Source: a virus. Taken from it: 30,552 nucleotides of DNA. Each line of letters starts with the position of its first letter. Positions within the stretch are counted from its first letter, which is position 1. Both the position numbers and the translations under genes were made by a program. The notes under the pieces are model-generated. The model saw only the letters and a list, made by a program, of their open reading frames with translations. It ran no database searches and was not told where the DNA came from. Below, one piece after another: positions 1 through 30,552 of this stretch. Where the stretch lies: the IMG/VR virus record IMGVR_UViG_3300010354_017497, positions 1 to 30,552 of that record. The stretch is one strand, 5' to 3'.

Positions 1-10
1 AGTTCTAGAA

Positions 11-1006
11 ATGAGATTTCCTTATAACGAGAAATTTATTGCATTGATAAGATGCCTTAAAAAGAAAACACAGGAGTTGGTTCCAATGCTGTATGACGGA
101 GAGACAAAAAAATGGACCATGAATTATACCGATACGGTGGCCTACTATGTGACGCTGATAGCGGTAAGATATGATTTCAAGATACTCAACACGAAAATTT
201 TGAATGACTACGAAGAGATCAAACAAGAGAAGAGGAAATATCTGCCTGTCATTGCTGATGTAGATAATGATTCAATAAGATTGATCAATGCTTCCGACTC
301 ACTTGCAGAATATTGGCGAGAAAATTGTCAATCGCTGTCATATCTCCAGCAGATAGACCAATTGAAACAACTCCGTATTTCTTCTGTAAGAAATAATTCT
401 GCTCCTGCACGAACACTAGCGGAAAAGATAGCCTATGCATCTAACACTGATTTGTTCGTGGACAGGAAAGTCTATGACAGGAAAACTTTACTACAAGCTA
501 TCATAGAACTAGAAGACTTGCCCGCGATCTGTCCATTCAGCGGGGATCTGGGAATCAAAGATGAGATTACATCAGTTTATGAATGGCTGAGAGAATTTGA
601 AACGGCAGGCATAACAAAGGACAATATCTTTTTTGGTTTTGAACTTAATCAACCAATATCCACAGATACCAACTCCGAAGTGGAGCAGTTTCCATCACCA
701 GACTTCGTCTATGGTGCGGACACTCCCATTGAAGAACGTGAGCGAATATATAACCAATGGAAAACCCTACATGCATTGAGCGTCAGCAATAGAAAGATCT
801 CCCCGCAGACTAAAATTATATTTGTTAGAAACAAAATACCAAGGACATTATTGCGATCTGGAATCAAACCCAAGATAGCATTCATGTTGCAGGATACCCC
901 AATGTGGGCCATGAGCACCAACACTCTGGATAAGCTGGTTGAAAGTTTGCCAAAAAGATTGTATTATATGAGTCAGAAACCATCTGACAAGATACAATCC
1001 GTATGA
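11..1006 (+). CDS. Conserved-type phage protein of unknown function (possibly 5'-truncated)
   Basis: This is a 331-residue reading frame that I do not recognise. The frame is open back to the left edge of the window and the ATG at 11 has no clear Shine-Dalgarno, so the true start may lie outside. The protein is mixed charged/hydrophobic with no membrane segment or signal peptide. Its stop overlaps the start of uvsW by 4 nt (ATGA-type junction), so it is probably co-translated with uvsW and may act in the same recombination/replication pathway. That role is inference from position only; no catalytic motif is visible. Confidence 0.7.
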   Translation: MRFPYNEKFIALIRCLKKKTQELVPMLYDGETKKWTMNYTDTVAYYVTLIAVRYDFKILNTKILNDYEEIKQEKRKYLPVIADVDNDSIRLINASDSLAEYWRENCQSLSYLQQIDQLKQLRISSVRNNSAPARTLAEKIAYASNTDLFVDRKVYDRKTLLQAIIELEDLPAICPFSGDLGIKDEITSVYEWLREFETAGITKDNIFFGFELNQPISTDTNSEVEQFPSPDFVYGADTPIEERERIYNQWKTLHALSVSNRKISPQTKIIFVRNKIPRTLLRSGIKPKIAFMLQDTPMWAMSTNTLDKLVESLPKRLYYMSQKPSDKIQSV

Positions 1007-2472
1007 GTTCATGCAAACTGGTAATTCGAGACGAGGTAAACGTCAAATTTGAGAACCTTTCTCTAGATCACAGGAAACACCTCAGCAACAAATTTAAATT
1101 TGAGATACCATACGCTCGACATCTACCAGCAGTGAAGCTGGGCAGATGGGATGGCAAGGTCAGTTTCTTCGGATTGGGTGGCAACACCTATCTGGCTTTG
1201 GTGGGAGAGATATTGCCCATCCTGGAAGATGCTGGAGTATATGTGGAATTGGAAGATCAGAGAACTCCACACAACTTTGAATTTAAATTGATAGATCAAA
1301 ACTATCTGTCTGATATCAAGTGGCCAAAGAATCATCCCTGTGCTGGACAAACCATAGTGCTGAGAGATTATCAAGTGGAAACCATAAACAAGTTCCTGGA
1401 GAATCCTCAGTGTATTCAAGAGATTGCCACAGGAGCAGGCAAGACCATCATCACAGCAGCACTGTGTCGACTGGTTGAAAATTATGGACGTACTCTAACT
1501 ATTGTGCCCAACAAGAGTTTGGTCACACAAACCGAAGATGATTTTTTAGCATGTAATCTAGATGTGGGAGTATACTATGGTGACAGAAAAGAATTAGGAC
1601 GACAGAACACCATCGCCACCTGGCAATCGTTAAATGTGTTGGAAAAGAAAAGCAGAGACGATGAGACCACAGCGTTTCTAGAAGCTATAGAGAACATTAA
1701 CACTGTGATAGTGGACGAGGTACACATGGCCAAGGCCGACGTGTTGAAAAGAATGTTGACAGGACCGTTTGCTCGATGTGGCATACGTTGGGGACTCACA
1801 GGCACAGTGCCGAAAGCCGACTATGAATTTTACGGATTACGATGCAGCATAGGTGACGTGGCCAATAAGATAGCGGCAAAAGAATTACAAGATAAAGGAG
1901 TATTGGCTAACTGTCATGTAAACATTTTGCAAACACAAGATCATCCAGAATTTAAAAATTATCAAGAAGAATTAAAGTGGCTGACCACAGATGAGACCCG
2001 TATGAATTGGGTGGCAAAAACTATAGAAAATATTGCTACATCTGGTAACACAATGATTCTAGTGGATAGAATATCTGCTGGTGAGTTATTAGAAAATAAA
2101 ATACCCGGCAGTGTGTTCATATCTGGATCTACAAAAAATATAGAAAGAAAAGAACATTACGATGAAGTTTCCATAGCACAACACAAAGTTATTATTGCCA
2201 CCTATGGTGTGGCCGCTGTGGGCATAAACATACCCAGGATCTTTAACTTGGTGCTGATTGAACCCGGTAAAAGTTTCGTGCGTGTGATACAGAGCATCGG
2301 TAGGGGCATAAGAAAAGCAGAAGATAAAGATCATGTTAATATATGGGATATAACTTCCAGTTGTAAATTTGCAAAAAGACATCTTGGGCAAAGAAAAAAG
2401 TTTTACAAAGAGGCCAATTATCCGTATAATATAGAAAAGATAGATTATGAAAATCCTTACATTAGAAAATAA
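1003..2472 (+). CDS. uvsW: UvsW-like RNA-DNA/DNA helicase
   Basis: This is a superfamily 2 helicase of 489 residues, close to the roughly 500 residues of T4 UvsW. Visible motifs in order are Walker A ATGAGKT (142-148), motif II DEVH (238-241), motif III LTGT (265-268) and motif VI QSIGRGIRK (430-438). The first ~110 residues match the place of the UvsW N-terminal nucleic-acid-binding domain. In T4, UvsW unwinds R-loops and branched DNA, promotes fork regression and helps switch replication from origin- to recombination-dependent initiation in the host cytoplasm. The start overlaps the previous gene and its 3' end overlaps the next one by 26 nt, so it sits in a tightly coupled replication operon. 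Nothing is missing from the helicase core. Confidence 0.93.
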   Translation: MSSCKLVIRDEVNVKFENLSLDHRKHLSNKFKFEIPYARHLPAVKLGRWDGKVSFFGLGGNTYLALVGEILPILEDAGVYVELEDQRTPHNFEFKLIDQNYLSDIKWPKNHPCAGQTIVLRDYQVETINKFLENPQCIQEIATGAGKTIITAALCRLVENYGRTLTIVPNKSLVTQTEDDFLACNLDVGVYYGDRKELGRQNTIATWQSLNVLEKKSRDDETTAFLEAIENINTVIVDEVHMAKADVLKRMLTGPFARCGIRWGLTGTVPKADYEFYGLRCSIGDVANKIAAKELQDKGVLANCHVNILQTQDHPEFKNYQEELKWLTTDETRMNWVAKTIENIATSGNTMILVDRISAGELLENKIPGSVFISGSTKNIERKEHYDEVSIAQHKVIIATYGVAAVGINIPRIFNLVLIEPGKSFVRVIQSIGRGIRKAEDKDHVNIWDITSSCKFAKRHLGQRKKFYKEANYPYNIEKIDYENPYIRK

Positions 2473-2950
2473 AACATACGTATTAGAAAAAATACCAGAA
2501 TATGTAGACGATAAATTAAGATTTGCAGTGCTGGATAATTCTAATCCTGCTGATCCAGACTATTTTTTTATACCTTTAATATTTTTAGAATCGTTTAATG
2601 CTCCGGCGGCAGTGCTACAGATAGGAAAACACAAAATACAAATGCCCTTGGATTGGAAGATGATCATAGGTGATCCAGAACAAGGAGAATTGCATGTATT
2701 GCCGATAACCAGTTTGAATGATCGGGGGTTTTCTGCATTTATATACAATCCTATAACTGGGTCAAGACCAGAATTTGCGGAAATTGACATTGTGGACATT
2801 TATCAAGAAGTTAAATGGTATTTTCCCAAGATCAAATCAGGACAAATACTTGCAGTTCCTTTAACAGATATAGACAATCCACCGTGTGCCTATTTTGTCA
2901 AAGATATATCTAGACAGTCAGAATTTTTAGAATACGGATCGGTATGGTAA
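2447..2950 (+). CDS. Conserved T4-like phage hypothetical protein next to uvsW
   Basis: A 167-residue soluble protein without recognisable catalytic motifs, rich in aromatic and proline residues and with alternating hydrophobic strands that suggest a mainly beta fold. It starts 26 nt inside the 3' end of uvsW and overlaps the following 80-residue gene by 7 nt, so translation is probably coupled. I recall similar proteins next to uvsW in marine T4-like phages, but no function is known to me. It belongs to the replication block by position only. Confidence 0.8.
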   Translation: MKILTLENKTYVLEKIPEYVDDKLRFAVLDNSNPADPDYFFIPLIFLESFNAPAAVLQIGKHKIQMPLDWKMIIGDPEQGELHVLPITSLNDRGFSAFIYNPITGSRPEFAEIDIVDIYQEVKWYFPKIKSGQILAVPLTDIDNPPCAYFVKDISRQSEFLEYGSVW

Positions 2951-3186
2951 GAAGAAAAGACAACGTGGTTCGCATGGAAGCTCCGGTCATCATGGTTCCG
3001 GACGAACGGGACAGAGAGATACCTGTGTTGATGAATAGGCATTACATCGAATGGATCATGGAACATGCTCGAAAGAAAAAATTAAGCATACAGGGTTATC
3101 AATTGCGAGGCAAGAACATTGAGATAACTTTTAAAAATCCCAAACATGCATCAGTATTTGCACTAACATGGAGAGAGGATGACTGA
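2944..3186 (+). CDS. Small basic hypothetical protein
   Basis: An 80-residue protein, rich in Arg and Lys, with no recognised domain. It overlaps the upstream gene by 7 nt and the downstream gp62-like gene by 8 nt, which argues strongly that it is translated as part of the operon. The basic N-terminus (MVRRKDNVVR) and the lack of membrane segments would suit a nucleic-acid- or replisome-associated protein, but that is speculation. Confidence 0.7.
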   Translation: MVRRKDNVVRMEAPVIMVPDERDREIPVLMNRHYIEWIMEHARKKKLSIQGYQLRGKNIEITFKNPKHASVFALTWREDD

Positions 3187-3625
3187 GAAGAAAAAGTTTT
3201 TTGAATTAAGAAACAGCATGAAAGCTATAGACTTTCGTAACAAGGATTATTATGATCGTATTGACGAGCACGAAAGATCATTGTACAGCCCTTACATGAC
3301 CATGAGATATGCTTCTGCTGTGTCTGGAGATAGATTCTATCAAGAGCATTATGTAGAAATGGTTAACGAGTGTGTTAATAAAAATCTTTTTGAATTGAGC
3401 GGAAAACATAAAAAATTGTGTTGGCTTTTAACTGCTATGTGTGGAGGATTGAAACAACAATTTCATCCATGGGTCAAACCTATGAAGAAGAATGTGAATA
3501 AATCTTTACAGACTCTAATGGATATCTATCCTAACACCAAACTGTCGGACCTTGAGACATTGGATAAGATTATAACTGACAGCGAACTAGAACAACTGCT
3601 AGAAGATCATGGAAAGCAATCTTAA
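3179..3625 (+). CDS. Probable clamp-loader small subunit (gp62-like)
   Basis: A 148-residue protein whose central part (around PYMTMRYASAV, a conserved NECVNK segment, a CWLLTAMCGG helix and HPWVKP near residue 100) resembles marine T4-like gp62, where a similar helix precedes a K-W-x-K-P type motif. In T4, gp62 forms the clamp loader with gp44 and loads the gp45 clamp at primer ends. It is somewhat shorter than T4 gp62 (187 aa), as is usual in marine relatives. Position inside the uvsW operon fits. I do not see gp44 or gp45 in this window. The assignment rests on remembered family pattern, so it is moderate. Confidence 0.5.
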   Translation: MTEKKKFFELRNSMKAIDFRNKDYYDRIDEHERSLYSPYMTMRYASAVSGDRFYQEHYVEMVNECVNKNLFELSGKHKKLCWLLTAMCGGLKQQFHPWVKPMKKNVNKSLQTLMDIYPNTKLSDLETLDKIITDSELEQLLEDHGKQS

Positions 3626-4295
3626 CACCTGCACATTTTGCGGCAAGAGTTTCACGAAAGAAAGAACTCTACAGGTTCACGTGTGTGAGCCCAAACGCCG
3701 ACATCTGCAAAAAAATGAGAAATGGGTGCAGAATGCGTTCCTGGTATTTCAAAGATTCTATCAAATACATCAGAACAACGGAAAACCAAAAACCTATGAA
3801 GATTTCTGTAAGAGCGCCTATTATAATGCTTTTGTGAAATTTGGTAGATACATTATGCATATAAATCCGTTATATCCAGAAAAATATATCGATTATATAA
3901 TCAAATCAAGAATAAAATTAGATCATTGGGCAAGAGACGATCTATATGAAGCGTACCTTATAGACATGCTAAAAGCAGAACCAGTAGAAGCAGCACTCAC
4001 AAGATCAATTCAAACCATGATGGATTGGGCAGAAGAACAAAACGTACAATGGGCAGATTATTTTCGTTTGGTTAATACTCCCAGAGCTGTGCAACATATA
4101 CAGAGTGGTAAATTATCTCCATGGTTGGTGCTTGGTTGTAGTGCTGGAAAAAAAATGTTACAATCTTTTACGGACGAGCAATTACAAATGGTACAGAGAT
4201 TTATTAACCCAGAGTATTGGTCTAATAAATTTAAATCATCAACAGCAGATGCAATATTTGTACAAGAAGCAGCACGAGAGGCCAAAATTGAGTAA
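3609..4295 (+). CDS. Zinc-finger-containing conserved phage protein
   Basis: A 228-residue protein that opens with a C2H2/C2HC-type zinc-binding motif: CTFCGKSF followed by H-V-C-E about 15 residues later. The rest is helical and aromatic-rich with no catalytic signature; it contains a TMMDWAEE helix near residue 135. I recall related proteins with the same zinc-finger start in marine T4-like phages, always uncharacterised. It starts 17 nt inside the 3' end of the gp62-like gene. A DNA- or RNA-binding replisome accessory role is plausible but inferred only from the finger and the neighbours. Confidence 0.75.
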   Translation: MESNLNTCTFCGKSFTKERTLQVHVCEPKRRHLQKNEKWVQNAFLVFQRFYQIHQNNGKPKTYEDFCKSAYYNAFVKFGRYIMHINPLYPEKYIDYIIKSRIKLDHWARDDLYEAYLIDMLKAEPVEAALTRSIQTMMDWAEEQNVQWADYFRLVNTPRAVQHIQSGKLSPWLVLGCSAGKKMLQSFTDEQLQMVQRFINPEYWSNKFKSSTADAIFVQEAAREAKIE

Positions 4296-4305
4296 GAAGA
4301 TTCAA

Positions 4306-4512
4306 ATGGAAGAAGGCATAGATGTGGCAGTAGGAGATTCCGTCATAGTGATTAAAGAAGACGGTTCAATTGGACAGGTAATAATGCCAGAAGTAAACAA
4401 TCCAGCACAAGAGAGCAAGGGTTATAAATTAACCTTGGATGTATTAGAGTTTATCGACAAGGAAAAGGGCGGATTGATAAGATCCGAAACTAACAGAAGG
4501 AGATATAACTGA
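4306..4512 (+). CDS. Small hypothetical protein, 68 aa
   Basis: A short acidic-to-neutral protein starting MEEGIDVAVGDSV and ending in a basic tail. The ATG at 4306 is chosen because it lies just after the upstream stop; a TTG at 4288, in frame and overlapping the upstream stop, is an alternative start. The frame stays open much further upstream, but that extension lies inside the zinc-finger gene and is a shadow. The stop overlaps the next start (TGATG), showing translational coupling to the DnaE-like gene. The opening V-G-D-S-V-I-V-I segment looks like a small beta barrel; function unknown. Confidence 0.65.
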   Translation: MEEGIDVAVGDSVIVIKEDGSIGQVIMPEVNNPAQESKGYKLTLDVLEFIDKEKGGLIRSETNRRRYN

Positions 4513-5072
4513 TGCCAGACGTAGATATAGATTTTGCAAATAGAGAACAAGCACTAAAATTATTTAAACATGTGCCGGCATCTATCATCAAAGACGAAGA
4601 AATAGAAAAACACAAAACAGGAGTGTACTTTCAAGAAGTGCCTGTGGATCCGATGTCGGGTTCTTGCAGTTTTGATTTTAAAAGAGCAGAAGAGCGTGGA
4701 TATTTTAAAATAGATTTATTGAATGTGAATCTTTACGAAGGTATAAAAACAGAACAAGAATTAGTGGAATTGATGTTGGAAGAACCAGACTGGAACATGC
4801 TGAAAGATAAAACAATTGTGGATCAACTCTTCCATATCAACGGTCATTTCGATATAGTATCTAAATTGGAACCAAAAAATATTGAACAACTAGCGGCGGT
4901 GCTAGCGATCATAAGGCCCGCCAAGCGTCACCTTATGCACAAGTATTGGACTGAAATATTAAAAGAAGTCTGGCTAAAACCCTCCGACGACAGTTATTAT
5001 TTTAAAAAATCTCATGCCGTTGCCTATGCACAGGCCATTGTGGTGCAGATGAATCTTCTCAAGAAAAAATAA
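4512..5072 (+). CDS. Miniature DnaE-like protein (DNA polymerase III alpha fragment family)
   Basis: A 186-residue protein that strings together signature pieces of bacterial DnaE. PDVDIDF at residues 2-8 matches the DnaE motif carrying two of the catalytic aspartates; GYFKIDLLNV at 63-72 matches the segment with the third (G-x-x-K-F-D-F-L-G in DnaE); a segment near 100-140 (LFHINGHFDIV...LAAVLAIIRPAKR) matches the DnaE stretch ending in R-P-G-P; and KKSHAVAYA at 165-173 matches the N-K-S-H-S-x-A-Y-A motif. PHP domain, most of the palm and the fingers are absent, so a normal polymerase is unlikely. It is coupled to the preceding gene by a TGATG overlap. I recall similar uncharacterised proteins in T4-like cyanophages. 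Role in replication is inferred. Confidence 0.65.
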   Translation: MPDVDIDFANREQALKLFKHVPASIIKDEEIEKHKTGVYFQEVPVDPMSGSCSFDFKRAEERGYFKIDLLNVNLYEGIKTEQELVELMLEEPDWNMLKDKTIVDQLFHINGHFDIVSKLEPKNIEQLAAVLAIIRPAKRHLMHKYWTEILKEVWLKPSDDSYYFKKSHAVAYAQAIVVQMNLLKKK

Positions 5073-5075
5073 ATA
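5068..5075 (+). promoter_or_regulatory. Late-promoter-like box AATAAATA
   Basis: AATAAATA matches the NATAAATA form of the T4-like late promoter. It overlaps the stop of the DnaE-like gene and ends 5 nt before the ATG of the small membrane protein gene at 5081. Confidence 0.45.
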
Positions 5076-5080
5076 GATGG

Positions 5081-5302
5081 ATGAAAAACATCCAAAAATA
5101 TCTAAAGAAACTGCCGGAATGGATAGTGTTCATGTATCTATTCTTGTCATTGAGCGTGGGGCCGCTGATGGTGTTCAACACCAAATGGCAACAGTTGGGC
5201 TCACTCAGAGCAGCCGCAGTGGTTTGTGGTCCTTTCTTTTTTGCTCTAGGCGCACTGGGTGCTATAATTGCTTTTTTGTATTATCATGAGGATTTAGAAT
5301 AA
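5081..5302 (+). CDS. Small two-helix membrane protein
   Basis: A 73-residue protein with two clear hydrophobic segments (about residues 14-33 and 43-67) separated by a short polar loop, so probably an inner-membrane protein. A different ATG at 5077 reads another frame and is not preferred because only this frame shows membrane-protein character and a TAATG overlap with the next gene. Function unknown; holin-like size and topology are possible but nothing specific supports that. Confidence 0.7.
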   Translation: MKNIQKYLKKLPEWIVFMYLFLSLSVGPLMVFNTKWQQLGSLRAAAVVCGPFFFALGALGAIIAFLYYHEDLE

Positions 5303-5424
5303 TGAACGCAGATATAATACTAATCGGTGGCTTAGTAATCATTGTGACTACTATCGCTTATGTTCTTAAAACCATGGATGACATGGATCACAAAAGACGA
5401 AATAAAAAAAACAAAAAAAATTAA
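5302..5424 (+). CDS. Tiny single-pass membrane protein, 40 aa
   Basis: Forty residues beginning MNADIILIGGLVIIV, with one N-terminal transmembrane segment and a very basic Lys/Asn/Arg-rich tail (KRRNKKNKKN). The ATG overlaps the upstream stop (TAATG), and the stop overlaps the stop of the convergent gene by 4 nt. Size, coupling and topology argue it is real despite its length. The positive-inside rule predicts a cytoplasmic tail. Function unknown. Confidence 0.6.
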   Translation: MNADIILIGGLVIIVTTIAYVLKTMDDMDHKRRNKKNKKN

Positions 5425-5795
5425 ACAGGTCGACGCATCAACTGTATGGTTCTGCGTTTGATTCTTTTCTTAGATATATCCTCTAATCTCACGACAGGTC
5501 CGTGAACTATTTTGATATCTTTGCTAGATAGAGTTACTAATGTTGGCTTAAAATAGGCAAAATCTTTCTTTAAGAATATATTAATTGGTATTTTTCTATT
5601 GGATTCCCACCACCAAGTTTCACCCAGTTTTAAGAATTTCATTTTGTCAGCTGGTAACATGATACGTCCATAGTCATAGAAGCTGGTTACTTGGCTATCT
5701 TGATTTTGTACAATTCCAACAAACTCCAAATCCCCCTTGCGTATAAGGGATAAGAAAGGAAACTTATTTTTTAATGTTTCAAAAATTTCATTCAT
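5421..5795 (-). CDS. Conserved phage hypothetical protein
   Basis: A 124-residue protein starting MNEIFETLKNKF. An earlier ATG at 5834 exists, but the 5795 start gives the compact N-terminus I associate with homologues and leaves room for the plus-strand late promoter at 5805. Features: VGIVQNQD, a tryptophan cluster WWWESNR near residue 65, and a basic tail ending MRRPV. I recall this family in marine T4-like phages as uncharacterised. It is the only minus-strand gene in the first 10 kb and converges on the tiny membrane protein gene. Confidence 0.75.
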   Translation of the reverse strand: MNEIFETLKNKFPFLSLIRKGDLEFVGIVQNQDSQVTSFYDYGRIMLPADKMKFLKLGETWWWESNRKIPINIFLKKDFAYFKPTLVTLSSKDIKIVHGPVVRLEDISKKRIKRRTIQLMRRPV

Positions 5796-5804
5796 AGTAT
5801 ATTC

Positions 5805-5812
5805 AATAAATA
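5805..5812 (+). promoter_or_regulatory. Late promoter AATAAATA for putative virion gene
   Basis: NATAAATA-type late box 16 nt before the ATG at 5829. A late promoter fits the proposed structural role of the downstream gene. Confidence 0.55.
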
Positions 5813-5828
5813 CAGCGAGCAATGTACT

Positions 5829-6629
5829 ATGCAAACTGTATCAAGGTATTTACTAAACAATGTGGTAATTGTATACACATCTGGTTATCATGGAAGGAAT
5901 TCTAAGGTGTACGATAGGCGCATAAAACTGTATAAAGGAGTGTCAAATCCGCTTACTTTTACGTTTAAAAACGAAGATCAAAAAGCACAGGATATCACAG
6001 CTAAAACTTATGAGTTTGTGCTAATAGATTCTGAAACTAAAAAGTCCGTACTAACTAGAAATTTAACTATTTTAGATGATGGATCCACGACCTCTACGAA
6101 AGGCACTGCTAGTATTAATATTACCGAAGGCGATCTTCTAGAATTAGATGCAAAATTTTACAACTATGCTATTAGAGAAGTTGCCGCAGATAACTCTCGA
6201 ACAGTGACTTTTGCTGATACTTCCTATAATGCTGCCGGTACTGTGGAAGTGTTGGATGGTGCTTATCCTGATGTAATTGATAGTGAAGAGATTGCAAGTT
6301 TTACTGTCACAACAGGACCTCTTACTAGAACAAGTTCAGCGATAGATGCCAATCCTGGGATCAATAATAACACAGCACTGCACACCATCGCGGTATACAC
6401 AAAATCATTTTCTGGTTCTTTAAGAATTCAAGGAACCATGGCAGCAGTACCTGATAGCTCTGATTATTTCGATATCGTTGCAACAGATCAGTCCAATACT
6501 ATTAACTTCAGTAATTCTTCGGGTGTTACCTATTATAATTTTACAGGTGTTTACCAAAATGTAAGATTCAGTTGGGCCAATGACACGGGTAATAACGGAC
6601 AAATTGACAAAATCCTATATAGACGTTAA
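5829..6629 (+). CDS. Putative virion structural protein
   Basis: A 266-residue protein rich in Thr, Ser, Asn and Asp with repeated short beta-strand patterns and no catalytic motifs, as in phage fibre, whisker or decoration proteins. It contains a YDRRIKLYKG stretch near residue 30 followed by V-x-N-P-L-x-F-x-F. The late-type box upstream supports expression with virion genes. The first ~27 residues could be leader: an in-frame GTG codon just before YDRRIK has an AAGGA-like sequence upstream, so the start is uncertain. The exact virion role cannot be told from sequence. Confidence 0.6.
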   Translation: MQTVSRYLLNNVVIVYTSGYHGRNSKVYDRRIKLYKGVSNPLTFTFKNEDQKAQDITAKTYEFVLIDSETKKSVLTRNLTILDDGSTTSTKGTASINITEGDLLELDAKFYNYAIREVAADNSRTVTFADTSYNAAGTVEVLDGAYPDVIDSEEIASFTVTTGPLTRTSSAIDANPGINNNTALHTIAVYTKSFSGSLRIQGTMAAVPDSSDYFDIVATDQSNTINFSNSSGVTYYNFTGVYQNVRFSWANDTGNNGQIDKILYRR

Positions 6630-6638
6630 AATATAAGG

Positions 6639-7658
6639 ATGAACCTGATCCAATCTACTATTCTGACATCGTTACCAGCTGGCCGTAAAAAGACTCCGTC
6701 TGGTTGGTTGAGTTTTAATGCACCTTGTTGTGTGTACAATGGTGAATCACCGGATAAAAGAAAACGTGGAGGAGTAATGACATCTGCGGATGGTACCCTA
6801 AGTTATCACTGTTTCAATTGTGGTTACACAGCCAGTTATGTGATCGGAAGAAAACTGTCCACCAAGATGAAGACACTTATGGGATGGTTGGGCATTGCCG
6901 AGGACACCATTAAAAAATTAGCCATAGAGGCCATGCGTCATGAAGAAGCTGATATTAAGTATGAGAAGAAAAAATTTATAACTTTTCAAAAAAAATCTCT
7001 ACCTAAAAATTCTCACAAGTTAGAAATTTGGTTGGAAAAATATCTTGCACAGGATCTCACAACTGTACAGTACGAAAAAATAGATCAATTATTAAATTAT
7101 TTGAAGAAACGAGGCATAGAGCCCGATTGGTATGATTTTTATTATTCTCCAGATCAGACCGCTGATTTCCATCGCAGAGTGATCGTACCTTTCTATTGGC
7201 ATGGTGAAATAATCGGACATACTGGTAGATTGTTTGATACTGGAAACAAAGAAGTAAAATATTGGACAGAGACACAACCGGGATATGTGTTTAACATGGA
7301 CGCACAAGACTGGCAAAGAAAATTTGTATTGGTCATGGAAGGACCGTTTGATGCTATATCATTGAGCGGCGTTGCTATATTGGGTTCAGACATTAACGAC
7401 GTGCAAAGAGAACTGATACAAGGATTAAACAGGCAAATAATTGTGGTGCCGGACAGAGATCAAGCAGGTCAAAAACTTATAGAACAGGCCAAAGAATTTA
7501 GTTGGAGCGTGGCATTTCCCGAATGGCCTGATAGTGTCACCGACGTTGCTGATGCAGTATCTAAATATGGCAGATTGTTTACCCTACAATCAATATTAAA
7601 ATCTACAGAATCTTCGGCATTAAAAATAGATTTAAAGAGAAAGAAATATGGACAATAG
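6639..7658 (+). CDS. DNA primase (T4 gp61-like)
   Basis: A 339-residue primase that makes RNA primers for lagging-strand synthesis with the gp41 helicase. Domain order: N-terminal zinc-binding region with cysteines at 30/31 and HCFNCG at 57-62, then a TOPRIM catalytic core with EGPFDA (234-239) carrying the catalytic Glu and PDRDQAG (271-277) carrying the metal-binding aspartates. Length matches T4 gp61 (342 aa). An AAGG element precedes the ATG by a few bases. Its 3' end overlaps the radical SAM gene by 11 nt, so in this phage the primase is coupled to that gene rather than directly to gp41. Confidence 0.92.
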   Translation: MNLIQSTILTSLPAGRKKTPSGWLSFNAPCCVYNGESPDKRKRGGVMTSADGTLSYHCFNCGYTASYVIGRKLSTKMKTLMGWLGIAEDTIKKLAIEAMRHEEADIKYEKKKFITFQKKSLPKNSHKLEIWLEKYLAQDLTTVQYEKIDQLLNYLKKRGIEPDWYDFYYSPDQTADFHRRVIVPFYWHGEIIGHTGRLFDTGNKEVKYWTETQPGYVFNMDAQDWQRKFVLVMEGPFDAISLSGVAILGSDINDVQRELIQGLNRQIIVVPDRDQAGQKLIEQAKEFSWSVAFPEWPDSVTDVADAVSKYGRLFTLQSILKSTESSALKIDLKRKKYGQ

Positions 7659-8835
7659 AAACTATTATTGTTCAATGAAATTTAAATTCCTAAAGATAGA
7701 TTTAGGATCCAAAACAACTTATAATTGTCATGCCGCTGCTTCTCACCCAATTGATTTTGATTGGCTTAAAGAAAATCCGGGAAACCTTTTTAATACCAAA
7801 GTAAATGTGTTTGAACGAGAACAAATGTTAAGGAACGAGCGCAATGCCAGTTGTGAGCAGAACTGCTGGTCTGCAGAAGACAATGGTGCGCAAAGTCCAA
7901 GACTGTATCAGGGTGGGGTAGAAAAGACACATCAAGAAATTATTACTCAGCCAGAAACAATCGATCTAACTATAGGAGCGGATTGTAATCTAACCTGTTC
8001 ATACTGCTGCAAAGAATACAGCAATGCTTGGAGGAGAGATGTTATTAACAATGGCAATTACAATCTTACAGATTCACAAGATGATAGATATCAAGGCAAC
8101 ATCAAAGACAAAGCTCTGTTAAAAATTAGCCAACCAAGATTAAAAAACGCAGAACATTATCAAATTTTATTAAAAGAAATAGAACTGTCTGCAATAAAAT
8201 TAAAAAAATTAGTGATAACCGGAGGAGAACCATTGTTGGATAATGCTCTTATGGACGTTTTAGAACAATTAAATCTATCTTCTGCGACACAGATAGAGTT
8301 GTACACAGGATTAGGAGTCAGCAATTCTAGATTTTTGAATATGATCAAAAAATTAAAAAAGATAAAAAATCTTGTAGTAAAAGTCAGTTCAGAAAACATA
8401 GAACAATTGTTGGAGTTTAATAGATATGGAATTAAATGGACAGAATTTTCTGATAAGATCGACATATTAAAAAAAGAAGAGATTAATTTTGAATTCCATT
8501 CGACGTTGTCAAATCTCACAATATTTGGATTTAAAAAATTTTACGATCATTTTAGATCGCATAAAATAGTTGTGACGTTTGCTTATCAACCCAGGATGAT
8601 GAGTCCACACATTCTCGACAAAAGGAGCAAAGATTTGATTGAGCAGGATCTATTAACATTACCAAAAAGTTTTTATGAGCCCATATTAAAATCAATAAAA
8701 CAAGAGCCCAACGAGTTAGAAAAGAAAAATATTAAAGAATTCTTATATGAATTTACAAAAAGACGTAAGGATCTCAATTTAAAGGTATTTCCAAAAACAT
8801 TTTTAGAGTGGCTTCAAATAGAAAATGTGTTATAA
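7648..8835 (+). CDS. Radical SAM protein (twitch-type) inserted between primase and helicase
   Basis: A 395-residue radical SAM enzyme. The [4Fe-4S]-binding CxxxCxxC motif is at Cys113, Cys117 and Cys120, and the SAM-binding GGEP motif is at 192-195. An upstream C-E-Q-N-C pair (69-73) followed by E-x-x-G-x-x-S-x-R resembles the N-terminal module of phage twitch-domain radical SAM proteins. Substrate is unknown. The ATG lies inside the end of the primase gene, preceded by a purine-rich AAAGAGAAAGAA; an in-frame ATG at 7675 is a possible alternative. Its stop is 24 nt before the helicase ATG. It therefore sits inside the primosome operon, an unusual place for a cargo enzyme. Confidence 0.88.
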   Translation: MDNRNYYCSMKFKFLKIDLGSKTTYNCHAAASHPIDFDWLKENPGNLFNTKVNVFEREQMLRNERNASCEQNCWSAEDNGAQSPRLYQGGVEKTHQEIITQPETIDLTIGADCNLTCSYCCKEYSNAWRRDVINNGNYNLTDSQDDRYQGNIKDKALLKISQPRLKNAEHYQILLKEIELSAIKLKKLVITGGEPLLDNALMDVLEQLNLSSATQIELYTGLGVSNSRFLNMIKKLKKIKNLVVKVSSENIEQLLEFNRYGIKWTEFSDKIDILKKEEINFEFHSTLSNLTIFGFKKFYDHFRSHKIVVTFAYQPRMMSPHILDKRSKDLIEQDLLTLPKSFYEPILKSIKQEPNELEKKNIKEFLYEFTKRRKDLNLKVFPKTFLEWLQIENVL

Positions 8836-8859
8836 TTGTATGAGAGAATAGAAAAACTT

Positions 8860-10296
8860 ATGGCTGATTATACTTTTGATGTACAAAAATTATATTTAGA
8901 AATGTTATTGGCAGATGCCGAATCATTTGCTAGATCACAGAATATTTTTGACAGCAATAATTTTGATAGAAAACTACAACCTATCGCAAAATTTATCAAA
9001 GATTATTCCGAGCAATATAAAGTATTGCCGGAAGTTGACCAAGTAAATGCTAAATTTGATATCAAATTAAAAACAGCAAAAGATTTAGACCCTTCGCATT
9101 TCTCTTGGTTGTTAGATGAGTTTGAGACGTTTTCCCGACACAAAGCACTTGAGCGTGCCATATTAGAATCTGCAGATTTATTAGAGCACGGTGACTATGC
9201 TCCTGTAGAGGACAAGATCAAGGCAGCGGTCAACATTGGCTTGACCAGAGACATGGGTACGGATTACTTCGAAGATCCTCGAGGTAGATTAGAGCGATTA
9301 AAAAACTCTAATGGACAGGTCAGCACAGGTTGGCCCAGCATCGACAAGAAATTGTTTGGTGGATTCAATCGCGGTGAGTTGAACATATTTGCAGGCGGAT
9401 CAGGTGCAGGTAAATCATTGTTCTTACAAAATCTAGCGGTGAATTGGGCCAGCGCTGGCTTGAATTGTTGTTATATCAGTTTTGAATTAAGTGAAATGTT
9501 GGTAGCGATGAGATTGGATGCCATGATCACTAATATTCCTACAAGAAAAATATTTCCTGAAATTGAAAACGTTGAAATGAAAATTAAGTTACTTGCTAAA
9601 AAATCGGGCAATCTGCAAATCAAATATTTGCCATCGGGCAGCACAGTATTAGATATTAAAACTTATCTAAAAGAATTAGAAATTAAATCTAAAAAGAAAA
9701 TAGATTGTATATTGATAGATTATCTTGATCTCATGATGCCAAAGAGTAAAAAAGTATCACCAGCAGATCTGTTTATTAAAGACAAATATGTTTCAGAAGA
9801 GTTAAGAAATTTAGCAGTAGAATCACAAATGTTAATGGCTACAGCATCTCAGTTAAACAGAGCATCTGTGGAAGAGATTGAGTTTGATCACAGTCATATA
9901 GCGGGCGGATTATCTAAAGTACAAACAGCAGATAACGTGTTTGGTATATTCACTAGCCGAGCGATGAAAGAGCGTGGTAGATACCAAGTGCAGTTTATGA
10001 AAACTAGAAGTTCCAGTGGTGTAGGACAGAAAGTGGATTTAGAGTTCGATTTGGATACTCTAAGAATTAGAGATTTACCAGAAGATACTGAGCAGCATCA
10101 ATTTAAAAAACAAACATCCACAGTGTATGACTCTTTAAAACAAAAGAGCAAAATTGCTGGAGATGGCACTGCCACAGATGCTCGAGCAGAATTAGATCCC
10201 ACCAAAGGAGAAGAAGTGGGCAAGATTAGAGCCACAGTGGAAGGCAGCAAGTTAAGACAACTGTTAAATGATCTTCATTCAGATGAAGAGCAATAA
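8860..10296 (+). CDS. Replicative DNA helicase (T4 gp41/DnaB-like)
   Basis: A hexameric RecA-fold helicase of 478 residues (T4 gp41: 475). GGSGAGKS Walker A is at about 179-186 and the DnaB-type motif LIDYLDLMM with the Walker B Asp is near 285. The C-terminus is charged and flexible. It unwinds the fork and recruits gp61. I choose the ATG at 8860, giving MADYTFDVQ; the frame also opens at TTG 8836 directly after the upstream stop, which would add 8 residues. The stop overlaps the TylF-like gene start (TAATG), so the next gene is translationally coupled. Confidence 0.93.
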   Translation: MADYTFDVQKLYLEMLLADAESFARSQNIFDSNNFDRKLQPIAKFIKDYSEQYKVLPEVDQVNAKFDIKLKTAKDLDPSHFSWLLDEFETFSRHKALERAILESADLLEHGDYAPVEDKIKAAVNIGLTRDMGTDYFEDPRGRLERLKNSNGQVSTGWPSIDKKLFGGFNRGELNIFAGGSGAGKSLFLQNLAVNWASAGLNCCYISFELSEMLVAMRLDAMITNIPTRKIFPEIENVEMKIKLLAKKSGNLQIKYLPSGSTVLDIKTYLKELEIKSKKKIDCILIDYLDLMMPKSKKVSPADLFIKDKYVSEELRNLAVESQMLMATASQLNRASVEEIEFDHSHIAGGLSKVQTADNVFGIFTSRAMKERGRYQVQFMKTRSSSGVGQKVDLEFDLDTLRIRDLPEDTEQHQFKKQTSTVYDSLKQKSKIAGDGTATDARAELDPTKGEEVGKIRATVEGSKLRQLLNDLHSDEEQ

Positions 10297-10919
10297 TGAT
10301 ATTATTGAATAAAGATGCTGTTCCTCTAGCATCAAGTCAAGAACGAGTAGAAGGATTACATAGAGCTTTAATTTCTGTACATCAAAATAGTATAGAAGGA
10401 GATTTCGTAGAGTGCGGAGTCTACAAAGGAGGAAATCCTATTATAGCAAAAAAATTCTTTGACAGCGTGGGATTAAACAAAAAAATTTATTGTTACGACA
10501 CATTTGAGGGCATGACTCCTCCCAGTGATAAAGATGGCAACAAGGCAAAAAGGAACTGGAACAACAAGGCCAAGTGTGAAGCCAATCTCAATGAAGTAAA
10601 AACAAATTTTAAAACACACGATTGTTTAGATGATAACATTAAGTTCGTGGTGGGTGATGTTTGCGAAACATTACGTAGGAAAGAAAATTTGCCAGAAAAA
10701 ATATCAATACTGCGTTTGGACACAGATTTCTACGAATCGACCAAAACAGAATTAGAAGTGTTATTCCCTTTGTTAGTAAAAGATGGGTTTCTAATCATCG
10801 ATGATTATGGACATTGGCAAGGTTGCCAGCAAGCAGTGGATGAATATTTTTCAAAAGACTTTGTTACGAGTAGATTCGAAAGATTAGATTACACAGGCAT
10901 TATGTACAGGAAAGCGTAG
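10296..10919 (+). CDS. TylF/macrocin-O-methyltransferase-like protein
   Basis: A 207-residue SAM-dependent methyltransferase of the TylF family. Visible family signatures are FVECGVYKGG (37-46) for SAM binding, CYDTFEGM (66-73), LDTDFYEST (141-149) and IIDDYGHW (167-174) with the metal-binding aspartates. TylF relatives O-methylate sugars or small metabolites, and phage copies are often found with glycan-modification genes. The start overlaps the helicase stop, so it is expressed from the replication operon. Substrate is unknown. It could act on a glycan, on the host surface or on another phage-made metabolite. Confidence 0.85.
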   Translation: MILLNKDAVPLASSQERVEGLHRALISVHQNSIEGDFVECGVYKGGNPIIAKKFFDSVGLNKKIYCYDTFEGMTPPSDKDGNKAKRNWNNKAKCEANLNEVKTNFKTHDCLDDNIKFVVGDVCETLRRKENLPEKISILRLDTDFYESTKTELEVLFPLLVKDGFLIIDDYGHWQGCQQAVDEYFSKDFVTSRFERLDYTGIMYRKA

Positions 10920-10994
10920 CGTCAGCGCATTTTTTTTAAAAGCGACAGCGTAAGTTAGCGTGCAAAGATTTTGGCCTCGATTGTCTTTTGGTAA
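10920..10994. other. Short convergent intergenic region with AGCG-rich imperfect direct repeats and a T-run
   Basis: Between the convergent methyltransferase and TauD-like genes. It holds GCGTCAGCGCA and GCGACAGCGTA (9 of 11 bases alike) flanking a run of eight T. A weak terminator is possible, but I see no convincing stem. Confidence 0.3.
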
Positions 10995-11816
10995 TTAAAC
11001 ATCTCCATGGCGAGAGTTCATGCGCCATAGTTCTCGAGAATACTGCTCTTCCACGCTGTCCACTGTGCCCCTTGCGGAGTGCAGCATGGAGATGTTGTCC
11101 CAGATCAGGAAATCTTTTTCGTCCCAGTGATGCTCATACACATATTTTTCATCAGTGGCATAACTGCGCAATTCCGCTAACAAACGGTCACTGTCTTCCT
11201 TGCTCAGTCCCAGTATCTGTTGTATGTGGCCATACACGGAAAATAAACAATTCTCTCCCGATATCCAATGGGGCATCACCAGTGGATGATACACCAAGCC
11301 GTCTGCCTGCATGTCTTTCAGCTCTTCCTGTGTGGGCACGGCAGATGAAAAATAGTCAGTGGCGTGTTTGTGTACCGCCACTTTGCCCGTGATCTTCTTC
11401 TTGATGTTCAGGGGGAGATCCCTGTACACGGCGGACTGATCTGAGAACACCGTGGTTCCTCCCACCCGCGCCACCGTGATGGAATACAGGAAACTGAACG
11501 TGGGCGGACACTGCATGAATGATTGGTCGATGTGCCATATCTCTGGGCTCAGCTGTCCCTTGGTCTTGTCATTGTGCAACACGTATATCTCTGGATGTGT
11601 CTCGAGGGCATTGGTCCTCCATTTGGCATGGCGTATGGGTGTGCCGAACCTTTTGTTTATGGCCACCAATTGATCCGGGGTGGCTTCAAAGTTCTTGAAA
11701 ATTAAAATTTTGTGTTGCATCATGAGATCGATCATCTTGTCTGTGTCTTGTAACACTTGCTCGGCCGACGAATCGTGTATCTTTACTCCGTAGGGTTGAA
11801 GTGGTTCCAATCTCAT
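10995..11816 (-). CDS. TauD/TfdA-family Fe(II)/2-oxoglutarate dioxygenase
   Basis: A 273-residue member of the TauD clan. The iron-binding facial triad is visible: H-x-D in WHIDQS (His95, Asp97) and the distal His246 in MLHSARG, with a likely 2-oxoglutarate-binding Arg near 261-265 (RELWR). The GGTTVFSD stretch (119-126) is typical of the family. Such enzymes hydroxylate small molecules such as taurine, aryl-oxy acids or modified amino acids; the substrate here cannot be read. The codon composition is noticeably richer in G+C than the neighbouring replication genes, suggesting separate acquisition. A GATAAATT sequence upstream is only a weak late-box match. Confidence 0.88.
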   Translation of the reverse strand: MRLEPLQPYGVKIHDSSAEQVLQDTDKMIDLMMQHKILIFKNFEATPDQLVAINKRFGTPIRHAKWRTNALETHPEIYVLHNDKTKGQLSPEIWHIDQSFMQCPPTFSFLYSITVARVGGTTVFSDQSAVYRDLPLNIKKKITGKVAVHKHATDYFSSAVPTQEELKDMQADGLVYHPLVMPHWISGENCLFSVYGHIQQILGLSKEDSDRLLAELRSYATDEKYVYEHHWDEKDFLIWDNISMLHSARGTVDSVEEQYSRELWRMNSRHGDV

Positions 11817-11987
11817 ATAACATAATTTATCTAGAAGAAATTGGTAATATTATCATTTTGGTTGCTGTTAAATTTTTTATTAAAATAAGATAGACTTTTT
11901 TAAAAATTAATTGTACAATGGTATTTTATTAGCATCCATAAATGCAGATAATTACAATATCAATGATGACACAGCAGGAGATGACCC

Positions 11988-12188
11988 ATGGGCATACACT
12001 ACACATACAAGTCACAGAGTGGCGAGCGAAACCTGCGCAAACAGCAGAAACAGGAAGAGTTGCGTAGACGCAGCGACCAAAGAAAGCAATCGAAAGAACA
12101 GACAGAACCCACACCAGATGTTTACGTGGTGCCAGACAATGAAGTGGTAACACTGGATCATCTGACCAATCCGGATCTCAAGAAGTGA
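11988..12188 (+). CDS. Small highly charged hypothetical protein
   Basis: A 66-residue, very polar protein rich in Arg, Gln, Glu and Lys, probably partly coiled-coil or disordered (for example RNLRKQQKQEELRRRSDQR). An AGGAG Shine-Dalgarno lies about 9 nt upstream of the ATG. The stop overlaps the GTG start of the radical SAM gene (GTGA), indicating a two-gene operon. Function unknown; it could be a partner or adaptor for the radical SAM protein. Confidence 0.65.
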   Translation: MGIHYTYKSQSGERNLRKQQKQEELRRRSDQRKQSKEQTEPTPDVYVVPDNEVVTLDHLTNPDLKK

Positions 12189-13198
12189 TTAATTCTAGAT
12201 TATTTGATTGGTACGATATAGACATCAATAAAAATTTAAAAATAAAAAAACGTTGCTCACGACCGTTTGATACTGTTCTAATAGATAAACAGGGTTCTTG
12301 TTATCTCTGTGAATGCACATCTTGGTTGCCTCAGTCAGCTGGAAATTTACAAATAAAAACACTGGACGAAATTATAAACAGTGATGTTGCCAACGAACTT
12401 CAGCAAGCAATATTGGATAATTCGTATCGATATTGTAATAACCGTCACTGTGCTTATCTATTAGATTACAAAGGCACCGACACATGGAAACTTGTTGAAC
12501 CTGTTAGGCAAATTAAACATATTAGGTTGGCTATCGATGATAGTTGTAATCTCAGTTGTCCTAGTTGTAGAATTAAAAAAATTTTTTATAAAAGCGGAGG
12601 AGAATTTAATAAAAGAATAAAATTAATCGATAAGGTTTTGGATTTTTTAAAATCTCAGAAACACGAGATACAAGTACATATCGGATCTGACGGTGATCCT
12701 TTTGCCAGTCTTGTCTATAGATATTTCATGTTAAAAACCAAACACTTTGAAAATTTAAAATACAGTATGCAAACTAATGGACTGCTTATTAAAAAGAATT
12801 TTCATAAGTTTAAACACATTACCAATAATCTTTCGCAGATTGGTATTAGCATAGACGGTGCTACTAAACAAACATATGAAGAATTACGACAGGGGGGTGT
12901 TTGGGAAAAACTCTTAGAAAATCTAGAATTTTTAAAAACAATCAAAACATTTAAAATACATTTTCATTTCGTAGTGCAGCAAAAAAATTATCATGAGATT
13001 GAACCATTTATAGAACTTGGTGTAAAATATAATGCTGATAAAATATTTCTTAATAGAATTACTGATTGGAATACATTATCGAATTTTGACACTGTTGCCA
13101 TTGCAGATACAACACACCCCGAAAATAAAAAACTGCTCGAGATATTAGATAAAATTAAAGACAAAGAAGATTTTGTTGAATTTAGATCTTTATTTTAA
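12185..13198 (+). CDS. Radical SAM protein with N-terminal cysteine-rich (SPASM/twitch-like) module
   Basis: A 337-residue protein. Cys24, Cys39, Cys42, Cys44, Cys84 and Cys89 form an N-terminal auxiliary-cluster-like region, followed by the radical SAM CxxxCxxC at Cys121, Cys125 and Cys128. The usual GGEP is replaced by GSDGDPF (168-173 region). A barrel segment with S-I-D-G-A follows near residue 220, as in SPASM proteins. The auxiliary module precedes rather than follows the core. Start is GTG, overlapping the previous stop. The gene ends 9 nt inside the convergent SGNH-like gene. Substrate unknown; peptide or sugar modification is plausible for this family. Confidence 0.83.
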   Translation: MINSRLFDWYDIDINKNLKIKKRCSRPFDTVLIDKQGSCYLCECTSWLPQSAGNLQIKTLDEIINSDVANELQQAILDNSYRYCNNRHCAYLLDYKGTDTWKLVEPVRQIKHIRLAIDDSCNLSCPSCRIKKIFYKSGGEFNKRIKLIDKVLDFLKSQKHEIQVHIGSDGDPFASLVYRYFMLKTKHFENLKYSMQTNGLLIKKNFHKFKHITNNLSQIGISIDGATKQTYEELRQGGVWEKLLENLEFLKTIKTFKIHFHFVVQQKNYHEIEPFIELGVKYNADKIFLNRITDWNTLSNFDTVAIADTTHPENKKLLEILDKIKDKEDFVEFRSLF

Positions 13199-13900
13199 TT
13201 TTGTTTGAAACTTTTCTTGAAATAATTTTGCAAATACTCGATGATGTTCCACACCATAATGTACCCCATCTCGGGCTAAATTTGGTTCTTTGATTATGAT
13301 ACGTTCTTTATTCCATTCCGGCCAACAGTTCTTAATAGTTTTATTTTTTAAAATATTTAGATCTCCCTGCAGGGGCACATATTCGTCTGCAAAACAATGA
13401 AAGGTTTTAGCATTGTTTTTTTGAGCAAATTTTTCTAAAAAAAATACATTACGTAGAAAATTGTTTTTATCTGTGTCTGCAGTTTCTATTTTTAAAAATT
13501 CGGAATCGCTAGTTAAATTTTCTGGTTCTATGTCAAGTCTTTCTCTACGACTGATTGCGGGCCAACATGCTATTATAATTTTAGGATATAAAAAATTTTC
13601 TGTTGCATATAATATTCTTATCATTTGATCGGCATTGCCGCCGGGTCTTGCAAGATTCCACCATCGTAATTTTTTTATATTATGTTTGTCTTCTAGGTTT
13701 TTAGATAGTACATTCACCCAAACTTCATTTTCTTCCAGCCCCTCTCCGAATGTGTGCGAACAACCTAACACAACAATATTTTTTCCACCTTCATGAAGAT
13801 TAGAAAATTCTGGACAGCGATAGCCATAAGAATTTGTCTTGTAATCTCGATAGGGAAAAAATTTTGGTAATTCTTTGTCAGAAAAAAATCCGTATTTCAT
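13190..13900 (-). CDS. SGNH/GDSL-like hydrolase
   Basis: A 236-residue protein with the N-terminal block I nucleophile motif GCSHTFGEG (46-54; Ser48 as likely nucleophile), an Asn/Gly-containing block NLARPGGNAD near 83-92 that could supply the oxyanion hole, and a C-terminal DGVHY (211-215) giving the catalytic Asp/His pair. These enzymes are esterases or acetyl-hydrolases/transferases, often acting on acetylated polysaccharide, and phage versions commonly sit among glycan genes. No signal peptide is seen. An ATTAAATA box ends 5 nt before the ATG. Confidence 0.75.
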   Translation of the reverse strand: MKYGFFSDKELPKFFPYRDYKTNSYGYRCPEFSNLHEGGKNIVVLGCSHTFGEGLEENEVWVNVLSKNLEDKHNIKKLRWWNLARPGGNADQMIRILYATENFLYPKIIIACWPAISRRERLDIEPENLTSDSEFLKIETADTDKNNFLRNVFFLEKFAQKNNAKTFHCFADEYVPLQGDLNILKNKTIKNCWPEWNKERIIIKEPNLARDGVHYGVEHHRVFAKLFQEKFQTKLK

Positions 13901-13905
13901 ATCGA

Positions 13906-13913
13906 TATTTAAT
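13906..13913 (-). promoter_or_regulatory. Late-like box ATTAAATA, 5 nt before ATG
   Basis: Minus-strand ATTAAATA overlapping the stop of the 71-residue gene and ending 5 nt before the SGNH-like ATG at 13900. It differs from TATAAATA in two positions. Confidence 0.35.
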
Positions 13914-14124
13914 CAATATCTAATTGCACTTCCACTGCAAGAGCATCTCTTCTATACCAGCTCTTTATGTTGAGATCAATCTGATAAGGCGAACCTCGCC
14001 ATCGAGTAAGTATGGTCCAATCTCTTGTGGTGATTCGAACCCAATACCTATCACCCTTGGATCGCCGAGGTACTGTGAGATCCATACAGTATTGTTTAGG
14101 TGGTTTATCAATAGGCCATTTCAT
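13909..14124 (-). CDS. Small hypothetical protein directly downstream of tRNA-Ala
   Basis: A 71-residue basic, tryptophan-rich protein (MKWPIDKPPKQYC start; RYWVRITTRDWT core). Its ATG begins only 6 nt after the CCA end of tRNA-Ala, with no Shine-Dalgarno possible outside the tRNA itself. If co-transcribed, 3' tRNA processing would leave an almost leaderless message. No domain is recognised. Competing plus-strand frames look like shadows. The proximity to the tRNA makes reality of the gene less certain than its neighbours. Confidence 0.5.
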   Translation of the reverse strand: MKWPIDKPPKQYCMDLTVPRRSKGDRYWVRITTRDWTILTRWRGSPYQIDLNIKSWYRRDALAVEVQLDID

Positions 14125-14130
14125 ATTTTT

Positions 14131-14206
14131 TGGTGGAGGCGATCAGGATCGAACTGACTACCTCTTGACTGCCAGCCAAGCGCTCTACCAAATGAGCTAC
14201 GCCCCC
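14131..14206 (-). tRNA. tRNA-Ala (anticodon GGC)
   Basis: A complete 76-nt cloverleaf with encoded CCA. Acceptor GGGGGCG/CGCCTCC contains the G3:U70 wobble pair that is the main alanine identity element. D arm GCTC/GAGC, anticodon stem CTTGG/TCAAG with loop CTGGCAG (anticodon GGC, reading GCC and GCU), and T arm GTCAG/CTGAT with canonical loop TTCGATC. It lies 10 nt downstream of tRNA-Thr on the same strand. Confidence 0.95.
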
Positions 14207-14216
14207 GTGTGTATTC

Positions 14217-14290
14217 TGGTGCCCCCACCCTGTACTGACCAGGGAACTAACCCTTACCATGGGTTTGGTATGCCATTTACCTATAGGGGC
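14217..14290 (-). tRNA. tRNA-Thr (anticodon GGT) with a non-canonical T loop
   Basis: A 74-nt cloverleaf with encoded CCA. Acceptor GCCCCTA/TGGGGGC gives G1:C72 and C2:G71, both threonine identity elements; D arm GGTA/TACC with GG in the loop; anticodon stem AACCC/GGGTT with loop ATGGTAA (anticodon GGT, reading ACC and ACU); T stem CCCTG/CAGGG. The T loop is GTCAGTA instead of the usual TTCRANN, so T54 and A58 are replaced by G. Standard finders may score it low for that reason. Only 10 nt separate it from tRNA-Ala. Confidence 0.82.
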
Positions 14291-14331
14291 ATGTTTATTA
14301 TTATAACAGGAATTTGTGATTTGCCAACTGG

Positions 14332-14931
14332 TTAGAAACCCAGACCGTGTTCCATGAGCTCATGAATGCCGGAATATAAGAAATACACTGCCAGAACCGT
14401 GAACAACCAACGACTGTATAAGAATATCCGTCTCACAGGCAATTTCTTAATTTGATAATTTGCGGCCTTAATTGCCATTACCAAAATCACCAAACCCACC
14501 AAAATGCCCAAACCAATCAAACCTATAGTTGGATAGTCTGCGTATATGCCCGTGAGGAACAAGACCACCTCTACTCCTTCTCTAAAGATTATAGCAAATG
14601 TAGCCGTGCCCAATGCCCATACGCTGTGTTTTGGCAGGTCTTTTATATGCTGTGCAGCACCATGGCAAAACCATGCCACCCAGGCCAATATAACACCCGT
14701 TATAATGGCGATTAAAGCTTCAAAGCGCTCTAAATTTGTGTGATCTCCTAGCCATGCAGCAGTTGCACTGCCCAATAAAATTGTGGCTATAAAAGCGGCT
14801 ACAGCGCTGATCCAGATGCTGCGTTGTTGCTTTAAATTACCGCCCGTGCTGGCCAGTGCTAAAACCATGATCAACCATATTTCCAGTCCTTCTCTGAAGA
14901 TAACAACTGCGGAACTCAATAGTGGTGTCAT
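14332..14931 (-). CDS. FTR1/EfeU-type iron permease
   Basis: A 199-residue multi-pass membrane protein. The two REGLE-type iron-translocation motifs of the FTR1 family are present, REGLE at 13-17 and REGVE at 117-121, each within a hydrophobic helix. About six hydrophobic segments can be traced. FTR1/EfeU proteins import iron across the cytoplasmic membrane, usually with a ferroxidase partner (Fet3 or EfeO/EfeB), which I do not see here. It is shorter than EfeU (~276 aa), with shorter loops and C-terminus. An iron permease in a T4-like phage is unusual. A host-type promoter lies just upstream, divergent from the lipoprotein gene, and AAGG precedes the ATG. Confidence 0.85.
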   Translation of the reverse strand: MTPLLSSAVVIFREGLEIWLIMVLALASTGGNLKQQRSIWISAVAAFIATILLGSATAAWLGDHTNLERFEALIAIITGVILAWVAWFCHGAAQHIKDLPKHSVWALGTATFAIIFREGVEVVLFLTGIYADYPTIGLIGLGILVGLVILVMAIKAANYQIKKLPVRRIFLYSRWLFTVLAVYFLYSGIHELMEHGLGF

Positions 14932-14958
14932 TGTGCCTTATTAATTTTTATCATACTT

Positions 14959-14987
14959 ATTTTATGGCGTTTGACCACTTGCGTCAA
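14959..14987 (-). promoter_or_regulatory. Host-type promoter for the iron permease gene
   Basis: Minus strand: -35 TTGACG (14982-14987), 17-bp spacer, -10 TAAAAT (14959-14964). A start near 14952 would give a leader of about 20 nt that contains the AAGG ribosome site. The -35 overlaps that of the divergent plus-strand promoter. Confidence 0.55.
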
Positions 14988-15007
14988 TTGGTTTTTTGTT
15001 TTATAAT
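14979..15007 (+). promoter_or_regulatory. Host-type promoter for the small lipoprotein gene
   Basis: Plus strand: -35 TTGCGT (14979-14984), 17-bp spacer, perfect -10 TATAAT (15002-15007). A late-like ATTAAATA follows at 15012-15019, so the gene may have tandem early and late control. Confidence 0.5.
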
Positions 15008-15011
15008 ATAA

Positions 15012-15019
15012 ATTAAATA
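15012..15019 (+). promoter_or_regulatory. Late-like box ATTAAATA, 4 nt before ATG
   Basis: Plus-strand ATTAAATA ending 4 nt before the lipoprotein ATG at 15024; no Shine-Dalgarno fits between. Confidence 0.3.
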
Positions 15020-15023
15020 ACAT

Positions 15024-15161
15024 ATGAAAAAAACATTGATAATATTCTGTCTGTTTTTCGTGATTGGCTGTGCTGCCACACCATCAACAAACACAGAAAA
15101 AACCAGCCCTATGGACCGCGTAGGTCAGGTACTGGAAAAAATTACTCTACCTAGATTTTAA
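15024..15161 (+). CDS. Small lipoprotein (45 aa)
   Basis: A 45-residue peptide starting MKKTLIIFCLFFVIGC. It has a Lys-rich n-region, hydrophobic h-region and a lipobox (V-I-G-C, Cys16), so cleavage would leave a ~30-residue acylated, Ser/Thr-rich tail. It is too short for default gene callers. Phage lipoproteins of this size include spanin outer subunits and superinfection-exclusion or receptor-blocking proteins; sequence alone does not decide. It is divergent from the iron permease and overlaps the stop of the convergent 66-residue gene by a few bases. Confidence 0.65.
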   Translation: MKKTLIIFCLFFVIGCAATPSTNTEKTSPMDRVGQVLEKITLPRF

Positions 15162-15358
15162 TCTTTACTGTTCCACTTGTCCAGCATGCCTTGTAGTTGG
15201 CTGCCGTGCAATTCTGCGGGATCTTGTTCCACTCCGTGTTTCAGGCCATAGCCGGAACTGCGCTTGCTTCGATGATGCAATTTGGAGTCAAAGGTTGAAC
15301 TAATATCTCTGTTCTTGTTCCTGTTATTTTTATGTCTTTTTTTATTCTTTTTAAACAT
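15158..15358 (-). CDS. Small strongly basic hypothetical protein
   Basis: A 66-residue protein whose first half is extremely basic (MFKKNKKRHKNNRNKNR), suggesting nucleic-acid binding, followed by a polar tail ending with L-D-K-W-N-S-K-D. No domain is recognised. A host-type promoter with extended -10 (TGCTACAAT) ends 11 nt before the ATG, which would leave a leader of only a few nucleotides. Early expression is inferred from the promoter class. Confidence 0.6.
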   Translation of the reverse strand: MFKKNKKRHKNNRNKNRDISSTFDSKLHHRSKRSSGYGLKHGVEQDPAELHGSQLQGMLDKWNSKD

Positions 15359-15369
15359 TTCTTATTTCA

Positions 15370-15398
15370 ATTGTAGCACCTTATAAATATAATAACAA
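15370..15398 (-). promoter_or_regulatory. Host-type promoter with GTGCTACAAT extended -10
   Basis: Minus strand: -35 TTGTTA (15393-15398), 17-bp spacer, extended -10 TGCTACAAT (-10 at 15370-15375). The same GTGCTACA string occurs at three promoters in the GC-rich right arm. The opposite-strand late promoter TATAAATA is embedded in its spacer. Confidence 0.55.
15382..15389 (+). promoter_or_regulatory. Consensus T4 late promoter TATAAATA
   Basis: Exact TATAAATA, followed 7 nt later by AAGGAG (15397-15402) and ATG at 15410. It is the best-formed late promoter/RBS unit in the window. Confidence 0.75.
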
Positions 15399-15409
15399 GG
15401 AGAAACTAT

Positions 15410-15523
15410 ATGTTAACAATAGCGTTCATTCTAGGATTTGCCGCAGGTTGGTACGTCAACGAGAAAGTTGAAAACTTTGGCGAAAAAATCAATCCACTTA
15501 ATTGGTTCAAAAAGAAAAAATAA
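15410..15523 (+). CDS. Tiny membrane-anchored protein (37 aa)
   Basis: Thirty-seven residues starting MLTIAFILGFAAGWYVN and ending in KKKK. The N-terminal hydrophobic segment contains a G-F-A-A-G-W-Y-x-N pattern common in small phage/bacterial membrane peptides. A strong AAGGAG Shine-Dalgarno 7 nt before the ATG and a consensus late promoter make it convincing despite its size. A palindrome that could terminate transcription follows 13 nt after the stop. Function unknown. Confidence 0.72.
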   Translation: MLTIAFILGFAAGWYVNEKVENFGEKINPLNWFKKKK

Positions 15524-15536
15524 AGATCACCGGGCT

Positions 15537-15558
15537 ATTGGGGGCCTAGGCCCCCAAT
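15537..15558. terminator. Perfect 22-bp palindrome between convergent genes
   Basis: ATTGGGGGCCT followed directly by its reverse complement AGGCCCCCAAT. It lies between the convergent tiny membrane protein (+) and secreted protein (-) genes and would form a very stable GC-rich hairpin on either strand. There is no T-run, so a bidirectional terminator or mRNA 3'-end stabiliser is likely but not proven. Confidence 0.55.
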
Positions 15559-15569
15559 GGTGTCTCAAA

Positions 15570-15821
15570 CTATTTCTTTAAAGTTTTGATAGCGGCCTGT
15601 ATGTTCTTATTACAGTCTGCTTCTTTTTTGGCTTTATTATCGGCTTCTGCTTGAGCTCTTAATTTTTTAGCTTCGTCAGAGGCTTTGATAGTTTTTGTCT
15701 TGTCGTCAAACTGTTTGATCAGAGCTGCACAGGTTACCGGAGTAGCTGGTGCAGTGGTCTGAGCCACAACAATTGCTGCTGACAAGAAAACACCAATGAT
15801 AGCGGTCAATAAAATTTTCAT
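15570..15821 (-). CDS. Small secreted/periplasmic protein
   Basis: An 83-residue protein with a classical signal peptide (MKILLTAIIGVFLSAAIVVAQ, written here as residues 1-21; likely cleavage after an A-x-A-like site near 20-21). The mature part has two cysteines (about residues 31 and 69) able to form a disulfide and an Ala/Lys/Glu/Asp-rich helical tail that looks coiled-coil. Function unknown. A phage protein exported to the periplasm could act in lysis, exclusion or with the neighbouring iron permease; none of these is shown. Confidence 0.7.
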   Translation of the reverse strand: MKILLTAIIGVFLSAAIVVAQTTAPATPVTCAALIKQFDDKTKTIKASDEAKKLRAQAEADNKAKKEADCNKNIQAAIKTLKK

Positions 15822-15854
15822 GATTGATCTTTCTATTATTGTTTTAGTTATATT

Positions 15855-16403
15855 TTAAAAAATAACTGGATAAAAGTCAACATGTTTATCTTCTATAAAT
15901 CCTGAAAAATTAACCGTGCAAAGATCTTTCACGCTACCGTTAACAGTAACATGCGGCACTTGGTCGTCCCAAATAGTTCCGTCGCCTATTTTCCAATTGG
16001 TGCTGTTATGTATGCGACCGTTATCTAGATACTGTGTAAATTGCCCCATATCATATTCGGAAGCATAAATCACTGCCCTAATCATGTGCCCGGGATGATC
16101 TGGAAATTGTGTTCTCAATTTATGGAATGTGTCTTGATGTAAAGGTATTATAGAACCGGGGGGAAGAACAATGCTGCTCACTGTGCATACTGTCATGCCT
16201 AATTCTTTGCCTATCAGATCAAAATCTAATTGATCTTGTGTCCACCATAATTGGTGTATACGTGTATTCTCTGGCACATAAGTTTTTGGGAATTTACTGT
16301 CTGCATGATATATCTTTGTACCAATGGCGCTGGCTTCGTTGACTCGATGATCGGCTTTTGTTATTATCGATAGATCGTAATCTAAATGTACATGTTTTAA
16401 CAT
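15855..16403 (-). CDS. Aspartyl/asparaginyl beta-hydroxylase-like Fe(II)/2OG protein
   Basis: A 182-residue protein resembling the AspH/cupin fold. An IPLHQDTFH segment gives the H-x-D pair (near residues 94-96), followed by a conserved R-A-V-I-Y strand and a distal DDQVPHVTVNGS segment with the second metal-binding His near 152. Family members hydroxylate Asp/Asn side chains in proteins or peptides using 2-oxoglutarate. The next gene upstream on the strand is an unknown protein, then a radical SAM enzyme, so a joint peptide or protein modification pathway is possible. An ATTAAATA box ends 6 nt before the ATG. Confidence 0.75.
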   Translation of the reverse strand: MLKHVHLDYDLSIITKADHRVNEASAIGTKIYHADSKFPKTYVPENTRIHQLWWTQDQLDFDLIGKELGMTVCTVSSIVLPPGSIIPLHQDTFHKLRTQFPDHPGHMIRAVIYASEYDMGQFTQYLDNGRIHNSTNWKIGDGTIWDDQVPHVTVNGSVKDLCTVNFSGFIEDKHVDFYPVIF

Positions 16404-16409
16404 TTGGAA

Positions 16410-16417
16410 TATTTAAT
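16410..16417 (-). promoter_or_regulatory. Late-like box ATTAAATA, 6 nt before ATG
   Basis: Minus-strand ATTAAATA just upstream of the hydroxylase-like gene at 16403; no Shine-Dalgarno fits in the 6-nt gap. Confidence 0.35.
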
Positions 16418-16441
16418 ATTTTAAAAATTTAAGAACAAAAA

Positions 16442-16873
16442 TTATGGTTTTAATAACCAGCCCTGTCCTGTAATTTTATGTTGCCATCTATAGAATGGCT
16501 CTGTTATTTCTAAACTCCATGTACCATTAAATCCTAAATAATTTGTAGGTGCTGTGACATTTGAATCATTAGAATAATTGGCCAATTGTGTCCACATAGG
16601 CACAATATTAAATTCGTCTATTTTAAGACTGTCGATAGACACTGCAGTATTGGAAGAAGATTTATAATTTTTATTTTTTAATTCTAAAGATATTTTAAAA
16701 ATATCCATTAACGGCTGTTGATGTTTGAATGATATGTTTTTTGTTAATATTCCTTCATATAATACAACTGTGTTAATTTTTAATATAATATCAGGAAAAT
16801 CTTTATCTTTTATTGGTGACAATGTCACGCCAATGCTTAAATTAATATCCTGCTGATCGTAAAAGTTTTTCAT
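16442..16873 (-). CDS. Hypothetical protein coupled to a radical SAM gene
   Basis: A 143-residue protein, starting MKNFYDQQDINL (an in-frame ATG 12 nt earlier, at 16885, is an alternative). It is mostly beta-strand-like, with a GTWSLEITEPFYRWQH stretch near the C-terminus, and has no catalytic motif I recognise. The start lies inside the 3' end of the radical SAM gene, so translation is coupled and a functional partnership (substrate, carrier or subunit) is a fair inference. Confidence 0.65.
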   Translation of the reverse strand: MKNFYDQQDINLSIGVTLSPIKDKDFPDIILKINTVVLYEGILTKNISFKHQQPLMDIFKISLELKNKNYKSSSNTAVSIDSLKIDEFNIVPMWTQLANYSNDSNVTAPTNYLGFNGTWSLEITEPFYRWQHKITGQGWLLKP

Positions 16874-18134
16874 ATTCTGGTGCATAATCTAAAATTGAAT
16901 TTTTTCTAGAACTCTCTAATTTTTTAAGATAAGATACTAGAGCTGGCCAGCTGCTAGATTCGTCTGGGCCATTCTGTAAATAGTCCACATAGCTCATTGC
17001 ATCTTGTAGAATATAATCTTTAACCTTGTTGGGGTCTCTGGTATTAATAATTCTTTCCTCAACAAATAATAATTTTTTACTATTGACCCACTGCTGTAGT
17101 TCTTTTGCGATATTCTGCCTAATATCTATTGGTAGTATTGTCATTCTCATAAAGTCTGGATTTTGTAAAAAATTGCAACTCTCTACCCCAACATCATAGG
17201 TATAAGCATAATCATAGATTGTTTTAATATGTGCTATACTGAAAATCGTAGGAGTGATTCTAAATTGTATCAGCCAATTTTGCTGTTTGCCTAATTGTAA
17301 CCATTTTTCTAATATTTCTTTTACCTTTTCAATCTTGCTAGGCCAACGTAGATAATTGTTGATTGGGTGTAGACATTCTATACTCATTCCTAAGTTGACT
17401 TCTTTATACTGTTTTAATAATTCAACTATTGATTCATCCCATGCTGTTAAATTGGTTGTGAATCCGATTGATATATTAGTATTCAATCCTTTTTCTATCA
17501 ATTTAACTAGAATTTTTTTAAATGCGGGAGTTATTAAAGTTTCTCCTCCTAAAAAATGTAGATAAGATAATTTTTTTGATTGTGACAATAATTCTACGAA
17601 TCTATCTACTGCTTCTTCGTTGTCGGTCCAATTTTTAGGAGGTAATTGGTCAATCAATCCTAATTTTTTAAATTCTGTTGCTAATTTAGAACTAGATGCC
17701 GGAACACAAAAAATACAACCACTGTTACAATAATTACCTAAATCGATTTGCCAATCCTGTGGCCATAAATCTGTATCTCCTTGTTGTTTGAAAGATTTTT
17801 CAAACTCATCATAAAAAGTACTAGATTTAAATGTTTTTTCAAAATTATCTAATTTAATTCCTACTTTTAATAATTGTTTTTCTCTGCCGCTGATCTTACC
17901 ATGCTCTTCCATTCTAGCACACTGATCACAGGAAGATATATGCTCTCCCTGCAACATCTTTAGACGCAGTGCCGACATCTCCTTTTGAAAGAATGTTAAA
18001 AAGTCTGTTTGATTTAAGTTGCTAACAATGGGATTTTTTTTATCTTCCATCCATCGGCAATATCTCAATTCGCCAGATGGTAACACTCTCATATGAAACC
18101 AAGGACTCGAGCAGAAGTTTTTCTTTAAAGACAT
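16842..18134 (-). CDS. Twitch-domain radical SAM protein
   Basis: A 430-residue radical SAM enzyme. The N-terminal auxiliary module is visible as FCSSPWFHMRV...YCRW (Cys8, Cys26) with a later CDQC pair (69-72), then the core CxxxCxxC at Cys136, Cys140 and Cys143, and a GGET SAM-binding motif at 196-199. This N-terminal C-S-S-P-W-x-H arrangement is the one I associate with phage twitch-domain radical SAM proteins. The substrate is unknown. An AATAAATA late box overlapping the clpP stop lies 32 nt upstream, so the gene may be transcribed late even though it follows clpP. Confidence 0.88.
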   Translation of the reverse strand: MSLKKNFCSSPWFHMRVLPSGELRYCRWMEDKKNPIVSNLNQTDFLTFFQKEMSALRLKMLQGEHISSCDQCARMEEHGKISGREKQLLKVGIKLDNFEKTFKSSTFYDEFEKSFKQQGDTDLWPQDWQIDLGNYCNSGCIFCVPASSSKLATEFKKLGLIDQLPPKNWTDNEEAVDRFVELLSQSKKLSYLHFLGGETLITPAFKKILVKLIEKGLNTNISIGFTTNLTAWDESIVELLKQYKEVNLGMSIECLHPINNYLRWPSKIEKVKEILEKWLQLGKQQNWLIQFRITPTIFSIAHIKTIYDYAYTYDVGVESCNFLQNPDFMRMTILPIDIRQNIAKELQQWVNSKKLLFVEERIINTRDPNKVKDYILQDAMSYVDYLQNGPDESSSWPALVSYLKKLESSRKNSILDYAPEYEKLLRSAGY

Positions 18135-18165
18135 GGTAGATTGGGCTCCGGCATTGAACTAATGC

Positions 18166-18762
18166 CTATTTATTTTCCGCTTCTCTGGTGGTAACAACTT
18201 TGTCGGCTAGACCATATGCCACTGCTTGTTCAGCAGTCATGAAATTATCTCTCTCCATGTCGGCTTTTAGTTTTTCTAATGGCTGGCCTGTGTGTTTTTC
18301 GTAAACTCGAGTCAGCTCGTCTTTCCAACGTAATAGTTCGTTGGCTTGTATTTGCACGTCTGTTGCTTGTCCAGAAGCTCCGCCCAGTGGTTGATGTATC
18401 ATGTGTCGAGCATGTGGCAGTATCAATCTTTTTCCTTTGGTGCCTGCTGATGCTAACAGTGATCCCATCGAACATGCTTGTCCCATCACAATGGTCTGCA
18501 CATCACATTGTATATACTGCATGGTATCATAGATGGCCATGCCTGCTGTGACCAGTCCGCCTGGTGAATTGATATAGATTGTTATATCTCTGTCTGGTGC
18601 CTGTGATTCGCAAAATAATAATTGGGCACAAATGATTGATGCCGAGTGCTCTTCGATTGGGCCTTCTAACACAATAATTCTATCTTTCAGCAGTCGACTG
18701 AATATGTCGTAACTGCGCTCGCCTTTACTTGTTTGTTCTATTACTACCGGAATTAATGGCAT
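18166..18762 (-). CDS. clpP: ClpP protease subunit
   Basis: A 198-residue serine protease of the ClpP family with the complete catalytic triad: Ser98 in GQACSMGS, His123 in MIHQPLGG and Asp172 in ERDNF. Length and sequence are those of normal bacterial ClpP, without long propeptide. ClpP forms a tetradecameric chamber fed by ClpA/ClpX; no ATPase partner is in the window, so it would use host or distant phage partners. The ATG at 18762 is preferred to 18780, because the latter overlaps the -10 element. The promoter places transcription start within a couple of bases of the ATG. Confidence 0.92.
18167..18174 (-). promoter_or_regulatory. Late promoter AATAAATA inside the clpP 3' end
   Basis: Minus-strand NATAAATA-type box across the clpP stop codon, 32 nt before the radical SAM ATG at 18134. 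Confidence 0.5.
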
Positions 18763-18770
18763 ATGATAGT

Positions 18771-18799
18771 ATTGTAACATGTGTTGAAACGCATGTCAA
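18771..18799 (-). promoter_or_regulatory. Strong host-type promoter for clpP
   Basis: Minus strand: -35 TTGACA (18794-18799), 17-bp spacer, extended -10 TGTTACAAT (-10 at 18771-18776). Only 8 nt separate the -10 from the ATG at 18762, implying a leaderless or near-leaderless message. The -35 overlaps a perfect palindrome. Confidence 0.7.
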
Positions 18800-18824
18800 T
18801 TGTTTATAATATTATAAACAATTG
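18797..18824. repeat. Perfect 28-bp palindrome overlapping the clpP -35
   Basis: CAATTGTTTATAAT followed by its exact reverse complement ATTATAAACAATTG. It shares three bases with the clpP -35 element. It looks like an operator for a dimeric repressor; it could also form a hairpin at the end of the upstream C-lobe transcript. Confidence 0.6.
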
Positions 18825-18886
18825 GTAAAAATTAAAGGATGTGTTGATAGATAAATTAATTTTTTTAAAAAAATTGAAAAAATAAA

Positions 18887-19384
18887 TTATGCCTTTTTGA
18901 TTTTATCAATTAATCCCGGCGTGAATGTGTCTTTAAATTCTTGATATACTACTTTGGTTTTTTCTATAAACTCTGCTTTTTCTTCTGGTGTTAATAGATG
19001 TACTTCGATTCCCTCTGCTTTCAATTTTTCCTTGGCTTCTTCTCCATCCTGTATGGTGGTTTCTCTTTCTTTTCTTCCTGCTTTGATAGCAGCTTCTTTT
19101 AATACCGCTTTGACTTCAGGTGATAACTTTTCGTAAAAATCATTTCTCATGATCATGCTTGTGAGGAATAGACTGTGCTGTGTATCTAATACTGATTGAA
19201 GTACCTGATTTTGCTCTAGTGGATATATTCTTGAATATATGCCTTCTCCTGCCTGTACTTCGTTTTTTTCTATTTTTTCTTTAAGATCTTCAATTTCGAT
19301 AACTTGTGAATTTATATCGGCTCCTAGTGCTTTGAATGTTGCCTTGGCAACTGGATTTTTATTGGTGCGGATTTTCATATACAC
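18887..19384 (-). CDS. TRAP solute-binding protein C-terminal lobe, copy 2
   Basis: A 165-residue protein corresponding to the second half of a DctP-family TRAP solute-binding protein. It begins in the strand bearing the family's invariant carboxylate-binding Arg (K-I-R-T near residue 5) and the N-P-V-A-x-A-T-F-K-A-L-G-A helix, and ends with the usual E-L/L-T-P-E-E-K and Y-x-E-F helices. No signal peptide, no N-lobe. It is nearly identical to copy 1 from residue 58 on, but differs in the segment around 24-55. The ATG context overlaps the stop of copy 1, so both are co-translated. A partner N-lobe is encoded at 19952-20428. Confidence 0.82.
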   Translation of the reverse strand: MYMKIRTNKNPVAKATFKALGADINSQVIEIEDLKEKIEKNEVQAGEGIYSRIYPLEQNQVLQSVLDTQHSLFLTSMIMRNDFYEKLSPEVKAVLKEAAIKAGRKERETTIQDGEEAKEKLKAEGIEVHLLTPEEKAEFIEKTKVVYQEFKDTFTPGLIDKIKKA

Positions 19385-19868
19385 TAGGCCTTTTTGATTT
19401 TATCAATTAATCCCGGTGTGAATGTGTCTTTAAATTCTTGATATACTACTTTGGTTTTTTCTATAAACTCTGCTTTTTCTTCTGGGGTTAGTTCGTGTAT
19501 AGTTACACCCTCTGCTTTCAATTTTTCCTTGGCTTCTTCTCCATCCTGTATGGTGGTTTCTCTTTCTTTTCTTCCTGCTTTTAACGCTGCATTTTTTAGT
19601 ACCGCTTTGACTTCAGGTGATAACTTTTCGTAAAAATCATTTCTCATGATCATGCTTGTGAGGAATAGACTGTGCTGTGTATCTAATACTGATTCTGTGA
19701 CTTGATTTTGTTCTAATGGATATATTCTTGAATACACGGTCTCGCCGCCTTCTATTGTTCCGTTTTCCATTAACCCTTTAACTTCTTCAATTTCAGAAAC
19801 GTGTCCTTCGGCGCCTAGTGCTTTGAAAGTTGCTTTGGCAACTGGATTTCTATTTGTTCGGACTTTCA
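18892..19868 (-). repeat. Tandem duplication of the DctP C-lobe gene
   Basis: Two direct copies of about 485-490 bp. The 3' parts are almost identical at the DNA level (for instance the ~95 bases from 18892 and from 19387 differ at only one or two positions), while the part encoding residues ~20-55 has diverged strongly and differs in length. Confidence 0.85.
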
Positions 19869-19869
19869 T
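19384..19869 (-). CDS. TRAP solute-binding protein C-terminal lobe, copy 1
   Basis: A 161-residue DctP C-lobe starting MKVRTNRNPVAKATFKALG, i.e. exactly at the hinge where domain II of a TRAP binding protein begins; Arg4 is the expected carboxylate-coordinating Arg. It is preceded by its own late-like GCTAAATA box 6 nt before the ATG and by a rho-independent terminator that isolates it from the N-lobe gene. N-lobe (158 aa) plus this C-lobe equals one mature DctP in length. No signal peptide, so the product should stay cytoplasmic or go into the virion. Function unknown. Confidence 0.83.
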   Translation of the reverse strand: MKVRTNRNPVAKATFKALGAEGHVSEIEEVKGLMENGTIEGGETVYSRIYPLEQNQVTESVLDTQHSLFLTSMIMRNDFYEKLSPEVKAVLKNAALKAGRKERETTIQDGEEAKEKLKAEGVTIHELTPEEKAEFIEKTKVVYQEFKDTFTPGLIDKIKKA

Positions 19870-19875
19870 TAAAAA

Positions 19876-19883
19876 TATTTAGC
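19876..19883 (-). promoter_or_regulatory. Late-like box GCTAAATA, 6 nt before ATG
   Basis: Minus-strand GCTAAATA between the terminator and the C-lobe copy 1 ATG (19869). Confidence 0.4.
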
Positions 19884-19901
19884 TTGTTTATAGGATTGAA
19901 T

Positions 19902-19931
19902 AAAAAAAGGCGACATTGCTGCCGCCTTTTT
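19902..19931 (-). terminator. Rho-independent terminator after the DctP N-lobe gene
   Basis: Minus strand AAAAAGGCG, 10-nt loop, CGCCTTTTTTT: a GGCG/CGCC stem extended by A-T pairs and followed by a T-run. It ends the N-lobe transcript just before the C-lobe genes. Confidence 0.85.
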
Positions 19932-19951
19932 AATTTTTGGTAAGATAGTAA

Positions 19952-20428
19952 TTAGTGTTTAGTAGTTAAGTCTGATAATTTATCAATCTTTTTACTAGAA
20001 ATTACGTTTCTAAATCCACCCGAATAAGTGAACGCCATGCCTCTTACATTAGATTTCTCGGTGATTTTGTTTAATAAAAACTCTCCCACTTCGCCTTCTA
20101 ATACTCTAGTTGCATGATCATGATCCGTGAATATGAAAGGCATATCTAATGCTAACATATCTTGATCGATCTTTTCAGCTAACCAGGTTGTGTACATTTG
20201 CGACATTTCGATCTTTCCTTGCTCCATGAGGTCAAGTAAATCGTGTTTAGTTACAACAACACCGTTGTTGTATCTTTCGCTGTACTCACTTAGAGTCATA
20301 ACTTCAACTTCTATTTTTTCTGCAGTCTGAGCTTGGTTCACGAAGTCTTGGAAATCTTTAGCCGCTCTTACGAATAAAGATAAAGGCTCGTGTGCAATAA
20401 CCCATCTAATTTTAGTTGTTTTAGTCAT
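19952..20428 (-). CDS. TRAP solute-binding protein N-terminal lobe (split DctP)
   Basis: A 158-residue protein equal to domain I of a DctP-type TRAP binding protein: IRWVIAHEP strand, L-F-V-R-A-A-K-D-F helix, a MTLSEYSERYNNG loop, I-E-M-S-Q-M core, LDMPFIFTDHDHA (the family's D-x-P-F-L-F motif) and G-G-F-R-N-V-I near 137, ending at K-L-S-D-L just where the hinge would lead to domain II. There is no signal peptide, unlike genuine periplasmic DctP. AAGGAA precedes the ATG and a CATAAATA late box lies 55 nt upstream. It is closely related to the N half of the full-length protein at 24674-25723. Confidence 0.83.
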   Translation of the reverse strand: MTKTTKIRWVIAHEPLSLFVRAAKDFQDFVNQAQTAEKIEVEVMTLSEYSERYNNGVVVTKHDLLDLMEQGKIEMSQMYTTWLAEKIDQDMLALDMPFIFTDHDHATRVLEGEVGEFLLNKITEKSNVRGMAFTYSGGFRNVISSKKIDKLSDLTTKH

Positions 20429-20483
20429 TTTTTGTTCCTTGTTTTTAACGTTAAAATAACAAATTAAGGTAATTTGTTAAAAG

Positions 20484-20491
20484 TATTTATG
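20484..20491 (-). promoter_or_regulatory. Late promoter CATAAATA for the DctP N-lobe gene
   Basis: Minus-strand NATAAATA-type box 55 nt before the ATG at 20428; the leader contains an AAGGAA ribosome site. Confidence 0.55.
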
Positions 20492-20522
20492 TTACTTTAC
20501 CAAGGACATTAGATATTTTGGA

Positions 20523-21302
20523 TTAATTTTTGAGTGTAATACCTAAAATTTTACATAATTCGTCGAGTGCATTATGGGGATATTGATACGATCTTTTAAA
20601 ACGCTCAAGCTCAAATTTAGGCATTTGCACATATTCTTTAAGTGCATTTAAAATGCTTTCTATTGAATTATTGCGAAAATTAACATTATAAAAAAATAGA
20701 AGTATTCTGTTCCAATATGTGTCTAATTCTAAAGATTTTGTTTGCGATTGTTTGCTTTCTTCATTTATAAAATTAACTATATTTTTATCATTTGGGCAAA
20801 TTATTTCAAGATATTTTTTTAATTGATTGTATCCGTTACGCACAGGGTTCTTTATATCTATTTCGTGCTCTCGTATCTTTTTAAAAAGATTATCTAATTT
20901 TGTTAAGATATTCATTATAAAAAACATTTTTTCTTGTAACTCTAAATCAGTATTGGTGGGCAAGATTGATTCTGTTTTTATTAAACTTGCTTCATACAAT
21001 GAGGTGTTTGCTTCCAACTCTAAACTATTGGTTAACTCGGCTGTACCTCCCCAGGTTATACAATCGCGATTATCGATGTTTTTGTTTATGCTAAAATTAA
21101 AATATTTAAAACTAACAATAGAAAATGTGTAAAAATTTTTCAACAATATAAGTTGTAAAAACTTTAACAAAGCATGGTTTCTATGTAAAATATAAAATCG
21201 GTTTTGTTTTATATTTAAAAGTCCAAGAAAATTATATGTTTCATCATTTAACACACCATCATATATTGAAAAATAATAAGGCGATTCTGTAATTTTTATC
21301 AT
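20523..21302 (-). CDS. Unknown protein A2, paralogue of A1
   Basis: A 259-residue protein I do not recognise. It shares with A1 (23742-24632) the N-terminal pattern Y-Y-x...Y-x-x-L-G-L/L-E-x...FYI-(6-8 residues)-L-L-K-x-x-Q-L-I followed by an aromatic strand, and a helical second half with a C-P-N/E-D segment. There is no membrane segment, signal peptide or catalytic motif. It is very AT-rich. The ATG is 3 nt after the stop of PP-loop protein B2, so it is the last gene of the A1-B1-B2-A2 operon. A substrate-presenting or carrier partner for the PP-loop enzyme is the natural guess, from position only. Confidence 0.7.
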   Translation of the reverse strand: MIKITESPYYFSIYDGVLNDETYNFLGLLNIKQNRFYILHRNHALLKFLQLILLKNFYTFSIVSFKYFNFSINKNIDNRDCITWGGTAELTNSLELEANTSLYEASLIKTESILPTNTDLELQEKMFFIMNILTKLDNLFKKIREHEIDIKNPVRNGYNQLKKYLEIICPNDKNIVNFINEESKQSQTKSLELDTYWNRILLFFYNVNFRNNSIESILNALKEYVQMPKFELERFKRSYQYPHNALDELCKILGITLKN

Positions 21303-21305
21303 ATT

Positions 21306-22484
21306 CTATCCTTGATATCTTTCTAATAATACTTTCAATGTTTGTATGGAAAGAGAGTCGTCTAGCACGCCTTGCCAATTTTTTGTATAATAAATTGGTT
21401 GGAACGGTTCTGAAACAATTAAATCAAAGTTTGCGGGCCTAGCTGGCAGTTTAGATTTGTATTCTAAATAATTTAAATCTTTTGTAAATTCATAAATGTA
21501 CATCTTAACTTCTTTTTTATGCAGAGAAAAATTTTTAGTTATATTTTTTTTAATGTTTGAATAACCCCATTGTTGAAATTTTTCAGTATTAAAAAAAGTG
21601 TTTTGAGCAAATTCTTTTATAGCCGTATCACTAAATGTAGTTGTAAAATCCCTACGTAAATATGCAAAGGGACGCTGACAACTAAATTCCCATTTAAAAT
21701 TATAATATGTCCAGAACCACCAATCTGCAATTGATGTAAGGTAGTCTGCTTGTCCTGTTTCTTCTAAATTATTTGTAATTTTTTCAACATACCATTCTCC
21801 AAACCCTGGCTCATACGACATGGGATCAACGTGAGATATTTCCAATAATTCTTTCATTTTATCTAAATGATTTTTCCATGGTTCTAGATGTTGTTCTCGA
21901 TCTATAAAATATTGATATTTAGAAACACTAGGACCAAATAGACAATCCCCAGGATCTCCGTGTAATAAAATATAATTTTGTAAAAACTCTTCGGTTATGT
22001 TAAGTGTTCTATAATGAATGCACTCTAAATTATTTGAAATAAATTTTTTATAAAATTCTATATTTTCTAAAATAGAATTAGTATCACATACTACTGTAAT
22101 AATATTTTTGTCAGCAGTTGGTATATTTTTTAAAAGTGCTGTTAAAACCACTGTACTATCAATACCGCCACTCCACATCACTGCAATTTTTTTATTAGTA
22201 TTTTTAGCTTCGTAATATATTTCTAATGCTCTTGCATCTAAAAGATCTTTTAGAGTGTCTTTGATAATTTTAAATTCTGGAATTTTATATAAAGGATTGC
22301 TTGGAATATTCCACGGTGTTGTAAATGTTCCTAAGCGAGCACGCAAATCTAATATGCCTATTAATAAGTGTTGTGTTCTTATCCAAAACTTAGCATATGG
22401 TTTTTTGTTAGAAGGATTTAATATAGATAAACGATTACAAGGAATGCAGGGAGAATCTTGTAAATTAATTAGATGCTGATTCAT
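21306..22484 (-). CDS. Asparagine-synthetase-type PP-loop ATPase B2
   Basis: A 392-residue protein with the PP-loop SGGIDST at 105-111 (preceded by I-A-V-M-W) that adenylates carboxylates in AsnB-type enzymes, and HGDPGDCLFGPS from His175, equivalent to the AsnB G-x-G-x-D-E-L-F-G-G loop. The N-terminal glutaminase (Ntn) domain of asparagine synthetase is absent: ~100 unrelated residues with C-x-x-C at 13-16 replace it. It should therefore use ammonia or another amine, or a partner, to form an amide or similar bond. Its paralogue B1 lies 17 nt upstream. Substrate unknown. Confidence 0.78.
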   Translation of the reverse strand: MNQHLINLQDSPCIPCNRLSILNPSNKKPYAKFWIRTQHLLIGILDLRARLGTFTTPWNIPSNPLYKIPEFKIIKDTLKDLLDARALEIYYEAKNTNKKIAVMWSGGIDSTVVLTALLKNIPTADKNIITVVCDTNSILENIEFYKKFISNNLECIHYRTLNITEEFLQNYILLHGDPGDCLFGPSVSKYQYFIDREQHLEPWKNHLDKMKELLEISHVDPMSYEPGFGEWYVEKITNNLEETGQADYLTSIADWWFWTYYNFKWEFSCQRPFAYLRRDFTTTFSDTAIKEFAQNTFFNTEKFQQWGYSNIKKNITKNFSLHKKEVKMYIYEFTKDLNYLEYKSKLPARPANFDLIVSEPFQPIYYTKNWQGVLDDSLSIQTLKVLLERYQG

Positions 22485-22501
22485 AAAATATTTTATACTG
22501 T

Positions 22502-23749
22502 TTAATTTTTTCGCAAAATATTCATGACTACTTGTTGTTCTACAGAATCAAGATACATTGGTTTCCAGTTTTCGTCGTGCCCTATTAGTCTTGATTTAGA
22601 TAATTTTAAGTTTGGGGGAGGAGTTGATGTTTTTCTTTTTCTAGAAAAATATTGAAAATTTTTATCAAACTCGTAGATATATTCTCTTGCTTTTAGTTTA
22701 TGAGTTTTAAAAACATCCAATCCAATTAATTCTTTCAAATTTGAATAAGACCATTGCTGGAATTTGGGAGTAGCTAAAAAAATATTATCAGCATAAAATT
22801 TATGATTTTCTTTTGTAATTCCTTGGTGTTGTTGTCCCAAAATACTATTATGCAAAGGGTATGTACATATTCCTTGCCATTTAAAATTAAAATATGTCCA
22901 CCATATCCAATCAGTAACCGAACTCACGTGATCTGCATGTCCGCTTTCTTCTAATGTTTGACAAATAATATTACAAAACCATTCTCCTATGCCTGGTTGA
23001 GCAAACATGTCTTTTTCAAATGTGGGTTCAAAAACTTGTACCAGCGTTTTAAGATGCTTCTTCCATGGTTCTAAATGTATTTGATTATCTGAAAAAATTT
23101 TATACATACTCCCAGACGGGCCAAATATGCCATCGCCTGGGTCTCCGTGCAATATAAGAGTTTTGTCTAGGAAACTATTGTCAATACGTAAACTTGATGC
23201 ATCTTTAATAGAAATTTTTTTATTTGACGATAAAAATTTAAAATAAAAATCTTGATTATCAGATATGCTATGCATTGTTAGGTAAACTATGAGTAGTTCT
23301 TGATCTGCTTCACTGATATTTTTTAAAAGTGCTGTTAAAACTGTTGTGCTATCAATTCCGCCACTCCACATCACTGCAATCTTTCTGCCGGTATTTTTAG
23401 CGTTATTAATTAATTCTATTGCTCTTTTATCCAACAAATCTGCTAACGAATCGTTTATAAATTTTAAAGGTGGCGAGGCATACAGTGGAGAAGTTTTACA
23501 ACCAAATAAGTTGGTGAAAGTGCCTGTGCGTGCTCTAAAATCTCGAGTGCCGATTAAAATTCTGGGTAGATATAGGTAATTCTGTGAATATTTTGTAAAA
23601 GATTTTATTGTCATTAACAGGTGATCGCACAGCTGATTTAGATACAAGCATTGATTATTTTTTAATGAAAGTAAATATTTTGGTATGTTAAATTTATGCT
23701 TTTCAGCGATATCTCGACATAAAGTTATTATTTCTAAATTATTACTCAT
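22502..23749 (-). CDS. Asparagine-synthetase-type PP-loop ATPase B1
   Basis: A 415-residue paralogue of B2. SGGIDST is at 129-135 and HGDPGDGIFGPSG starts at His201. The shared regions also include L-I-G-x-x-D-x-R-A-R-x-G-T-F-T before the PP-loop, Q-Q-W-S/G-Y-S-N and Y-I-Y-E-F in the C-terminal half. No Ntn glutaminase domain. DNA around the PP-loop is highly similar in the two genes, whereas the N-termini diverge. The ATG overlaps the stop of A1 by 8 nt, indicating translational coupling and probably a paired A1-B1 function. Confidence 0.78.
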   Translation of the reverse strand: MSNNLEIITLCRDIAEKHKFNIPKYLLSLKNNQCLYLNQLCDHLLMTIKSFTKYSQNYLYLPRILIGTRDFRARTGTFTNLFGCKTSPLYASPPLKFINDSLADLLDKRAIELINNAKNTGRKIAVMWSGGIDSTTVLTALLKNISEADQELLIVYLTMHSISDNQDFYFKFLSSNKKISIKDASSLRIDNSFLDKTLILHGDPGDGIFGPSGSMYKIFSDNQIHLEPWKKHLKTLVQVFEPTFEKDMFAQPGIGEWFCNIICQTLEESGHADHVSSVTDWIWWTYFNFKWQGICTYPLHNSILGQQHQGITKENHKFYADNIFLATPKFQQWSYSNLKELIGLDVFKTHKLKAREYIYEFDKNFQYFSRKRKTSTPPPNLKLSKSRLIGHDENWKPMYLDSVEQQVVMNILRKN

Positions 23750-24632
23750 AATATTTTAATAGTTTTTTTAATTCGTCTTTTATTATTTGTCTAATTTTAT
23801 CAATATCATATGTCCTTTGAAATAGTGGATAGTTTTTTTCTGCTTCTGTAATGCATCCTTCTTCCAATATTTTGGAAGAATATTCTTCAAGTATTTCTTT
23901 GATCGATTGAGAAAAATTTATTTCATTCAGGCGTTTATATAGTGTATTATGTAACTGTTGAATAGATCTAACTCTTATTTGTTCGTTATCTTTTTGTTCT
24001 TCTACTATTCTTGAAATAATTGTATCTTCTGGATGACATATATTCATGTGTTTTTTATACTCATCAAACCCAAAATCACAGATTTTTTCTTGTAACGTAA
24101 CAAACTCTAATACATATTCAAAAACACCTTTTAAAATATATAATAACCGACGAATTAAAAATAGTTTTTCTTGTAATTCATTATTAAAAGATTTACTTTT
24201 TGTTTCGTGTTTTATTATATTATCGAGTAAACGATAATGATTTACGTCCATTGAGATGCCTCTTACGGTATGCTCTGTCATTCCAAAAAGAAAACAATTA
24301 TCATTATTAAAATTTTTTTGAATATTGTTTATTCTTTCCCCAATGTTCAAATAAACAGACGCCTTTCCTACATGACCGGCGTGTGCTTGGGTCATACTTT
24401 TGATTTGATATTTTTCTACAGTTTTTTTTGTTTTGTCTAAGAAGGTAAAATAATGATCAATGTTTACGAAATATAAAAATTCGTATTTTAAAGCAATCAG
24501 TTGAACTTTTTTTAATAACTCCGGGTCGCTGTCTATGATGTAGAAACTGTTGCTTCTTTGCTCCAGCAGTCCGTACCTTTCATAAGAAGGATCATGCTGA
24601 CAATGGTAATATAAAGGATGTTGTGTATTCAT
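23742..24632 (-). CDS. Unknown protein A1, paralogue of A2
   Basis: A 296-residue protein without recognised domain. The ATG at 24632 is preferred over a GTG two codons earlier because a late-like GTTAAATA box ends 8 nt before it. The N-terminal ~80 residues match A2 in pattern; the rest is helical and charged. It overlaps B1 by 8 nt. The start codon lies at the foot of a perfect 12-bp hairpin, which could gate translation. As with A2, a role as substrate or partner of the PP-loop enzyme is inferred from coupling only. Confidence 0.7.
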   Translation of the reverse strand: MNTQHPLYYHCQHDPSYERYGLLEQRSNSFYIIDSDPELLKKVQLIALKYEFLYFVNIDHYFTFLDKTKKTVEKYQIKSMTQAHAGHVGKASVYLNIGERINNIQKNFNNDNCFLFGMTEHTVRGISMDVNHYRLLDNIIKHETKSKSFNNELQEKLFLIRRLLYILKGVFEYVLEFVTLQEKICDFGFDEYKKHMNICHPEDTIISRIVEEQKDNEQIRVRSIQQLHNTLYKRLNEINFSQSIKEILEEYSSKILEEGCITEAEKNYPLFQRTYDIDKIRQIIKDELKKLLKYYE

Positions 24633-24660
24633 AGACACGGTATTTAACTACCGTGTCTAT
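24631..24660 (-). promoter_or_regulatory. Perfect 12-bp hairpin covering the A1 start and late-like box
   Basis: ATAGACACGGTA, 6-nt loop, TACCGTGTCTAT. On the minus strand the 3' arm ends within the A1 ATG (24630-24632), and GTTAAATA (24641-24648) spans the loop. It also sits right after the DctP stop, so it may act as terminator, translational gate or operator; there is no T-run. Confidence 0.5.
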
Positions 24661-24673
24661 GTGTATGATTTTT

Positions 24674-25723
24674 TTATGATCTTGCTGCTAGATGAACAAC
24701 TTTTTCATCGATGCCTGCAGATCTTAAGTAAGATGCTTGGTAACATTTTTCAGCTGCTTTTCTAAGTTCGGCAGTTTCTTCATCAGAAATAGAATTAATA
24801 ACTAATCCTTTTTCTTTTGCAGTTGCTTCAATCTTAGCTGCGTCTTCTAATGACCAAATTCTTTCTTGTCTAGAAGTTTCTAAACCAGCTTGAACAAATA
24901 ATTCTTTTTCTGTTGCTGATAAAGAATCCCAAAACGTTTTACCGCAAAGTATTGTTGTCATGAACATACTGTGGTTTGTTTTTAAAACATACTTGCCAGT
25001 GAATCTGATTAAAGTAGTTTCAATTGCACCACCATTAACGTTCATGTCTTGAACATCTCTATCTGTTGCAGTGTAAGTTGTAAGCGTTTTGTCCGCTCCA
25101 GCTACTTTGAACATATATCCAGATGTCATTGTTGTGGTAATAAAGTTTGGTTGATTTTTTAAATCTTCTAAAGATTTAATATCTTTGGTTGCACCAATCA
25201 CTCTGTATCCACCTGAGTAGGTATAGCAAAGTGGTTTGATTCCTGTCTTATCGTGGACCTTGCGAGATATAATTTTTCCCACAGCGCCTTCCACTGTTCT
25301 GGTAACATGGTCGTGGTCTTTGAATAAGAAAGGCATGTCTAACACAGAGATAGTTCTATCTAAGTGAGAACCAACTATGTTGACCTGTGCTTGTGACATG
25401 TGTACTCTTCCATCGTTTAAAATTTCGAATACTTTTGCCCATTTAGCTTTTCTATATTTAAAGTTTGAATCTCGAGATTCAACTGATTCATTGTCGTTTT
25501 CTAGACCTTTAAGTACCGGTGATCTGTCTTTTAAAACTTCTTTTTCTTCAGCTGAGAACATGTCAGGATTTTTTACTAACAGTTCATCCACAGAAGTGTA
25601 AAGTTCTAATTCAAATTTTCCAGGTAACTTTGCGTCTAGTTTTTGCTCAAAACAACGTGCCGCTCTAATGAATAGATCTTGCGGTTCGTGTGTAATAAGC
25701 CATCTTATTTTTTGTTTTGACAT
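24674..25723 (-). CDS. Full-length signal-less TRAP (DctP-type) solute-binding protein
   Basis: A 349-residue DctP-family protein. Domain I: IRWLITHEP, L-F-I-R-A-A-R-C-F, an insertion near 40-85, LDMPFLFKDHDH and Y-S-G-G-Y-R. Domain II: M-F-K-V-A-G-A, a long W-D-S-L-S-A-T-E-K-E-L-F helix and C-terminal helices. The start at MSKQKIRW is supported by AGGAG 6-7 nt upstream; five extra residues are possible from an earlier ATG (25738). There is no signal peptide or lipobox. The invariant domain-II Arg of TRAP binding proteins (K-x-R) seems to be replaced (N-F-I-T-T-T), although it is kept in the split copies. No TRAP membrane subunits are present. Confidence 0.82.
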   Translation of the reverse strand: MSKQKIRWLITHEPQDLFIRAARCFEQKLDAKLPGKFELELYTSVDELLVKNPDMFSAEEKEVLKDRSPVLKGLENDNESVESRDSNFKYRKAKWAKVFEILNDGRVHMSQAQVNIVGSHLDRTISVLDMPFLFKDHDHVTRTVEGAVGKIISRKVHDKTGIKPLCYTYSGGYRVIGATKDIKSLEDLKNQPNFITTTMTSGYMFKVAGADKTLTTYTATDRDVQDMNVNGGAIETTLIRFTGKYVLKTNHSMFMTTILCGKTFWDSLSATEKELFVQAGLETSRQERIWSLEDAAKIEATAKEKGLVINSISDEETAELRKAAEKCYQASYLRSAGIDEKVVHLAARS

Positions 25724-25761
25724 AAAGTCTCCTATCATAGGGTTTTTTGTATATACAAGAG

Positions 25762-25769
25762 TATTTAGT
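25762..25769 (-). promoter_or_regulatory. Late-like box ACTAAATA for the full-length DctP gene
   Basis: Minus-strand ACTAAATA 38 nt before the ATG at 25723, leaving a leader with the AGGAG site. Confidence 0.4.
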
Positions 25770-25862
25770 GATCAGTTAACGTTATAATGGTTATTTTTGG
25801 TAATAATAATGTATTATAGTGCATTAATGGGGTGATAGCTCTGAAACAACGGTATTGTTTAG

Positions 25863-26510
25863 TTAATATTTTACTGTGTGAATTATTATAAAATCTTTGT
25901 GTTTTCTTGTTGGATCTGTTGCTGTCCAGTTGTTTGAGCTGTGTAATAATCTCTTATCAAATGCAACCATGTTTCCATACCTGTATGGAAATACCCCTAA
26001 CAATGCTATCCAATCAATTGGATTTTTTAAAAATTTTTCATTAGGATTGCAGTGACTTAATTTATATTGTTTTGTATGTTTAAATTTGGGAATACTTTTT
26101 TTTGTTTCTTGTTCTAACTTTGTTAATATTGATTCTCTATTTTCTGTTTCTGTAGAAAGATAATCAAACACTAAAGTTTGATCTGTATCTTTATTGTACT
26201 CTAAAAGAGGTATGATACAAGTAACGCCAAACGGTCCACCGTAGCTATCACAATGTAGTTTGTTGGGCTTATACTGTTCTACGTAGGCCGCAAAATTTAT
26301 TTGATGATCGGGCAATAATTGTGAAATTTTTTCTTGTAATTGACTTCTAGCATCGGTGCCTCTCTCGCATCTCCATCGCAAACTATCGGAGTCTTTGTAA
26401 TTAACATCACTGATATTTTGTTTCTCTGTGTTATTTTTAGTTTTTTGCATGTCTTGGTAAAACCATTCTAACTCTGCTTTTGTCCACACATTTTCGAATA
26501 TTTGAAACAT
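25863..26510 (-). CDS. Fe(II)/2OG oxygenase-like protein
   Basis: A 215-residue protein with an H-x-D pair in LHCDSYGG (His86, Asp88), a conserved F-G-V-T-C-I-I-P strand, and a distal LLHSSNNW (His190) followed by an Arg near 202, matching the layout of prolyl-hydroxylase-like 2OG oxygenases common in marine T4-like phages. I choose the ATG at 26510 (MFQIFENVW) because TGTAAATA ends 5 nt before it; an ATG at 26534 would add eight residues. The substrate is unknown. It is divergent from the DUF1445 gene. Confidence 0.7.
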   Translation of the reverse strand: MFQIFENVWTKAELEWFYQDMQKTKNNTEKQNISDVNYKDSDSLRWRCERGTDARSQLQEKISQLLPDHQINFAAYVEQYKPNKLHCDSYGGPFGVTCIIPLLEYNKDTDQTLVFDYLSTETENRESILTKLEQETKKSIPKFKHTKQYKLSHCNPNEKFLKNPIDWIALLGVFPYRYGNMVAFDKRLLHSSNNWTATDPTRKHKDFIIIHTVKY

Positions 26511-26515
26511 ATGAA

Positions 26516-26523
26516 TATTTACA
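26516..26523 (-). promoter_or_regulatory. Late-like box TGTAAATA, 5 nt before ATG
   Basis: Minus-strand TGTAAATA upstream of the oxygenase-like ATG at 26510; it faces the TATAAGTA box of the divergent gene. Confidence 0.3.
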
Positions 26524-26559
26524 GGTGCTGCCAAATTGAAAAAAGTTTTTTATAGTGTT

Positions 26560-26567
26560 TATAAGTA
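26560..26567 (+). promoter_or_regulatory. Late-like box TATAAGTA, 7 nt before ATG
   Basis: Plus-strand TATAAGTA (one mismatch to TATAAATA) ending 7 nt before the DUF1445 ATG at 26575. Confidence 0.45.
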
Positions 26568-26574
26568 TTGGACA

Positions 26575-27363
26575 ATGTTGGATATTCAAGATTCTCATCA
26601 GGCGAGAGAAATTATCAGGGAGGGCAAATATTGTGGATACACCACGGGAGCGGCCAATCAACATGTGCAAGGCAACTTGGTTGTTCTGCCGGCAGAGTAT
26701 GCTTTGGAGTTTGCTGCTTTTTGTCATCGCAATCCCAAACCATGTCCTATCATTGGCATGGGCACACCGGGTGATCCTTTCTTGAATGGCACACTGGGAG
26801 AATTGGATATACGCACAGACATTCCCAAATACAGAGTGTTCCGCCACGGAGAACTAGTGGATGAGCCAATAGATATTGATTCTTATTGGCAGGAGGACCT
26901 TGTGGCTTTTGTGCTGGGTTGCAGCCTAAGTTTTGAATTGCCCTTGTTAGAGGCGGGATTTCGTTTGCCTCATATCGAACAAGGCACCATAGTGCCCATG
27001 TACATCACCAATCAGCAGTGTCGACCCGCTGGACGCTTTTGGGGACCGATGGTAGTGAGCATGCGATCTTTTCCCAAAGATCGAGCAGACGAAGTTATAC
27101 GAATAACTTCTAAATTTCCTTCAGTGCATGGTGGTCCTGTGCATGTGGGGGATCCGGTTGAAATAGGAATAAAAGATTTGTATAAACCCAATTGGGGAGA
27201 ATCTCCAAATCCGTTGCCGGTGGATCATGTGCCCATGTTCTGGGCATGTGGCGTGACTCCTCAGGTAATAATACAGAAAGCAAAACCAAGTTTATGCATT
27301 ACCCATTCTCCGGGCTGCATGCTGATCACTGATCTTTTGAACAGGGACCTTGCCGTTTCTTAA
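26575..27363 (+). CDS. DUF1445 / YcsI family protein (D-glutamate cyclase-like)
   Basis: A 262-residue protein with the whole set of DUF1445 signatures: G-N-L-V-V-L-P (33-39), C-P-I-I near 57-60, D-I-R-T-D-I-P-K-Y-R (78-87), GCSLSFE (115-121), VPMY (140-143), VVSMR (160-164), HGGPVHVGDP (185-194) and FWACGVTPQ (222-230). Length equals that of bacterial members. The related mammalian enzyme DGLUCY converts D-glutamate to 5-oxo-D-proline; bacterial YcsI function is not settled. A phage copy is unexpected. The frame is open to 26536, but the start at 26575 matches family length and follows a late-like box. Confidence 0.87.
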   Translation: MLDIQDSHQAREIIREGKYCGYTTGAANQHVQGNLVVLPAEYALEFAAFCHRNPKPCPIIGMGTPGDPFLNGTLGELDIRTDIPKYRVFRHGELVDEPIDIDSYWQEDLVAFVLGCSLSFELPLLEAGFRLPHIEQGTIVPMYITNQQCRPAGRFWGPMVVSMRSFPKDRADEVIRITSKFPSVHGGPVHVGDPVEIGIKDLYKPNWGESPNPLPVDHVPMFWACGVTPQVIIQKAKPSLCITHSPGCMLITDLLNRDLAVS

Positions 27364-27368
27364 TTTTT

Positions 27369-27755
27369 TTAGCCTATCCAAAAACCGTACTGATCCCCAT
27401 GGGCCCTTATCAGCCTGCCCATCTGATATTCCCATTCTCTCTGCTTGCGGCGTATGCTGCGAGACAGTTTGCGATACTGCTCGGGCCACAGCAACCTGTC
27501 GCTGTCCACTCGCATGGAGATCATGGTGCGATGCTGCTCCGTGGCATAACTCCACAGCTCCCCGCGGTGTGAATAACTCATCTGCACCCAACCATGATAA
27601 CGGCAGCCGGGCTGGCTGTTGAGATTGACCCATCCATCCGGGACTTTATTTTCGCCCACTGTGTGATAGTGATACATGAAGCAGCGCTTGCGATTGCGGA
27701 ACCATTCATGCACGCTGCGTCTGAGATTTTGTTCGTTATAGAATACCCTGGGCAT
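27369..27755 (-). CDS. Hypothetical protein, Arg/Trp/Tyr-rich
   Basis: A 128-residue basic protein starting MPRVFYNEQNLRR, with many Trp, Tyr, Arg and His residues and an EWFRNRKRCFMYHYH stretch near residue 16. The frame extends further upstream to a GTG, but the MPRV start is preferred because GTTAAATA ends 5 nt before it and because the extension overlaps the divergent oxygenase gene. It converges on the DUF1445 gene with a 5-nt gap. No domain is recognised. Confidence 0.6.
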   Translation of the reverse strand: MPRVFYNEQNLRRSVHEWFRNRKRCFMYHYHTVGENKVPDGWVNLNSQPGCRYHGWVQMSYSHRGELWSYATEQHRTMISMRVDSDRLLWPEQYRKLSRSIRRKQREWEYQMGRLIRAHGDQYGFWIG

Positions 27756-27760
27756 GAAAA

Positions 27761-27768
27761 TATTTAAC
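27761..27768 (-). promoter_or_regulatory. Late-like box GTTAAATA, 5 nt before ATG
   Basis: Minus-strand GTTAAATA immediately upstream of the ATG at 27755. Confidence 0.35.
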
Positions 27769-27844
27769 GATCTTGCTGTAATTTTAATATGGCTGCTTAT
27801 GATCGGCGTGCGATCCATGAACATGTTGTACCGAGCAGGGGGCT

Positions 27845-27852
27845 TATAAATA
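27845..27852 (+). promoter_or_regulatory. Consensus T4 late promoter TATAAATA, 9 nt before ATG
   Basis: Exact TATAAATA followed by TTTGCATCT and the ATG at 27862. There is no Shine-Dalgarno between them. Confidence 0.65.
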
Positions 27853-27861
27853 TTTGCATCT

Positions 27862-28413
27862 ATGTGGTATTTTAAAGTGTTAGATCTACCCCCGGTGCCC
27901 GAGCATTTCACTGATGCCATATTGGCACATGGTCCCACCGATATTTTGAGAGATTATCCCGGCTGGACTCATGTGCGAGAAGATGGCAGCATCGTGGTTT
28001 CCGCACGCAATCCCATCTGTGTGGCATCTCCGGAACTGGTGTCGTGGTGCCGAGACAACATCACCCCAGTGTATCGAGACGTGGGCATACGCTATGCGTT
28101 TGGTTCTGCCAATCCCGGAACCGCGGGGGTGCATACCGATCAGACACGCAAGTATGTGCTGCAGTATCTGGTGCGGGATGGTGGCGCCACCCTGACCTAT
28201 TGGCAGGAAGAGGGCTATCCCGTCATGAGAGAACCGCACGCCCGGGTGGGGGACTACAACAAGTTAAGGGTGCTGGATTCCGGCAGACTGGAAGAGGGCC
28301 GCTGGGCCATCCTGGACACACGCATACTGCACAGCGTGGAGGGCCTGACCGGTGACAGGATCAGCGTGCAGATCAGCCTGGATGCTGTGCCGGATCACCT
28401 GGCATTGGATTAA
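27862..28413 (+). CDS. Fe(II)/2OG oxygenase-like protein
   Basis: A 183-residue protein with the iron triad H-x-D in GVHTDQTR (His91, Asp93) and His157 in RILHSVEG, plus Arg166 in G-D-R-I-S-V-Q as likely 2-oxoglutarate ligand. The Y-V-L-Q-Y-L strand and G-G-A-T-L-T-Y-W segment fit small phage 2OG oxygenases. Composition is much richer in G+C than the 20-25 kb region. Expression from the consensus late promoter upstream is likely. Substrate unknown; structural protein or glycan hydroxylation is a possibility. Confidence 0.78.
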   Translation: MWYFKVLDLPPVPEHFTDAILAHGPTDILRDYPGWTHVREDGSIVVSARNPICVASPELVSWCRDNITPVYRDVGIRYAFGSANPGTAGVHTDQTRKYVLQYLVRDGGATLTYWQEEGYPVMREPHARVGDYNKLRVLDSGRLEEGRWAILDTRILHSVEGLTGDRISVQISLDAVPDHLALD

Positions 28414-28438
28414 TTCAAAATTGTCAAGTTGGTTGTGC

Positions 28439-28462
28439 GAGCGTGACCTTGTGGCCACGCTC
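28439..28462. terminator. Hairpin between convergent genes
   Basis: GAGCGTG, 10-nt loop, CACGCTC between the oxygenase-like (+) and small membrane (-) genes. No T-run on either side, so terminator function is tentative. Confidence 0.4.
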
Positions 28463-28476
28463 ATGCATGTGTGTGA

Positions 28477-28641
28477 TTACTTCTTGGCCGGTGCTGCTGG
28501 TGTCGCCGGTGCAGTCACGGCTGGTTTCGCTGCTGGTGCCGCTGCCTTGGGAGCAGGTTTCACCAAATTGTAGGCTATCACGATCGCTGCCACCACCACC
28601 GCGGCAATGATTGCGTTCTTGGTCGTCAACAAACTTTTCAT
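28477..28641 (-). CDS. Small membrane-anchored Ala/Pro/Lys-rich protein
   Basis: A 54-residue protein starting MKSLLTTKNAIIAAVVVAA. One transmembrane segment (about 9-25) is followed by a low-complexity Pro/Ala/Lys/Thr tail, like a TonB-type or periplasm-spanning linker. AAAGGAG (28649-28655) lies 7 nt before this ATG, which rules out the earlier in-frame starts. A strong host-type promoter precedes it. Function unknown; an early membrane protein acting on the host envelope is plausible. Confidence 0.75.
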   Translation of the reverse strand: MKSLLTTKNAIIAAVVVAAIVIAYNLVKPAPKAAAPAAKPAVTAPATPAAPAKK

Positions 28642-28667
28642 TGTGTTTCTCCTTTGTTTGTGTGGAT

Positions 28668-28695
28668 ATTGTAGCACAACTGTGGTGTGTGTCAA
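28668..28695 (-). promoter_or_regulatory. Strong host-type promoter TTGACA-16-TACAAT
   Basis: Minus strand: -35 TTGACA (28690-28695), 16-bp spacer, extended -10 TGCTACAAT (-10 at 28668-28673). It drives the small membrane protein gene. Confidence 0.8.
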
Positions 28696-28729
28696 CCTTT
28701 GGTAATAGTGTGATTGTTGTGGTGTCGTG

Positions 28730-28752
28730 CAGGGCCACTGAGTGCGGCCCTG
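28730..28752 (-). terminator. GC-rich hairpin after the cold-shock gene
   Basis: CAGGGCC, 9-nt loop, GGCCCTG, 12 nt downstream of the csp stop. It is a stable stem without T-run; terminator function is likely from position. Confidence 0.45.
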
Positions 28753-28764
28753 TGTGCGTGCTGG

Positions 28765-28962
28765 TTATTGCACTGCGAGGTTGATGGCCGCTGGACCCTT
28801 TGCTGTGTCCTCTAGGTCAAACATAACCGCGTCGCCCTCGTTGAGCGTGTCCCGGCCCGCTGCCTGGACTGCCGTGATGTGTACGAACACGTCCCGGTCT
28901 TCTGTGGCTATGAATCCAAAACCCTTCTGGGCGTTGAACCATTTTACTGTGCCTTGTGTCAT
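28765..28962 (-). CDS. Cold-shock protein (CspA family)
   Basis: A 65-residue single cold-shock domain. The RNA-binding motifs are intact: RNP1-like KGFGFIA (14-20) and RNP2-like VFVHIT (25-30), with the N-terminal G-T-V-K-W-F-N typical of bacterial Csp. It binds single-stranded RNA/DNA and can act as RNA chaperone or antiterminator. Hosts encode several such proteins; a phage copy driven by a host-type promoter probably acts early on host or phage transcripts. The composition is GC-rich like its neighbours. It is flanked by a promoter and a hairpin, so it is a monocistronic unit. Confidence 0.93.
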
Positions 28963-29090
28963 TGTTGTTCTTTCTTGTTGTTGTTATGTACTGTAATTTC
29001 TTGTGGGGAAAAATAGCTGGCAACTGAGTGTTGCTGCTGGGTTTGTCTCTACTGTCTTTTACCTTACTTTGTTCTTGTTTACTTATGCCA

Positions 29091-29119
29091 AGTGTAGCAC
29101 GGATCCGCGGATCGGTCAA
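29091..29119 (-). promoter_or_regulatory. Host-type promoter for the cold-shock gene
   Basis: Minus strand: -35 TTGACC (29114-29119), 17-bp spacer, extended -10 TGCTACACT (-10 at 29091-29096). The leader to the ATG at 28962 is about 120 nt, long enough for the structured 5' UTR seen in some csp genes. Confidence 0.6.
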
Positions 29120-29142
29120 CCTGAGATAAAATCACTAGTGAC

Positions 29143-29150
29143 AATAAGTA
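29143..29150 (+). promoter_or_regulatory. Late-like box AATAAGTA
   Basis: Plus-strand AATAAGTA, 14 nt before the methyltransferase ATG at 29165. Confidence 0.35.
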
Positions 29151-29164
29151 CACACATTACTCAT

Positions 29165-29794
29165 ATGATCAATTTCACGCTCACACCCCCGCAGCGGGCA
29201 GCAGTCAGGAGGCAGCGCAGCCACCCGTTTCGATTCCTCATGGACCAGCCCCAGGAGTTCGATCGGGTGTACGCATGGAGCTCGTGGGCGGACGCCACCC
29301 AGCTGCACCGGATACACCCCACCGCCCGATCAGTGATCGACATCGGCTGCGGACAGGCCGGAGTGGCAGCCATACAGAACATCGTTTATGGCATGGAGGT
29401 ATATCTGATCGACGGCGCCCGCGAGGGCCAGCGTGACGCGGGCTATGAGTCGGCCGACAGCATGAACCACTACAGCACATGGTCGGACCTGCCCAGCACG
29501 CTCAAGGGGTGGGGCTGTGACATGAGCCGGGTGCATTTCGTGGAGATCGATTCGGCCCAGCGCTATCCATGGGGCGGAGTGGATCTGGTGCAGAGCCTGC
29601 ACAGTTGTGGTGCACACTATCCCATCTCAACCTACAACTGGCTGTATGATCTGGTGAACCGCTCGGGCACCCTGTACAGCTTTGTGATCTCGGATGAGGC
29701 CGCGGCGGAAATACCCGGGGAATTTGAGCTCATGCACACAGTGCCCATGATCAACTACCCACACCTAAAACATCGAGTGCTGCGAAGGGGTTGA
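29165..29794 (+). CDS. Class I SAM-dependent methyltransferase-like protein
   Basis: A 209-residue protein starting MINFTLTPPQRAA. The glycine-rich SAM-binding motif I, VIDIGCGQAGVAAI, is near residues 50-63, followed by an acidic residue at the end of strand 2 (V-Y-L-I-D-G-A), and a motif IV-like DLVQSLHSCG segment near 140. The frame is open back to 29003, but the extension has no start signal and overlaps the csp promoter region, so the 29165 ATG is chosen; the late-like box before it agrees. Substrate unknown. Very high G+C compared with the left part of the window. Confidence 0.75.
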   Translation: MINFTLTPPQRAAVRRQRSHPFRFLMDQPQEFDRVYAWSSWADATQLHRIHPTARSVIDIGCGQAGVAAIQNIVYGMEVYLIDGAREGQRDAGYESADSMNHYSTWSDLPSTLKGWGCDMSRVHFVEIDSAQRYPWGGVDLVQSLHSCGAHYPISTYNWLYDLVNRSGTLYSFVISDEAAAEIPGEFELMHTVPMINYPHLKHRVLRRG

Positions 29795-29859
29795 GCTGCC
29801 CAATCCTGACTGCCGTGCAAATTTTTCAATTTTGAGGTGCACCCGGGTGGGGCTGCTTT

Positions 29860-30126
29860 TCAGTGGCGATCTTTCCAGTGATTGACCCAGTTGTCGTGCG
29901 CCCGCTGCTCGTCGGTGCGGGTGTCTCTGTGGGGCACAAAAATGGCCAGCGCAAATATCAGCAGCAGCAGCCAAAAGTGCCAGACCAGCCATGCCGTGAA
30001 CGCCGCGCCCACTGTCCAGTACAGCCACTCTGCTGCCGTGAGAGAGCTGAAACGCTGACCCCAGCGAGACCGCAATTGCTGCCATTCGGTGGTGCTTTTC
30101 TTGGGTTTTTGTCTGCGAGTGGACAT
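29860..30126 (-). CDS. Small basic membrane protein
   Basis: An 88-residue protein starting MSTRRQKPKKSTTEW, with a basic N-terminus, a Trp-rich hydrophobic central part (about 33-63, probably two closely spaced membrane passes) and a charged C-terminus (HRDTRTDEQRAHDNW). The host-type promoter upstream has its -10 only 6 nt before this ATG, so the message is probably leaderless. The earlier in-frame ATG at 30147 lies between -35 and -10 and cannot be used from that promoter. Function unknown. Confidence 0.68.
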   Translation of the reverse strand: MSTRRQKPKKSTTEWQQLRSRWGQRFSSLTAAEWLYWTVGAAFTAWLVWHFWLLLLIFALAIFVPHRDTRTDEQRAHDNWVNHWKDRH

Positions 30127-30132
30127 GTGCGT

Positions 30133-30160
30133 ATTGTAGCACAGCAATGGATTTTGTCAA
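30133..30160 (-). promoter_or_regulatory. Strong host-type promoter TTGACA-16-TACAAT
   Basis: Minus strand: -35 TTGACA (30155-30160), 16-bp spacer, extended -10 TGCTACAAT (-10 at 30133-30138). It has the same spacing and extended -10 as the promoter at 28668-28695. Confidence 0.78.
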
Positions 30161-30552
30161 CCTGGGTAGCTGTGGGTATTTCCGCTAGCTGCGTTTTTTT
30201 TAATCAGGGGGTATTTTATCATCCAGGTGGTGATTTTTACACCATGGGGTGTTACAAAATGCCAAAAATCATTTCCAAAATAAAAAGCTATGCGACCAGG
30301 CCTCCGATGGAATCCGTTTTTCTTTTCGCCCCTGGCCGGATCCACCAAGAGCTTCTGAACTCTGTCAGGACCGGGCCAGTGTGCCACCCGTTCTACAACT
30401 TGTAATTGCACAAGTGTGCTTACCCTACACCCAGCTGCCAGCCACGGGCCGCGTGCCACTGTACTATCTAACACACGGAGCTCCACTTGTCAATACCCAG
30501 GTACAAGATCAACCCAGTGGTACGGCCCATTAACATTAGCTTACCACCTTGC
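30161..30552. other. Right-end region without a confident gene
   Basis: I see no convincing gene here. Several open frames exist on both strands but none shows a domain, a ribosome site or natural composition. The best candidate is a minus-strand frame from a GTG at 30459 to 30157 (about 100 residues), which would start about 6 nt downstream of the -10 of the promoter at 30465-30493. An untranslated RNA from the same promoter is the alternative. Confidence 0.35.
30465..30493 (-). promoter_or_regulatory. Probable host-type promoter
   Basis: Minus strand: -35 TTGACA (30488-30493), 17-bp spacer, extended -10 TGTTAGATA (-10 at 30465-30470). The -35 is perfect but the -10 is weaker. No clear gene follows within 300 nt. 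Confidence 0.5.

Follow-up and report, generated by a model that had tools for sequence, protein, structure and literature searches.

Solute-binding proteins are, in their textbook form, exported molecules made of a single chain. The nearest described kind to the proteins considered here are the DctP-type receptors of TRAP transporters (PF03480), represented by IseP (8t9t/8te9), SiaP (7a5q), PA0884 (9ht3) and the structures 4p47 and 4xfe. In IseP, domain I comprises residues 1–153 and 243–281 and domain II residues 154–242 and 282–336, with the acid group of the ligand held by Arg156 and Arg177 (PMC11668362); in SiaP the triad that supports closure consists of E186, H209 and R127 (PMC11550005). 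Genes of the transport type are known from phages as auxiliary uptake genes, with PstS in T4-like cyanophages (reviewed in PMC6359870) and tctA on a SUP05 phage contig (PMC4164917) as examples, which are likewise phage-borne and are not described as split. Two BFVD entries from an uncultured Caudovirales phage, A0A6J7WI33 (159 aa) and A0A6J7WKL0 (162 aa), both carry the name ‘TRAP transporter solute receptor DctP/TeaA’; they are 90% and 75% identical to the model described below and correspond, by length and identity, to an N part and a C part, yet they are listed as separate receptors and the entry names do not call them halves of one fold. The PHROG family phrog_31178 (336 positions, no assigned function) matches, in corresponding halves, the four DctP-like proteins of the DNA described next, but unlike the split genes its profile is that of a single-chain protein. 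A survey limited to the open-access literature found no account of a split or phage-borne TRAP receptor, which is weak evidence of novelty.

The window, by which we mean the whole 30,552-nucleotide stretch of viral DNA analysed (positions 1 to 30,552 of IMG/VR virus record IMGVR_UViG_3300010354_017497), contains T4-type replication genes and four DctP-like genes, all on the minus strand. Three of these form the locus of interest: an N-part gene (19952–20428, 158 aa), which matches positions 9–134 of the 286-position PF03480 profile (E 1.3e-16, 61 bits), a C-part gene, C1 (19384–19869, 161 aa), which matches positions 138–284 (E 1.9e-29, 103 bits), and a second C-part gene, C2 (18887–19378, 163 aa), which matches positions 137–284 (E 1.9e-24, 87 bits), the start of C2 being taken as the ATG at 19378 where the list of open reading frames begins it at a GTG at 19384. 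All three exceed the curated cut-off of 23.4 bits and the N and C matches are complementary halves of the profile, so that a split DctP gene with a duplicated C part, the central claim of a preliminary description of this DNA, is borne out in its genes, order, strand and duplication. The fourth gene (24674–25738, 354 aa; PF03480 E 3.8e-27) encodes a full-length single-chain paralogue that has neither a signal peptide nor the second ligand arginine. The same fragment of 30 kb also codes for a ClpP-type protease (E 6e-81) and, in three genes, for radical-SAM proteins, these four genes lying at 7648–8835, 12185–13198, 16842–18134 and 18166–18780, and it has a tRNA gene at 14134–14206 on the minus strand (60 bits) that was the only match above threshold in an Rfam scan of the window.

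The fold was modelled on a close relative, L055, whose N and C parts (88% and 75% identical to those of the window) were tethered as a single N-GG-C chain with the TAA codons read as glycine, and not on the two chains of the window itself. AlphaFold2, supplied with 35 aligned sequences, returned a model of this tethered chain with a pLDDT of 95.3 and a pTM of 0.91. Foldseek and VIA-align matched it to TRAP receptors over its whole length (E 4.7e-26), the superposition on 9ht3 giving Z 34.7 and 2.5 Å over 300 residues, and from this model we are confident that the joined N and C parts would adopt the two-domain TRAP receptor fold. In this and in their ligand residues the phage proteins resemble the DctP-type receptors, with a full-length fold at Z 32–35, twin ligand arginines and the glutamate and histidine of the closure network. 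They differ in being encoded by two genes, in the duplication of the C part, in lacking a signal peptide and in the failure to find a TRAP permease with them. The window protein is thus a member of the DctP fold which, as the receptor of a TRAP transporter, departs from the type in its chain number, its missing signal peptide and its lack of a phage-encoded permease.

Alignment to the solved TRAP receptors places the cut. The domain I/II border of IseP at 153/154 corresponds to N 137/138, so the N part does not end at the hinge, as had been proposed, but runs some 21 residues beyond it: it holds most of domain I, the first ~21 residues of domain II and the first conserved ligand arginine, Arg140 (IseP Arg156, SiaP R127). 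C1 contributes the remainder of domain II, the second piece of domain I, the hinge helix and the second conserved ligand arginine, Arg4, which corresponds to IseP Arg177 and SiaP R147 in an ungapped alignment of C1 with IseP. The expectation that the C part would begin exactly at domain II with the ligand arginine kept therefore holds for the arginine and not for the boundary, and the one ligand arginine foreseen has become two, one in each gene. Glu43 of C1 aligns with IseP Gly216 (SiaP E186) and His66 with IseP His239 (SiaP H209), and Arg140, Arg4, Glu43 and His66 are invariant among the aligned split members. Because the cut lies ~20 residues inside domain II and between the twin arginines, each lobe and the pocket need both chains. 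The terms ‘N-lobe’ and ‘C-lobe’ used for the products in the preliminary description do not fit the IseP domain map, by which each lobe is built from both chains, and two independent lobes are ruled out by the same map, since C also holds the second piece of domain I. This dependence of each lobe on both chains argues for an obligate heterodimer, and N and C very probably form the binding pocket together.

The junction between the two genes has been arranged in several ways. In the window N and C1 are not joined by in-frame read-through and are separated by an intrinsic terminator (19904–19931, minus strand) with a 12-bp stem followed by a U-run, a stability of –16.5 kcal/mol (z –4.9) that was equalled by none of 200 shuffled sequences, and which is retained with an altered stem sequence in L001/L013 and in L015. 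It is followed by a TAAATA element resembling the T4 late promoter (19876–19881, minus strand), with 6 nt between it and the C1 ATG, a spacing that is exactly the same in the window, L013 and L015; transcription starting at this element would leave the C1 mRNA nearly leaderless. The same late-type motif also precedes N. A terminator with a late-like promoter between the halves, as first described, is a feature of the window's own subclade only, whereas in most relatives the genes overlap or abut. Five junction types occur among the split contigs: terminator plus TAAATA with a gap of 81–82 nt, an in-frame TAATAA between the halves immediately followed by ATG (TAATAA-ATG, in one subclade), a 4-nt ATGA overlap, an overlap of 17–20 nt and a gap of 18–19 nt. 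The N-to-C gap thus ranges from –20 to +82 nt across the phages, and no common recoding signal explains the junctions because C is read, with respect to N, in frame 0, +1 or +2 depending on the phage. The earlier view that this is not a simple frameshift is upheld, the relative frames being inconsistent between phages and C having its own start codon.

A search of a phage GenBank collection gave no match for C1 and one weak match for N, and relatives were for this reason collected from IMG/VR viral contigs. Scans of these yielded 46 distinct loci, of which 26, including the window, carry N and C as separate genes and 20 carry one fused open reading frame; the 26 split contigs include near-identical contigs from different samples. 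N is 75–97% identical in eight relatives, and N and C are adjacent in every complete split locus. The same split had been suggested as something to seek in other phage genomes, and it is there. The possibility raised alongside it, that relatives might carry an intact fused gene and the split be an artefact of assembly, is correct as to the fused gene only: 26 contigs with five kinds of junction rule out an artefact, and the split behaves as an inherited derived state. In a tree of N and C together, with full-length paralogues as outgroup, all split rows fall into a single group (support 89/97), which sits within the fused rows. This makes a single fission likely from the sequences, if not proven, because a quick tree of C alone leaves one fused group among the split rows and does not resolve the split clade. 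Both parts are under purifying selection, with a median pairwise dN/dS of 0.088 for N and 0.076 for C, against 0.073 for the fused genes. Gp23, the T4 major capsid protein, was found in nine contigs, none shorter than 148 kb and the longest 357 kb, which identifies at least these nine as T4-like phages; the split occurs in a set of phages that are aquatic and T4-like, with several giants among them. On the downstream side of the DctP-like gene, large phage contigs show matches to RF04321 (permuted tmRNA) and many tRNA genes (L040:10388–10684, L047:14467–14672, L072:15248–15629 and L076:9417–9707).

The two C parts of the window are tandem copies with 82% identity, and in the 3′ two thirds of the genes the DNA reaches 100% identity over stretches, with identical runs of up to 95 nt. 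Alignment columns 21–40 form an exception, with a protein identity of only 33%, and the L013 orthologues have this divergent block in common with the window (94% from C1 to C1, 90% from C2 to C2). The pattern looks like gene conversion outside one block that has been kept different, the sign of conversion being the long identity of C1 and C2 DNA although the L013 orthologues are more diverged. The block holds a ligand-contact position, and the divergence reaches to the position of IseP Asn217, which is threonine in C1 and glycine in C2. Two C copies are present in three lineages (window/L013, L028 and L023), and the same contrast is seen in each. Three cases do no more than suggest a difference in ligand preference between C1 and C2, and the alternative heterodimers of one N with either C that had been envisaged appear plausible, the two copies being nearly identical except in this block.

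No signal peptide or hydrophobic N-terminal stretch was found in any split, fused or full-length member, which extends to the other members what had been noticed in the window. The DctP-like members begin at the mature first strand, and full-length paralogues elsewhere in the split phages likewise lack a hydrophobic N-terminus. Adjacent Bug/TctC receptors, by contrast, retain classical signal peptides and serve as an internal control, and the proposal of a non-exported, two-part binding protein gains support from this difference. The DctM permease (PF06808) was found in none of 21 phage contigs, several of which are fragments, and in seven of 14 control genomes; of the membrane subunits the search covered DctM. 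The split receptor may use a permease of the host.

A gene linked to the locus encodes a PP-loop ATP pyrophosphatase-like protein. The window has two of these on the minus strand, at 22502–23749 (family profile E 4e-60, with an SGGxDS motif) and at 21306–22484 (E 6e-65, with a weak match to argininosuccinate synthase); such a gene, adjoining receptor-type genes, is present in all 21 phage contigs, and in 39 of the 46 loci the DctP-like gene is close by; two contigs have PP-loop genes with no DctP match. Sequence matches at the family level are weak and below cut-off, the SGGxDS motif is near-invariant in the family alignment, and one member, as modelled, resembles asparagine and β-lactam synthetases at Z 10–11 over ~290 residues with an rmsd of 5–6 Å. 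The asparagine/β-lactam synthetase family consists of enzymes that activate a carboxylate. The neighbourhood has further members. The PP-loop pair is flanked by two related genes of unassigned family (20523–21302 and 23742–24638), whose products are 26% identical over ~147 aa, the former with no Pfam match and the latter with a weak match to HisKA_2. In 13–14 phage loci the region upstream of the DctP-like gene contains genes of the AhpC-type peroxiredoxin and AhpD/CMD types (for example L029:4240–4779 and L051:4750–5262), and another PP-loop protein is encoded at L043:5302–6486.

In most relatives, split and fused alike, the DctP-like gene is preceded by a structured leader of ~75–90 nt, which is absent from the window and its AT-rich sister contigs. 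Examples among 29 distinct leaders are L047:7387–7471 (plus strand), L029:7432–7506 and L081:5418–5499. Seventeen pairs in three helices were paired in 95% of cells, compared with at most 52% in slid controls, and 15 pairs show changes on both sides; the latter are the stronger evidence because the structure was hand-drawn on the same sequences, which somewhat favours the paired fraction. A TAAATA motif stands 4–12 nt ahead of all 29 distinct leaders, mostly at 6 nt, against a background of 1% of 30-mers. Rfam holds no family for the leader, and two leaders scanned alone up to E 5 gave no credible match. Twenty large contigs contained one copy in 16 cases, two in two and none in two, and an exact-pattern scan retrieved 48 viral contigs, the gene after the leader being DctP-like in 22 and Bug/TctC in 11, with ABC-type receptors, TctA, TauD-type oxygenases and others among the rest. 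One such leader precedes a TctA-family tripartite tricarboxylate permease gene on a viral contig (L095:575–1885, plus strand, E 7e-39). Among ~85,000 cellular genomes there was a single match; it lies in a metagenome-assembled genome, on a contig of 3 kb that also has a fused DctP gene of this family. The conserved, covarying leader is a candidate for an undescribed cis-regulatory RNA.

Taking these observations together, we give somewhat better than even chances to a fission-derived cytoplasmic DctP heterodimer with a composite acid site, acting likely as a ligand carrier or buffer for the PP-loop enzyme. Its ancestor would have been a phage DctP-type protein already devoid of a signal peptide, whose gene was split, most probably once, into two polypeptides that would co-fold as one Venus-flytrap heterodimer. 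The N chain would supply Arg140 to the composite site and the C chain Arg4 together with Glu43 and His66 of the closure network; the heterodimer would remain in the cytoplasm of the infected cell and bind a small organic acid, a carboxylate or a sulfonate. The carrier role is proposed because the PP-loop gene is linked, by a link that is genetic only, and its product resembles in its model the carboxylate-activating synthetases, so that the ligand would most likely be carried or buffered for this enzyme. Where C is duplicated, as in the window, a single N chain could have two C partners that differ in the ligand they prefer. In the window's subclade N and C1 are separate transcription units and an equal supply of the two chains is therefore not obvious.

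Late-type promoter motifs are no less suited to a structural than to a metabolic role, and they are compatible with a receptor carried in the virion: a heterodimer made late, packaged or displayed, and ejected or docked on the TRAP membrane subunits of the host, or sensing a ligand. This we consider rather unlikely. The TAAATA motifs before N, C1 and, in relatives, the leader speak for it, as do the missing signal peptide and phage permease, but the neighbours (PP-loop, Bug receptor, AhpC/AhpD, ClpP, radical SAM) are metabolic or processing genes and not structural ones, and in other contigs genes for signal-peptide receptors and for TctA stand behind the same leader and promoter. Were the halves instead recruited to different tasks, no longer forming one binding protein, the separate transcription in the window's subclade and the duplication of C without N would be readily understood; such a division of labour is unlikely, however, given that each lobe needs both chains, that the twin arginines and the glutamate and histidine are invariant across the two, and that no complete locus has N and C apart. 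Marginally less likely again is a ligand sponge, in which the dimer would tie up a metabolite or a signal molecule of the host, as anti-defence sponges of phages do. A binding fold that is cytoplasmic and non-enzymatic and keeps its acid-binding site intact would suit this, and a duplicated C could widen the range, but late-type promoters speak against an early counter-defence role, PADLOC gave no match in the neighbourhood and no sponge is known to have the TRAP fold.

An ordinary auxiliary uptake receptor, reaching the periplasm by an unrecognised route and feeding a TRAP transporter of the host, would accord with a fold and site that are those of transport proteins and with the exported Bug receptors and TctA among the genes linked in relatives. 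It is nevertheless quite improbable, since no split, fused or full-length member has a Sec-type N-terminus, while the Bug receptors of the same phages do, and no phage DctM was found. Hardly credible at all is that the two reading frames yield one chain through frameshift or read-through, or that they are what is left of a gene in decay. The in-frame TAATAA of one subclade is what would be expected of it, but recoding was rejected on the inconsistent frames of C, together with the range of gaps and the start codon of its own that C possesses, and decay was rejected on a dN/dS of ~0.08 and on the many contigs, 26 in all, that come from different samples.

A more far-reaching version of the cytoplasmic heterodimer, which we put forward tentatively and regard as improbable at present, is a two-chain Venus-flytrap receptor with a constant N chain and an exchangeable C chain, serving as a cytoplasmic sensor or carrier of two specificities; in relatives the leader, which seems to be confined to phages, would control the same cassette and may sense a related ligand. 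The linked leader suggests that phages have a circuit controlling uptake-type genes that Rfam does not list. If the reading favoured here is true, a conserved and selected split with a shared pocket would constitute a natural experiment in protein fission, and the split phage protein would be a new kind of non-secreted receptor.
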